Assembly (NCBI GenBank): GCA_002869015.1
Contig: PKTT01000059.1
Coordinates: 1-48,595 of the forward strand
Source of the DNA: Deltaproteobacteria bacterium
Lineage (GTDB): Bacteria > Desulfobacterota > Deferrisomatia > Deferrisomatales > BM512
Direction: 5' to 3'
Length of the DNA: 48,595 bases
The notes under the pieces are model-generated. The model was not told where the DNA came from. It made no database searches and was given only the letters and a program-made list of their open reading frames with translations. Positions 1 through 48,595 of this stretch are shown here, piece after piece. Position numbers and translations under genes: made by a program. Each line of letters opens with the position of its first letter. Within the stretch, counting starts at the first letter, position 1.

Positions 1-12
1 CCATCGCTTCGT

Positions 13-99
13 GCCGAAGTGGCGGAATTGGTAGACGCGCTAGGTTCAGGGTCTAGTGGGTTAACGCCCGTGCTGGTTCGAGTCCAGTCTTCGGCACCA
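13..99 (+). tRNA. tRNA-Leu, anticodon CAG
   Basis: An 87-nt class II tRNA. The acceptor stem GCCGAAG (13-19) pairs with CTTCGGC (89-95), followed by discriminator A and an encoded CCA at 97-99. The D-loop, a long variable arm and the T-loop GGTTCGAGTCC are all present. The anticodon loop TTCAGGG places CAG at 47-49, which reads CUG leucine codons. The long variable arm and the A discriminator both fit leucine. Confidence 0.96.
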
Positions 100-110
100 C
101 AATAATAGCA

Positions 111-146
111 AAGGGTTACGCGATTACGCGTAACCCTTTTGTTTTT
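111..146 (+). terminator. Rho-independent terminator after tRNA-Leu
   Basis: A perfect 12-bp stem AAGGGTTACGCG (111-122) pairs with 127-138 around an ATTA loop and is followed by a T-rich tract. It lies 12 bases after the tRNA and ends its transcript. Confidence 0.9.
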
Positions 147-259
147 CATGGTAGAATCTACGATATTAAAAATTTCTCAAATTAATCGCTTTTTTCTTAC
201 ATCCTGCTATATCAATCTTAGATAAATCAATATCTTTAATAATCTTATAGGATGAGCAG

Positions 260-784
260 ATGAAAAGACCCCTTTCTTTCATTGGCCTGTTTGCCTGCCT
301 TACACTTTTCTTTTCGTGTGCAAGCTCACCAAATAACAACTTAAAAACTGCTGATCATGTCGATTTACAGCGGTATATGGGCAAATGGTACGAGATCGCA
401 AGGTATGAACACCCTTTCCAGGTGGGCTGCGTCAACTCAACTGCAACTTACACCTTGCTGGATAACGGCAAAGTAGAAGTATTAAATGAATGCGATAATC
501 CAACCAAGAAAGACGGGCATGACAAAGCCGTGGGCAAAGCTTGGGTGGTTGATGAAAAGACAAATTCAAAGCTAAAGGTTAGCTTCTTTTGGCCCTTCCG
601 AGGTGATTACTGGATAATTGATTTAGGAAAAAATTACGAATATTCAGTCGTTTCAGATCCTTCTATGGAATATCTATGGATTTTATCCAGAACTCCACAA
701 ATGCCTGAAACCACATTGGCCAAAATCTTGGATAACCTTCAATCATTAGGATTTAACCTTGACCTGCTCGTATTCAACAAGTGA
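260..784 (+). CDS. blc: Outer-membrane lipocalin lipoprotein (Blc-like)
   Basis: A bacterial lipocalin of 174 aa, close to the usual Blc length. The N-terminus is a lipoprotein signal peptide with lipobox FFSC (Cys at about residue 20). The lipocalin signature follows at about 36-50 (DLQRYMGKWYEIARYEHPF, containing the GxW motif), then further barrel strands. Family members bind lysophospholipids or fatty acids at the outer membrane and are linked to envelope stress. The start is ATG with an AGGA-type ribosome site about 8 bases upstream. The next gene starts 7 bases after the stop, so the two are probably cotranscribed. No promoter was recognised. Confidence 0.9.
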   Translation: MKRPLSFIGLFACLTLFFSCASSPNNNLKTADHVDLQRYMGKWYEIARYEHPFQVGCVNSTATYTLLDNGKVEVLNECDNPTKKDGHDKAVGKAWVVDEKTNSKLKVSFFWPFRGDYWIIDLGKNYEYSVVSDPSMEYLWILSRTPQMPETTLAKILDNLQSLGFNLDLLVFNK

Positions 785-791
785 GGTGAAG

Positions 792-1178
792 ATGTCTTCT
801 CTAGAGAATTGGAAATCATATTTTAATAGCCACATTGGCCTGGGTTTTTTGTCAACAGCTAACGCTTCAGGCAAAGTGAATACGGCAGTATATGCCAGGC
901 CTCATGTTCAGATAAATGGCGACTTTGCCTTTATAATGAATGATAGGCGGTCTTTCGCAAACGTCAGCGAAAATCCTTTTGCCGTTTATGCTTTCATTGA
1001 AAGCAATTCATCAGGATATCGGTTCTATTTGAAAAGAGAAGTTGTTCTAACTGAAGGGATTCTTTACGACGTTGTTTTGTCCGAGAGTAGAAAACCACCG
1101 CACATTCAGGATAGTGGTAAAGATAAGTATGTTGTTCTCTTTAAGCTTACTGAGGTTCGCCCTTTGGTTGGGGAATAA
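792..1178 (+). CDS. Pyridoxamine 5'-phosphate oxidase-like flavin-binding family protein
   Basis: A 128-aa protein with a split-barrel PNPOx-like pattern: an N-terminal 'LGFLSTANASGKVNTAVYA' strand pair, 'FAFIMNDRRSFANVSENP' typical of the family, and a C-terminal strand. These small proteins usually bind FMN or F420, but the substrate cannot be told from sequence. The ATG at 792 was chosen because GAGGTGAAG lies directly before it. An in-frame TTG/ATG-type extension back to 759 would overlap the lipocalin gene and has no ribosome site. It follows the lipocalin gene by 7 bases. Confidence 0.75.
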   Translation: MSSLENWKSYFNSHIGLGFLSTANASGKVNTAVYARPHVQINGDFAFIMNDRRSFANVSENPFAVYAFIESNSSGYRFYLKREVVLTEGILYDVVLSESRKPPHIQDSGKDKYVVLFKLTEVRPLVGE

Positions 1179-1243
1179 TATGAGATAGTAAATATTCTCA
1201 TTTGTTCAAAGTTGCTGAAAAAACATCTTTTAACTGCCGCCTT

Positions 1244-1444
1244 CTATCCAATCCAACCCTTTATTTGTCCTTCGTCCCGACCCAGAAGAATTGATTATGG
1301 GCCAAGCCACGAAGCATTCAGGGTAAATAAAGCGACCTCAGGTTCAGACTCCAGCTTAGGGAATGAAAGCCCACTCGCACATAAGTCAACAGAACGATTC
1401 ATATCAGAAACACTCAAGGGCATCATGCTAATTCTAGGTTTCAT
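1244..1444 (-). pseudogene. Truncated VOC/glyoxalase-family gene remnant
   Basis: Reading the minus strand from ATG at 1442-1444 gives the typical start of a small glyoxalase/bleomycin-resistance (VOC) protein: KPRISMMPLSVSDMNRSV, then GLSFPKLESEPEVALFTLN and ASWLGP. A TAA follows at 1295-1297, and the same frame continues for 16 codons to a TAG at 1244-1246. Family members are about 125-140 aa, so roughly half the gene is missing as well. It lies 25 bases downstream of the DUF1499 gene on the same strand, so both were probably one operon. The family call rests on residue pattern only. Confidence 0.6.
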
Positions 1445-1469
1445 GATATCTTTACCCTTAGCTTCATTT

Positions 1470-1885
1470 TCAAGGCTTTGAATGAAATAACCATGCTATT
1501 TTCTTGTACCTCTTTTTATTTACACCGAAGTCAAAATACCCCACACGTGAGGCCGAGCGGAGATGCAGAAGCTTCTCTCTCTTATCCATACGTAGCTCTA
1601 AATCATCAACAAAGTGAAATATCGCGCTGGTGAAAGTGGCCCAAAGATAGCCATTATCTTCACTTTCTATCTTTCCACCGACATCTATAACCGCCTCTTT
1701 TGCACGCGCCCATGCTTCTTCAGGAGAGTCATTAAAGGTTAATGGAGGCGTAGGAGGTTTCTCCCCCTCTGTAATAACGCAGTTGGGTGATTCGGGGCAT
1801 CCACTCAATTTCCCATCGACAAGGCCATTAGGTTTATGACCCGTGATGAGCAGCCAATTAGCAGAAATACCGTTATCGATGACAT
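1470..1885 (-). CDS. DUF1499-family lipoprotein, apparent frameshift in the signal peptide region
   Basis: The main frame (open from about 1890 to 1470) contains NGLVDGKLSGCPESPNCV, the hallmark N-terminus of DUF1499 proteins, followed by a domain ending in KIAWLFHSKP. No good start codon lies in this frame; the first candidate is TTG at 1808, inside the conserved motif. In the -1/+2 frame there is ATG at 1883-1885, with GGGGAGG just upstream, encoding a perfect short lipoprotein signal MSSITVFLLIGCSS with lipobox LIGC. The two parts join if a one-base change is assumed near 1838-1845, at the CACGGG run. The joined product would be about 138 aa. Function of DUF1499 is unknown. The gene is either a recent pseudogene or contains a sequence error. 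Confidence 0.7.
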
Positions 1886-1896
1886 TAAACCTCCCC

Positions 1897-2174
1897 GAAT
1901 ATTCAAGTTATCAACCTCTTCAGTGCTGGTGCCACGTCTTGGCCTTTACGAACTAGCAAAGACATTCTAAAGCTCTCATTACATGAAATACTAAACCACT
2001 TCCCCTAAAAGTCATTTTTGAAGACATGGTTTTTCCGCTCTTTTTCTTGTGAAAGCAACGCATCAATAATAGGATGCGGTTTCCAAAGTATTTATGCTCA
2101 TATACTTTTCATCAGGAGTCACCACGGTTCCAGCATCTAAATAACCAGCAATTGGTTCCTGAGAGAAAGGCATC
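1897..2174 (-). pseudogene. Decayed coding remnant, family not recognised
   Basis: The minus strand carries protein-like stretches in shifting frames: from ATG at about 2174 [20 protein letters not shown], then after a frame change PIIDALLSQEKERKNHVF, then after a stop and another shift MSLLVRKGQDVAPALKRLIT ending near 1905. The order and tight packing suggest one small gene of about 90 aa broken by at least two frameshifts. It sits directly upstream of the DUF1499 gene on the same strand. I do not recognise the family. The stretch could also be chance open frame. Confidence 0.35.
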
Positions 2175-2177
2175 ATA

Positions 2178-3131
2178 TTGAAACTTCAAGAATCTAGAAA
2201 AAAAATATTGGTAACGGGGGGCGCCGGCTTCCTGGGCTCTCACCTATGCGAGAAGTTACTTGCTAATGGGCACGATGTCTTATGTGTAGACAATTTCTAC
2301 ACGGGCCAAAAGAGCAATATTTCAAGCCTCATCGGGAACCCCTATTTCGAGGTACTTCGACACGATGTCTGCTTTCCACTCTATGTGGAGGTCGATGAGA
2401 TATTCAACCTTGCGTGCCCCGCCTCTCCTGTTCACTACCAGTTTGACCCGGTGCAAACGACAAAGGTCAGTGTACACGGGGCTATAAACATGCTTGGCCT
2501 GGCTAAGAGAACGAAGGCGAAGATACTCCAGGCGTCGACGAGTGAAGTTTACGGCGACCCTGAAGTTCACCCCCAAACGGAGGATTACTGGGGAAAAGTA
2601 AACCCCATAGGGATACGCTCCTGTTATGACGAGGGAAAACGTTGCGCTGAAACGCTCTTCTTCGACTATAGGCGTCAGCACCAACTTGGCATAAAGGTTG
2701 CTCGCATTTTCAACACTTACGGCCCCCGCATGCAGGTTAACGATGGTCGTGTGGTATCCAATTTCATAGTACAGGCGCTAAAAGGCGAAGATATAACCAT
2801 TTACGGCGATGGTTCACAAACGCGCTCTTTTTGTTACGTTGATGACCTTATCGAAGGGCTGGTGGGCTTAATGAACACACCCCACGAGACCACGGGCCCT
2901 ATAAATCTGGGCAACCCAAACGAATTTACGATAAAGGAGCTTGCCGAAGCAATTATTGAGCTCACAGGCACTCGCTCCGAGTTGGTCTTTATGCCTCTGC
3001 CATCCGATGACCCTCGTCAACGCCAGCCTGATATATCCCTTGCCAAACGCGAACTTGGATGGGAGCCAAAGGTCCAACTGCGTCAAGGGCTTGTAAAAAC
3101 TGTCGAATATTTTGACAGCATCCTGAAGTAA
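2178..3131 (+). CDS. UDP-glucuronate decarboxylase (UDP-xylose synthase)-type SDR epimerase
   Basis: An extended short-chain dehydrogenase of 317 aa. The NAD-binding GGAGFLGSH is at about 14-22, the substrate-site TSEVYGDP at 121-128, and the catalytic Tyr150/Lys154 sit in CYDEGKR. The [10 protein letters not shown] block and RSFCYVDDL are typical of UDP-GlcA decarboxylases (UXS/RmlB-like), which oxidise and decarboxylate UDP-GlcA to UDP-xylose for surface glycans. A dTDP-glucose 4,6-dehydratase is the main alternative but fits the motifs less well. The start is TTG, 7 bases after GAGAGAAAGG; no ATG is in a usable position. It begins a plus-strand run with a glycosyltransferase 10 bases downstream, consistent with nucleotide-sugar supply. 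Confidence 0.88.
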
Positions 3132-3141
3132 CTGGTGACCC

Positions 3142-3987
3142 ATGCCGCTTCAAATTAACCTTTCCGGGCTACCCCTAAACCTGATTCAGGCGCTCCGTGT
3201 CTCCCACGCTCTAATGGAGGCTGATGGACTTGAAGTTTATGTGCCTAAAGATGAGTCCCCGAAGTTCACCTTTCTAAAAAAATACTTCGACTTCAATTTC
3301 AAGAGCGGGGAGCTTGGGGCGTCTCTAGCGGGACTGATAGAGATTGACCATGAAGGCCCGCAAGTTAGGGTGGGCGAGCTTTCGCGGCCGCTTGTCTTTC
3401 CACAGGGTATATTCAACCGTTGCCGGCAGATGTGGAGTGAGGAGCGGGAAGTCCGCATATTCTTTAGCGGTCTGATGACTGACCAACGCCTTGAAGCACT
3501 GAGCGCCTGGGGAGAGCGCTGGTATCCAGAGAAGAAGATGGATTGGGGGAGCCTTAAAAGGATCAAAAGAAGTAGGCTGCAAAAGATTCTGGGCAGGCGG
3601 CCAAAAGCACCGACAATAACAGCTGTGTCAGACGATATTTCCATCTGGAGCTCTGAAAAGGGGCGGCATTTCCCTGTTAAGGCTTGGGATGAGGAGTATT
3701 TCAGAATGCTCTCAAAAGCCCAATTCGTGCTCTGCCCAAATGGAGACTTCATCTGGACCTATCGTTTCTTTGAATCAGCGATGTGCGGCGCTATGCCAAT
3801 AATCGAAGATGAGTGCACCCATTACGATGGCTTTCACTTTTTTCGGATGGGCGATGACCCCAAAACCTTCATCTGGGATCAAAATAAGGCCTTTGAAAAC
3901 TTCGAAAGATGCAGAACCCTCTTGACCATACCAAAAGAGGATTTCACAGCTGAATTGGACCGTCAAATATCTCTTGCAAAGCCCTAA
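3142..3987 (+). CDS. Exostosin (GT47)-like glycosyltransferase-fold protein
   Basis: A 281-aa protein with no signal peptide. The C-terminal third has the exostosin-like signature at about 191-222: SKAQFVLCPNGD, then YRFFESAMCGAMPII. This resembles the nucleotide-sugar-binding half of GT47 and related GT-B enzymes. The N-terminal half shows no motif I can name. It follows the UDP-xylose synthase-like gene by 10 bases and is probably cotranscribed, so it may use the sugar made by that enzyme; this is inference. The start is ATG with a weak GGTGA ribosome site. It is shorter than typical two-domain GT-B proteins (about 350-400 aa), so the N-terminal domain may be reduced. Confidence 0.6.
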   Translation: MPLQINLSGLPLNLIQALRVSHALMEADGLEVYVPKDESPKFTFLKKYFDFNFKSGELGASLAGLIEIDHEGPQVRVGELSRPLVFPQGIFNRCRQMWSEEREVRIFFSGLMTDQRLEALSAWGERWYPEKKMDWGSLKRIKRSRLQKILGRRPKAPTITAVSDDISIWSSEKGRHFPVKAWDEEYFRMLSKAQFVLCPNGDFIWTYRFFESAMCGAMPIIEDECTHYDGFHFFRMGDDPKTFIWDQNKAFENFERCRTLLTIPKEDFTAELDRQISLAKP

Positions 3988-4127
3988 AGGGAAAGATCCG
4001 AGCCAACAACTTTAGTCAAATTTGCTATTCCCGATACAAGTATGTATCATTTAACCTTCTTAAACCTTATTTGTATTGGAGGAGTTTTGTTTTGCAAGTC
4101 CGGCCGTTGCGCCGCCGACAAACAAAT

Positions 4128-4484
4128 TCATGCAGTGTCCCCTGAAAAATCTTCTTGGAATGAAAAATACCCCTGCGCAAAACCTATCTTTAACGCTGTA
4201 ATTTCTATCCCTACACTCTTCGATCTTCCCTGAAACACCGCACCACTTAAATTTTTGGCGTTGGAGCTTAGCTTGACCATTTTCAAGCTAATTTGATCAA
4301 TTGCGCTCAACGCCTCGAAATCTCTCGCATTATTTAAAATTTTAAAGAGAAGCACTTCGTAGTCTCCATGATTTGGCATATGCATCAAATACTCTTGAAA
4401 AAGAGAGAAAAGCTGAGCGCCTCCGCAGGAGGCAAGAGAGAAAAAGCAGAACGCAATAGCTATAAACGAACCCTTTGCCCGGCC
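4128..4484 (-). pseudogene. Possible lipoprotein gene lacking a start codon
   Basis: On the minus strand an open frame runs from just after TAA (4485-4487) to TGA at 4128. Its first residues, KGSFIAIAFCFFSLASC, look exactly like a lipoprotein signal peptide with lipobox LASC (Cys codon 4425-4427), then about 95 further residues. There is no ATG, GTG or TTG before the signal sequence; the first TTG, near 4388, would remove it. So the start seems mutated, or the frame is coincidental. The stretch is AT-rich and no family is recognised. The rest of the 534-base gap between the flanking plus-strand genes holds only an inverted repeat GCCTCCGCAGGAGGC (about 4419-4433) and the promoter region of the next gene. 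Confidence 0.3.
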
Positions 4485-4521
4485 TTAGTAATTAATAAAA
4501 AAAGATAAGAGGAGAATCTTT

Positions 4522-6147
4522 GTGTGCACCATTTGTGGTCATTTTAAAAAAGAAGGCAAGATGAAATGTAACGACATATACGACATGCTTGCCAAAATGA
4601 CCCATCGCGGCCCCGACCACCACGGGATTTATGCCGATGGGAAGATCAAAAGGGCAAAAGAGCTTGAAGGTTTAAAAGATGCAGCGCTAACACCTTCTCG
4701 CATAGCTCTAGGCCATTCACGCCTTACCATTATAGGGCAGGGCGCTGAAACGCAGCCTTACGAATCATGCGACGGCAAGCTCGTGCTAATTCACAATGGA
4801 GAAATATACAACTACCAGAAGCTCAGGACACTCCTTCAGGGCGAGCACAATCTAAAGACAACCAGCGACAGCGAGGTGATTGTCCACCTATTGGAAGAGA
4901 CCTACAGGGGGGATTTGCTTAACGCGGTTAAGAGAATAATCGGCCTCCTCGACGGCATGTACACCCTCGCGGTAACGGATGGGCGCTCGGTAGTTGTGGC
5001 CCGCGACCCTGTTGGGAAGAAACCTCTCTATTTTCTTGAACGTGAGGATGTCACCTTTTTTGCCTCTGAGAAAAAGGCTCTGTGGAATGACACGGATAAA
5101 CCCAGAAGGCTTATGCCGGGTGAATTGCTGCATCTTAGCGGCAATGAAGTTTCAGTGCATCAAGGGTTCCCCTTACAGTTGCCACAGATTGATATTACTG
5201 ACTTCAGGGAAGCCGTAGACCTCTACAAAGATGTCCTAACAAAGGCAATTGAAAAACGCTTATCCGGTTTAGACAGTATGCCCTTAGGCGTTATCTTTTC
5301 CGGCGGGATAGATTCCGTCCTTGTAGCAAAACTCTTACAGCAACAGGGTCGAAATATTTTTTGCTACTGCACGGGGACGGAAAATTCCGGCGACATTATC
5401 GCCGCTAAGGAAGTAGCTGAGGACCTAGGGCTTCCCTTAAAGACAAAGATCATTGACGAAGAGTTGGTCGAAAAACTACTGCCTACAATAATCCGTGAGG
5501 TTGAAGAGGGTGGGCTTTTACAGGTCGAAGTTGCAATCCCGATGTATCTTGCTACGCAGATGGGCTCCGAAGATGGCATAAGGGTCATGTTCACCGGGCA
5601 AGCGGCTGATGAGATTTGGGCGGGATATCCCTGGTACACTGACGTGATTGAAGAGGATGGATATCTGCGCCTGCATGAAAAATTGTGGGAGGATCTAAAC
5701 TACCTTTACACCGACACCCTTGAACGTGAGGATAAGCTGACTATGGCGCACAGCGTTGAACTCCGCGCACCATATCTCGACAGGGATGTCGTCCAACTTT
5801 CAATGCGGGTATCACCAAAGCTAAAAATTCAGGGCATTAACGATGATTTTAGAAAGCGTGTTCACAGACAGGCTGCCGTAGAACTAGGCGTTCCCCCATA
5901 TCTCTCCTATCGAATCAAAGACCCTGCCCAGACAGGCTCCGGTATACATGGAATCATCCAGGAGATTGCAATAAATCGCATAGGTGAAACAGACGCCAAT
6001 CTTGTAAAGCAAAACATCGCAAGAGATAAGGGTAGCCTATACCGTTATGGGGATGAGGAGTACGGCAAAGATCTCACCCGCACGATGCTGCAACAAATCG
6101 AAGACAAGGTGCGAAAAGAGTTCACTGTTCCATTTCTGAACGTTTAA
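4522..6147 (+). CDS. asnB: Asparagine synthetase-like glutamine amidotransferase
   Basis: A 541-aa two-domain enzyme. The class II glutaminase domain begins with the nucleophile Cys2 (GTG start, then TGC), and includes RGPDHHG (29-35) and HNGEIYNY (91-98). The synthetase domain carries the PP-loop SGGIDS at 260-265. The C-terminus has the usual DREDK-type helix (EREDKLTMAHSVELRAPYLD, near 395-420), where asparagine synthetases bind aspartyl-AMP. It would transfer glutamine nitrogen to aspartate or to another carboxylate. The start is fixed by the Cys that must be residue 2 and by AGAGGAGA upstream. Because sugar genes precede it and an amidase follows, a role in amidating a surface sugar acid, like WbpS-type enzymes, is a possible alternative. 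Confidence 0.85.
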   Translation: MCTICGHFKKEGKMKCNDIYDMLAKMTHRGPDHHGIYADGKIKRAKELEGLKDAALTPSRIALGHSRLTIIGQGAETQPYESCDGKLVLIHNGEIYNYQKLRTLLQGEHNLKTTSDSEVIVHLLEETYRGDLLNAVKRIIGLLDGMYTLAVTDGRSVVVARDPVGKKPLYFLEREDVTFFASEKKALWNDTDKPRRLMPGELLHLSGNEVSVHQGFPLQLPQIDITDFREAVDLYKDVLTKAIEKRLSGLDSMPLGVIFSGGIDSVLVAKLLQQQGRNIFCYCTGTENSGDIIAAKEVAEDLGLPLKTKIIDEELVEKLLPTIIREVEEGGLLQVEVAIPMYLATQMGSEDGIRVMFTGQAADEIWAGYPWYTDVIEEDGYLRLHEKLWEDLNYLYTDTLEREDKLTMAHSVELRAPYLDRDVVQLSMRVSPKLKIQGINDDFRKRVHRQAAVELGVPPYLSYRIKDPAQTGSGIHGIIQEIAINRIGETDANLVKQNIARDKGSLYRYGDEEYGKDLTRTMLQQIEDKVRKEFTVPFLNV

Positions 6148-6156
6148 AGGATATTG

Positions 6157-6984
6157 ATGCCTCGGAAGCTTTCAATATGTATAGCCCAAATTAATTACAG
6201 CTCACCCTCCATAGGTGAACATTTAGAACGTATTAAGGGCATCATCAACCGCAATAAGGAAGCTGACCTAATTGTTTTCCCTGAGCTTATACTTCACGGG
6301 CACCCATCTCAGGAGAGCCCAGAGGGATTACTTTACCGGAAAGCCAAGGTCGTTTACGGAGGGATAAGCACCAAGCTTTACTCATTTATACGCGAAAAAA
6401 ATGCAAGGGTGATCTTTGGGCAAATCCAGAGAAAGGGTGATGATATATACAACGTAGCCACTTACGTCGACAGAAACTCTGTTCAGCACTATGTAAAAAC
6501 CCACGTGCATTGGACGGAGCATTTCACCCCCGGCAATAGGCTCAAGGTCTTTGAGACTCCATTCGGCCAGATCGGGATAAATATCTGCTTCGATTCTGCA
6601 TTTTCTGAAGTGTGGCGCAATATCGCCCTGAAAGGGCCTGAAATTATAGTTAACATTTCCGCCGTTCCCGCCCACTTCCCATCTTCTTATGTTCACAGGC
6701 GCATGGCGGGGGCGGCCTTGGATAATCAGGTTTTCGTCATTTTCGCTAATCGCGCCGCGCCGGCTTTTGGGGGCAAAAGTTCTATTTTTAACCCCAAAGG
6801 TGAGAGAATACTGTCATTCGGCACCAGTGAGGTTATCCGAACTGCAAATATCGACCTGGATGAGGTTTGCGCTTGGCGTAAGGAGGAGGCTGTGTGGAAG
6901 AACCGTAGACCGGGACTTTACCGGAAAAGCGCCCAACGAAATCTGATCGAACCCTTGAATTCAACTAAAATAAATAGCTGCTGA
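6157..6984 (+). CDS. Carbon-nitrogen hydrolase (nitrilase superfamily)
   Basis: A 275-aa amidase with the complete nitrilase triad: Glu43 in FPELILHGHP, Lys114 in YVKTHVHW, Cys144 in INICFDSAFSE. Members hydrolyse or transfer amide groups (for example aliphatic amidase, omega-amidase or N-carbamoyl hydrolase); the substrate is not evident. ATG at 6157 is preferred over TTG at 6154 because AAAGG is six bases upstream. It starts 9 bases after the asparagine synthetase-like gene, so the two are almost certainly cotranscribed. Similar fusions of nitrilase and ATP-amidotransferase domains (glutamine-dependent NAD synthetase) show ammonia coupling, but here the amidotransferase has its own glutaminase. 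Confidence 0.85.
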   Translation: MPRKLSICIAQINYSSPSIGEHLERIKGIINRNKEADLIVFPELILHGHPSQESPEGLLYRKAKVVYGGISTKLYSFIREKNARVIFGQIQRKGDDIYNVATYVDRNSVQHYVKTHVHWTEHFTPGNRLKVFETPFGQIGINICFDSAFSEVWRNIALKGPEIIVNISAVPAHFPSSYVHRRMAGAALDNQVFVIFANRAAPAFGGKSSIFNPKGERILSFGTSEVIRTANIDLDEVCAWRKEEAVWKNRRPGLYRKSAQRNLIEPLNSTKINSC

Positions 6985-6986
6985 CC

Positions 6987-7211
6987 ATGAAGCCGAGTCC
7001 GACTTTACTGCGAGAATTGTTAGAGGCTGCTGACGGGTCAAATATCCATACCGTGCGAAACCTGGAAGTTGCGTACAAGGGCAATTGCAGATTATCAGAA
7101 AGGGGAAAGACAAAAAGTGTTCAGGTTAGGGCTCTGCGCATGGCGAAAAAAACAGAGATCCAAATCCGCCTCTTCCTAAAAGAAGTTGTAAAGCTGCGAA
7201 GCAAACCTTAA
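6987..7211 (+). CDS. Small basic hypothetical protein
   Basis: A 74-aa Lys/Arg-rich frame starting at an ATG only two bases after the nitrilase stop (TGACCATG), which suggests translational coupling. There is no clear ribosome site, signal peptide, transmembrane segment or cysteine motif. I do not recognise the family. The position at the end of the amidotransferase-nitrilase run is the only clue to function. It may be non-coding. The following 116 bases (7212-7327) show no feature. Confidence 0.4.
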   Translation: MKPSPTLLRELLEAADGSNIHTVRNLEVAYKGNCRLSERGKTKSVQVRALRMAKKTEIQIRLFLKEVVKLRSKP

Positions 7212-7327
7212 TTGCCCAAACAAAAGTAATTTACTTCCAATAAGTCTTTTGTAACTGACTGCGTTATCTCTGCGGTTAACTGCGGCCTCGATAAGCAATG
7301 CCTAATCACCGTTTAGTGTAACCTTCT

Positions 7328-8128
7328 CTAGCGGATGCCTACAGGGCAGGCAAATTCGCATTTGCGGCAATAACGCACCACTTCTCGGCTTGAGCCAACT
7401 TCCTCCCCATCAACCTCCTTGCTTTTGGCGATGTCCGCTTCCATCTGGAGATTGCAGAGCGAGCGGTTGTAGTTGCCGTCTCTTCCTGGCAACTTATCTA
7501 TGCCATATTTTTCAGACAGATAAAGCTTCTCATTGAAAGCATTACGGGGGCATGCTTTTCTACAGAAAGATTGGCACCCCCTACAGGGGTTAAAATCTAT
7601 CGGTGAAGTAGGCTCAAGCTCTATATCAGCGGCAAGCGCTCTTAACCTGACGCGCGGGCCGAGCTGAGGCGTAACTAGAAGGTTGGACTTTCCTATAATC
7701 CCAAGCCCGGCAATAACAGCGGCATCCTTTAAAAATAAACCGCCATGCTCAATGTGGTATGGAAGCATGCATGTACCTACGGAGTGCTCCTCTTTTAGCC
7801 ACTTGGCAACATTTTCAACAATTTCCATCAAAATTCTGTTGCCTCTTGTGCCACCGCTAAATCCAACCCGCCACCAATCAAGTGGCTCGTTATCCTCAGG
7901 ATGCTCAAGCGCCATAATTATTATTGAGCTGGCGCTTTTGGGCCACGTGAGAGAGGGTTTGCCCTCACCTTTTGAACCAACCCCGGTATAAGTGTCAAGC
8001 CGCTCAAAAATTGAATGGGAGGGGGAGCGCTTTAACTCCTCTATATTCACGACTCCAACTAGGTCGGCCCCGAACTCTTTTGTTTTTAAAATTATTTCAG
8101 ATGTGAATTCGTGAGGGGCATTAAACAA
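7328..8128 (-). CDS. QueG-like [4Fe-4S] iron-sulfur protein
   Basis: A 266-aa protein related to the epoxyqueuosine reductase/reductive dehalogenase family. The N-terminal part aligns by pattern (GADLVGVV; a GGLFLKDAAVIAGLGIIGKSN block at about 150-170, resembling the QueG 'aGlGw.GKn' region). Two ferredoxin-type clusters are at the C-terminus: CxxCxxxCxxxCP and CRKCEFACPVG. True QueG proteins are longer and have an extra C-terminal HEAT domain, absent here, so the reaction is unknown; it may be another corrinoid or flavin-dependent reductase. The start is TTG at 8126-8128, because an in-frame stop lies nine bases upstream. It overlaps by eight bases the end of the decayed phosphoesterase gene upstream, implying a former two-gene operon. 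Confidence 0.75.
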   Translation of the reverse strand: MFNAPHEFTSEIILKTKEFGADLVGVVNIEELKRSPSHSIFERLDTYTGVGSKGEGKPSLTWPKSASSIIIMALEHPEDNEPLDWWRVGFSGGTRGNRILMEIVENVAKWLKEEHSVGTCMLPYHIEHGGLFLKDAAVIAGLGIIGKSNLLVTPQLGPRVRLRALAADIELEPTSPIDFNPCRGCQSFCRKACPRNAFNEKLYLSEKYGIDKLPGRDGNYNRSLCNLQMEADIAKSKEVDGEEVGSSREVVRYCRKCEFACPVGIR

Positions 8129-8710
8129 TTCTATTTAACCCCAACTGTTTTTCAGCTTCGCTTGACGTAAATTCTTCCACGGCCATTCTCCAATGTCTTA
8201 GTTTTAAAGAACCATCAAGCTCTTCGGTAATGAAGCTCAAATGTTCCACCTAATCGGCATAATTTGAGTAAGTCATTTTTTTCTCGCTAAAGGCTGTCCT
8301 GTGCAAATTACCACATGTAACCCCATCAAAGCCTCTTGGTTTAGACTCAGCGCGGACACACGCTTCTAACTCACGGAAATATTTTACTACGGAAGGTAGC
8401 CTCTCATTTATTACTTTTATAATAGGGCAGCGGGGCAATCCGAACCTTTTTCGTAGCTTGTTTTCGTAAGTTCAGTAACCAGAAGATTTACAATATTTAC
8501 CGCTCTTCACCCTTTATTCAAAGCAGTCGCCATGGGTAACGAGAACTGCTCTTCCCCCTGCTGTAACATTACCGCGCTTTGAATTTTACTTACCGCTGGC
8601 CTCAGCCCGTCAAGTCTTTAAATAGCCCTATCATAATTACCGGGAATATAAATGATTTTGACCCCCTGCCGGACCTTACCTATCAATTCTTCCAGCACAT
8701 CCTTAAACGC
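8121..8710 (-). pseudogene. Decayed UDP-2,3-diacylglucosamine diphosphatase-like (LpxH family) metallophosphoesterase
   Basis: The minus strand contains the family's landmarks in order but in different frames: VLEELIGKVRQGVKIIYIPG plus NYDRAI (about 8698-8625; family GNHD), AVLVTHGDCFE (about 8550-8516), then RFGLPRCP and KPRGFDGVTCGNLHRTAF (8438-8290; family VDGVVCGHIHHA). Next comes MTYSNYAD, then TAG at 8250-8252, then VEHLSFITEELDGSLKLRHW to TAA at 8121-8123. The TAG falls exactly where the family has Trp in GDWVE, so it is a TGG to TAG nonsense mutation. The metal ligand His of GNHD is Tyr and the GHxH His is Asn. At least three stops or frameshifts separate the pieces, and the N-terminal DxH motif was not found. 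Confidence 0.8.
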
Positions 8711-8900
8711 CCTTCAAGGAGCCTTCGATTTCCCAGCTTATGCTGAGTATATCCAGCGTTTTTGAGCGAATTTGAGAGCAGGCGTTATGACGACTTTTTT
8801 GCAGTCCTCGCTCTTGCCGAGCCATCAGCCTAAAGAGCTCTTTATCTTTAGGTTCATTGATTATCATCTCAGCTCTCCCTTTAAGTTCTGGGTGAGATGG
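8711..8900 (-). pseudogene. Possible further decayed coding remnant, unrecognised
   Basis: Upstream of the phosphoesterase remnant on the minus strand, an open stretch begins MIINEPKDKELFRLMARQER (ATG near 8869) and runs to TAA near 8707. It has coding-like composition but no recognisable family. It could be the eroded N-terminus of the phosphoesterase, though the expected metal-binding DxH motif is not visible, or a separate gene. Confidence 0.25.
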
Positions 8901-8981
8901 TAACCGATAAAAGTGAATATTAAATCATGGGGAGGTTTTCATTTATCTAAGGGATTGCTTCGGATATATTTCTACTTCCAC

Positions 8982-10118
8982 CTAATCAGCGAGGGGCAGC
9001 TTCAAGGTAAAGGTTGTCCCCTGCCCCGCTTTTGTATCCATCAAAAATATCCCGGCTGAATCCTCCATTGTTTTTCGCGCAATGGCGACGCCGATACCTG
9101 AGCTATTATTTGAGCAGCTGTAGGGTTTCAATGTTTCATAGGCAGTCATCGTCAGCGTAACTGCATCTTCGGATAAGCCGGGGCCGTCATCCGACACCTT
9201 TATAATTCCCCAGCCCTTTTCCACCTCCGCTGATATGGTGGCTGTAGTCATAATTGGACAATGCTTTATCACGTTCTCAGCAAGATTTGAAATTGCCAAC
9301 TCCAAAAGCTGCGGCGAACAAATTACCCTCTGCTCCTCACTTAATAACTTCACATCTATCTTGATTCCTCTTGCACTAGCTTCTGCGCTGTGGAGTCCGA
9401 CAACCTTTTTTACTATCTCATTTACATTTGAAATTTGAGGGGTCTTGCCAAGAGCCATTGAAGCAACTTTACCTAACTCCATCAGCTTATCGGAAAGTGA
9501 CGAAAGATACTCTGAGGAGCGTGCGATCTCCTTTGCATACTGCCTGACCTCGGAGGGTGAAAGATCATTTGCATGTAGCTCAAGCCTCTTTGAATAGCCG
9601 CCTACAGTAAATAGCTTATTTTTCACTTCATGCAGCAGCGTTTGCTCTCTTAGAGCAGTTTGGTTTCTCTTCTCCTCCGAAGTCTTTATACGACTCTGGG
9701 CCTCGTACATATCACGTCGCTTCTCAAGAAGTTTCTTAACCCGCAAGGAGAGCTCCCTCACGGAAAATGGTTTACTCATGTAGTCGTCGGCGCCGGCCTC
9801 CAGGCCTACCTCCCGCTCAAAGGGCATTCCAAGTGCGGTAAGCATTATCACGGGTGTAGACGCAGCCCATGGGTCGTCGTGAGAGCGAATTAGACGACAT
9901 ATTTCACACCCATCCAGATCCGGGAGCATAAGGTCGAGAACAACAGCTTCCGGGTTGTGAAGGCTTATAAGACTACAACCTTCAAGCCCTGTAAGCGCGT
10001 GATAAACCTCCAATCCATACTTTTTTAAGTTGAAGACTATGATATCTGCAACTTCCTGTTCATCCTCTATTACAACAACTTTAGGGCTGTAGTTTTCAAT
10101 TTTTTCTATGGCACTCAT
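8982..10118 (-). CDS. Response receiver-histidine kinase (REC-HisKA-HATPase)
   Basis: A soluble 378-aa signalling protein with reversed hybrid order. The receiver domain (about 12-130) has acidic pocket E18-D19-E20, phospho-acceptor Asp62 in VLDLMLPD and Lys116 in MSKPFS. A coiled coil (130-160) links to a kinase core with His163 in LLHEVKNKL, an N-box NLAENVIKH, the G1 box SDDGPGL and G2 SSGIGVAIA. There is no transmembrane segment or input sensor, so it probably takes phosphate from, or responds to, another kinase. The ATG start is preceded by GGGAGAG. It is transcribed alone, 447 bases downstream of the response regulator of the next operon. Confidence 0.88.
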   Translation of the reverse strand: MSAIEKIENYSPKVVVIEDEQEVADIIVFNLKKYGLEVYHALTGLEGCSLISLHNPEAVVLDLMLPDLDGCEICRLIRSHDDPWAASTPVIMLTALGMPFEREVGLEAGADDYMSKPFSVRELSLRVKKLLEKRRDMYEAQSRIKTSEEKRNQTALREQTLLHEVKNKLFTVGGYSKRLELHANDLSPSEVRQYAKEIARSSEYLSSLSDKLMELGKVASMALGKTPQISNVNEIVKKVVGLHSAEASARGIKIDVKLLSEEQRVICSPQLLELAISNLAENVIKHCPIMTTATISAEVEKGWGIIKVSDDGPGLSEDAVTLTMTAYETLKPYSCSNNSSGIGVAIARKTMEDSAGIFLMDTKAGQGTTFTLKLPLAD

Positions 10119-10474
10119 GGATACTCTCCCGGCTACTTATGTTGTCTCATGCTGATGAGAGTATCATGTTAATGTTACAATGATGTGAACGGGTAGAATA
10201 CGTGTGGTTAAAGATATTTTAAGAATTTAGAGAGATAGTGAAGACACAATATATATTGAATATATTCCTGAAAATATTTTTTACTCATGAGATCAGATGA
10301 AGAGGTCTTTTTTACTATCTACCTTTTATTGTAGCGCTTTTATATTTAATAAGTAGTGGACAAACAGGCACGAATAATGAACTTGTTCGTAATGAAATGT
10401 GAAAAGATGGTGCCCTAGGAAATTTTGACAATATTTTATATTTTATAAAAATCGATTCCATTCGTTTGCATTCA

Positions 10475-10565
10475 TGCTATGCTACGAAAAAGATTTGGAG
10501 GAGTTCGGTATCGCATTACTCTTTGCCCCCCCGGAGAGTAGCGCCGGGCTCCTCCTTTTATTTTA
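10475..10565 (+). ncRNA. Candidate small RNA or terminator hairpin with C7 loop
   Basis: An extended -10 element TGCTATGCT (10475-10483) precedes a hairpin: GGAGGAG (10497-10503) pairs with CTCCTCC (10549-10555), CGG with CCG, GC with GC, and TACTCT (10517-10522) with AGAGTA (10535-10540). The loop is TTGCCCCCCCGG and a T-rich tract follows. This is a terminator-like structure that could be a roughly 75-nt plus-strand RNA, or just the (bidirectional) terminator of the minus-strand response regulator ending at 10566. It shares the 14-mer GCCCCCCCGGAGAG with a second hairpin at 14937. No matching -35 was found. The rest of the gap 10119-10474 is AT-rich with nothing else recognised. Confidence 0.45.
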
Positions 10566-11177
10566 TCAGTGCTCTTCTCTTATCTTCTTAACGAGCTCCA
10601 GCCTGCTTGTAACGCCCAATTTGTTAAAAATTATCCCCAGATGTGAGCGTACCGTATGGAAACTTATGTTCAGGTTGTCACCGATCTCATGGGAATCAGC
10701 CCCTGTGTTGAAGAGCTCTTTGACCACCTCAAGCTGCCTGTCAGTTAGCGAATACCTCTTCGCGAGCATCTCCCAGTTGGGCATAACCTCAGCATTATCT
10801 TCAAAATTATCGAAAACCCGCTCAACGCTCTCAAGGAACTCCTCCACAGTGAAGGGTTTTTTCAGAAAATCCTTAACCCCGAACTTTAGACATTCAATTG
10901 TTATATCAATGGATGCATGTCCTGTGATCACAATTACAGCGGGAGGGTTTTCAGTAGAGAAAATTTCTCTTATGAACTCCATTCCACCCATGCGCGGCAT
11001 TAAAAGGTCCGTCACGACAACTTGGTACTCCTCCTTTTTTAAATGCTCCAGAGCCTCCAGCCCATCTGCGGCGAGCGAAACCTCATAGCCTCTCCCTTCG
11101 GCCGCGCTTGCCATATTACTTGCGATCACCATATCGTCGTCAGCAATGATGATCTTTTTTATGTCGATATTTTTCAC
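10566..11177 (-). CDS. NarL/FixJ-type response regulator (REC + LuxR HTH)
   Basis: A 203-aa transcription factor. The receiver domain has D13-D14-D15 pocket residues, phospho-acceptor Asp57 (VVTDLLMPRMGG), Thr85 (VITGH) and Lys107 (LKKPF). The C-terminal LuxR-type helix-turn-helix (about 140-200) contains SLTDRQLEVVKELFNTGADS and the recognition helix NISFHTVRSHLGIIFNKLGV. FixJ-like order and length are typical. It overlaps the upstream histidine kinase by four bases (ATGA), so the two are translationally coupled partners. A GC-rich hairpin directly downstream may terminate the operon. Confidence 0.92.
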   Translation of the reverse strand: MKNIDIKKIIIADDDMVIASNMASAAEGRGYEVSLAADGLEALEHLKKEEYQVVVTDLLMPRMGGMEFIREIFSTENPPAVIVITGHASIDITIECLKFGVKDFLKKPFTVEEFLESVERVFDNFEDNAEVMPNWEMLAKRYSLTDRQLEVVKELFNTGADSHEIGDNLNISFHTVRSHLGIIFNKLGVTSRLELVKKIREEH

Positions 11178-13687
11178 CTGAAAACGCCCCCAAAAAGAAT
11201 GCTCAATTTTTCCAGGTTGGAGATTGTGACCCCCTCTGGAAATTTTTTATCGTATATTTCATCCTCGGATAGCAGGATTATAAGTATGTCTTTTCGGATA
11301 GACCCGATGATCTCGACGAGAGTTCGAAGGGGAATTTTAACCAAACGCTCATCAATAATCGCATACCTTACCCTGGCTTCGCTGTCTGTATTGATTTTAT
11401 CCAATAGCGCTGATTCATCAGTGACAAGCAAAGGCATTATACCTGGCTTAAGGCACTCCTCGCAGATCTTGCCGGCATAATCCCCCTCTTTAGCAAGCAC
11501 CAGGACAAAAGCAACATGGCTATCAATTTGGGGGTTTTTCTCAGCAGCTCCCTCCCAAATGGGAAAAGTCATCTTAAAAGAGGCTCCGCCACCGCTGTTT
11601 TCAACGCTAATTTCACCGCCGCTGGACTGAACAAAGGCCTTAGTAATGTTTAAGCCAAGGCCGGTCCCTTTACCAGGCTCCTTTGTTGTATAGAAAGGTT
11701 CAAATATGTTTGCCAGCTCTTCCTCAGCTATGCCCCCGCCTTTATCAACGACAATAAAGGAGACACCGGGCACGCCGCCTGACAGCTCCTCCTCCGCAAG
11801 GGAATAGAGGATTTCTCCACCATCCTCCATAGCATCTATTGCATTATCTGAGAGGTTCATAAGCGCTGAGTGCAACATTGAGGGGACTGTAGAGATTTGT
11901 GGCAGCGGACCAGGTATTGCGATTGTGATCCCTATGCTGTCGGGGAGCTTGCGCCTTAAAATAGAAAGGTGCTCCCAGAGAATCTTCTCCGGGTTTATGG
12001 GCGAGGGGTCGGGAAGCACCTGGCGTGCGGAGTCCAGCAGTTGGGAGGTTATCATCTCTCCTCGCTTACATAGAGCTACAACAACACCTTCATTTATCCC
12101 CCCAGTTGATATTATCTTCCCCTTTGCCTGGCGCTCTTTAAAACCTGGAGGCACGCAGGAGAGAATCGCCCCCAGAATATTATTGAATTCATGTGCAACC
12201 CCACCGGCCAATCTGCCAATGACCTCAAAGCTCTTCCTGTTAAGCGCCTCCTTCTCCCGGCTAAGCAGCCTCGCCTGAAGGGCTTTTTGCTCTGTCACAT
12301 CACGTTCAGTGGAAATAACTGCCTGTCTCCCTTTATGCTCCAAAAGCCTTGCGTAAACCTGAACTGGGTATGTTTCACCATTCTTTGCCTCATGTAGGCT
12401 CTCATATTGCAAAAATAGTTTTTCTCCGAGCTCATTTATGCACTTTTTAACTTTCGGAGCTTCTCCCTCTTTGTATATCTCGATATGGCGCATCCTGGAG
12501 AGCTCGTCTGCCGAATAACCAAGGTTGTCGCTTGCAACCTGGTTTGCTGCAATTAACTCTCCGCCCTCCAGATAAAAGAAGAAGATAGCGTCATTGGCTT
12601 TTTCAAAAAGAGCCCTGTGCAGAGTGTCCGATTCGATGAGGCGCTCCTCGGATAAGCGCAGGCGCTGGTATGTAGCTGTAGCCGCTCCAATTATCAGCCA
12701 AACTAAAATGAGCGCGCCAACAGAGAGGGGGAGGATGAAATCACTTTTTGCTTCTATGATTTGAGACGATTTAGCCGCTACGACAACAGTCAGTGTCTCT
12801 TTACCGACTCTAAGTGGAAGAAAAAATCCCTTATGTATGGATTTGTCGCCCATACTCATAAGGTCCGCCATGAAAGCACAGCTGTAACCTTCGGCTGTAA
12901 TGGGGATATCGTTTAAATCCATTTTTAAAGGAAACCGAAGATAATATTCTCCTTCAATCTTGGAAATGAATGGAAATGGGGTATTAAGCCTATCGAAGGA
13001 GGTGGGCATGTCGGAGCGGTAAATTAAGGAGCCCTCCTCGTTTACGAGGTAGGTGGTGAAGGGGGCCCCCAAACCGGGTGTTGATAGGTAGCTCTCTATG
13101 AGGAAATCAAGAAGGTAGGGGACAAACAAAGTCCCAACATATTGTTCGCCTCTATGCATGCTCTTGGAAAATAGCAGCGCTGAGGTTGGCACTATCCTTT
13201 CCACTTCGGGGCTGAACCTCATAAATATTGAGGGGCTTACAGACACATCTTTTTTCTGTTTTGCGCTGTCGTTTAGGTTCTCTCGAAAAATTCCCGATTC
13301 AATTATCTCGTCAATTGAAACCCCCTCATTCTGAAATATCCCATTTTTATTGGTAAAAAAAATAAGGCCTGAGGGGTCCATATACGCAATGCTGAATATT
13401 TCCGGGAAGACTTCCGAGAGCATTGACAAGCGGAATTCCAAGACTCTCTTTATATCCGGGCCATCATCAGTTGGGATTGTAAATGCATGCTCAACGCCAG
13501 AGCGCACTCTGTCAAGGTAGAGCTCAATGTTGTTTACTATACGGCCGGCTACCAGTGAGTGGCGAAAAAGCGCCTCTCTCTCTAAATTTCTCTCAATATG
13601 CGCGTCAAGCCATATACCGGCTCCAGCGAACACGCTGAGAACAAGAAGAGAAAAAAGAAGAAACTGTATAACTAGCTTCTTGCCCAT
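11174..13687 (-). CDS. Membrane-bound PAS sensor histidine kinase with pseudo-receiver tail
   Basis: An 837-aa sensor. A first transmembrane helix is at about 5-26, a periplasmic dCache-like sensing region at about 27-318 and a second helix at 319-340. A PAS domain (about 345-470) is followed by an NtrB-like H-box with His499 (GRLAGGVAHEFNNIL), an N-box NLSDNAIDAM and G-boxes VVDKGGGI and GTGLGLNI. The last 115 residues look like a receiver domain with weak conservation: IIDERL keeps an Asp but no usual Lys was found, so phosphotransfer there is doubtful. It lies between the periplasmic binding protein (4 bases upstream) and the response regulator (4-base overlap). The binding protein may present its ligand to the periplasmic domain. 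Confidence 0.9.
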   Translation of the reverse strand: MGKKLVIQFLLFSLLVLSVFAGAGIWLDAHIERNLEREALFRHSLVAGRIVNNIELYLDRVRSGVEHAFTIPTDDGPDIKRVLEFRLSMLSEVFPEIFSIAYMDPSGLIFFTNKNGIFQNEGVSIDEIIESGIFRENLNDSAKQKKDVSVSPSIFMRFSPEVERIVPTSALLFSKSMHRGEQYVGTLFVPYLLDFLIESYLSTPGLGAPFTTYLVNEEGSLIYRSDMPTSFDRLNTPFPFISKIEGEYYLRFPLKMDLNDIPITAEGYSCAFMADLMSMGDKSIHKGFFLPLRVGKETLTVVVAAKSSQIIEAKSDFILPLSVGALILVWLIIGAATATYQRLRLSEERLIESDTLHRALFEKANDAIFFFYLEGGELIAANQVASDNLGYSADELSRMRHIEIYKEGEAPKVKKCINELGEKLFLQYESLHEAKNGETYPVQVYARLLEHKGRQAVISTERDVTEQKALQARLLSREKEALNRKSFEVIGRLAGGVAHEFNNILGAILSCVPPGFKERQAKGKIISTGGINEGVVVALCKRGEMITSQLLDSARQVLPDPSPINPEKILWEHLSILRRKLPDSIGITIAIPGPLPQISTVPSMLHSALMNLSDNAIDAMEDGGEILYSLAEEELSGGVPGVSFIVVDKGGGIAEEELANIFEPFYTTKEPGKGTGLGLNITKAFVQSSGGEISVENSGGGASFKMTFPIWEGAAEKNPQIDSHVAFVLVLAKEGDYAGKICEECLKPGIMPLLVTDESALLDKINTDSEARVRYAIIDERLVKIPLRTLVEIIGSIRKDILIILLSEDEIYDKKFPEGVTISNLEKLSILFGGVFR

Positions 13688-13691
13688 ATTC

Positions 13692-14720
13692 TCAAGGAAC
13701 CAACGTTGCGCCCATTAAAACGCTTATGGGTATTTTAAGACCCTTCTTCTTTACTACCTTATTATTGATTACTACTTGACCTTTCTCCGGCGAATCGATG
13801 GGTACCTCACCTACTGAGGCGCCTTCCAAAATTTTTCTTCCTTTAACGCCAGCGTTATAAGCTTGGGAATAACCACTAACAGTTATCCCCATCATCAACC
13901 CAGCCTCTATATAAACCTGGTGAAAGCTTACTGTTGGAATATTCAGATTATCCCGCGTCCACTCGACCACCGGCCTGTAGTCGATAATATTTCCCTTAGA
14001 GTCTTTCAATGTTTGCAGGTTATATATTACCGCTGCATTCCCTGATCTATTTATTTTTGAAAGAGTATCTTTATACGCCTCAAAATCGCCGAATTGTGGG
14101 AGATAAATGATCTTTGCGGAAGTATTCCAGTCCATTTTTCCTAAATAATCCAAGACCTTACGAGAGGTCATAGTATCATCGGTGATTATGTATACATTTT
14201 CGACTTCAAGGTCATTAGCCTGACAAATAGCAAACATGAGGTGGAGGGTATCAACGAAAAAATGTCTTTCAAGGACACCTGTGACATTTTTACCTGGATG
14301 CTCACGCTTACCCGTTTCTACCAAGGAGTACTCTTCAGGCTCAGCGTTAAGGCCATAGAAAATAACGGGTATCTCACCTCCCAAAAAGCGGCTTGCTATC
14401 TCCCTTGTTGCGTTATCGTCACCTGTAAAGATGATATCGGGCTCAAAAGCCTCCATTCGAGCAAGGCAATCGCTGACTTTGCGCTCAAGCCAATCCTTTC
14501 CGGTATGCCTTTTAGTATCTAGAAAAAACTCCTTGACCACTATATCCATTCCAGACATAGCATCTCTTATCCCCTCTTGCTGGCGGGCGCTCCAGAAATA
14601 TTCTTTGTGGTAGCTATTAACGAGAAATATTCTCTTGGGTGTGGTCTCCAAAGCGTTTATTGGCGAGGACACGCTGAGGAAAATAGCTAGAATAACGAGA
14701 GCCTTAATCCCTTGGAACAT
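13692..14720 (-). CDS. Periplasmic substrate-binding protein (ABC_sub_bind/PF04392-like), likely sensor partner
   Basis: A 342-aa exported protein with a signal peptide cleaved near residue 24 (SPINALETT). Its fold pattern is that of the TrpX-type ABC_sub_bind family: RIFLVNSYHKEYFWS at the start of the mature chain, FTGDDNATREIASRFL, IPVIFYGLN, then AVIYNLQTLKDSKGN and SYNAG-like C-terminal segments. No permease or ATPase gene is nearby. It starts an operon with a histidine kinase and response regulator, so its job is probably ligand sensing rather than uptake; this is inference. The start is ATG with GGGG about 8 bases upstream. Confidence 0.82.
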   Translation of the reverse strand: MFQGIKALVILAIFLSVSSPINALETTPKRIFLVNSYHKEYFWSARQQEGIRDAMSGMDIVVKEFFLDTKRHTGKDWLERKVSDCLARMEAFEPDIIFTGDDNATREIASRFLGGEIPVIFYGLNAEPEEYSLVETGKREHPGKNVTGVLERHFFVDTLHLMFAICQANDLEVENVYIITDDTMTSRKVLDYLGKMDWNTSAKIIYLPQFGDFEAYKDTLSKINRSGNAAVIYNLQTLKDSKGNIIDYRPVVEWTRDNLNIPTVSFHQVYIEAGLMMGITVSGYSQAYNAGVKGRKILEGASVGEVPIDSPEKGQVVINNKVVKKKGLKIPISVLMGATLVP

Positions 14721-14920
14721 ATTTTAACCCCGAGATATAAAGAAGATGGTTTGAGGGATAATATTTTAATTTATGTCAAGGCGGCAAAAGGAATAAGACA
14801 ATTAGTGTTTTTTATAATCAAAAATTCCAAGTGTCTTGAGAAAATAATTTCACTTAGAGAAAATTTTGCGATTGGATAGCTTGGGCAGGACAGCCCTGGA
14901 AGTATTGAACTTGAAACTTG

Positions 14921-14978
14921 GCTGTGTTGATTGAGAGCCCCCCCGGAGAGCTGCGCAACCTCATAACAGCAACTTTTT
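14921..14978. repeat. Hairpin sharing the 14-mer GCCCCCCCGGAGAG with 10525-10538
   Basis: GCTGT (14921-14925) pairs with ACAGC (14966-14970), GTTG with CAAC, and the exact 14-mer GCCCCCCCGGAGAG lies at 14937-14950 in the same orientation as the copy at 10525. Both copies are followed two bases later by GCGC, and by a closing stem and then T-rich sequence on the plus strand. The pair brackets the binding-protein/kinase/regulator operon. Function unknown; a small RNA, a regulator-bound structure or a transcription terminator are all possible. Confidence 0.5.
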
Positions 14979-14999
14979 ACCACATCAGGCATTAAGAGA

Positions 15000-15025
15000 A
15001 ACCACTCAAATGAGTGGTTTTATTA
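15000..15025. terminator. Bidirectional hairpin terminator
   Basis: A nine-base inverted repeat AACCACTCA/TGAGTGGTT with a two-base spacer is followed by TTTATTAG on the plus strand and preceded by a short A-rich run. It separates the minus-strand sensor operon from the PilZ gene and may end the transcript of the hairpin at 14921-14978. The remainder of 14721-15114 is AT-rich with no gene seen. Confidence 0.6.
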
Positions 15026-15114
15026 GTGTCGGCATTTTTTCTTTGAACGGTCCTCTTTCAGCCCCTATCCTTTAAATATTAATGGGATTTTTATTAAAGC
15101 GAAGGGGAAATAAT

Positions 15115-15501
15115 ATGCCTATCCGGCGCTACCCCAGGATCGCGGTTCGTATTCCGGTTGTATTAGATACTCTGGGCGGCAACAGTACAAACAAAGGCGA
15201 GATAAAGCAGCTTTCACTTGGAGGCTGCCTTATTGAGGTAGACAACTCACTACCTAGGGGCAAAGTTGTCTGGCTTTCATTCAGTCTGGGTGAATTTCAC
15301 ATTAAAACCGCCGCAAAAGCTGAATATCAAAGCGCCAAAGATGGATTGACCTACGTAGGGGCATCATTTGCCGAGTTCACTCCCTTAAATTTTAAAACAA
15401 TAAAGCACTTCATAAATAACCATTTGGCGCTTCACGGATCGATTTTTGAAAACCCTGTGGTCCTTCCAAATGATTCTAAGGACTTCTTGACCCTCTTCTA
15501 A
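15115..15501 (+). CDS. PilZ-domain protein (c-di-GMP binding)
   Basis: A single-domain PilZ protein of 128 aa. The N-terminus has the arginine motif RRYPRIAVRIPV, and the second binding motif is degenerate (QLSLGGCLIEV, where canonical PilZ has D/NxSxxG). The core beta-barrel strands follow, ending in NFKTIKHFINNHL. Such proteins bind c-di-GMP and steer motility, pili or exopolysaccharide. The ATG at 15115 was chosen because GAAGGGGAAA lies 5-14 bases upstream; the in-frame ATG at 15082 has no ribosome site. A diguanylate cyclase that could feed it lies at 44.5 kb. Confidence 0.87.
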   Translation: MPIRRYPRIAVRIPVVLDTLGGNSTNKGEIKQLSLGGCLIEVDNSLPRGKVVWLSFSLGEFHIKTAAKAEYQSAKDGLTYVGASFAEFTPLNFKTIKHFINNHLALHGSIFENPVVLPNDSKDFLTLF

Positions 15502-15644
15502 AATATACGAAGCTAGTTTTTCCCATGCCTTCGCTTTTCTTGAGTGAGCTGTGTTTTATAATAGTTATTAGCTGACCTAATTAATTCAAAAGCCTCCTCT
15601 CCACACAATATTTACCCTTTTACATCCAGCCTTTAGGAGTATAA

Positions 15645-15662
15645 TGTAAAATTATTTTTACG
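15645..15662. promoter_or_regulatory. Palindrome GTAAAA-N4-TTTTAC upstream of the sigma-54 activator
   Basis: A perfect inverted repeat of six-base arms with a four-base spacer, ending about 27 bases before the activator's ATG. Similar GTAAAA-N4-TTTT boxes occur twice upstream of the BCCT transporter at 20237. A plausible autoregulatory operator. The ribosome site GGAGG is at 15674-15678. The rest of 15502-15687 shows nothing else. Confidence 0.5.
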
Positions 15663-15687
15663 CTGATGCCTGATGGAGGCCGCTTAA

Positions 15688-17121
15688 ATGGCAAAGGTCA
15701 ACCAGGAGCACTTTCTAAACGACATCGTGAATTATAGGGATATCTTCGGAGCATTTGATGAGGGTGTCATAATCACGGACAAAAATGGCCGTATTATGTT
15801 CTACAACAACACCCAGATGCATATTGACTCCGTTAAGACACCTCCCATAGGTGAGCTTATCACCTCTTTTTATCAGCTTACACGCGACACCAGCCTTATT
15901 ATGCGGTGCCTCTCTACTCAGCAGCCTATTTTGAACAAACACCTGCTCTACAAAACCCGCCTTGGACGCACGACAAACTCGCTCTGTAGCGTTTTCCCCC
16001 TCTTCAATGAGGAGGGGCTGGTCGGCTCTGTCTGCTTCGTAAGAGACTACAACCTCCTTGAAACAACTATAACTTCCGTTTGCTCAAGGGGCGAGGAGCC
16101 TTTGACCTCCAGGAATCTCCAGGGCCTTCTCACTTTCTCCGATATCATTGGTACGAGCACAGCCATATCCGAGGCTGTAAAAACGGCTAAGATGGCGGCG
16201 CTCACGCCCTCACCTGTCATGATGGTTGGTGAGACGGGAGCCGGAAAAGAGATCTTCGCCCAGGCAATGCACCAGTTCGGCCCTCGCAAAGATGCCGCAA
16301 ACGTAACAATCAACTGCGCTGCTATACCTGAAAATCTCTTAGAAGGAATTTTATTTGGCACAGTTAAAGGAGCCTTCACGGGCGCAATAGACAAACAGGG
16401 GCTCTTTGAAAAAGCGGACAACGGAACGCTCTTTCTTGATGAGATCAACTCGATGCCTCTGGGGCTGCAGGCGAAGCTGTTGAGGGTGATTCAGGAGAAA
16501 AAATTCAGGCGCGTCGGCTCCCTTGAGGAGCGCGCCATAGACGTCAAAATTTTAAGCTCTGTCAATGAGGACCCCCACGCGGCTATTGACGAGGGACGCT
16601 TAAGGGTCGACCTCTTTTATCGGCTTGGAGTCGTTTTGCTACACCTTCCCTCTTTAAGGGAGAGAAGAGAAGATATCCCCCTGCTGGCGGCAGCATTTAT
16701 TGAAAAGTTCAATAAAGCTCTTGGGAGAAACGTCGAGGGCCTCTCAAAGGGCGTTATTGAACGCTTTACTCGCCACGAATGGCCGGGAAATGTAAGGGAG
16801 CTCCAGCACATAATTGAGGGCGCGATGAACGTCGTGGGCAACCGGCGCTTAATTGATTTAAAGGACTTGCCTCCGCATATGCTTAGAGATACGGCGCCTC
16901 ACTCATTACGGCGCAGCGCCCTCAATGTGGGCGGCAGCGTAACCATTGAGGGAAATTTACGTGAAGGTCAAAGCGATTTAGAGCTCGCAGCGATCACCGC
17001 CGCTATGGAGCGCAGCAACGGGAACATTTCGCGCGCTGCGGCAGACTTGGGACTGTCTCGCCAATTGCTCCACTATAAGCTTAAAAAATATGGCCTCAAA
17101 CGGGAGGCATTCAAAATCTAG
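15688..17121 (+). CDS. PAS-containing sigma-54-dependent transcriptional activator
   Basis: A 477-aa enhancer-binding protein. A PAS-like sensing domain (about 15-130) precedes the AAA+ domain (about 150-390) with Walker A GETGAGKE (181-188), the sigma-54 contacting loop GAFTGA (228-233) and Walker B LFLDE (248-252). A Fis-type helix-turn-helix is at about 432-470 (NISRAAADLGLSRQLLHYKL). It has no receiver domain, so it should respond to a small molecule bound by PAS. The stop codon overlaps the convergent BCCT gene by four bases (CTAG). A matching sigma-54 promoter lies before the second BCCT gene, so the two transporters are its probable targets. Confidence 0.93.
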   Translation: MAKVNQEHFLNDIVNYRDIFGAFDEGVIITDKNGRIMFYNNTQMHIDSVKTPPIGELITSFYQLTRDTSLIMRCLSTQQPILNKHLLYKTRLGRTTNSLCSVFPLFNEEGLVGSVCFVRDYNLLETTITSVCSRGEEPLTSRNLQGLLTFSDIIGTSTAISEAVKTAKMAALTPSPVMMVGETGAGKEIFAQAMHQFGPRKDAANVTINCAAIPENLLEGILFGTVKGAFTGAIDKQGLFEKADNGTLFLDEINSMPLGLQAKLLRVIQEKKFRRVGSLEERAIDVKILSSVNEDPHAAIDEGRLRVDLFYRLGVVLLHLPSLRERREDIPLLAAAFIEKFNKALGRNVEGLSKGVIERFTRHEWPGNVRELQHIIEGAMNVVGNRRLIDLKDLPPHMLRDTAPHSLRRSALNVGGSVTIEGNLREGQSDLELAAITAAMERSNGNISRAAADLGLSRQLLHYKLKKYGLKREAFKI

Positions 17122-18632
17122 CTTGATTTTCCCCGGTAATCTTTAAAGAGCTCCTTCACCGTAGCTGCAAGGAGCAGCCACATAATGATAATAAAAGGAA
17201 ATGAGCCAACTATTGAGGCTGTCTGAAGTGCTTTGAGGCCACCTGCTGTCAGGAGCACGGCGGCAACTCCTCCAAGCGCTAGCCCCCAGAATATTACCAG
17301 CTTCTTATCCACTACGCTTGACCCTTCAGTTGAAAACGAGCTGATTACATAGGTAGCGGAGTCTGCCGAGGTGACGAAGAAAGAGATAATTAAAATATTA
17401 GCCAGAGATGCAAGCAGGCCAAAGGCAGGGAGATGCCTCAATGTTTCAAATAGCGCTCCTTCCAGATTGGAGGAAATCAGCGCGCCTATTTTTCCTCCCT
17501 CGAAAAGATCAATGTAAAAGGCGGTGCCTCCCAGCGTGGATGCAAAAATAAAGCTGAAAATGGCTGGCAATATTAGAACAACCAAGATGAACTCCCTAAC
17601 ACTCCGTCCCTTTGAAATTCTGGCTATAAACGCCCCTACAAATGGAGCCCACGCTATCCACCAGGCCCAGTAAAATACCGTCCAGCCACGTGTCCAACCC
17701 TCATTTCCGAAGAGCTTGGTGGTGAATGACAGGCTGGGGAGGTCGGCAAGGTATGCGCCTAACGTTGATGCGAAGGTCTCCAAAATATACTTTGATGGAC
17801 CGAAACCGGCAAAGTAGAGAAGGATGAATACCATCAGCGCCACATTAAATAAACTTAGAAACTTAATCCCTCGTTTGATGCCGCTTACAGCGGAAATTAT
17901 AAAGAGCAAAGTAATTCCCGCTATAACCAATACTTTGGCTTCACCCGTCTGGGGCATGCCAATTGAAGCGCCAAAGCCGCTTACCACTTGAAGCGCACCA
18001 AGGCCTAGGGAAGTTACAACTCCCATTATCGTCGCCCATATTGCAAGGACATCTATGGCCTTTCCAACGCCACCCCCGGCAAGCCGCTCACCGAAAAGCG
18101 GGGCAAGCGCCCGTGAAATAAGCGCTGGGCGTCCCTGTCTGAACTGAGAGAGCGCAAGCGCAAGCCCGACAACAACATATACTCCCCAGGCATGTCCACC
18201 CCAATGGAAGAAGAAGATCTCCAGCGCCATTCTAGCGGCCTCCGGGGTTCCACCATCACCCATTGGAGGCGAAGTAAAGTGCATCATGGGCTCTGCTATC
18301 GACCAAAAGACCAGCCCTATTCCCATTCCTGCACTAAAGAGCATCGAAAACCAGCTTATCCTACTAAATTCCGGCCTCTCATCATCACCTCCTAGCTTTA
18401 TTCGCCCCAGGGGCGAAAACGCTATAATTAGCGCCGCCAATAAAAAGAGGCTTACGCTCAAGAGATAAAGCCAGTCCCAGTTGCTGGTTATATTGGAGAG
18501 CACTGCATTAGCGACCTTACCGGTGGCTTTTGGATAAAGACCTCCGAAGATCAAGAAAGGTAGAGTAAGCACACAAGACCAGGCGAAGACCTTGATATCG
18601 AGATTTCTGTCCAATGGCACACGAAATTTCAT
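17118..18632 (-). CDS. BCCT-family betaine/carnitine/choline transporter
   Basis: A 504-aa, 12-helix secondary transporter. It has the canonical glycine stretch GMGIG (102-106) in LFSAGMGIGLVFWSIAEP and the family signature FYWAWWIAWAPFVGAFIARI (about 315-335), whose Trp residues form the quaternary-ammonium aromatic box. In BetP-type members this stretch goes with sodium-coupled uptake of glycine betaine or related compounds, so this is probably a sodium symporter; the substrate is not determined. It is convergent with the sigma-54 activator and 93 bases downstream of a paralogous BCCT gene whose terminator lies between them. Confidence 0.93.
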   Translation of the reverse strand: MKFRVPLDRNLDIKVFAWSCVLTLPFLIFGGLYPKATGKVANAVLSNITSNWDWLYLLSVSLFLLAALIIAFSPLGRIKLGGDDERPEFSRISWFSMLFSAGMGIGLVFWSIAEPMMHFTSPPMGDGGTPEAARMALEIFFFHWGGHAWGVYVVVGLALALSQFRQGRPALISRALAPLFGERLAGGGVGKAIDVLAIWATIMGVVTSLGLGALQVVSGFGASIGMPQTGEAKVLVIAGITLLFIISAVSGIKRGIKFLSLFNVALMVFILLYFAGFGPSKYILETFASTLGAYLADLPSLSFTTKLFGNEGWTRGWTVFYWAWWIAWAPFVGAFIARISKGRSVREFILVVLILPAIFSFIFASTLGGTAFYIDLFEGGKIGALISSNLEGALFETLRHLPAFGLLASLANILIISFFVTSADSATYVISSFSTEGSSVVDKKLVIFWGLALGGVAAVLLTAGGLKALQTASIVGSFPFIIIMWLLLAATVKELFKDYRGKSS

Positions 18633-18683
18633 ACTTAGCTCCCTTCACCTACAAATTAAATCAGCTTACACGTTTACAACAAA

Positions 18684-18716
18684 AAACTTGCGCCCCTTCT
18701 GGGGCGCTAGTTTTTA
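18684..18716 (-). terminator. Rho-independent terminator of the upstream BCCT gene
   Basis: On the minus strand, stem GCGCCCC/GGGGCGC (18701-18707 with 18690-18696) around a four-base loop is followed by AAGTTTTTTG. It sits 10 bases past the stop of the BCCT gene ending at 18726. The hairpin also has T residues on the plus side. Confidence 0.8.
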
Positions 18717-18725
18717 ATGCATCCG

Positions 18726-20237
18726 TTACTTTTTACCTGCCTCGCTAAGCTCCTCTTTGCGATATCGGTTCAACCCCCTGAAGGTACCGACGGTAACCGC
18801 CAGAAGGAGGAACATCAAGGGGAAGGCCGTCGCAATCGAGGCCGTTTGTATGGCCTTCAGGCTGCCCGTTCCTGCAAGCACGGCTGCGAATGCCCCAAGG
18901 GCAATGCCCCAGAATAGACGCAGATTTTTAGAGGGATTCTCCTTGCCTGAGACGAACATCGCAAGCGCCAGCGCAGCTGAGTTTGCGCTTGTAAGGAAGA
19001 AGGTGGCGATAAGGAAGATTATAGCTATGACGAGAACCGAAGTCATCGGGAGGTTCTGCGCTATCGCGAAGACCGCTGATTCAACGCCATTATTGTTTAT
19101 AGTCGTAGTAACGTCATAGAAAATGCCTGCGCCGCCAACTACCCCATACCATAGAAAGTTTGCGATGGTTGGTAAAATCAGCGTTGCCGCTACCGTCTGC
19201 CGGATGGAGCGCCCCTTGGAGATGCGGGCAATAAATACCGAAACAAAGGGTGCCCAGCTCATCCACCACGCCCAGTAGAAAACAGTCCAGCTGCCAAGCC
19301 AGTTGTGACCTTCGCCGGGTGCGGTGTAAAGGCTAAGGGCTAAGAAGTCGCGAAGATACTGACCGAGCGAGTTGGTTGTCAGATCAACGAAGTAAAGTGT
19401 AGGTCCGGCAATCAGGATGAATACCCATACCGCGCCAAACACATACATGTTCCAGTCACCAATTAGCTTGATCCCCTTCTCAAGACCTACGTAAACGGCC
19501 AAGGAGAAAATTGCGGTAAGTACGGCTATCACTGCATATGTCCCCCAACTTCCCATCTCTATGCCGAATTGGAAGTCGAAGCCGCTCCCCAACTGTAGAG
19601 CCACCAGGCCTGTCGTAGTAGCCATACCGCCAAGGGTTGCAAAAACCGCGAATATGTCGAGGACTTTACCCCAAGGCCCGTGGATACGATCTCCAATGAC
19701 ATAGTAAAAAGCACTGGAGAAACGGAAGGGGAGGTTCTTTGTGTAACAGGCGTGGGCAAGCGGGACCGTCAGCATTAGATATATTGCCCAAGCGCTTAGA
19801 CCCCAATGAAAGAATGAATATGTCATTGCGGCCTGAGCAGCTTCCACTGACTTAGGCTCACCGCCGTAAAAAGGAGGCGCGCTCATATAGTGATAGGCAG
19901 GCTCTGCTGGGCCCCAAAAAACGATACCCGCCGCGATCGCCGCCCCAAAAAGCATGGCAAACCAGGAAAAGTTTGAAAATTCCGGCTTATCTTCCGCTTT
20001 GCCCAACTTCATCTTTCCGTAATCAGAGCCCATCAATACAAAAGATGCGATTACCAGGATAAAAGCGGTAAGCAGGTAACACCACCCCCAGCTTTCTGTG
20101 GTCCATCCAAAGATGGCATTTATCATTGTGGACATGTTGTCGGGAAACGCTATCGCCCAAACGCAGAAGGCGATGGTGATCCCCGCCGATACCCAAGAGA
20201 CTGTCGGGTCGTAGGAACGGGTAGAATTGGTTGCCAT
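18726..20237 (-). CDS. BCCT-family transporter, variant glycine stretch
   Basis: A 503-aa paralogue of the downstream BCCT protein with the same signature FYWAWWMSWAPFVSVFIARI at about 315-335. The segment equivalent to GMGIG is AIAAG (about 101-105, within FGAAIAAGIVFWGPAEPAYHY), a change in the helix that sets cation coupling in BetP, so the coupling ion may differ from its neighbour. The substrate is presumably a betaine or other quaternary amine. The ATG start is preceded by GGAGGAAGT. A sigma-54 promoter sits 54-69 bases upstream, implying control by the activator at 15688-17121. Confidence 0.92.
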   Translation of the reverse strand: MATNSTRSYDPTVSWVSAGITIAFCVWAIAFPDNMSTMINAIFGWTTESWGWCYLLTAFILVIASFVLMGSDYGKMKLGKAEDKPEFSNFSWFAMLFGAAIAAGIVFWGPAEPAYHYMSAPPFYGGEPKSVEAAQAAMTYSFFHWGLSAWAIYLMLTVPLAHACYTKNLPFRFSSAFYYVIGDRIHGPWGKVLDIFAVFATLGGMATTTGLVALQLGSGFDFQFGIEMGSWGTYAVIAVLTAIFSLAVYVGLEKGIKLIGDWNMYVFGAVWVFILIAGPTLYFVDLTTNSLGQYLRDFLALSLYTAPGEGHNWLGSWTVFYWAWWMSWAPFVSVFIARISKGRSIRQTVAATLILPTIANFLWYGVVGGAGIFYDVTTTINNNGVESAVFAIAQNLPMTSVLVIAIIFLIATFFLTSANSAALALAMFVSGKENPSKNLRLFWGIALGAFAAVLAGTGSLKAIQTASIATAFPLMFLLLAVTVGTFRGLNRYRKEELSEAGKK

Positions 20238-20290
20238 TTTTACTTCCTCCGATGGTGTTTAATGAGCCTGCAATTAATCAAATAGCTTTT

Positions 20291-20306
20291 TGCAAGCCCC
20301 ATGCCA
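20291..20306 (-). promoter_or_regulatory. Sigma-54 (-24/-12) promoter of BCCT gene
   Basis: On the minus strand the sequence TGGCATGGGGCTTGCA matches the sigma-54 consensus TGGCACG-N4-TTGCW with one mismatch and the exact GG-N10-GC spacing. The transcript would start near 20278 and the start codon is 40 bases further. It is the clearest link between the sigma-54 activator and this transporter. Confidence 0.85.
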
Positions 20307-20410
20307 TCACACCGCTAGCGCAACATGGCAACATAAGGTGCCGTTATAAATACACTTTTACCTCCTTACCAATAAAACAGCATGAGAAAACAAGTCCCGG
20401 CGAGGCCCTT

Positions 20411-20462
20411 TGTAAAAAATATTTTCGTCACCATCAACCAGGTATTGTAAAAAAGTTTTTCA
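20411..20462. promoter_or_regulatory. Two candidate upstream activator sites for the sigma-54 regulator
   Basis: TGTAAAAAATATTTTCG (20411-20427) and TGTAAAAAAGTTTTTCA (20446-20462) are two GTAAAA-N4-TTTT boxes, 35 bases apart (about 3.3 helical turns) and about 105-170 bases upstream of the sigma-54 promoter. They match the perfect palindrome upstream of the regulator itself. This is typical placement for an enhancer. The remaining gap to 20677 shows no gene. Confidence 0.5.
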
Positions 20463-20677
20463 TCAAGAGAGGATGACTTGATAATTCAAAACACTTTGAA
20501 TTTTAAGTGGGTATTGCTGGTAGCAAGCAATCACGGGGGAAAAGGGGACACCTGTGGCGAGGAATCAGTCAAATTAATTTTACAAAACTTATTATCGCTC
20601 GCCAAAAGCGCTTGCCTAAAGATGGTCTCCTTTAGCAAAAAACTTATTTAGGATCTCACCCCCTCCTCTGTCCAACG

Positions 20678-21577
20678 CTAACCATAAATTGCGCTGACTG
20701 CAGATTCAATTGTCGGATATTCAAATTGAAACCCTGCCTCTCGCAGGCGAAGAGGGTCCATCCGCTGGCTAAAGAGCAGAACGTCTGCGAAGTCCCCTAA
20801 AAGCAGTCTTATCGCAAAGCTTGGGGCTGGAGTGAATGAAGGCCTTTTAAGCGCTCGGCCAAGCACCCTCATTAGCTCAAGTTGCCTAACGGGCGAGGGC
20901 GCTGAAAGGTTAACCGGCCCCTCTATCTCTGGCTTATCCAAAAGAAAGAGCAGGGCCCTTACGAGGTCGGCCCTGTGTATCCAGGAGAACCATTGACGCC
21001 CATTGCCCAAAGGCCCCCCAAGGAATTTGCGAGAAAGCGCTTCGAGCTTTTCAAGAGCTCCACCACCGCTATCAAGAACAATTCCAAATCTTGTAATGGC
21101 TACCTTGACACCCTTCTTCGATGCCGCGAGCGCCTCCTCCTCCCACTCTTTAGCCACAGAAGCAAGAAAATCGTCTCCAGGAGGAGCACTCTCACTTAGG
21201 AGAGCCTCACCGCCATCACCGTAATAACCAACAGCTGAGGTGGAGAGCAGTCTAAAACCGCTATTTTCGGGGATAGCTGAAACCAGATTCCGGGTAGTTA
21301 GCACCCTGGAGTCTCTTATCAACTCTTTATTTTTTTTATTCCAACGGGTGTTGATGGGAGCCCCGGCAAGGTTTATTGCGCCAAGGCACTCCTTGACCCG
21401 CTCCTGCCATACTCCCTCCGCCATTGTATTAGCTTCTACAACCTCAACTTTGGGGCCTGAGAACTTTGCTGGCTCTCCTCTTCTCACCAGCAGTATGACC
21501 TCGTGCCCTGCTTCAGTTAGCGCAGGAATAAGCGATGCCCCAACAAAACCCGTTCCGCCAGTAACCATAATCTTCAT
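20678..21577 (-). CDS. yfcH: TIGR01777-family NAD(P)-binding epimerase-like protein (YfcH)
   Basis: A 299-aa atypical short-chain dehydrogenase. The nucleotide-binding motif GGTGFVG is at 7-13. The family features 'NLAGAPINTRWNKKNKELI' (about 68-87), SRVLTTRNLV, YYGDGGEALLSE and WFSWIHRADL follow. The C-terminal part (RQLELMRVLGRALKRPSF) is the DUF1731-like tail. It usually occurs as a stand-alone gene; its function is poorly defined, with links to cell-division or cell-wall metabolism in some bacteria. The start is ATG with GGAGGGACGTC upstream. It is divergent from the arsenic genes. Confidence 0.9.
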   Translation of the reverse strand: MKIMVTGGTGFVGASLIPALTEAGHEVILLVRRGEPAKFSGPKVEVVEANTMAEGVWQERVKECLGAINLAGAPINTRWNKKNKELIRDSRVLTTRNLVSAIPENSGFRLLSTSAVGYYGDGGEALLSESAPPGDDFLASVAKEWEEEALAASKKGVKVAITRFGIVLDSGGGALEKLEALSRKFLGGPLGNGRQWFSWIHRADLVRALLFLLDKPEIEGPVNLSAPSPVRQLELMRVLGRALKRPSFTPAPSFAIRLLLGDFADVLLFSQRMDPLRLREAGFQFEYPTIESAVSAIYG

Positions 21578-21769
21578 GACGTCCCTCCAATTTTTCTATA
21601 TCAGGAAGTTTAGCCGCGTCTGTCCTTGTCGCAAATTAATGAGTAAAGGTAATGCTCTCCAATGATATTAACGTAACATTAATTTTAAACCTTCACGCTC
21701 GACAAAAAATTTATGGAAAGGTAATTTTGTCCCTCTCTAGCGATTACTTTAACCAGAAAGGTATTAGAC

Positions 21770-22186
21770 ATGAAGAGGGTTCTCTTTCTCTGCACGGGCA
21801 ACTCCTGTAGAAGCCAGATGGCTCATGGTTGGCTTGAGGAGTTGGACGCGGATAATTACGAGGTTTTCTCCGCGGGTGTCGAGACACACGGCGTTAACCC
21901 CCGCGCCATCACAGTAATGGCGGAAGCCGGAGTTGATATATCCGGTTACTCCTCAAATAAGGTTGATGAATACTTGGGGATGGATTTCGATCTACTTGTT
22001 ACGGTTTGCTCCGGAGCAAAAGAGCGTTGCCCTATCTTTTTAGGCAAGGTCAAAGAGAGGGCGCATTGGCCCTTTGAAGACCCCGCTGCGGCAACCGGAA
22101 CGGAGGATGAGATTATGGATACATTCCGAAGGGTCCGGGACGACATCAAAGCGCGCATTGAAAGCTTCCTTCAGGAGGGCTGCTAA
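21770..22186 (+). CDS. arsC: Arsenate reductase, low-molecular-weight phosphatase type
   Basis: A 138-aa protein of the thioredoxin-coupled ArsC class. The nucleophilic Cys8 lies in the P-loop CTGNSCRSQ (8-16), and the redox cysteines are Cys80 and Cys87 (VCSGAKERC). The general acid sits in WPFEDPA. It reduces arsenate to arsenite with thioredoxin. Its stop is followed within two bases by the arsenite pump gene. No ArsR gene or ArsR box is seen nearby, so control of the pair is unknown. Confidence 0.95.
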
Positions 22187-22187
22187 T

Positions 22188-23240
22188 ATGGCTGAAAAAG
22201 TCACCGGTAAACTTTCCTTGGTTGATCGCTTTTTGACCCTTTGGATATTTCTCGCAATGGGAGTGGGTGTTGGCGCAGGGTACTTTTTCCCCGGGGTACC
22301 AAAATTCATTGACCGGTTTCAGGTTGGCGCAACCAACATCCCTATAGCTGTGGGCTTAATCCTGATGATGTATCCGCCGCTCGCTAAGGTGCGCTATGAA
22401 GAGCTTCACCGGGTCTTTGGAAATGGCAGAGTATTGGCCCTTTCACTTGTACAAAACTGGATCATCGGCCCCGTGTTGATGTTCACCCTTGCAGTTACCC
22501 TCCTCTCGGGCTACCCGCACTATATGGTTGGTCTAATAATGATTGGACTGGCACGGTGCATCGCAATGGTAATCGTCTGGAACGATCTTGCCGGTGGCGA
22601 CAGGGAATACTGCGCAGGGCTGGTCGCCTTTAACTCTCTTTTTCAAATTCTCTTTTTCACACTCTATGCGTGGTTCTTTATCACATGGCTTCCGCCCAGG
22701 CTGGGGCTGGGCGACGCTGTAGAGGTGAACATATCAATGGGAGAGGTGGCGAAGTCTGTCTTTATCTACCTTGGAATCCCTTTTTTAGGCGGAATGGCCT
22801 CCCGGTATATTGGCCTCAAGGCTAAAGGCCGTCAGTGGTATGAGGAAAAATTCATCCCGGCGATAAGCCCTATAACATTAACCGCTCTCCTCTTTACAAT
22901 TGTTGTGATGTTCAGCCTCAAAGGGGAAAACATCGTTGAGCTCCCCTTTGATGTGGTGAGGATAGCCATACCACTGACCATCTACTTTTTAGCCATGTTC
23001 TTCATATCCTTCTGGATGAGCAGAAAGGTTGGAGCAACATACGGACAGACGGTAACTCTCTCCTTTACTGCAGCCTCCAACAACTTCGAGCTCGCGATTG
23101 CGGTAGCTATAGCTGTTTTCGGCATAAATTCAGGTGAAGCCTTTGCTGCTGTGATTGGACCCCTAGTTGAAGTGCCCGTTCTAGTCATGCTTGTAAGCGT
23201 TGCGCTTCGGCTTCGCAGCAAATTTTTATCCCCCACCTAA
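22188..23240 (+). CDS. acr3: ACR3-family arsenite efflux permease
   Basis: A 350-aa, ten-helix membrane transporter of the ACR3 (Bart) type, which exports arsenite using the proton gradient. The signature helix [20 protein letters not shown] holds the conserved catalytic Cys. The start at ATG 22188 was chosen because CAGGAGGG lies just upstream; an in-frame earlier ATG at 22074 lies deep inside arsC and has no ribosome site. It is coupled with arsC, forming a two-gene arsenic resistance operon that ends at the terminator at 23251. Confidence 0.94.
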
Positions 23241-23250
23241 AGAGCAAATA

Positions 23251-23284
23251 AAAAAAGCCGCCCTTTAAGGGGCGGCTTTTTATT
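23251..23284. terminator. Bidirectional terminator between acr3 and thiolase
   Basis: The stem AAAAGCCGCC/GGCGGCTTTT has A- and T-rich flanks on both sides, so it serves the converging acr3 (+) and thiolase (-) transcripts. Confidence 0.9.
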
Positions 23285-23298
23285 GCTTCCTTTTTCTT

Positions 23299-24471
23299 TT
23301 ATCGCTCAACGGCTAGAGCGACACCCATACCGCCTCCAATACAGAGTGTAGCAAGACCTTTTTTAGAGTCTCTGCGCTTCATCTCATAGAGCAGTGTGGT
23401 TAGAATACGCGCTCCCGAAGCCCCGATTGGGTGACCAAGCGCAATAGCGCCGCCGTTAACATTTACTTTGTCAACATCCCAGCCCATTTCCCTGTTAACC
23501 GCTATCGCCTGAGAGGCGAATGCTTCATTTGCCTCAATAAGGTCTAGGTCGTCAACACCCCAGCCCGCCTTGGCAAGCGCAGCCTTGGAAGCAGGGATTG
23601 GCCCCGTCCCCATGATTTTGGGGTCAACGCCTCGGGTGGCCCAGCTCACAATTGTGGCTAGGGGTGTGATCCCACGCTTTGCAGCCTCCTCTTCGGTCAT
23701 CAGAACAAGCGCTGCTGCGCCGTCGTTTATGCCGGAGGCATTACCCGCCGTAACTGTTCCATCCTTTTTGAAGGCAGGCCTCAGCGCGGAGAGCGATTCA
23801 AAGGTGGTGCCAGGGGTTATGTGCTCATCATCCTCAAAGAGTACCTCTTTTCTGCGCACCTTCACGGTTAGGGGAACTATCTCCTACTTAAAGAGGCCAT
23901 CGCGCTGGGCTTTCTCTGCTTTCTGCTGTGACGCGGCTGAGAAGCGATCCTGATCCTCACGGGTAATGCCAAACTTTTCAGCTACGTTCTCAGCGGTTAT
24001 TCCCATGTGATAATTATTGAAGACGTCGGTTAGCCCGTCTTTTATCATCGTATCGACAAGCTCCCCTGACCCCATTCTGATGCCGCCGCGAAGCGGTGCG
24101 CAATGGACTGCCGCGCTCATATTCTCCTGCCCGCCTGCTATTACGATATCAGCATCGCCAAGGAGAATTGATTGACATCCGAGGGCAACCGTTCTCAATC
24201 CGGAGCCACAAACCTGATTTACGGTTATCGCCGTTGAGGTCTCCGAAAGACCTGCCGCTATAGCCGCTTGGCGAGCGGTGTTTTGTCCGCAACCAGCGGT
24301 CAAAACGTGTCCGAATATGATGTCGTTTACTTCACCGGCATCCACGCCTGCTCTCTTTAGCGCATCTTTGATCGCTGTAGCCCCAAGCTGATGGGCGGGT
24401 ACAGAGGTAAGGGTGCCGTTAAATTTGCCAACTGGCGTACGCGCCGCAGAGGCTATAACTATCTTTTTCAT
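23299..24471 (-). pseudogene. atoB: Acetyl-CoA C-acetyltransferase interrupted by an in-frame TAG
   Basis: A thiolase of otherwise perfect length (390 residues counting the stop position; family about 391). All landmarks are intact: Cys88 in QVCGSGLRTV, the NEAFASQ block, GHPIGASG with the catalytic His, and CIGGGMG. At codon 196 (minus, 23884-23886) the frame reads TTT AAG TAG GAG ATA GTT, i.e. LFK[13 protein letters not shown], exactly where homologues read FKDEIVPV. The frame is unbroken on both sides and no shift is needed. This is either a recent nonsense mutation, a suppressed UAG codon, or a sequence error. The ATG start is preceded by AGAGGAG. The role would be acetoacetyl-CoA formation or cleavage in fatty-acid or butyrate metabolism. 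Confidence 0.92.
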
Positions 24472-24576
24472 TGGATAACTCCTCTAATATTGCAATTGTC
24501 ATAAGGTAAAATTGTAAGGGCAGTTGGGTATCGACCCGGCTAAAATAGCTTTATTGTAGCTTTAAGGGAAGGCTTT

Positions 24577-25863
24577 TCATCCATACCGGGCGGCCAGACC
24601 CTCAAGAAAACGCGAGCGAACCTGCTCGGTGGCAAGAACGCGCTTGACTGGGGGCAGCTTTAAGAAGGCTCCGAGGAAGGCGCCAAGTGCGCGGTGGCTC
24701 CATAAAACCTTGTTGTCAAAGAGAAGCTCCTGGAGCTTTCCTCTCTCTATCGCCATAAGCACTGCACGGTGTGCTCCATTTAGAGGAGTCAGCACCCTCT
24801 TATCCCGCTCCACCATGACAACGGCGCCCATGGAAGGACAACCCCTTACACAGAGGCCACAACCAAGGCATATGTCCTCCTCCAGCCTCGCTCTCTTTTT
24901 CTTGGGGTTATTTGGGTCATTTAAAGAGACCAGCCCCATGGCTTCCACTGGGCATATCTCTACGCATTTTCCACAGCCGCTGCACTTATCCACATCAAGA
25001 GCCGGGAGGTAGTTTGAGGTATGAATAGGATGCATCGCGGCAAAGCGTCTGGCAGCGATCATCGCTTCACAGCAGCAACCGCAGCAGTTACAGATAAAAT
25101 TTACGCTCTCCCGAACATTTTCGCCAAATTGAACAAGGTTATTTTCATAGGCCTCTTCCAGTAGATCGAGCCCCTCACAGATATCAACCGCTCTGGCGTG
25201 CCCGTGACGGATAAGCGATTGAGCAGAGGTGTTGAAGGTCATGCATATATCTAAAGGGGCGCTGCAGGACTTGCCCACATACTCCATCTTGCGGCGGCAA
25301 TAACATAGGGACACGCCCATGTGTGAGGCGGTCCTTATAACCTCCGTCGCCCGCTCATAATCCAGTACGTGCGCCGCCGCTCCATCCAAAGCAGGCTCAT
25401 TTATAAAGACCCTTCCCAGCTGTGTTTCGCCATCTGTGAAAAGCGCCTTTATGAAATCTTCCTCAACATTCATATATTGATAGAATAGCTCACCCAATGC
25501 ACGCTGATCGATATCATCACGAACCCGCATCATCGAAAACTCGAAGAAGCCTGCCATCGGGGGCGGTAAAACGTATAGGACTTCGCCATTTTCTTCAAAG
25601 TCAACAAGGAGGGCTCGCGTAGCCAACGCTTCCAGGCTTTTTTTAGCCCTTGGCTCGCTTACTTTCCATATAGATGCAGCTTTTCTCGCTGTAAAGGGTT
25701 TTATGGGAAGGAGTGATACCAGGCGTGCCTCCTCCTCTTTAAATAGAATTTTCAAAATTTTAAAGAGAAGTTCAGTTGGGGGCGCACCCTGTGGATAGCG
25801 GTTTAGCCTTTCGGAGAGCTTTTGATAGGATTCTGCTTCTTTATGGCCGCTGTGGTGTGACAT
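24577..25863 (-). CDS. Winged-helix domain plus dicluster [4Fe-4S] protein
   Basis: A soluble 428-aa protein. The N-terminal third resembles a winged-helix segment (about 30-110, FTARKAASIWKVSEPRAKKS). The middle has a dense cysteine region: Cys187, 189, 200 and 207, then the run CNCCGCCC (258-265). At the C-terminus are two ferredoxin [4Fe-4S] motifs CSGCGKCVEICP (294-305) and CLGCGLCVRGCP (332-343). Such proteins recur in anaerobes and are poorly characterised; electron transfer is likely, and the helix domain suggests regulation or anchoring. I cannot name the function. The start is ATG with no strong ribosome site. Confidence 0.75.
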   Translation of the reverse strand: MSHHSGHKEAESYQKLSERLNRYPQGAPPTELLFKILKILFKEEEARLVSLLPIKPFTARKAASIWKVSEPRAKKSLEALATRALLVDFEENGEVLYVLPPPMAGFFEFSMMRVRDDIDQRALGELFYQYMNVEEDFIKALFTDGETQLGRVFINEPALDGAAAHVLDYERATEVIRTASHMGVSLCYCRRKMEYVGKSCSAPLDICMTFNTSAQSLIRHGHARAVDICEGLDLLEEAYENNLVQFGENVRESVNFICNCCGCCCEAMIAARRFAAMHPIHTSNYLPALDVDKCSGCGKCVEICPVEAMGLVSLNDPNNPKKKRARLEEDICLGCGLCVRGCPSMGAVVMVERDKRVLTPLNGAHRAVLMAIERGKLQELLFDNKVLWSHRALGAFLGAFLKLPPVKRVLATEQVRSRFLEGLAARYG

Positions 25864-25983
25864 TTGGAGTGTCGCCCCGGGTTTGTCCCCTCTTTGGTCT
25901 CAGCCTCGCTGCCTCATGGGGAGCTGTTGATGGTTTAACTAATAATTATCCGCGCCTCCTTTTTTCTGTCAACTTCTTCACCA

Positions 25984-26021
25984 ATAAAAAAGCCGGCGCA
26001 GTATCGCTACCCGCCGGCTTC
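25984..26021 (-). terminator. Rho-independent terminator
   Basis: On the minus strand, AAGCCGGCG/CGCCGGCTT with a 13-base loop is followed by TTTTTTATTGG. It ends the hypothetical gene that stops at 26044. The remaining bases to 25863 show nothing else. Confidence 0.85.
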
Positions 26022-26043
26022 AATTTAAAAAACGCTGAAAATA

Positions 26044-26679
26044 CTAATCCTCTTCCTTGTCTTCCTCTACCGTGAAGTTGCCCTCTCCGACGGACCGCAC
26101 CAGGCGCGCAATTATGGCGGCGCTGTTGGTCTCTCCCCTGTTTATGTAGCAGGGCTTACCGTCCTTTCCAAAGGGAGGTATATCCTCCCTTGGCTCTATC
26201 CCGGTAAGGATTGAACGGCTCTCTTCCCAACGTTTATTGGGTCTAAAGCCCAGCTTCTCACCATACTCCGCCGCACCCTCTACTAGCGCTGCGGCGAGGG
26301 CCGGTTCACAATCTTCAAACTCAACATCGTCATTGAAAATATTGGGCTTAATACGCTCCTCATACTCGGCAGGGTCCAGACCGGGTAAAAGGGCGGCGTC
26401 CTTAACACCCATGGCGAAGGTGTCAAGATACCAACCGCCAACGGCAAGCTTACCGTTGGGGAGCGTTCTAGACAAAAGAATGTGCGCCAAGCCTCTACCT
26501 TCCCACCCCTTTGAAATGACACATTCATGGATGGGCAACTCCGATAAAACCTTCAAGGGGGAGGCAGCCACACCGCCCATTACCGAGGAGCGCTGTTTAG
26601 ACTTTTGCTCGTTTTTGCGCAGCTCTCGCTTCTTCCGCTTTAAGGCAGCTTTTTGCCGCTGTCTGGCATCTTTCGCCAT
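26044..26679 (-). CDS. Conserved hypothetical protein (basic N-terminus)
   Basis: A 211-aa protein with a highly basic N-terminus (KDARQRQKAALKRKKRELRK) followed by a globular domain: LPIHECVISKGWEGRGLAHI, LPNGKLAVGGWYLDTFAMGV, then acidic C-terminal residues. The middle block resembles a family found in many bacteria (weak match to 'W..G.A.v..aR..pnG....g.ylvD..clGvKd') with no assigned function. The start at ATG 26679 was chosen for GGAGG nine bases upstream; a longer version starting at 26763 overlaps a DnaA box. It is the gene on the far side of oriC, transcribed away from dnaA. Confidence 0.65.
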   Translation of the reverse strand: MAKDARQRQKAALKRKKRELRKNEQKSKQRSSVMGGVAASPLKVLSELPIHECVISKGWEGRGLAHILLSRTLPNGKLAVGGWYLDTFAMGVKDAALLPGLDPAEYEERIKPNIFNDDVEFEDCEPALAAALVEGAAEYGEKLGFRPNKRWEESRSILTGIEPREDIPPFGKDGKPCYINRGETNSAAIIARLVRSVGEGNFTVEEDKEED

Positions 26680-26753
26680 ATCAAAATCCTCCATTATCCT
26701 GAAAAAGACCTGCGCAGAATAGCCGACCTTACTGCCGCGGTCAACGCCGATCG

Positions 26754-26940
26754 TTTTCCACAATTTACTTGCTACCCATGCACTCGATTTGATACCCTTA
26801 AAGGGCTATATCCACAGGGGTGCATATTTCAATAATCACCTTTATTTTCAGAGACATATGATATCTTTCCTATAAAACAATATGAGTTTATCCACATGTG
26901 TGGAAAATGTTGTGGATAACTCAACAAGCCCGGACTATTG
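26754..26940. other. Putative replication origin (oriC) with DnaA boxes
   Basis: DnaA-box-like nonamers cluster just upstream of dnaA: TTTTCCACA (26754-26762), ATATCCACA (26808-26816), consensus TTATCCACA (26888-26896), TGTGGAAAA (26899-26907) and consensus TGTGGATAA (26911-26919, reverse). An AT-rich stretch (26825-26885) lies between. It coincides with the gene-strand switch. Additional boxes after dnaA (28301-28309, 28369-28377, 28413-28421) suggest a bipartite origin. Confidence 0.75.
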
Positions 26941-28272
26941 ATGGAACAATTTTGGAAGAGAGTGCTTGAAGAGCTTGAGAAGACGGTCCCATCACAGACC
27001 TTCTCAACCTGGATAAGCCCGCTGGAACCTCTTGAAATCAAAGGAGACCTCTTCCTAATCGCCGTTCCCAACCGTTTCTTCATCGACTGGCTAAAGGATC
27101 AGAACTTGGTCTCATCCATCGCCGATGCAGTTGAGGTGACAATTGGAACCCGGCTTGAGGTTGGTTTTGAGGTTAAGAAAAAACGCCTTTCAAAAGAAGC
27201 TGCACTCAAAGCACCTGAGAGAGGTGTTGATAATTGGAAAGACCGATCTCTTAAAATAGGCCTCAACCCCAGACATACATTTGAATCATTTGTTGTCGGC
27301 CCAAGCAATGAGTTTGCTAACGCAGCAAGCCTTGCAGTAGCAAAAGACGCTAACTCAAACTACAACCCCCTCTTCATCTATGGCGGTGTAGGGTTAGGCA
27401 AAACACACCTCTTAAACGCGATTGGAAATCATAAGCTTCAAGAAAATCCCAACCTAAAGATATGTTTTGTCACCTCGGAGTCCTTCACCAACGAACTCAT
27501 ACAATCGCTTGCCAATAATAAGATGTCAGAGTTTCGCGCCAAGTATAGATCCATGGATGTTCTCCTTGTTGACGACATCCAGTTCCTTGCGCGAAAAGAG
27601 CGTACTCAAGAGGAGTTCTTCCACACCTTCAACGCCCTTTATGAGCGTCAAAAATCCATAGTTTTATCAAGCGATAAATTTCCAAAGGAGATACCCGACC
27701 TTGAGAGCAGGCTGAGATCTCGCTTTGAGTGGGGTCTTATCGCGGATATACAAGCGCCGGATGTAGAGACTAAAGTCGCCATCTTGCATAAAAAAGCACA
27801 ACTTGAATCAATAGATATACCCAATGATGTAGCCATGTACCTTGCCACAATAGTCTCCTCAAATATCCGAGAGCTTGAGGGATCCCTTACAAGGGTTGCC
27901 GCCTTTGCTAATTTAACGCGCACCAGGATAACTTTGGAGCTTGCAAAAAAGGTTCTTCAATCTTCCGTCTCCCACGCCTCATCATCAATATCTGTTGATG
28001 AAATAACCAAGGCTGTATCAAATTATTTCAAAATAAAAATCTCCGAAATCAAGGGTAAGAGGAGAACAAGAGCCATTGCCTGGGCGAGGCAGATTTCCAT
28101 GTTCCTCTCAAGGGAGTTGACAGATAGCTCATGCCCTGAGATAGGGCAACGCATGGGTGGAAAGGATCATTCAACGGTTATGTACGCATGCGACAAGGTC
28201 AAGGAGCTAATAGAAAATGACCCTGATGTGGCTCACCAAATAGAATCAATCAAGGGTTCTTTGGGCAAGTAA
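26941..28272 (+). CDS. dnaA: Chromosomal replication initiator protein DnaA
   Basis: A 443-aa DnaA. Domain I is at the N-terminus (MEQFWKRVLEELEKTVPSQ). The AAA+ domain III has Walker A GGVGLGKTH (about 149-157) and Walker B LLVDDIQF. The C-terminal DNA-binding domain IV contains the signature MGGKDHSTVMYACDKV near 414-429. It binds DnaA boxes and opens the origin. ATG at 26941 is preferred over the TTG at 26938; the ribosome site is weak. It is flanked by DnaA boxes, consistent with autoregulation. Confidence 0.98.
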   Translation: MEQFWKRVLEELEKTVPSQTFSTWISPLEPLEIKGDLFLIAVPNRFFIDWLKDQNLVSSIADAVEVTIGTRLEVGFEVKKKRLSKEAALKAPERGVDNWKDRSLKIGLNPRHTFESFVVGPSNEFANAASLAVAKDANSNYNPLFIYGGVGLGKTHLLNAIGNHKLQENPNLKICFVTSESFTNELIQSLANNKMSEFRAKYRSMDVLLVDDIQFLARKERTQEEFFHTFNALYERQKSIVLSSDKFPKEIPDLESRLRSRFEWGLIADIQAPDVETKVAILHKKAQLESIDIPNDVAMYLATIVSSNIRELEGSLTRVAAFANLTRTRITLELAKKVLQSSVSHASSSISVDEITKAVSNYFKIKISEIKGKRRTRAIAWARQISMFLSRELTDSSCPEIGQRMGGKDHSTVMYACDKVKELIENDPDVAHQIESIKGSLGK

Positions 28273-28300
28273 TAAGATGCAAGTTATCTGTTGTAAGAGC

Positions 28301-28421
28301 TGTGGATAAGATGGTTAAAAAGGTTTCCATTTCTCCTCCTATGGAAAACAGTGAAAACAACCAACAGTTTATGCACAGCAAAAAATACTTTGATTACAAG
28401 TGGTTAGTTTACTTTTCCACA
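28301..28421. promoter_or_regulatory. DnaA boxes in the dnaA-dnaN gap
   Basis: TGTGGATAA (28301-28309, reverse consensus), TTATGCACA (28369-28377) and TTTTCCACA (28413-28421) lie in the 219-base gap. They may form the second half of oriC or regulate dnaN. The remainder of the gap is AT-rich. Confidence 0.55.
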
Positions 28422-28491
28422 CAATTAACAGGCCCTATTACTACTACTTAAAAATGAATATTTAATATAGAAGAAGAAGGAGATGACTCCT

Positions 28492-29613
28492 ATGCGCATT
28501 GAAATCAATCAGGAAAAATTCAGCGAGATAGTGGCTAGAGCTCAATCAACTCTGGAGAGAAAATCAACTCGTCCTATTCTGGAAAACATTCTTCTTCAAG
28601 CCAGCGATGATGAAATCATACTCTCTGCAACTGATTTGAGAGTCAGCCTTACCCAGAAAACAAAATGCAAAGTTATTGAGTCTGGTTCTATATCCGTTCC
28701 AGGCAGAAAACTAAATGAAATCATCAGAGAGATACCGAGGGGTGACGTATCGGTAGAATCCAAAGACAATAATTGGATAACGATATCTTCAGGAAACTCA
28801 ACTTTTCATATTCCTGGAACTGCTTCTGAAGAATTCCCATCTTTTCCAACTCCACCAAATAATTTTATCGAAGTTGATCCTTCCTCCTTCGATAATATGT
28901 TTACAAAAACTATATTCGCCTCTTCAAATGACGAGACGAGAATGTACCTTTGTGGAGTTTATTTAAAAGAATTTAAAGACGAAGATGATAATTCGTTTTT
29001 AAAGGTGGTAGCCACAGATGGTCACAGACTCTCTCTAATAGATACTTTACTTAAAAATGGTCTTTCTCTTTTTTCCGATGGAATAATTGTTCCTAAAAAA
29101 GGAGTTGTAGAAATAAAAAGCATTATTTCAACAGCAGGAGATTCATTGGAGATAGCCTGTGCGGATGGACGTATTTATGTTCGTTCTGAAGACATTTTGC
29201 TCTCTGTAACCTTGATTGATGCTTCCTTTCCAAATTATTCCCAAGTTATTCCAAAGCAAACAGGTGGAGGTGTACTTATCGCCTGTGAGCCTTTCAAGGA
29301 TGCATTGAGGAGGGTTTCTATTCTCAGTGACCAGGAAACTCGATCAGTATTAGTTGAAATAGAGGGTAGCGTTATGAAACTTTACTCTGACAACCCTGGG
29401 ATGGGTGATGCAGAGGAAACTTTAAGTGTGGATTACAGTGGGGAGCCTGTGAAGGTAGCTTTCAATGCAAATTATCTTATGGACATTCTTAAGGTGATGG
29501 ATGATGAAGAGATGAGAATGGAAGTGAAAGATTCACTTTCTCCAACACTTTTCATAGGAACTGACAAAGATTCATCTTTTCTCTCAGTGGTTATGCCAAT
29601 GCGTGTAGATTGA
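28492..29613 (+). CDS. dnaN: DNA polymerase III beta subunit (sliding clamp)
   Basis: A 373-aa beta clamp with three repeated domains and the C-terminal motif VVMPMRVD (typically V(M/V)PMRL). The ring holds the polymerase on DNA. ATG at 28492 was chosen because AAGGAG lies 9 bases before it; the ATG at 28483 would touch the ribosome site. It follows dnaA and precedes recF by four bases, the classic order. Confidence 0.97.
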   Translation: MRIEINQEKFSEIVARAQSTLERKSTRPILENILLQASDDEIILSATDLRVSLTQKTKCKVIESGSISVPGRKLNEIIREIPRGDVSVESKDNNWITISSGNSTFHIPGTASEEFPSFPTPPNNFIEVDPSSFDNMFTKTIFASSNDETRMYLCGVYLKEFKDEDDNSFLKVVATDGHRLSLIDTLLKNGLSLFSDGIIVPKKGVVEIKSIISTAGDSLEIACADGRIYVRSEDILLSVTLIDASFPNYSQVIPKQTGGGVLIACEPFKDALRRVSILSDQETRSVLVEIEGSVMKLYSDNPGMGDAEETLSVDYSGEPVKVAFNANYLMDILKVMDDEEMRMEVKDSLSPTLFIGTDKDSSFLSVVMPMRVD

Positions 29614-29617
29614 GTTT

Positions 29618-30694
29618 ATGATCATTGAAAAATTGAGGGTCAAAGGTTTTAGAAACCTGCTTCCCTCCACTATAGATTTTTGTGGCGGTATTGATGTCCT
29701 AACAGGGGAAAATGCACAGGGAAAGACAAATATTCTTGAAGCGGTACACCTCCTCTCTACTTTGACCAGCTTTCGAACCAGGAAAGTTAGAGAGATGATG
29801 GGAAGGGGAGAGGAAAAGGTTATCCTTGAAGGAGATTTAAAAGATAGGGATGGCAGTTCAAACCTCAGGGTTGAGATGGAAAAAGAGGGTAAAAGGGCTT
29901 GGATTGATGGAAATACACCCACATCAACAGCCCAATACTTAAAAGTTTTGCCATCAGTATTTTTTGGACCCGGGGATATGAGATTAACCGGTGGAGATCA
30001 ACTTCTACGCAGAAGGTTTCTCGATAGGGCAGCCTTTGACCTCTCATCACTTCATTTTGATATTTTAAAAGATTACAAAAGAGTATTATCACAACGTAAT
30101 TCTCTAATATCTCAAGGTAAAAAAGATATAGAGCATTGGTCTGTAACGTTGGCTGAGAAGGGGTGGAAACTTTTTAGCGCAAGAAAAAAAGCTCTTGAGG
30201 AGTTGGCTGGAAGAATAACAACCATTCACTATGAAATATCGGGTGGATTAGAGGAAATAAGATTTATTCTTAAGCCTTCTTGGGATGAAAATTGTGGAGA
30301 AGATGGTCTTTGTAAAGCTCTTGAAGAATCAATTGATGATGATATTTCAAGGGGATTTACGCATCACGGCCCGCATAGAGATAGGTTAAAAGTTTTATTG
30401 GATGGTAGAGATATAAATGAACATGGATCACAGGGGCAGCACAGGACACTTGCTCTATCGATGAAGTTGTCTCTCCTCCTTTGGGCTGAGGAGCGGGGCG
30501 CTGATATTCCGCTTTTTCTTCTGGATGACCCAGGTTCTGAGCTCGATGAGAGAAGGATGAATTTTCTTGCCGAATTTTTTGAGAATTGGCATGGGCAAGT
30601 CATGATTGCTACAGTCAAAAGTGGAGAAATTCCACTTAAAGGCAATAAGAAAAATAGATTTCACAGGGTTGAGCGAGGCAGTGTCAACCATTAG
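29618..30694 (+). CDS. recF: DNA replication and repair protein RecF
   Basis: A 358-aa SMC-like ATPase with Walker A GENAQGKTN (about 31-39), a signature-type segment near GSQGQHRTLALSMKLS, and Walker B LFLLDDPGSELD. It binds single/double-strand junctions and helps load RecA on gaps. ATG start with close spacing to dnaN; it ends in TAG. The next gene starts 42 bases later. Confidence 0.95.
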   Translation: MIIEKLRVKGFRNLLPSTIDFCGGIDVLTGENAQGKTNILEAVHLLSTLTSFRTRKVREMMGRGEEKVILEGDLKDRDGSSNLRVEMEKEGKRAWIDGNTPTSTAQYLKVLPSVFFGPGDMRLTGGDQLLRRRFLDRAAFDLSSLHFDILKDYKRVLSQRNSLISQGKKDIEHWSVTLAEKGWKLFSARKKALEELAGRITTIHYEISGGLEEIRFILKPSWDENCGEDGLCKALEESIDDDISRGFTHHGPHRDRLKVLLDGRDINEHGSQGQHRTLALSMKLSLLLWAEERGADIPLFLLDDPGSELDERRMNFLAEFFENWHGQVMIATVKSGEIPLKGNKKNRFHRVERGSVNH

Positions 30695-30730
30695 GCGATA
30701 TTGGCAAGGTGCCTGAGCAGACGAAAGTGA

Positions 30731-33136
<2,406 letters not shown>

Positions 33137-33243
33137 TGTTTGTAGGATCGCGCATTAGCTGTCATTTGTGCATTTGAATGGGTAAAGACATGAATTCTTG
33201 AGGGGTATTCGAACAGGCCGATAAAGAGCAACTCCTATAGAAA

Positions 33244-33327
33244 TTAAAATGCGAGCTTCTTAAAAGAGGCTCGTTTTTTAATTGAGCACACTTTTGTCGG
33301 GCCACCAGAAACGCCTATAATTTTCAT
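33244..33327 (-). pseudogene. Start-only remnant of an NADPH-dependent FMN reductase-like gene
   Basis: On the minus strand, GGAGGAGAAAAG precedes ATG at 33325-33327, followed by MKIIGVSGGPTKVCSIKK and 9 more residues to a TAA. The MKIIGxSGxPxK start is typical of NADPH-dependent FMN/azoreductase-like flavoproteins (about 190 aa), so the rest is missing. It runs through the gyrB terminator hairpin, so chance resemblance is possible. The rest of 33328-33587 shows nothing recognisable. Confidence 0.35.
33251..33279 (+). terminator. Rho-independent terminator after gyrB
   Basis: The stem CGAGCTTC/GAGGCTCG (one G-U pair) with loop TTAAAA is followed by TTTTTT. It ends the dnaN-recF-gyrB transcript about 115 bases after the gyrB stop. 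Confidence 0.8.
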
Positions 33328-33662
33328 CTTTTCTCCTCCATATCATTAAAATAACCAGCCTCACCATCTTTCCCAAAATTAACTAAAGATATGAGGTTAT
33401 CCTTTAAAGAGCGCTACAGGAATGAGATTTTTGTTGCTGCAAGTTTTTGGCAGAAAATTCCTGTTAGTTAAAAAATGCTTACAATTTTGTATGCCTTACA
33501 TTTTGGTTTGCCTCCATACCACCATTCCTTTTTGTTAGACATCAATATTATCCCATATTTTTAAGTACTTATCGCACGCAGGCACCATTGGCACAGTCGA
33601 TGCAATTGTCCCTTGTAGTCGAAAAATGCCACGGGAGAATGAAGTTGAAGGAACGAGGTGCA

Positions 33663-34418
33663 ATGAAAGGGTCGGTGCTTACGACTTTTTTTACTGTTTT
33701 ATTTTTGATTGCATCTTCAGTTGCTAATGCAGATGAGGTGCTGATCAGCGCTGCCGCTTCGACCCGTGATGTCGTTATGCGTCTTGGCGAGCTTTACCAT
33801 AAACGCCACCCTGAAATTGAATTTGCATATAATTTTGGTGCCTCAGGGGGCATTGCAAGGCAGATTGAGAAGGGTGCTCCTGCGCAAGTTTATATCTCAG
33901 CGAATCCCCAGTGGATGGATAAGTTGATTGAGGGTGGCTACATAGACCCGGCAACTTTAATTCATTTTGCAAAAAACGCGCTAGTTGTTATCGGCTCTAA
34001 AGAGAAAGAGGTAGAGAGTCTAGAAGACTTGGTAGCATTTGACTTGATAGCAATAGGAAACCCTGATTCGGTGCCCGCAGGACGTTACGCCAAGGAGGCG
34101 CTAATTAGAGCGGGTATATATGAGGCTTTGATGGAGAAGGGGGCTATCGTGATGTCTATGGATGTCAGGCAGGCGCTTGTATACGCAGAAAGTGGAGAGG
34201 TAGGGGCTGCATTTGTATATTCCACAGATGTCTTGCTGGCGAAGAACACAAAGGTGCTTTTAGTGGTTGATGGTAGGCTCTACCCAAAGATCCAATATCC
34301 CGCGGGGCTGACCATGGAGGGAGTAAGAAGCCAGGGAGCCAATGGTTTTTTGAACTATCTAAAGACAGAGGAAGCCAAATCTACAATAAGCTCTTTCGGC
34401 TTCTCGCTGGAGGAGTGA
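33663..34418 (+). CDS. modA: Molybdate ABC transporter substrate-binding protein
   Basis: A 251-aa periplasmic protein with a signal peptide cleaved after VANA (about residue 23) and the ModA start DEVLISAAASTRDVVMRL. Further family blocks are NFGASGGIARQIEKGAPAQV, SANPQWMD, and IAIGNPDSVPAGRYAKEAL. It binds molybdate or tungstate. ATG at 33663 is preferred because GAACGAGGTG precedes it and because the signal peptide begins there. It starts a three-gene operon. Confidence 0.95.
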   Translation: MKGSVLTTFFTVLFLIASSVANADEVLISAAASTRDVVMRLGELYHKRHPEIEFAYNFGASGGIARQIEKGAPAQVYISANPQWMDKLIEGGYIDPATLIHFAKNALVVIGSKEKEVESLEDLVAFDLIAIGNPDSVPAGRYAKEALIRAGIYEALMEKGAIVMSMDVRQALVYAESGEVGAAFVYSTDVLLAKNTKVLLVVDGRLYPKIQYPAGLTMEGVRSQGANGFLNYLKTEEAKSTISSFGFSLEE

Positions 34419-34421
34419 GCA

Positions 34422-35108
34422 TTGTTCTTTGCCCCCGCAGACCTTGAGGTGATTGTACTTTCGGTAAAGGTAGCCGCCGTAGCCACCTTTTTATCCCTCC
34501 CTGTGGGCTTTCTCGTTGCAGCGGGGCTTGGGATGTCACGCTTTCCCGGGCGAGCTTTGGTTGATGGCGTGATAAATCTACCCCTTGTCCTGCCGCCTGT
34601 GGTTGTTGGATATTTTCTACTTATTCTTTTGGGTGACAATGGGTTTTTCGGACCAATTTTAAAGGCCCTTGGTATAAAGATTGTCTTCAACTGGAAAGGT
34701 GCGGTTGTCGCCTCTGCGGTGGTCGGGTTCCCTCTTTTAGTGCGTTCGATTCGTCTGGGAATAGAGTCCATCGATGAGGGGATGTTCCATGCGGCGCGCT
34801 CTTTAGGGGCCACCTGGAGAGATATACTCTTTTCGGTGGTGCTTCCCCAATCCTGGAGGGCTATCCTTGTTGGGGCAACTCTTATGTTTGCACGTAGCCT
34901 TGGTGAATTCGGGGCAACTGTAATGATAGCCGGCTCAATCCCAGGCCGGACCCAAACAATCCCCTTGGCGATCTTCGATTACACCAACCAGCCTGGAAAA
35001 GATGCCAACGCTTTGAAGCTTTGCATCGTTTCCATGGCTCTTTCATTTTCAGTGCTTTTGGTTAGTGAATATCTGGCTAGGCGCGCCAAAAAGACGGTGA
35101 CACGGTGA
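34422..35108 (+). CDS. modB: Molybdate ABC transporter permease
   Basis: A 228-aa membrane protein with about five to six helices and the BPD_transp EAA-like loop AARSLGATWRDILFSVVLPQ at about 125-145, then ARSLGEFGATVMIAGSIPG, the classic ModB signature. It starts at TTG (34422) with GGAGG seven bases upstream, 4 bases after the modA stop. Its TGA overlaps the modC start. Confidence 0.94.
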   Translation: MFFAPADLEVIVLSVKVAAVATFLSLPVGFLVAAGLGMSRFPGRALVDGVINLPLVLPPVVVGYFLLILLGDNGFFGPILKALGIKIVFNWKGAVVASAVVGFPLLVRSIRLGIESIDEGMFHAARSLGATWRDILFSVVLPQSWRAILVGATLMFARSLGEFGATVMIAGSIPGRTQTIPLAIFDYTNQPGKDANALKLCIVSMALSFSVLLVSEYLARRAKKTVTR

Positions 35109-36217
35109 AGCTGGAAGTTGATGTTAAAAAGAGGCTCGGCTCCTTTGAGCTCAATCTAGACTTCGGCACGATGGGGAACCGCCTTGGACTTTTTGGCCCC
35201 TCCGGCAGCGGCAAATCCACGCTGGTAAGGCTCCTGGCAGGGCTGGATCTGCCGGATAGCGGAACCATCAAATTGGATGGTGAGGTGCTGACAGATGGGC
35301 GGCGCGCGATCCCCCCAAGGAAGCGGCGAGTGGGGGTTGTCTTTCAGGATTCTCATCTATTTACCCACCTTGGAGTTACGGCAAACCTGCTCTACGGGTA
35401 CAAACGGCTCCCCAAAGCGGAGCGCCAGATCAACCCGGATGAGCTTATAGAGGCACTTGACCTTGGCGCGCTCCTTGAGCGAGGGGTGCATACGCTCTCC
35501 GGTGGCGAGCGGAGGAGGGTGGCACTGGGGCGCGCCGTGCTAGCGGCGCCGCGGTTACTTTTACTGGATGAGCCCCTCACGGGCCTCGATGACAAGCTGC
35601 GATATCAGATAATACCCTACCTTCATATGGTGCTTGAAAGGTTTGGCATTCCCACACTTTTCATAAGTCATTCAGTGGAGGAGATGCGTCTGATGACGAA
35701 TCGGGTACTACTTATTGAGGGCGGTGGTTTTACTGGTGAAATCAAATCCGGTGAGCTGGCGATGCAGAGCTTTGCAAGGGGGCAGGAGGGCTACGTAAAC
35801 CTTATGACTCTCTGTGACCCCTCACCCGTTGGAGACCTTTGCGCTTACAGGTGGGGAGATAATGAGTTGATCCTCCTCGACACATCAGAGGACCCGCGGG
35901 TGATGGTGCGCCTTGAAGCTCGTGATGTTGTGCTATTTAAAAACCATCCTACCAGCACCAGCGCAAGAAATCTCCTTACCTGCACGGTATCCGGGCTTGT
36001 ACCATTGGGTAACCGCGTTGCCGTTGAGCTTCTCTGCGGAGGACAGCTGCTGGTAAGTCAAATTGTGCGAGAGGCTGTTGTCGAGTTGGATCTAAGGGAG
36101 GGTAGCGTAGTTGTGGCTGCCATAAAGGCAACCAGCTTCCGCATCCTCTATGGTGAGCACCGTAGAAGGGGGAGAGGGGTGCTGAGCGGCCCGGCTTCAA
36201 GCTCTACCTGCCGATAA
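35105..36217 (+). CDS. modC: Molybdate ABC transporter ATP-binding protein
   Basis: A 370-aa ATPase with Walker A GPSGSGKST (31-39), ABC signature LSGGERRRVALGRAV and Walker B LLLLDEPLTGLD. The C-terminal 120 residues form a TOBE/Mop oxyanion-binding domain (ARNLLTCTVSGLVPLGNRVA). It powers molybdate import with ModAB. It starts at GTG overlapping modB by four bases. A molybdenum supply fits an anaerobe using formate dehydrogenase or nitrate/other oxidoreductases (inference). Confidence 0.95.
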   Translation: MKLEVDVKKRLGSFELNLDFGTMGNRLGLFGPSGSGKSTLVRLLAGLDLPDSGTIKLDGEVLTDGRRAIPPRKRRVGVVFQDSHLFTHLGVTANLLYGYKRLPKAERQINPDELIEALDLGALLERGVHTLSGGERRRVALGRAVLAAPRLLLLDEPLTGLDDKLRYQIIPYLHMVLERFGIPTLFISHSVEEMRLMTNRVLLIEGGGFTGEIKSGELAMQSFARGQEGYVNLMTLCDPSPVGDLCAYRWGDNELILLDTSEDPRVMVRLEARDVVLFKNHPTSTSARNLLTCTVSGLVPLGNRVAVELLCGGQLLVSQIVREAVVELDLREGSVVVAAIKATSFRILYGEHRRRGRGVLSGPASSSTCR

Positions 36218-36292
36218 CAACCTATGTATCGGCCTCTATTTTGGTGTCGTTACTCCTGAAGGTTTTCAGCAAATGAGCAAAAACAGTCAAAA

Positions 36293-36333
36293 GAGTGACA
36301 CTCCTTGCGGGTTGAGTGACAAAAAATGTCACT
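36293..36333. promoter_or_regulatory. PilR-like TGACA/TGTCA boxes upstream of the pilin gene
   Basis: AGTGACA (36294-36300) and the perfect palindrome AGTGACAAAAAATGTCACT (36315-36333) lie about 92-130 bases upstream of the sigma-54 -24 element. PilR of Pseudomonas binds (C/G)TGTC-type sites; the match is suggestive. It may be the activator site for the pilin. Confidence 0.45.
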
Positions 36334-36424
36334 GCATGTTGGCTTAGCGTAGCTTTATGCACAATATATAGATTTAATCTCCTTTAAAGCACTACATATG
36401 CTCGCAGGAAATATTTTTGCGAGT

Positions 36425-36440
36425 TGGCATTCTAATTGCT
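36425..36440 (+). promoter_or_regulatory. Sigma-54 promoter of the pilin gene
   Basis: TGGCATTCTAATTGCT matches TGGCAYr-N4-TTGCW with GG-N10-GC spacing. The transcript would start about 12-16 bases later and the ATG is at 36509. Type IV pilin genes are commonly sigma-54/PilR dependent. Confidence 0.75.
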
Positions 36441-36508
36441 TTTTAAACTCACTGACAAAGAAGCAATTTCGCAAGTTTTCTAGCTCAACACAAACAAGGA
36501 GATTCCAA

Positions 36509-36979
36509 ATGATCATCAACAGGAACAAAAAAGGCTTCACCCTTATCGAGCTCATGATCGTCGTCGCAATCCTCGGCGTTCTCGCCGCAGTCGCGATTCC
36601 CCAGTACCTCAGCTACATCGCCACCTCCAAACGCCGCGCTGCCCTCTCCAACTATGAGAACGCACAGCGCCTTACTCTTGGTGAGTACGCGCGAGTGGAC
36701 GCAGGCAACACAGCTTCTACATGCGCTGAGCTTATAGCGGAAATGAATGGCGGTGTTGCTGGCAGCGAGGTCAACTTCAACCCTTACAACCAAGCTAGAG
36801 TAGCGTTTGTTGATGGTGCCGCTCCTGCTGCTGCACCTGACGGCAATGGCGAAGTAGCTGTTGGCTGCACCGCTGGTGGTTACACAGGACTTCCCGGGCA
36901 GAGCATTGCTATTACCATTCGTTATATCGATGAGACTCCCGCTAGCGTTACCGAAACGATTACTCTCACAAAAGAGTAG
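36509..36979 (+). CDS. pilA: Type IV major pilin (PilA-like)
   Basis: A 156-aa prepilin with leader MIINRNKKG cleaved before Phe and the conserved mature N-terminus [20 protein letters not shown] (Glu5 present). The C-terminal domain is variable, with two Cys (about residues 73 and 131) that could form the D-region disulfide. It is longer than the short Geobacter conductive pilin (about 60 aa), so nanowire function is not implied. The start was chosen at ATG 36509 for AAGGAGA upstream and the leader; an upstream in-frame start at 36398 lacks it. It follows the sigma-54 promoter and ends before a strong terminator. Confidence 0.92.
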
Positions 36980-36999
36980 TTTTTAAAAGAGTTGAAAAA

Positions 37000-37028
37000 G
37001 AGCACCCTCAAAGGGTGCTCTTTTTTTG
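37000..37028 (+). terminator. Rho-independent terminator after the first pilin gene
   Basis: The perfect nine-base stem GAGCACCCT/AGGGTGCTC, loop CAA, is followed by eight T residues. Confidence 0.95.
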
Positions 37029-37119
37029 CCTTGATTCCAGGAAGCTATATTTTTGCTCGGCTTTGGTGTAAACTTTGGCGTTAATAAAAGAAACATTTAT
37101 CACCTGAGGAGATGCTTAT

Positions 37120-37539
37120 ATGTGGCTTAATAAGAGAGGCTTTACCCTCGTGGAATTAATGATTGTTGTAGCCATATTGGGTATTCTTGGCGCAATCGCC
37201 ATCCCTCTTTATAATGGCTACATATCAACTGCAAAGACCTCCGAGGCCAAGTCAAATCTGATTACTATATACTCCCTTGAGGAGCAGGCGTTTGCGGACA
37301 AGGGTAAATATGTAAGCGGGCTATACACGGAGAGCGAAACGTCTTTAAGCGGTGATGCCGTGCTCCCCGCTTTCAAGCCCGGGGATGCAAAAGAATTAAA
37401 TTACGATTACTCAGTTAAGGCGGTTGACGGTGATACGCCAACCTTTACCGCGGTTGCGACATTCAAACATGATACTTCCAAGTGGTTCAGTATTAATCAG
37501 GATAATGTTAAATTGGATCAGGACGGCAAGGGCTGGTAA
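37120..37539 (+). CDS. Second type IV pilin-like protein
   Basis: A 139-aa prepilin with leader MWLNKRG and mature N-terminus [20 protein letters not shown] including Glu5. The globular part differs from the first pilin and lacks the disulfide cysteines; it may be a minor pilin, a second major pilin, or a pseudopilin. The ATG is preceded by CTGAGGAGATG. It lies 140 bases after the first pilin and behind that gene's terminator, so it has its own promoter, though no clear one was seen. Confidence 0.85.
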
Positions 37540-37556
37540 TGGTCCTTTAAGCAGCT

Positions 37557-37585
37557 TAAAGCCCCTCCTTAGAGGGGCTTTTTTA
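37557..37585. terminator. Terminator between pilin-like gene and rdgB
   Basis: The stem AAAGCCCCT/AGGGGCTTT with loop CCTT is followed by TTTTTA on the plus strand; the minus-strand rdgB converges on it. Confidence 0.9.
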
Positions 37586-37591
37586 TTTTAG

Positions 37592-38185
37592 CTATTTAAG
37601 ATGCGGAAGGATGAGCGGCAATATCGCTGATAAGGCCCTCTTTCTATGGCTAATTTTATTCTTCTCATCCATAGTGTGCTCGGCAAGTGTCCGGCGTTCG
37701 CCCTCCGGTATAAAGATAGGATCATAACCGAACCCACCATCTCCGCTGTGAGCAAGGGCTATCTCTCCATTTAGTATTCCCTCGGCCTCAACCTCAACGC
37801 CCTCCTTTGATATGAAGACCATTGAGCAGAGGAAGTGTGCCGCGCGAGCTTTCCCTTTTTGCCCGGAAAGCGCTTTCAGCAACTTCTCCATATTTGCGGC
37901 ATCTGATTTTTCTGGACCTGCGTACCTCGCTGAGTGGACCCCCGGTGCTCCGCCCAGAGCTTCCACGCAAAGCCCGGAATCGTCCGCCAACACCGCCAAA
38001 CCGGAGGCTGCATGCAGGGTGCTGGCCTTCTTCCTGGCGTTTGCGATGAAGGTATTCCCATCCTCAACAACCTCTATTGGTTCTTCAAGGTCTCCAAGCC
38101 CAAGAACTTTGACGCCTTCACCCTCGAGAAGGGCGGCAACCTCGCGCAGCTTGCCTGCGTTTGCGGTCGCGAAGAGGAGCTCCAT
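37592..38185 (-). CDS. rdgB: XTP/dITP diphosphatase (RdgB/HAM1)
   Basis: A 197-aa house-cleaning nucleotidase with the N-terminal FATANAGKLREV, catalytic ADDSGLCVEALGGAPGVHSA region, GFGYDPIFIP and C-terminal KNKISHRKRAL. It removes deaminated purine nucleotides from the pool. Its start overlaps the rph stop by one base, forming the well known rph-rdgB pair. Confidence 0.96.
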   Translation of the reverse strand: MELLFATANAGKLREVAALLEGEGVKVLGLGDLEEPIEVVEDGNTFIANARKKASTLHAASGLAVLADDSGLCVEALGGAPGVHSARYAGPEKSDAANMEKLLKALSGQKGKARAAHFLCSMVFISKEGVEVEAEGILNGEIALAHSGDGGFGYDPIFIPEGERRTLAEHTMDEKNKISHRKRALSAILPLILPHLK

Positions 38186-38913
38186 CAGTTTAAAATCTCC
38201 TTCTGGAGAGCGATCAATGATTTAATCCCACTTTCAGCAAGGTCCAGCATCTTATCCATATCGCCCCTAGAGAAAGGGCGGTCTTCCCCGGTCCCCTGAA
38301 TCTCCACTATTCCACCGCTCGCGGTCATGACCACGTTAAGGTCAACGAGGGCTTTTGAGTCCTCTTCATAGCAAAGGTCGAGGAGCGCTTTTCCGCCCAT
38401 CAAACCAACTGAGACCGCCGCGACCGGCTCTGCGATCTCCGCCGTGGAGAGGCGGTTTTTCTTTACCAGCGTCTTTAGCGCCTCCATGAGGGCTATATAT
38501 CCTCCTGTGATAGAGGCTACCCGTGTTCCCCCGTCAGCCTGGAGCACATCGCAGTCAATGCGGATAGTTTGCTCTCCCAATAGGGACATATCCGTTACAC
38601 TCCTAAGCGAGCGGCCTATCAACCGCTGTATTTCGAGAGTTCGCCCACCCTGCTTACCCTTAGCCGCTTCGCGAACATTTCTCGATGAAGTTGCCCTTGG
38701 CAGCATTCCGTACTCGGCGGTAATCCAGCCGCCCCCGGTATTTTTTAGAAATGGCGGAACGCCATCTTCCACCGATGCAGCACAGAGCACGTGAGTATTT
38801 CCAAACTTTATAAGCGCCGAACCCTCGGCATACTTGAGCGGGTTTTTTTCTACAGTAATCTCTCTCAGCTGGTCCGCGTCGCGGCCGTCAATCCTCATAT
38901 ATCCATTCTCCAT
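38185..38913 (-). CDS. rph: Ribonuclease PH
   Basis: A 242-aa phosphorolytic 3'-exoribonuclease for tRNA 3' ends. The start [16 protein letters not shown], the [16 protein letters not shown] block and the [15 protein letters not shown] motif are those of RNase PH. It overlaps rdgB and the amidase-like gene by single bases, so all three form one minus-strand operon led by the amidase-like gene. Confidence 0.96.
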
Positions 38914-39926
38914 TACTCTCTCCCTTTGGAGAGGTATTCGTCTATAGCCCTGAAGAGGGTTTCGACTAGCATTTTTTTGTCTGCTTCATTTGTGAAGAGG
39001 TCAGCCTCCTGGGGCCATGAGATGTTACCCACGTATAGTGTTGCAGCGGGAACGTTTAGCGCTGATAGCAGCGGGCTGCTTACCGGCAATATGCCTCTGT
39101 CCATCACCGCAAGTGAGGAGGCCAGAGCCCTTTCCAATATTTCTGCCCATAGATGGCTTTGCTCATAAAGGGCCGCTTGTCCGCCTCTCCATGCGTTTGG
39201 GCTTGTGCCCTCCTTGGGCGGCGCAGGGTAGAATATTTCAAAACCCCTGGCCTCCCTGCGCTCTTCGCCAATTAAATCAATTCGAAGAAACAGGTCTGCC
39301 TCTCTGCGGTTGGCGATGGTTGCACGATCCAAAGCGGATTTATTTTCATCACCATCTCTTGTAAGGAGAACCAAATATCCGCCCTCTCCCAGCCGCTCGG
39401 CCAAGGAGCGTGCCAGAGAGAGTGTGAGTGCTTTCGCCTCCTGAGGTTTGTAGCCTTTAGGGCCGGAGCTTGACCCCCCATACGCCGGATCAATAACAAC
39501 CACCAAGCCACGCTCCTCTCGGCTTATTGAGGTTGTAAGCTCCCTTTGGATTATAGCTTGGGCTGTGTCGCGTATGAAATCCTCTGAAACTAGGAGTTTG
39601 CCCTCAAAGAAGATAGGTGGATGTTTAACCTCCAGAGGGCGCCCGTCCACCATGGTGTAAGGCGCCTCACCGCTTATTGCTCCCCACCTTTGACCATCGC
39701 TGAAATTTAGCCTGCCCTCCTCTGGGATGAACTCTACCCTTTCAAGGAAGGGCTCAAAAAGTTTTGTTGCGTCATACCACGAAATGCCGCCTACCTGGGC
39801 TGCCGGCTCAAGTGCCAGCGGCTCCAGGCCAGGGGCCGTAACGGTCAGGGTAGATGAGCCGTTAGCATTCACTGCGACAAATATTAGCAACAGCAGTGTA
39901 TTGAGGAGTTTAGCAATACGCGTCAT
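38913..39926 (-). CDS. Amidase_3-like protein without catalytic residues (pseudoenzyme)
   Basis: A 337-aa exported protein with a signal peptide ending near NANG (22). The C-terminal half follows the N-acetylmuramoyl-L-alanine amidase (Amidase_3/AmiC) template: [54 protein letters not shown] and [12 protein letters not shown]. Functional enzymes have DPGHGG..D.G, then SIHAN, and an ELGF-like Glu; here the first His is Tyr, the second is in RIDL, and the last Glu is missing (YVGNISW). The Zn site is therefore gone. It may act as a regulator or structural binder of peptidoglycan rather than cleave it. The N-terminal part is not assigned, perhaps an AMIN-like region. It leads the operon with rph and rdgB. 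Confidence 0.8.
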
Positions 39927-40009
39927 GACTTTTCCTGTTACCCTGTTAAGTGTGGAGTGAAGATTATCCCAGCGTTAAAAGGGGTGTCAATCAAGGGAGC
40001 GTAAGTAAG

Positions 40010-40549
40010 ATGCTTTTTAAGCTTAAAGGGAAAAGCCCCAAGTTGGGTGAGGGGGTCTTCGTTGCCCCTGGAGCGACAGTTTTAGGCGATGTTGAGATAG
40101 GAAAAAACTCCTCCATCTGGTTTGGCGCTGTGGTGAGGGGTGACGTTAATTACATACGCATCGGCGAGAGGGTCAATGTACAGGATCTGGCAACCCTCCA
40201 CTGTACGGCGGAGTTATTCCCCCTCACTATTGGTGATGATGTTTCAATCGGGCATAACGCGGTAGTACACGGCTGTACCATAGGCGATATGTGCCTTGTC
40301 GGTATTGGAGCGAGGGTTCTTGACGGCGCCGTAGTCGGGGAACGTTCAATTGTGGCGGCGGGCTCGGTTGTCCCGGAAGGAAAGGTCTTTCCCCCTGGCT
40401 CATTATTGATGGGAGCGCCTGCAAAAAGGGTTCGTGAAGTCGGTGAAAAGGAGCTTTCGCGCATCACTTATACCCGGGATAGCTACCTTGAGTTGTCGCG
40501 GGAATATCTCGCCGACCCAGAGTTTGACTTTAATGGTGATGGTGCTTAA
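40010..40549 (+). CDS. Gamma-carbonic anhydrase family protein
   Basis: A 179-aa left-handed beta-helix trimer protein with hexapeptide repeats. The metal ligands His64, His82 and His87 are present in TLHCT, SIGHNAVVHGC, and the RGD of VVRGDVNYIRIG is conserved. It likely binds zinc or iron and may hydrate CO2; many family members are inactive or have other roles. ATG at 40010 was chosen for AAGGGAGCG upstream; the earlier ATG at 39950 overlaps the divergent amidase promoter. Confidence 0.88.
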   Translation: MLFKLKGKSPKLGEGVFVAPGATVLGDVEIGKNSSIWFGAVVRGDVNYIRIGERVNVQDLATLHCTAELFPLTIGDDVSIGHNAVVHGCTIGDMCLVGIGARVLDGAVVGERSIVAAGSVVPEGKVFPPGSLLMGAPAKRVREVGEKELSRITYTRDSYLELSREYLADPEFDFNGDGA

Positions 40550-40551
40550 CT

Positions 40552-40578
40552 TCTCGATATAAATAATGTTAATCGAGA
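40552..40578. promoter_or_regulatory. Inverted repeat TCTCGAT-N13-ATCGAGA upstream of dnaJ
   Basis: A perfect seven-base inverted repeat with a 13-base AT-rich spacer lies directly before dnaJ; the right arm overlaps the GAGAGG ribosome site. The HspR-like MerR regulator encoded just after dnaJ is the obvious candidate to bind here, in analogy with HAIR (CTTGAGT-N7-ACTCAAG) elements, though the sequence differs. Confidence 0.45.
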
Positions 40579-40585
40579 GGAACAA

Positions 40586-41620
40586 ATGGCTCGTAAGGAC
40601 TTTTACAAGACGCTTGGCGTTTCAAAAGACGCAACTGAAGATGAGATAAAGCGCGCCTATCGCAAACTGGCAAGAAAGTACCACCCTGACGTAAACCCCG
40701 GCGATAAGGCCAGCGAGGAAAAATTTAAAGAGATCTCCGAGGCACACGAAGTTCTCACTGACAAGGAAAAGCGAGCCCAATATGACCAATTTGGAGATTC
40801 TCCATTTGGTGGTGGAGGGCAGCAATCCTGGGGCGGTGGTGGCTACAATGCCGGCGGTTTTGACTTTGGGGATATATTCGGCAACATTTTTGGTCAAGGG
40901 GGCGGCCAGCCCCGTGGGCCTCGCAAGGGCGCCGACCTTGAATATGAGCTGGAGGTATCATTTACCGAGGCGATCCTTGGTGCCCAAAAGGAGATATCGG
41001 TACGCCGAAACGCAAGCTGCGCATCATGCGGGGGGAGCGGTCACGAACCCTCGGGAGGTGGGCAGCGTTGTCCACAATGTCAGGGCAGCGGCCGCGTATC
41101 GATGAAGCTTGGCCCAATGACCAGCCAGCAGCCATGCCCAAGCTGCGGAGGTACCGGCAGAGCGCAAGGCCCAACCTGCAAGGGTTGTGGAGGCTCCGGC
41201 AAGACACCCAAGAGTGAGAGGCTGAGGGTCAAGATTCCCCCGGGCGTTGAAACTGGTTCGAAGGTCAGAATCGCAGGTAAGGGAGAGGGTGGAGCAGCTG
41301 GGGATGGCGATATGCTGATACGTATAAAGGTCGCGCCCGACAGCCGCTTTAGCCGCCAAGGTAACGATATAGTGGCTGAGGTAGAGGTGCCCCTGGCCGA
41401 TGCCCTCCTCGGGGGACATACTTTGGTGCCCACTCTGACTGAACAGGTTAAGATGAAAATTCCTGCCGGTACCCAGAATGGGCAACGCTTTAGAATCAAG
41501 GGCAAGGGCGTTCCGGGCAAGGGTGATCTTTTTGCATCTATAAAAGTAAAAGTTCCAAAGAATTTATCTGCCAAGGCCAAGGAGACCCTCGAATCATTGA
41601 GAGATGAGCTTAAAGGGTGA
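40586..41620 (+). CDS. dnaJ: Chaperone DnaJ (type I Hsp40)
   Basis: A 344-aa co-chaperone. The J domain has HPD at 33-35, followed by a Gly/Phe linker (GGGGQQSWGGGG). The zinc-finger region holds four CxxCxGxG repeats: CASCGGSG, CPQCQGSG, CPSCGGTG, CKGCGGSG. The C-terminal substrate domains follow. It activates DnaK, which is not in this window. It is three bases from the MerR regulator and behind a palindrome. Confidence 0.95.
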   Translation: MARKDFYKTLGVSKDATEDEIKRAYRKLARKYHPDVNPGDKASEEKFKEISEAHEVLTDKEKRAQYDQFGDSPFGGGGQQSWGGGGYNAGGFDFGDIFGNIFGQGGGQPRGPRKGADLEYELEVSFTEAILGAQKEISVRRNASCASCGGSGHEPSGGGQRCPQCQGSGRVSMKLGPMTSQQPCPSCGGTGRAQGPTCKGCGGSGKTPKSERLRVKIPPGVETGSKVRIAGKGEGGAAGDGDMLIRIKVAPDSRFSRQGNDIVAEVEVPLADALLGGHTLVPTLTEQVKMKIPAGTQNGQRFRIKGKGVPGKGDLFASIKVKVPKNLSAKAKETLESLRDELKG

Positions 41621-41623
41621 AAA

Positions 41624-42001
41624 ATGTCTTTAAGAAGAGAGCTTATACACGTATCTGATCTCCTCAACCGCGCTTCAATTTCGCGCAGAACGCTAGGCAT
41701 TTACCGTAAGTTCGGAATCGTAGAGCCTGTTATGAGAGAGAGAGGCCGACCGCTCTTTGCAGTCGAAGCGGTGGAGACTATTGAGCGGATAACTCGTTTG
41801 AGAAATGATTTAGGGGTTAATATAGCCGGTGCGCAGGTTATCCTTGAGATGAGACGCAAGATAGAAGACCTTCAGGGGAGCCTTAAAGAGGTGGTGGAGT
41901 TCGTGCATGAAAACCTTGGGGAAGAGCTTGAGCGGTGCAGACGCTGCGAGCCAAAACCACCGGTGCCGAAGCCTCTTTACAGGCCTCCACAGAAGAGTTG
42001 A
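41624..42001 (+). CDS. MerR-family, HspR-like heat-shock regulator
   Basis: A 125-aa MerR-type protein. The helix-turn-helix at the N-terminus (LIHVSDLLNRASISRRTLGIYRK; about 8-30) precedes a coiled coil with DLGVNIAGAQVILEMRRKI (about 61-79), closely like HspR's 'DLGVNLAGVEVIL'. The C-terminus ends in a CRRC and a Pro-rich tail. HspR represses chaperone operons and uses DnaK as co-repressor. Its coupling to dnaJ and the repeat in front of dnaJ suggest autoregulation. Confidence 0.8.
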   Translation: MSLRRELIHVSDLLNRASISRRTLGIYRKFGIVEPVMRERGRPLFAVEAVETIERITRLRNDLGVNIAGAQVILEMRRKIEDLQGSLKEVVEFVHENLGEELERCRRCEPKPPVPKPLYRPPQKS

Positions 42002-42028
42002 TGTTGTAAATAAAAGTCGGGGGGCTAG

Positions 42029-44425
42029 ATGGTACAACTGGGGGGAATCCTGGCGCTTTGCGCTGGGGTTTTATTTATGCGTTCATTTCCAATGGCGCTG
42101 CTGCTCGCCCTCTCTGCAGCCCTTGTCCTTAACTTCTCACAAAAAACACGTGGGCATCTGCCGACAGTAAATGCCGCCTTTCTACTTCTTCTAACCGCTG
42201 GATATATAGCCAGCATTCCCCTTCCGGTTCAAAACCTGCCTCTTCAGGAGGTATCAAGGGTCTGCGGGAGTGTTGCTGAAGACCCAACAAGTAGGGAGGG
42301 TGGCTATAGTGTCCTTGTAGAGGTGACAGGGAGCGCAAAGCCTCCTCCGCTCTCTCCCTGGGAGGAAGCACGGGGACGAGTGTTGTTGTCAATCGATGGA
42401 TTCCCCGACCCCCGACCCTATAAAGGCGACACAGCCTATTTCAGGAGCAACCTCAGAGCGCCGCAGGGTTTTATAAACCCAGGCGCAGAGTGGTACGAAG
42501 AGTACCTTTGGCGAAAGAGGGTCTTCCGGCGAGCTTTTGCCAGCTTTCCAGGCGAGGTTTTCTTTTCACCTCCGCTAGAGGGCGGCAGCTTCCTTTTAGC
42601 CTTAAGGAATTGCCTTACTGAGGCAATAGTAAATAGCACGGGAAATGAGACAGGTGGCGTATTGGCAGCAATTACAACCGGCGACAAGTCCCGTCTTTCG
42701 CCACAGGTTAAAGAGCTTTTTCGTAATTCTGGAACAGGCCATCTGCTTGCCGTATCCGCTCTGCATCTTGGCATAGTCGCATTTGCTGTGCGCGCTATTT
42801 TCTTCTTTATTTGGGTACGCTTTCCCGGATTGGCGCTCCGTATTCCCGCGGGTGTTGCTGCTCCAATTGCCACCCTGCCATTTATACTTGGCTACCTAGC
42901 CTTGACCGGCTTTCATACCTCAACGATGCGGGCAGCGGTTATGATATCCCTCCTGCTCTTGGCAAATCTTATCTCTCGGCGAGTGTCTTATCCCGCGCTT
43001 CTCGCCTCTGCCGTTTTGATACTTGCTATTCTTTCGCCAATGGTTTTATTGAGCCCTTCGCTTCACCTCTCCGTCGCCGCCATATTAGGTTTATTCTGGG
43101 TTCTCCCGGCCTTTAATCGAAAAAAAGAAGTGCCTGAGACGCCCTTTCCACTGGTGGAATCTACTTTGGCTTTGCTTTTTGGTAGAGGATTAAAATGGTT
43201 CGTAAGGTTAGCCAAAGTAAGCGTCGCCGCATCTATCGCTACATTTCCAATTTCCGCTTACCACTTTGGTGAGGTTAGCTACCTGGGAGTATTTGTAAAT
43301 CCTATAGCAGTACCCGTTATCTGCTTTTTTTCGTTGCCGCTCTCGTTGGCGGGAGCCTCCATATATCCTCTATGGGAGAGCGGGGCTGTCTTTTTTTGGA
43401 AGCTCGCCGGCGGCGGAGCAGCTTTTGTAATTTATTTTGAGCGGCTTTTGGAGGGGTGGGGTATAAGCAAAATTGCCTCCGCGGGTAACATCTCTTTACT
43501 CGCCGGACAGATGCTGGCGGTCTTTCTTATTCCATACATAGCGGGAGTTAGGCGCATTAAGCGCTTGTTGCTCACCATATTGCTTTCGGCAGGTATGATT
43601 GCCTGGGGTATCTTTGGCGAGTCCATCCTTATAAATTTTAGTGATGAGGCCAGCTTATATGCTTTGGACGTAGGAAGGGGGCAGTCGGTTTTGCTGCAAC
43701 TGCCTTCAGAGGGTTTTGCGCCGCCTTTTTGGGTCTTGGTTGATGGCGGTGGTATACCTGCGACTGATTTTGATTTAGGTGAGCTGGTCGTTTCACCGGC
43801 GCTGGACGCGTTGGGGTGTAAGGCTTTGGAGATAGTTGTTTCAACGCACCCACATCCCGACCATCTGCTTGGATTAACATCTGTCGTTAAAAATTTCAGA
43901 CCCAAAAGGCTTTTTCTCCCCCAGCTGTTCAAGGGGGACCAGCGATATGAAGCGCTTTTGGTCGCAGCTGATAAAGCTGGTACGTCGGTAGAGTGGCGGG
44001 CTCCCAATGAGGTTGTCGAAAATTACAATTGGGGAACAATGAAGACTTTTGGTGGAGAAGGGCCGGGAGAAAATGACAGCTCATTAGCTGTTTTCTTTGA
44101 GGTCGGAGAGAGCAGGGTACTAATTCCAGGCGATTTGGAGATACCGGGGCAATCCTCTCTTCTGAGGCGAGGACTAGTCACCCCCGTCGATATTATGGTT
44201 GCGCCGCACCATGGCTCAGCGGATGCAGTTGAGCCCGGTTTTTTCAAACGCCTTTCACCAGGGCTAATCATCTCCTCATCGGGTGCCGGTACCGGGCTGC
44301 CCTCAGAGGCGCTACGCAGGGTTTCCGAGTCTGCTGGGTCAAGGTTGGTGACGACGGCTGAATCGGGAGCCGTTAAAGTTGAAATCTGCCGGGGAGAAGT
44401 GTATTTTAGCGCCTCCTCTCGTTGA
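42029..44425 (+). CDS. comEC: ComEC/Rec2 family DNA-internalization protein
   Basis: A 798-aa membrane protein. An N-terminal DUF4131/OB-like extracytoplasmic part, the Competence transmembrane domain (GTGHLLAVSALHLGI near 230-245, then several helices) and a C-terminal metallo-beta-lactamase domain (ALDVGRGQSVLLQL near 548-561, and STHPHPDHLLGL near 605-616, later APHHGS). It transports single-stranded DNA in natural competence. The start is ATG with GGGGGG upstream. The window also has type IV pilin genes, another competence component. Confidence 0.93.
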   Translation: MVQLGGILALCAGVLFMRSFPMALLLALSAALVLNFSQKTRGHLPTVNAAFLLLLTAGYIASIPLPVQNLPLQEVSRVCGSVAEDPTSREGGYSVLVEVTGSAKPPPLSPWEEARGRVLLSIDGFPDPRPYKGDTAYFRSNLRAPQGFINPGAEWYEEYLWRKRVFRRAFASFPGEVFFSPPLEGGSFLLALRNCLTEAIVNSTGNETGGVLAAITTGDKSRLSPQVKELFRNSGTGHLLAVSALHLGIVAFAVRAIFFFIWVRFPGLALRIPAGVAAPIATLPFILGYLALTGFHTSTMRAAVMISLLLLANLISRRVSYPALLASAVLILAILSPMVLLSPSLHLSVAAILGLFWVLPAFNRKKEVPETPFPLVESTLALLFGRGLKWFVRLAKVSVAASIATFPISAYHFGEVSYLGVFVNPIAVPVICFFSLPLSLAGASIYPLWESGAVFFWKLAGGGAAFVIYFERLLEGWGISKIASAGNISLLAGQMLAVFLIPYIAGVRRIKRLLLTILLSAGMIAWGIFGESILINFSDEASLYALDVGRGQSVLLQLPSEGFAPPFWVLVDGGGIPATDFDLGELVVSPALDALGCKALEIVVSTHPHPDHLLGLTSVVKNFRPKRLFLPQLFKGDQRYEALLVAADKAGTSVEWRAPNEVVENYNWGTMKTFGGEGPGENDSSLAVFFEVGESRVLIPGDLEIPGQSSLLRRGLVTPVDIMVAPHHGSADAVEPGFFKRLSPGLIISSSGAGTGLPSEALRRVSESAGSRLVTTAESGAVKVEICRGEVYFSASSR

Positions 44426-44492
44426 AAAAACACCACCCGATGTGATACGCTCAATTAATTAATGTTTACTTGCCGACGGGGATAACTCCAAA

Positions 44493-45500
44493 GTGAAAGA
44501 CACTGAACGCGAGCTGTACCTCTATAAATTGACCGAGGGCCTCGCTTCGTTTGAGAGTACCGCCTTGCTTGACGAAGAGGCGCTGAAGATCTTCGTCGAT
44601 CTTTTTAGCGCAGCAGGGGGAATCTGCGTGGTGCGTTCGACCTTTACGCAGCCAATGACCTTTGCATCCCAGATAAATGTAAATGTTTCTGAAGATGTTC
44701 AGCAGGATTGGATAGAGCTTTCACTAAAAAAAGGCCTGTCGGAGATCAACTCCATCAAGACTTTATCGGGTGATAAGTTCAATGATTTTTTTGGAAAACT
44801 CCTTCCGGATAACTTTAACAAGGCGCTGCTGGTGCCCCTGCACAATGGTGGAGAAAATTTCGGTATTGCGATACTCCTTGGGGATGTTGAGGGAGGCGAA
44901 ATCACCTTTGACAGTGAAGAGGCAGAATTCGTATCCGGGCGGGTAGCGATAGCTTTCAAGATAGCTTTGCGATATCAGGAAGCCCTTGGCCTGGCATATA
45001 TAGATTCCCTTACAGACCTTTATAACTCCAGGTATCTACCTGTAATTTTGGATCGAAGACTTCAGGATGCCCGTAAAAACTCTCAACCGCTGAGCCTGCT
45101 CTTTCTCGACATGGACAACTTCCGGGAGGTCAATAATGAGCATGGGCACCAGGCGGGGGGCAAGGCCCTCATAGAGGTCGGCTGGATACTTGAGCGGCAC
45201 GTAAGGGCAGAGGATACAGTCATACGTTATGGCGGCGATGAGTATACGGTGGTTCTCCCTGCCGCGTCCCTCGAGAGCGCAAAGGAAATCGCCGAACGTA
45301 TACGGGTGGCGATTCATGACCACATCTTCCTAAGGCGGGAGGGGCAAGAGGTGCATTTAACCGCCAGTATCGGTGTTGCCAATTATCCAGCGGATGCCGA
45401 TACACCGGAAGCGCTCCTGCACTTGGCCGATCAGGCTATGTACCGGGGCAAAGAGACCACGCGAAACGCGGTCTATTCAGCTGCAAAAAACGGAAAATAG
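44493..45500 (+). CDS. GAF-GGDEF diguanylate cyclase
   Basis: A soluble 335-aa protein. A GAF-like sensor is at about 20-160. The GGDEF domain (about 165-330) starts with DSLTDLYNSR and has the active-site GGDEY at 247-251, a common variant, plus an intact inhibitory I-site R238-x-x-D241. It should make c-di-GMP and be feedback inhibited. GTG start (44493) after GACGGGGATA. It is directly followed by hisS with no gap, perhaps cotranscribed. The PilZ protein at 15.1 kb is a possible effector. Confidence 0.9.
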   Translation: MKDTERELYLYKLTEGLASFESTALLDEEALKIFVDLFSAAGGICVVRSTFTQPMTFASQINVNVSEDVQQDWIELSLKKGLSEINSIKTLSGDKFNDFFGKLLPDNFNKALLVPLHNGGENFGIAILLGDVEGGEITFDSEEAEFVSGRVAIAFKIALRYQEALGLAYIDSLTDLYNSRYLPVILDRRLQDARKNSQPLSLLFLDMDNFREVNNEHGHQAGGKALIEVGWILERHVRAEDTVIRYGGDEYTVVLPAASLESAKEIAERIRVAIHDHIFLRREGQEVHLTASIGVANYPADADTPEALLHLADQAMYRGKETTRNAVYSAAKNGK

Positions 45501-46778
45501 ATGAACATAAAGAGACTAAAGGGGTTTAGGGATATTCTCCCTTCTGAGACCCCTGCATGGCGCCTGGTGGAAGAGTCCGCCTCGCGTGTTTTTGGAAAGT
45601 ATGGTTATGAAGAGTTACGGCTGCCCCTCCTTGAGGAAACGCCCCTTTTCAAGCGCACAATTGGTGAGGCAACTGATATAGTCGAAAAGGAGATGTATAC
45701 CTTTACCGACGCTGGGGACAACATGGTTACCCTCCGTCCGGAGGGTACGGCCTCGACTGTCAGGGCTTATGTAGAAAATGGTTTTGCCCGCTCTCATCCA
45801 AAAGAGCGTTGGTTTTATATGGGGCCGATGTTTAGGAGAGAGCGACCTCAAAAAGGTCGTTTCCGCCAGTTTCACCAGATAGGCGCTGAGTGTTTTGGCT
45901 GGGCCGAGCCGGCCGCAGATGCTGACGTAATCTCAATGCTTTGGGATTTCGCGGTGGACCTTGGTATATCGAGCCGCGTCTCCATGGAGGTAAATTCTCT
46001 GGGTTGTGCCTCCGACAGGAGCGCTTATATTGAAGAGCTGAGAAAATATCTTGAGTCGCGTAGCGATAGCTTGTGCTCTAACTGTAAAGAGCGAACGACC
46101 CGGAACCCCCTAAGAGTCCTGGACTGTAAGAGCCCCCACTGTCAGGAGGCTACGAAAGACGCTCCTTCGCTTGAAAATTATCTTTGCGAAGATTGTGCTG
46201 AGCATTTCACTGTGGTTTGTGGCATATTGTCCTCTGAAAAGGTGCCATTTAAAGTTAACAACCGCATGGTCAGAGGGCTTGATTATTACAACCGAACCAC
46301 CTTTGAGCTTTTGACAAATGAACTAGGATCCCAGAACGCTGTAGCTGCCGGCGGCCGTTATGATGGGCTGGTTGAGCTACTCGGTGGGCCCGCCGTGCCT
46401 GCGCTTGGCTTTGCGATGGGTGTGGAGCGGCTGGTGCTCATGGTGGGAGAAGGGGCCGGGATTAGAAGCGCGCCAGGTGCTTACTTCGTCTATCGCACCG
46501 AAGAGGGCCAGCGCCGTGCGTTTTCCCTCAAGAGGCAGTTAATTGGAGAGGGCTTCAAGGCCGATATGGATTATGAAGAGCGTAGCTTTAAAGCTCAAAT
46601 GCGGGCAGCGGGCTCCAGCGGTGCCGCGTTCGCCGTTATCTTCGGTGAGAGTGAAATCGCTGAGGGTAAGGTAACAATTAAAGATATGCAAAAGGGTGAG
46701 CAGGTCACCCTTGATGACAAAGAAGCTAAAGATGTTTTAATTCAGAGGCTCCGCATGGAGTCCGAGTTGGGAGATTAA
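45501..46778 (+). CDS. hisS: Histidine-tRNA ligase
   Basis: A 425-aa class II synthetase. It starts with RLKGFRDILP, has motif 2 at about 113-133 (FRRERPQKGRFRQFHQIG), the histidine A motif RGLDYYNRTTFE, and motif 3 ALGFAMGVERL. It ends with a C-terminal anticodon domain. ATG start adjacent to the GGDEF stop. hisS-aspS order is common in Deltaproteobacteria, here split by a cytochrome gene. Confidence 0.97.
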   Translation: MNIKRLKGFRDILPSETPAWRLVEESASRVFGKYGYEELRLPLLEETPLFKRTIGEATDIVEKEMYTFTDAGDNMVTLRPEGTASTVRAYVENGFARSHPKERWFYMGPMFRRERPQKGRFRQFHQIGAECFGWAEPAADADVISMLWDFAVDLGISSRVSMEVNSLGCASDRSAYIEELRKYLESRSDSLCSNCKERTTRNPLRVLDCKSPHCQEATKDAPSLENYLCEDCAEHFTVVCGILSSEKVPFKVNNRMVRGLDYYNRTTFELLTNELGSQNAVAAGGRYDGLVELLGGPAVPALGFAMGVERLVLMVGEGAGIRSAPGAYFVYRTEEGQRRAFSLKRQLIGEGFKADMDYEERSFKAQMRAAGSSGAAFAVIFGESEIAEGKVTIKDMQKGEQVTLDDKEAKDVLIQRLRMESELGD

Positions 46779-46779
46779 G

Positions 46780-47145
46780 ATGAGCAGAACGACGGCGAGC
46801 ATTGTCTTTGCTATTGCCGCCCTTGCCTTGTCCGTAGGCGTAGCCAGCGCGGAGAACTGCCTTAATGGCGGGTGCCATGCAGATCAGATTGATTATAAAT
46901 ATCTCCACGGCCCACTAGCCGCCGAAGAGCTGGGGATGGAGGGCTGTACATCATGCCACAAGCCTGTAGGTAAGGCTTGCTCAGCTGATAAGCGTGGTGA
47001 TTTTGAGTTCGCTGCGAATGAGAAAGAGCTTTGCAGTATTTGCCACGGAAGGTCCACCGCAACTGACCACCTTGAAAAGCACGATGATTGCCTCGACTGC
47101 CATTCACCCCACGGCTCCGATGATACGAGCTCGATGCAGCGGTGA
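46780..47145 (+). CDS. Small multihaem cytochrome c-type protein (doubled CXXCH)
   Basis: A 121-aa exported protein; the signal peptide ends at about VASA (24). Haem motifs are CTSCH (about 56-60), CSICH (about 87-91) and CLDCH (about 105-109), plus an N-terminal CLNGGCH (CX4CH, about 27-33) that may bind haem or not. The pattern matches doubled CXXCH proteins. It may act in periplasmic electron transfer or outer-membrane conduits. Its ATG is one base after the hisS stop, and a terminator-like hairpin separates it from aspS. Confidence 0.87.
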   Translation: MSRTTASIVFAIAALALSVGVASAENCLNGGCHADQIDYKYLHGPLAAEELGMEGCTSCHKPVGKACSADKRGDFEFAANEKELCSICHGRSTATDHLEKHDDCLDCHSPHGSDDTSSMQR

Positions 47146-47170
47146 GGAGTAGTCACTTAAAGACTGACGG

Positions 47171-47203
47171 GGGCCACTGTTAAGAGGTGGCCCTCTTGTT
47201 ATT
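47171..47203 (+). terminator. Probable Rho-independent terminator
   Basis: The stem GGGCCAC/GTGGCCC with a nine-base loop is followed by TCTTGTTATTT, a T-rich but imperfect tail. It would end the hisS-cytochrome transcript before aspS. Confidence 0.6.
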
Positions 47204-47243
47204 TCTCGGCACCAAATGCCGTAGCTGAAAGGACGAAGCGACG

Positions 47244-48595
47244 ATGCAAGGATGGAAGCGGACGCACCACTTGGGTGAGTTGCGCATTGAAGATAATGAT
47301 AAGACGGTTACCCTGATGGGTTGGGTGCATAGACGCCGCGACCACGGTGGCCTCGTTTTTCTTGACCTTAGGGACCGTGAAGGGATTACACAGGTTGTTT
47401 TCTACCCGGACCTTTCAAGTGAAGCGCATGAGCTTGCTCATCAGGTGCGTAGTGAGTTTGTAGTAGCCGTCAAGGGGATAGTCACTCCACGCCCGGAGGA
47501 GACCGCTAACAAAGAGTTGGCTACCGGAGATATCGAAGTGCGGGTTACTGCCCTTAAGATTCTCAGCCGCGCCAAAACAACGCCCTTTCAGATCGCTGAT
47601 GAGGGTGAGGTCGGAGAGGACCTGCGCTTAAAGTACCGCTACCTTGACCTTCGCCGCCCCGAACTTCAGGACAATTTGAGAGTTCGCCATGCGGCCACTT
47701 CATCCATACGCCGCTTTTTGGATGGAGAGGGTTTCTGGGATATTGAGACCCCGGTTTTAACAAGGTCGACACCTGAAGGCGCCAGGGACTTCCTTGTCCC
47801 AAGCCGCCTTAGCAGCGGAGAGTTTTACGCGCTTCCCCAGTCCCCACAGCTTTTTAAACAGCTCTTAATGGTCTCCGGGATTGATAGGTATTATCAGATA
47901 GTCAAATGCTTCCGAGATGAAGACCTGAGGGCTGATAGGCAGCCTGAGTTCACCCAGGTTGACCTCGAGATGAGCTTTGTTGAGCAGGACGACATTATCG
48001 CGATAATGGAGCGGATGGTCACAACGCTCTTCGCCGAGGTGAAGGGCGCGAACCTTGTAACACCATTCCCCCGCATAACTTATGCAGATGCTATGGCAAG
48101 ATATGGCTGTGACGCTCCGGATACCCGCTTTGAGCTTGAATTGGCTGATGTTACAGCTGGTATGGCGGGTAGCGACTTTAAAGTATTTGCCAAGGTAGCG
48201 TCTTCAGGCGGCGCCGTAAAGGGCATCAACGCCAAAAAGGCGGGTGAGAGCCTTACAAGAAAAGAGATTGATGACTTGGCAGGCTTTGTCGCCCCCTTTG
48301 GAGCAAAAGGCCTGGCATGGATAAGGATTCAGCCCGATGGCGAGTGGCAGTCTCCCATTGCCAAGTTTCTCGGGGATGAAGCTAGAAAAACAATCATCGA
48401 TGCTTTATCGCCTGAGCCGGGTGACATCCTCTTCTTTGTAGCTGATACCTTGGCCGTTAGTAACTTTGCGCTTTCAAAGCTAAGGGTGCATCTTGCCAAA
48501 CGCCTTGGCCTGGTAGATGACAGCATATGGTCATTCTGCTGGGTTACGGACTTTCCTCTGGTCGAATGGGATGAGGAGGTGAAGCGATGTTTCGC
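47244..48595 (+). CDS. aspS: Aspartate-tRNA ligase (partial, runs off the window)
   Basis: The first about 450 residues of a bacterial-type AspRS (about 590 aa). It begins MQGWKRTHHLGELR, has the OB-fold anticodon domain (GWVHRRRDHGGLVFLDLRD), class II motif 1 (ETPVLTRSTPEGARDF), motif 2 (FRDEDLRADRQPEFTQVDLE) and the GAD insertion. Motif 3 lies past the window end. The frame is open to base 48595. The start ATG is at 47244, with a GGACGAAG sequence as a possible ribosome site. Confidence 0.97.
   Translation, partial: MQGWKRTHHLGELRIEDNDKTVTLMGWVHRRRDHGGLVFLDLRDREGITQVVFYPDLSSEAHELAHQVRSEFVVAVKGIVTPRPEETANKELATGDIEVRVTALKILSRAKTTPFQIADEGEVGEDLRLKYRYLDLRRPELQDNLRVRHAATSSIRRFLDGEGFWDIETPVLTRSTPEGARDFLVPSRLSSGEFYALPQSPQLFKQLLMVSGIDRYYQIVKCFRDEDLRADRQPEFTQVDLEMSFVEQDDIIAIMERMVTTLFAEVKGANLVTPFPRITYADAMARYGCDAPDTRFELELADVTAGMAGSDFKVFAKVASSGGAVKGINAKKAGESLTRKEIDDLAGFVAPFGAKGLAWIRIQPDGEWQSPIAKFLGDEARKTIIDALSPEPGDILFFVADTLAVSNFALSKLRVHLAKRLGLVDDSIWSFCWVTDFPLVEWDEEVKRCF

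Follow-up and report, generated by a model that had tools for sequence, protein, structure and literature searches.

Positions 10490-10564 of the plus strand, within the 48,595 nucleotides of DNA analysed here (the window), very probably constitute a free-standing small RNA gene with its own σ70-type promoter, as judged from sequence. By comparison with related genomes, this gene is a member of a previously undescribed, well-defined new RNA family, here called type A, which, among the genomes searched, is restricted to the order Deferrisomatales of the Thermodesulfobacteriota. We assign a probability of about 0.5 to the whole chain of our preferred reading, in which an order-confined, free-standing small RNA would act in trans through the predicted pairing of a C-rich loop with G-tracts. 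The family merits attention as an undescribed small RNA with an invariant C-loop hairpin that occurs in each of the 12 members searched in an order that has received little study, and its proposed mechanism is testable.

A sequence-only reading of the window had singled out the 14-mer GCCCCCCCGGAGAG, claiming two copies in the same orientation, each inside a hairpin. Both copies are present on the plus strand, at 10525-10538 (site 1) and 14937-14950 (site 2), and at up to two mismatches the window contains no matches beyond these; shuffled windows gave a mean of 0.31 such matches and reached two in 3 of 100 cases. The whole genome (2.53 Mb in 67 contigs) contains four exact copies of the 14-mer and none of the reversed control pattern. 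As had also been described, each copy is followed by GCGC, with a dinucleotide in between, and the two sites bracket a sensor operon. The three genes of this operon (Table 1) all lie on the minus strand, which places site 1 beyond the 3' end of the operon and site 2 ahead of the 5' end. A tie to the operon itself is not borne out, since other copies adjoin atpE, a methyltransferase-like gene or, in other families, amt-glnD. The claimed hairpin is predicted at site 1 (-35.1 kcal/mol, z = -5.1) but not at site 2 (z = -0.04 and -0.82), where the proposed closing stem GCTGT/ACAGC is missing in the sister species (G001). Rather than a second instance of the same hairpin, site 2 holds about 20 nt of the family core in a different, unconserved fold. 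Near-matches to the 14-mer with one or two mismatches, and near-matches to the 20-nt core in GC-rich genomes, were rejected; they lack the element's hairpin and are mostly coding-looking. One rejected near-match sits between CRISPR-type repeats.

Three of the four genomic copies of the 14-mer (window 10494-10564, contig 38 and contig 41) belong to one element of approximately 72-75 nt and are 94-99% identical, and the fourth, at site 2, has only about 20 nt in common with this element (E = 0.026 in a DNA search). Further copies, for which the earlier reading had suggested looking, were found both in the genome and in relatives, including by covariance-model search. The family was first detected by plain DNA similarity; among 148 related genomes, this search detected the element in exactly 11, namely every other member of the order. 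A covariance model built from 15 copies (R1), with the window copy in its training set, detected full-length elements scoring 75-99 bits in 12 of 12 Deferrisomatales genomes. On 383 other genomes of the phylum the best R1 score was 30 bits, with no full-length element, and the weak matches outside the order that were inspected proved to be either chance or plain terminators whose match lay in the outer stem. An exact pattern for the 22-base apical hairpin was applied to one genome per species across some 85,000 species; the ten stretches that it returned are all from Deferrisomatales. Viral contigs searched for the element yielded no match. The copy number is one to three per genome.

Table 1. 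Features assigned in the window; those of the two RNAs are predictions.
Feature	Position	Strand	Remarks
Extended -10 of small RNA gene (TGC TATGCT)	10475-10483	+	expected start near 10490
Type A small RNA element	10494-10564	+	model positions 1-72; R1 91.9 bits, E = 7.8e-29 in window
P1 outer stem, 5' arm GGAGGAGTTCGG	10497-10508	+	pairs with 10544-10555
P2, 5' arm CGC	10512-10514	+	pairs with 10541-10543
P3 apical stem, 5' arm ACTCTTTG	10518-10525	+	pairs with 10532-10539
C6 apical loop	10526-10531	+	probable seed
P1 outer stem, 3' arm CCGGGCTCCTCC	10544-10555	+	pairs with 10497-10508
T tract TTTTATTTT	10556-10564	+	8 T in 10; hairpin doubles as intrinsic terminator
LuxR-type response regulator	10566-11177	-	
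PAS/HATPase sensor kinase	11174-13687	-	
ABC-type substrate-binding protein (ABC_sub_bind)	13692-14720	-	
Type B block TGATTGAGAGCCCCCCCGGAGAGCTGCGCAACC	14928-14960	+	20-nt core 14937-14956 common with type A, structure not
Intrinsic terminator AGAAACCACTCAAATGAGTGGTTTTATT of presumed type B transcript	14997-15025	+	ends uncertain by a few bases
PilZ-domain gene downstream of type B	15115-15501	+	Pfam PilZ, 35 bits

The type A architecture is a single long hairpin composed of an outer stem (P1), a short middle stem (P2) and an apical stem (P3) capped by a C6 loop. The family consensus reads GGAGGAGUUCGG/CCGGGCUCCUCC for P1, CGC/GCG for P2, (A/G)CUCUUUG/CGGAGAG(U/C) for P3 and CCCCCC for the loop. 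Across 16 distinct sequences, standard pairs occupy 98.6% of pair cells. Six pairs show changes on both sides; shuffled alignments average 1.8 ± 1.0 such pairs, with not one of the 500 reaching six, and slid controls yield 0-1. The covariation score of 0.180 compares with 0.095 ± 0.012, in an alignment that was fitted to R1, a fit that somewhat favours the structure. Changes in the outer stem, such as GGAGGAG to GGGGGAG together with CTCCTCC to CTCCCCC, are visible in raw MAFFT alignments as well. P1 contributes four of the pairs with two-sided changes and is paired in 99.5% of cells; P2, with one such pair and 91.7% of cells paired, is the weakest helix. The bulge, the P2-P3 spacer, P1 and the tail are the variable parts of the element, and P3 and the loop are near-invariant across the order, the two U-G pairs of P3 included. 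The computed probability that the six loop C residues are unpaired is 0.99-1.0, and the loop is invariant in the family save for a single copy with one C fewer. Of the short RNA with a C7 loop that had been envisaged at site 1, the predicted free-standing RNA and its C-loop thus stand, but the loop has six C residues and the seventh closes the stem. Since the conserved U-G pairs in P3 and P1 form on the plus strand only, and the T tract lies on that side too, the plus strand is the one predicted to be transcribed.

The extended -10 that had been claimed before site 1 is present, and TGCTATnCT is kept in the sister species although the flanks diverge. In the window copy it is preceded, at a spacing of 17, by a weak -35 sequence, ATTCCA. 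Of 18 copies, 16 carry an exact TTGACA at 44-60 nt ahead of the hairpin, with an expectation of 0.5% per copy; the other two, the copy in the window and the ortholog of that copy, have the extended -10 in common. At the amt loci, -10 boxes such as CATAGT occur at a spacing of 17. On the other side of the element, at least six T residues are found in the ten bases after the hairpin in 16 of 18 copies, and in the remaining two the element is immediately followed by a separate terminator hairpin. From the positions of promoter and terminator, an RNA of approximately 75 nt is expected in the window and of roughly 85-105 nt in relatives. An own promoter, an intrinsic terminator and a free-standing position, the marks of a trans-acting small RNA with a gene of its own, are all recognizable at the level of sequence. 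Low-copy hairpins followed by a T tract, present one to three times per genome in different places, might alternatively be mobile or repeated palindromes of the REP or MITE type, or mere transcription terminators. We regard this as highly improbable. The conserved promoter and the orthologous positions of the element, both within genera and, at amt-glnD, across families, argue against a mobile palindrome, as do the low copy number, the invariant loop and the two-sided compensatory changes in the stem. Moreover, the upstream genes point away from the element at several copies, which leaves no transcript in need of termination.

The genomic neighbourhood of type A differs between families. Outside the family of the window (f1), 7 of 8 copies lie just upstream of amt-glnD; these are seven loci in families f2, f3 and f4, with the element in the same orientation some 200-300 nt before amt (glnD was named from the similarity between loci and from its sequence, and in G005 the contig ends before it). 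G006 has a second, more diverged copy away from amt-glnD. Within f1, the nearest amt homologs are distant from the element copies, which adjoin a response regulator, atpE with an AMP-ligase-like gene, or a methyltransferase-like gene, and at the window copy and most others the downstream gene is convergent. The shared orientation and the position some 200-300 nt before amt-glnD in seven genomes, together with a terminator at the end of the element, are what would be expected of a cis-acting leader, either a riboswitch or an attenuator, that controls the downstream gene. However, a σ54-type promoter sequence (e.g. TTGGCACCCGCCTTGCT) lies between the element and amt, so that the element falls outside the amt leader transcribed from that promoter, and nearly all f1 copies are followed by a gene of the opposite strand; both observations argue against a riboswitch or leader. 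A T tract also closes the element, which has unrelated neighbours from one locus to another. A co-directional placement within the leader of the downstream gene was not found, and we consider a cis-acting role to have only a very slight probability, marginally below that of a palindrome or terminator.

Site 2 presents a second kind of sequence, type B, in which the 20-nt core GCCCCCCCGGAGAGCNGCGC is exactly identical to that of type A. R1 did not report site 2 even at E ≤ 10 with filters off. Reversed-control matches to the core at up to two mismatches number eight in all 12 genomes, and from this count we estimate that fewer than 0.01 exact matches to it would arise by chance in the 12 genomes together. 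At the same position before its PilZ ortholog, which is 79% identical, the sister species has TGATTGGGAGCCCCCCCGGAGAGCCGCGCAACC, with two substitutions in 33. The block is followed there by ATAACAGC and TTTTTACCACATC and then by a letter-identical terminator, with the rest of the spacer aligning poorly. In the window the terminator region (14985-15035) has a fold z of -7.8. A good promoter was sought before the type B block and was not found; between the terminator and the PilZ gene, the alignment of the two species reveals in both a promoter-like TTGAAN-16/17-TATNCT, on the strength of which type B is probably a short transcript separate from the PilZ leader. Given the core common to both RNAs, type B, as a different and genus-level transcript, may present the same seed as type A or compete for the same partner. 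It is also conceivable, though we rather doubt it, that site 2 (and site 2 only) is a functionless relic of the element, partially copied and since decayed, having just 20 nt in common with it, no common fold and a distribution limited to one genus. The conservation of both the block and its downstream terminator between two species, despite a poorly alignable spacer, speaks against such decay. As far as a comparison of two species extends, type B may descend from a partial copy that later came under constraint, or it may be the product of simple decay.

For type A, a trans-acting RNA whose C-loop engages G-tracts at ribosome-binding sites, a pairing that the sequence-only reading had already suggested, is the best mechanism that our analysis suggests, with both its targets and its expression standing as predictions. 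The small RNA would be transcribed from its own σ70-type promoter and end at its own hairpin and T tract. The exposed C6 loop would then pair in trans with G-tracts located within ribosome-binding sites or close to them, and the neighbouring UUUG/CGG of the apical stem could open during pairing. Such pairing would repress the translation of several mRNAs, probably with the assistance of Hfq where this protein is present. Hfq is encoded in 10 of the 12 genomes. A count over the genome gave 188 occurrences of G6 with an ATG 4-12 nt downstream and 110 of the reversed pattern (1.7-fold). Ordinary Shine-Dalgarno sequences could also explain an excess of this kind. The window contains a single G6-ATG leader of a long open reading frame, that of a comEC-like gene at 42029, which is a candidate target. 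As a target signature, GGGGGGCAAA was rejected, its excess over the reversed pattern being mostly in-frame Gly-Gly-Lys codons.

Pairing by the loop only leaves two observations unexplained, the near-invariance of the paired apical stem and the retention of GGAGAGCNGCGC in type B, where it has no pairing partner. A protein ligand, the main rival to loop pairing, would account for both. Type A might thus be a protein-binding or sequestering RNA, recognized at its apical hairpin or linear core by a dedicated protein for which type B provides a second site near PilZ; nearly the whole apical hairpin, stem as well as loop, is invariant beyond what a seed requires, and in type B the core is kept outside a hairpin. 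Against this, the obvious candidate, CsrA, is encoded in none of the five f1 genomes, all of which have the RNA, and is present in the seven others; its absence from f1 excludes it as a common partner, and a CsrA sponge of the CsrB/RsmY type was rejected on the same ground. Type B, in addition, lacks the common fold that a hairpin-binding protein would need. On balance we think a protein-binding role unlikely. More speculative still is the possibility that the recognized unit is the linear 20-nt signal rather than a fixed fold, and that two RNAs, the terminator-hairpin small RNA present in every genome and the unrelated PilZ-side transcript, share one partner through it. Were this the case, the order would possess a private RNA system that may couple cyclic-di-GMP output to ammonium supply. 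We return to C-loop/G-tract pairing in trans as the preferred reading in comparing type A with known RNAs.

Searches against Rfam at the gathering threshold returned only tRNA in the window and nothing in nine related loci, so the sequence-only reading was right that site 1 matches no described RNA family. Sub-gathering matches to ncrMT1302, snoR130 and Leu_leader were inconsistent between members of the family and were rejected. None of the literature searched dealt with regulatory RNA in Deferrisoma. The Cuckoo RNAs (CcsR) of Rhodobacter and LhrC of Listeria are, as here, multi-copy small RNAs with C-rich motifs; they differ from type A in the motifs themselves, in the arrangement of copies and in their hosts. 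A closer likeness is to the alphaproteobacterial alpha-r14/NfeR1 RNAs, which carry ultraconserved C-rich anti-Shine-Dalgarno loops on stems of variable sequence, loops by which rhizobial NfeR1 silences the nitrogen regulator ntrB (PMC10746234). The parallel extends to nitrogen, amt-glnD being the commonest neighbour of type A outside f1. NfeR1, however, has three hairpins with CCUCCUCCC unpaired, whereas type A has one hairpin with CCCCCC and contains CUCCUCC only in the paired 3' arm of P1, and we recognized no sequence relation between the two.

The 6C RNA of Actinobacteria (B11) is likewise a free-standing small RNA; it measures about 100 nt, and its loops hold at least six C residues (PMC10470900, PMC4046766). 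In M. abscessus, the C-rich loops of B11 repress a 5' UTR that contains a six-G tract, and compensatory mutations restore repression (PMC10470900). Whereas 6C RNA has two stem-loops, each with about six C residues, type A has a single C-loop hairpin that doubles as the terminator; it also belongs to a different phylum, and the 6C covariance model (RF01066) gave no match around site 1, searched at E ≤ 5, or in four related loci, searched at E ≤ 1. At best inference, type A works like 6C RNA, yet it falls outside the 6C family. If the proposed mechanism is true, then 6C-type C-loop riboregulation, best known from Actinobacteria, would also operate in an unrelated RNA family of the Thermodesulfobacteriota, and type A would be the first regulatory RNA in Deferrisomatales.

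Among the 12 genomes of the order Deferrisomatales compared, CsrA is encoded in all seven belonging to families f2-f4 and is missing from all five of family f1, the lineage of the window, in which it has apparently been lost.

Judged from sequence, the best-looking candidate in the window for a target of the C-loop, the C6 loop of the element (a hairpin small RNA of about 72 nt), is a comEC/Rec2-like gene. A GGGGGG tract lies 4 bases upstream of its ATG, and another is found inside the first codons. A GGGGG at 11187 (minus strand) also occurs 9 nt upstream of the GTG start of the response regulator gene, where it sits within the kinase gene, whose end overlaps that start.

Candidate target gene in the window
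Feature	Coordinates	Strand	Basis of name
comEC/Rec2-like gene	42019-44425	+	the gene's own sequence, not a family search

In genome G002, a match with two mismatches to the 20-mer core of the element (L143; contig 29, about 12671) is flanked on either side by CRISPR-type repeats (GTCGCGCCCCGTGCGGGCGCGTGGATTGAAAC) and is probably due to chance.

At the seven loci where the element precedes amt-glnD (L114, L115, L117-L121), ACATTTNTGT-like motifs recur between the element and amt, and a sigma-54-type promoter sequence, TGGCAC-N5-TTGC, follows the element upstream of amt-glnD. An enhancer-binding regulator may bind at the recurring motifs.

Follow-up and report, generated by a model that had tools for sequence, protein, structure and literature searches.

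In the 48,595-nucleotide stretch of DNA analysed here (the window), an acetyl-CoA acetyltransferase (thiolase) frame of 390 codons runs from ATG to TAA (23299..24471, minus strand) and is interrupted only by an in-frame TAG at codon 196 (23884..23886, minus strand), which is probably a consensus base error, introduced by assembly or sequencing, in a draft genome. A single-base difference would have produced this TAG; the true base would make codon 196 a sense codon, UAG would not be decoded as an amino acid, and the organism itself would carry an undamaged gene. Several internal stops are scattered over the draft genome; this TAG belongs to them and is not special. Internal stops of this kind in draft genomes are already known. 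For RefSeq and reassembled genomes, a published study linked spurious internal stops to read coverage, read quality, sequencing platform and assembler, with more such stops where coverage was low and read quality poor (PMC11017572). We infer from the 67 contigs of the source genome that it is a metagenome assembly.

The interrupted frame has the features of a complete thiolase. When it is read with X at the TAG, which lies in the context GLFK*EIVPL, it matches the full-length TIGR01930 profile with 480 bits (cut-off 240.55), and Pfam Thiolase_N spans both sides of the stop; the one uninterrupted frame of a TIGR01930 thiolase is broken at codon 196. The translation contains the segments NQVCGSG, GHPIG and CIGGGMG, which we take to be the carriers of the catalytic Cys, His and Cys, respectively. 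ORF calling divides the frame into an N-terminal fragment of 195 residues (23884..24471, minus strand), 94% identical to the protein of G001, a genome of the same genus, and a C-terminal fragment of 188 residues that starts at a GTG (23299..23865, minus strand). The single TAG in an otherwise open thiolase frame, as described in the initial annotation, is thus confirmed. Further thiolase genes, for which the annotation had proposed to look, are indeed present: a profile search identified four other full-length members of the family above its cut-off.

The comparison with related genomes places the stop in a strongly conserved gene. The search set comprised 39 genomes, namely the source genome (G000) and 38 relatives, and the thiolase was matched at E <= 0.001 in 31 of them. 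After the source genome itself, the best match comes from G001, whose gene is free of internal stops and whose protein shares 96% identity, so that the frame in the window is not a product of chance. Gene order is shared as well, since 33 of 40 window ORFs (picked by hand out of 60 called) match contig C117 of G001 in the same order. In this syntenic gene, codon 196 is GAG (Glu), one base away from TAG. A contig scan gave sequences at most 67% identical among the 80 of 585 relatives listed, a set from which records close to the source genome may be missing. In an alignment of 16 sequences, made up of the source sequence and one best match per genome for the 15 highest-scoring others, the column of codon 196 holds D nine times, E three times, A twice, R once and the stop once. 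An acidic residue is therefore found in 12 of the 15 relatives, and within this alignment codon 196 is a variable site.

The two sides of the TAG look very much alike in terms of selection. Relative to G001, dN/dS is 0.014 before the TAG and 0.013 after it, in both cases with saturated dS (2.7 and 1.5). When the amino-acid changes were polarised with the other 14 sequences, five were assigned to the source lineage (besides the stop), ten to G001 and one remained ambiguous; the five derived changes are spread over about 875 nonsynonymous sites, and one of them falls 3' of the TAG. These comparisons show strong purifying selection before as well as after the TAG. Selection on the thiolase has thus lasted up to very recent times, or still continues. 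This pattern does not separate an assembly error, a new mutation and read-through from one another. The view of the initial annotation that the stop is either very recent or an error still stands, with five lineage changes besides the stop and a sense codon in G001.

Further internal stops were sought in 892,890 bases, or 35% of the 2,526,772-base assembly. A stop was taken as a junction when the same frame continued beyond it, the codon usage before and after it resembled that of coding DNA, and no overlapping frame was stronger. There were 27 junctions in an initial 351,930 bases and 34 in a further 550,961; the two sets share 10,001 bases, and two of the 34, being repeats, were dropped. The resulting 59 junctions were translated with X in place of the stop and compared with Pfam, a procedure that addresses stops rather than frameshifts and would overlook a stop close to the end of a gene, in a short gene or in one lacking Pfam domains. 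Eight of the 59 have their stop within a single Pfam domain (five TAG, three TGA, no TAA), which corresponds to roughly nine internal stops per Mb in the sampled part. Among the others, 45 have no domain across the stop, five have no Pfam match at all, and one, where a Polyprenyl_synt domain starts three residues before the stop, was counted as a gene boundary.

Besides the TAG inside Thiolase_N, these eight stops include a TAG inside the transport domain of a DppB-like peptide transporter permease (C30:84898; L185:4439-5398), a TAG in a Big_9 repeat protein (C1:91008), a TAG in the C-terminal domain of pheT (C27:65063), a TGA in a merR-type gene (C27:64350), a TAG and a TGA inside the domains of comM/ChlI (C61:89308, L253:9308 and C61:89647, L253:9647), and a TGA in a C_GCAxxG_C_C family gene (C30:14668; L181:14497-15000); the names pheT, merR and comM were given from Pfam matches. 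PheT is a core tRNA synthetase subunit. Its TAG and the merR TGA are only 0.7 kb apart (L267:4348-5063, G000:C27), and the two stops of comM are separated by 0.34 kb. When the DppB-like protein was compared with plasmids, many homologues were found, at less than 60% identity. A probable internal TAA was also observed at C55:34339 (L243:14337-14339), flanked by open frames of 277 and 274 codons and lacking a start codon in the 77 codons after it; it was left out of the eight stops because no Pfam domain spans it.

G001 has sense codons at the four sites compared: Glu in the thiolase, Ser (TCA) in pheT, Arg (CGG) in merR and Asp in the C_GCAxxG_C_C gene. Random single-base changes in this codon usage are expected to yield 52% TAG, 28% TAA and 20% TGA. 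The observed 5/0/3 distribution (TAG/TAA/TGA) does not depart significantly from this expectation (exact P 0.13, or 0.45 when the probable TAA is added), and five or more TAG among eight would occur with P = 0.41, on a small number of stops. An excess of TAG is not seen among the internal stops, small as their number is. The same scan applied as a control to 373,600 bases of G001 gave 30 junctions, two of them without a Pfam match, and in none of the 30 does the stop fall well within a Pfam domain. In one G001 junction (L274:3230-4432, C135), a TAG falls exactly at the start of ABC_tran, with ABC_membrane before it in the same ABC exporter frame, and this is probably an internal stop too. A low rate of internal stops is thus not unique to the source assembly; the figures are eight in 0.89 Mb for the source genome versus about one in 0.37 Mb for G001, a difference too small to prove.

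A side question concerns selenocysteine. The source genome carries a tRNA-Sec gene (L155:973-1070, G000:C40), and the organism may accordingly recode UGA. The C_GCAxxG_C_C family appears in a table of selenoproteins (PMC9312934), and two other genomes (L226 and L234) have a TGA at the conserved Cys of this family, a likely selenocysteine site. For the TGA listed above, whose SECIS check consisted of one fold, selenocysteine was ruled out: G001 has Asp at this position, and the Cys of GYNCAES is intact. The position is not a cysteine one in nine other relatives either, where the same column holds Ser, Asp, Pro (twice), Glu, Leu, Ile and a gap (twice).

TAG also serves as an ordinary stop in the window. 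The 40 hand-chosen ORFs end in TAG 12 times (the thiolase fragment included), in TAA 14 times and in TGA 14 times, and UAG is therefore neither rare nor absent as a stop, as it would be under reassignment. Nine of the 11 TAG-ended ORFs other than the thiolase could be compared with G001, where the stop is TAG in five and TAA in four. The TAG of the ORF at 44493-45500 (45498-45500) is directly followed by an in-frame ATG, and a cell that read UAG through efficiently would join both genes into one product; the matching pair in G001, a GGDEF protein and histidyl-tRNA synthetase, has a TAA in between. The initial annotation had already held the normal use of TAG as a stop against recoding, and the wider count bears this out in general.

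Read-through of UAG at the thiolase, either by a suppressor tRNA encoded in the unassembled part of the genome or by leaky termination, was also considered. Selection is equally strong before and after the TAG, and pheT also holds an in-frame TAG. Of the 34 matches that a tRNA family search of the assembly gave at E <= 0.001, 33 exceed the cut-off; three further matches are weak. ARAGORN typed 30 tRNA loci and three of the other four, including tRNA-Sec; the fourth, cut by a contig end, is by eye a Leu tRNA with anticodon TAG, and the three weak matches were not recognised as tRNAs by ARAGORN. Trp, Tyr and Ala tRNAs and the Ile tRNA with anticodon GAT are absent from the typed set. Many contigs begin or end in or beside a tRNA gene (for example C39, C41, C7, C16, C36, C43, C46, C47, C59 and C67; in the window at 13-99), and the assembly apparently broke at such genes. 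The assembled tRNA set being incomplete, a suppressor tRNA could therefore be missed. However, no CTA anticodon occurs among the 33 matches above the cut-off and the four weaker ones of this incomplete set. A scan for a CTA anticodon-loop/T-loop pattern gave seven matches, versus 16 for the reversed control; three of the seven are Leu or Gln tRNAs and ARAGORN finds no tRNA at the other four. In G001, 37 tRNA matches were obtained and none of the 30 typed loci is CTA. The RF1 gene is present (529.5 bits, cut-off 423.25); the Glu and Ser codons of G001 at the thiolase and pheT sites also speak against read-through, as do the window genes ended by TAG and the occurrence of internal TGA stops. An unassembled amber-suppressor tRNA that would partly read UAG, yielding full-length thiolase, DppB-like permease and PheT while other genes would still be ended, is thus improbable, and so is read-through of the thiolase TAG in general. 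The suppressor tRNA invoked in the initial annotation is accordingly not seen, and the tRNAs missing from the assembly leave it at low odds. Insertion of pyrrolysine, as in methylamine-using Deltaproteobacteria, is hardly credible here. Some marine Deltaproteobacteria do carry pyl genes together with selC and make dual use of Sec and Pyl (PMC8318568), and the source genome has both tRNA-Sec and an MttB-family gene. The search covered PylS, PylD, the MttB family and a CTA tRNA in an assembly that is 95.45% complete. The best PylS match reached only 23.6 bits (cut-off 178.15), the PylS matches trace to two genes, EpmA and LysS, and PylS was matched at E <= 1e-15 in none of the 39 genomes, the source genome included; the best PylD match gave 24.5 bits against 150.05. 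The single MttB-family match has no internal stop and lies below the trimeth_pyl cut-off. To our knowledge, thiolase is not a pyrrolysine enzyme. The earlier suggestion of pyrrolysine at this TAG is therefore not supported.

A real and very recent nonsense mutation, which would inactivate the thiolase, be fixed or segregating, and be tolerated through the other thiolases, is a more serious alternative, although it seems clearly less probable than a consensus error. The single base step from the GAG of G001, the four other family members and the five derived changes, too few for a gene long free of selection, are all compatible with it. Real nonsense mutations would indeed look the same as consensus errors. 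What argues against it is that the similar stops in pheT and, twice, in comM are harder to accept as real, and that the thiolase has no second lesion. The stop in pheT, the two in comM and the proximity of the merR and pheT stops thus favour consensus errors over real mutations. The initial annotation had reasoned that ordinary decay would usually add further lesions. This agrees with the single lesion of the thiolase, but other conserved genes of the assembly also carry a lone TAG or TGA, and one carries both. Two half-thiolases, the second restarting at the GTG at 23865, could in principle assemble into an enzyme, and a GGAG is found 15 bases before this GTG. This arrangement is very improbable, as the break would fall inside the Thiolase_N domain and G001 has GTC instead of GTG. 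A consensus error in the draft genome remains the preferred explanation of the thiolase TAG. A perfect gene with just one in-frame stop looks like a case of recoding, and caution is required, as the wider scan reveals scattered TAG and TGA stops in conserved genes. If read-through were true, the organism would suppress amber codons without using pyrrolysine, a notable case that the present evidence does not favour.

The thiolase TAG can finally be set beside three known situations. As in pyrrolysine recoding (pylTSBCD), the UAG stands in frame within a gene that is conserved before and after it. Recoding of that type uses methylamine methyltransferases, whereas the host gene here is a thiolase and the one MttB-family gene is free of internal stops; neither PylS nor PylD is found above its cut-off, no CTA tRNA was detected in the incomplete tRNA set, and the dual Sec and Pyl system described in PMC8318568 is not seen in the source genome. 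The likeness to amber suppression or UAG reassignment lies in the presence of an in-frame UAG in several conserved genes of the assembly, but in this genome UAG is an ordinary stop, RF1 is present, the suppressor tRNA was not found and TGA stops occur too. The spurious stops of draft genomes in PMC11017572 were tied to read coverage, whereas those described here are known from the assembly alone, where error and mutation are not separable. In both cases the genes are otherwise intact, more than one type of stop is involved, and the stops are scattered over the assembly.
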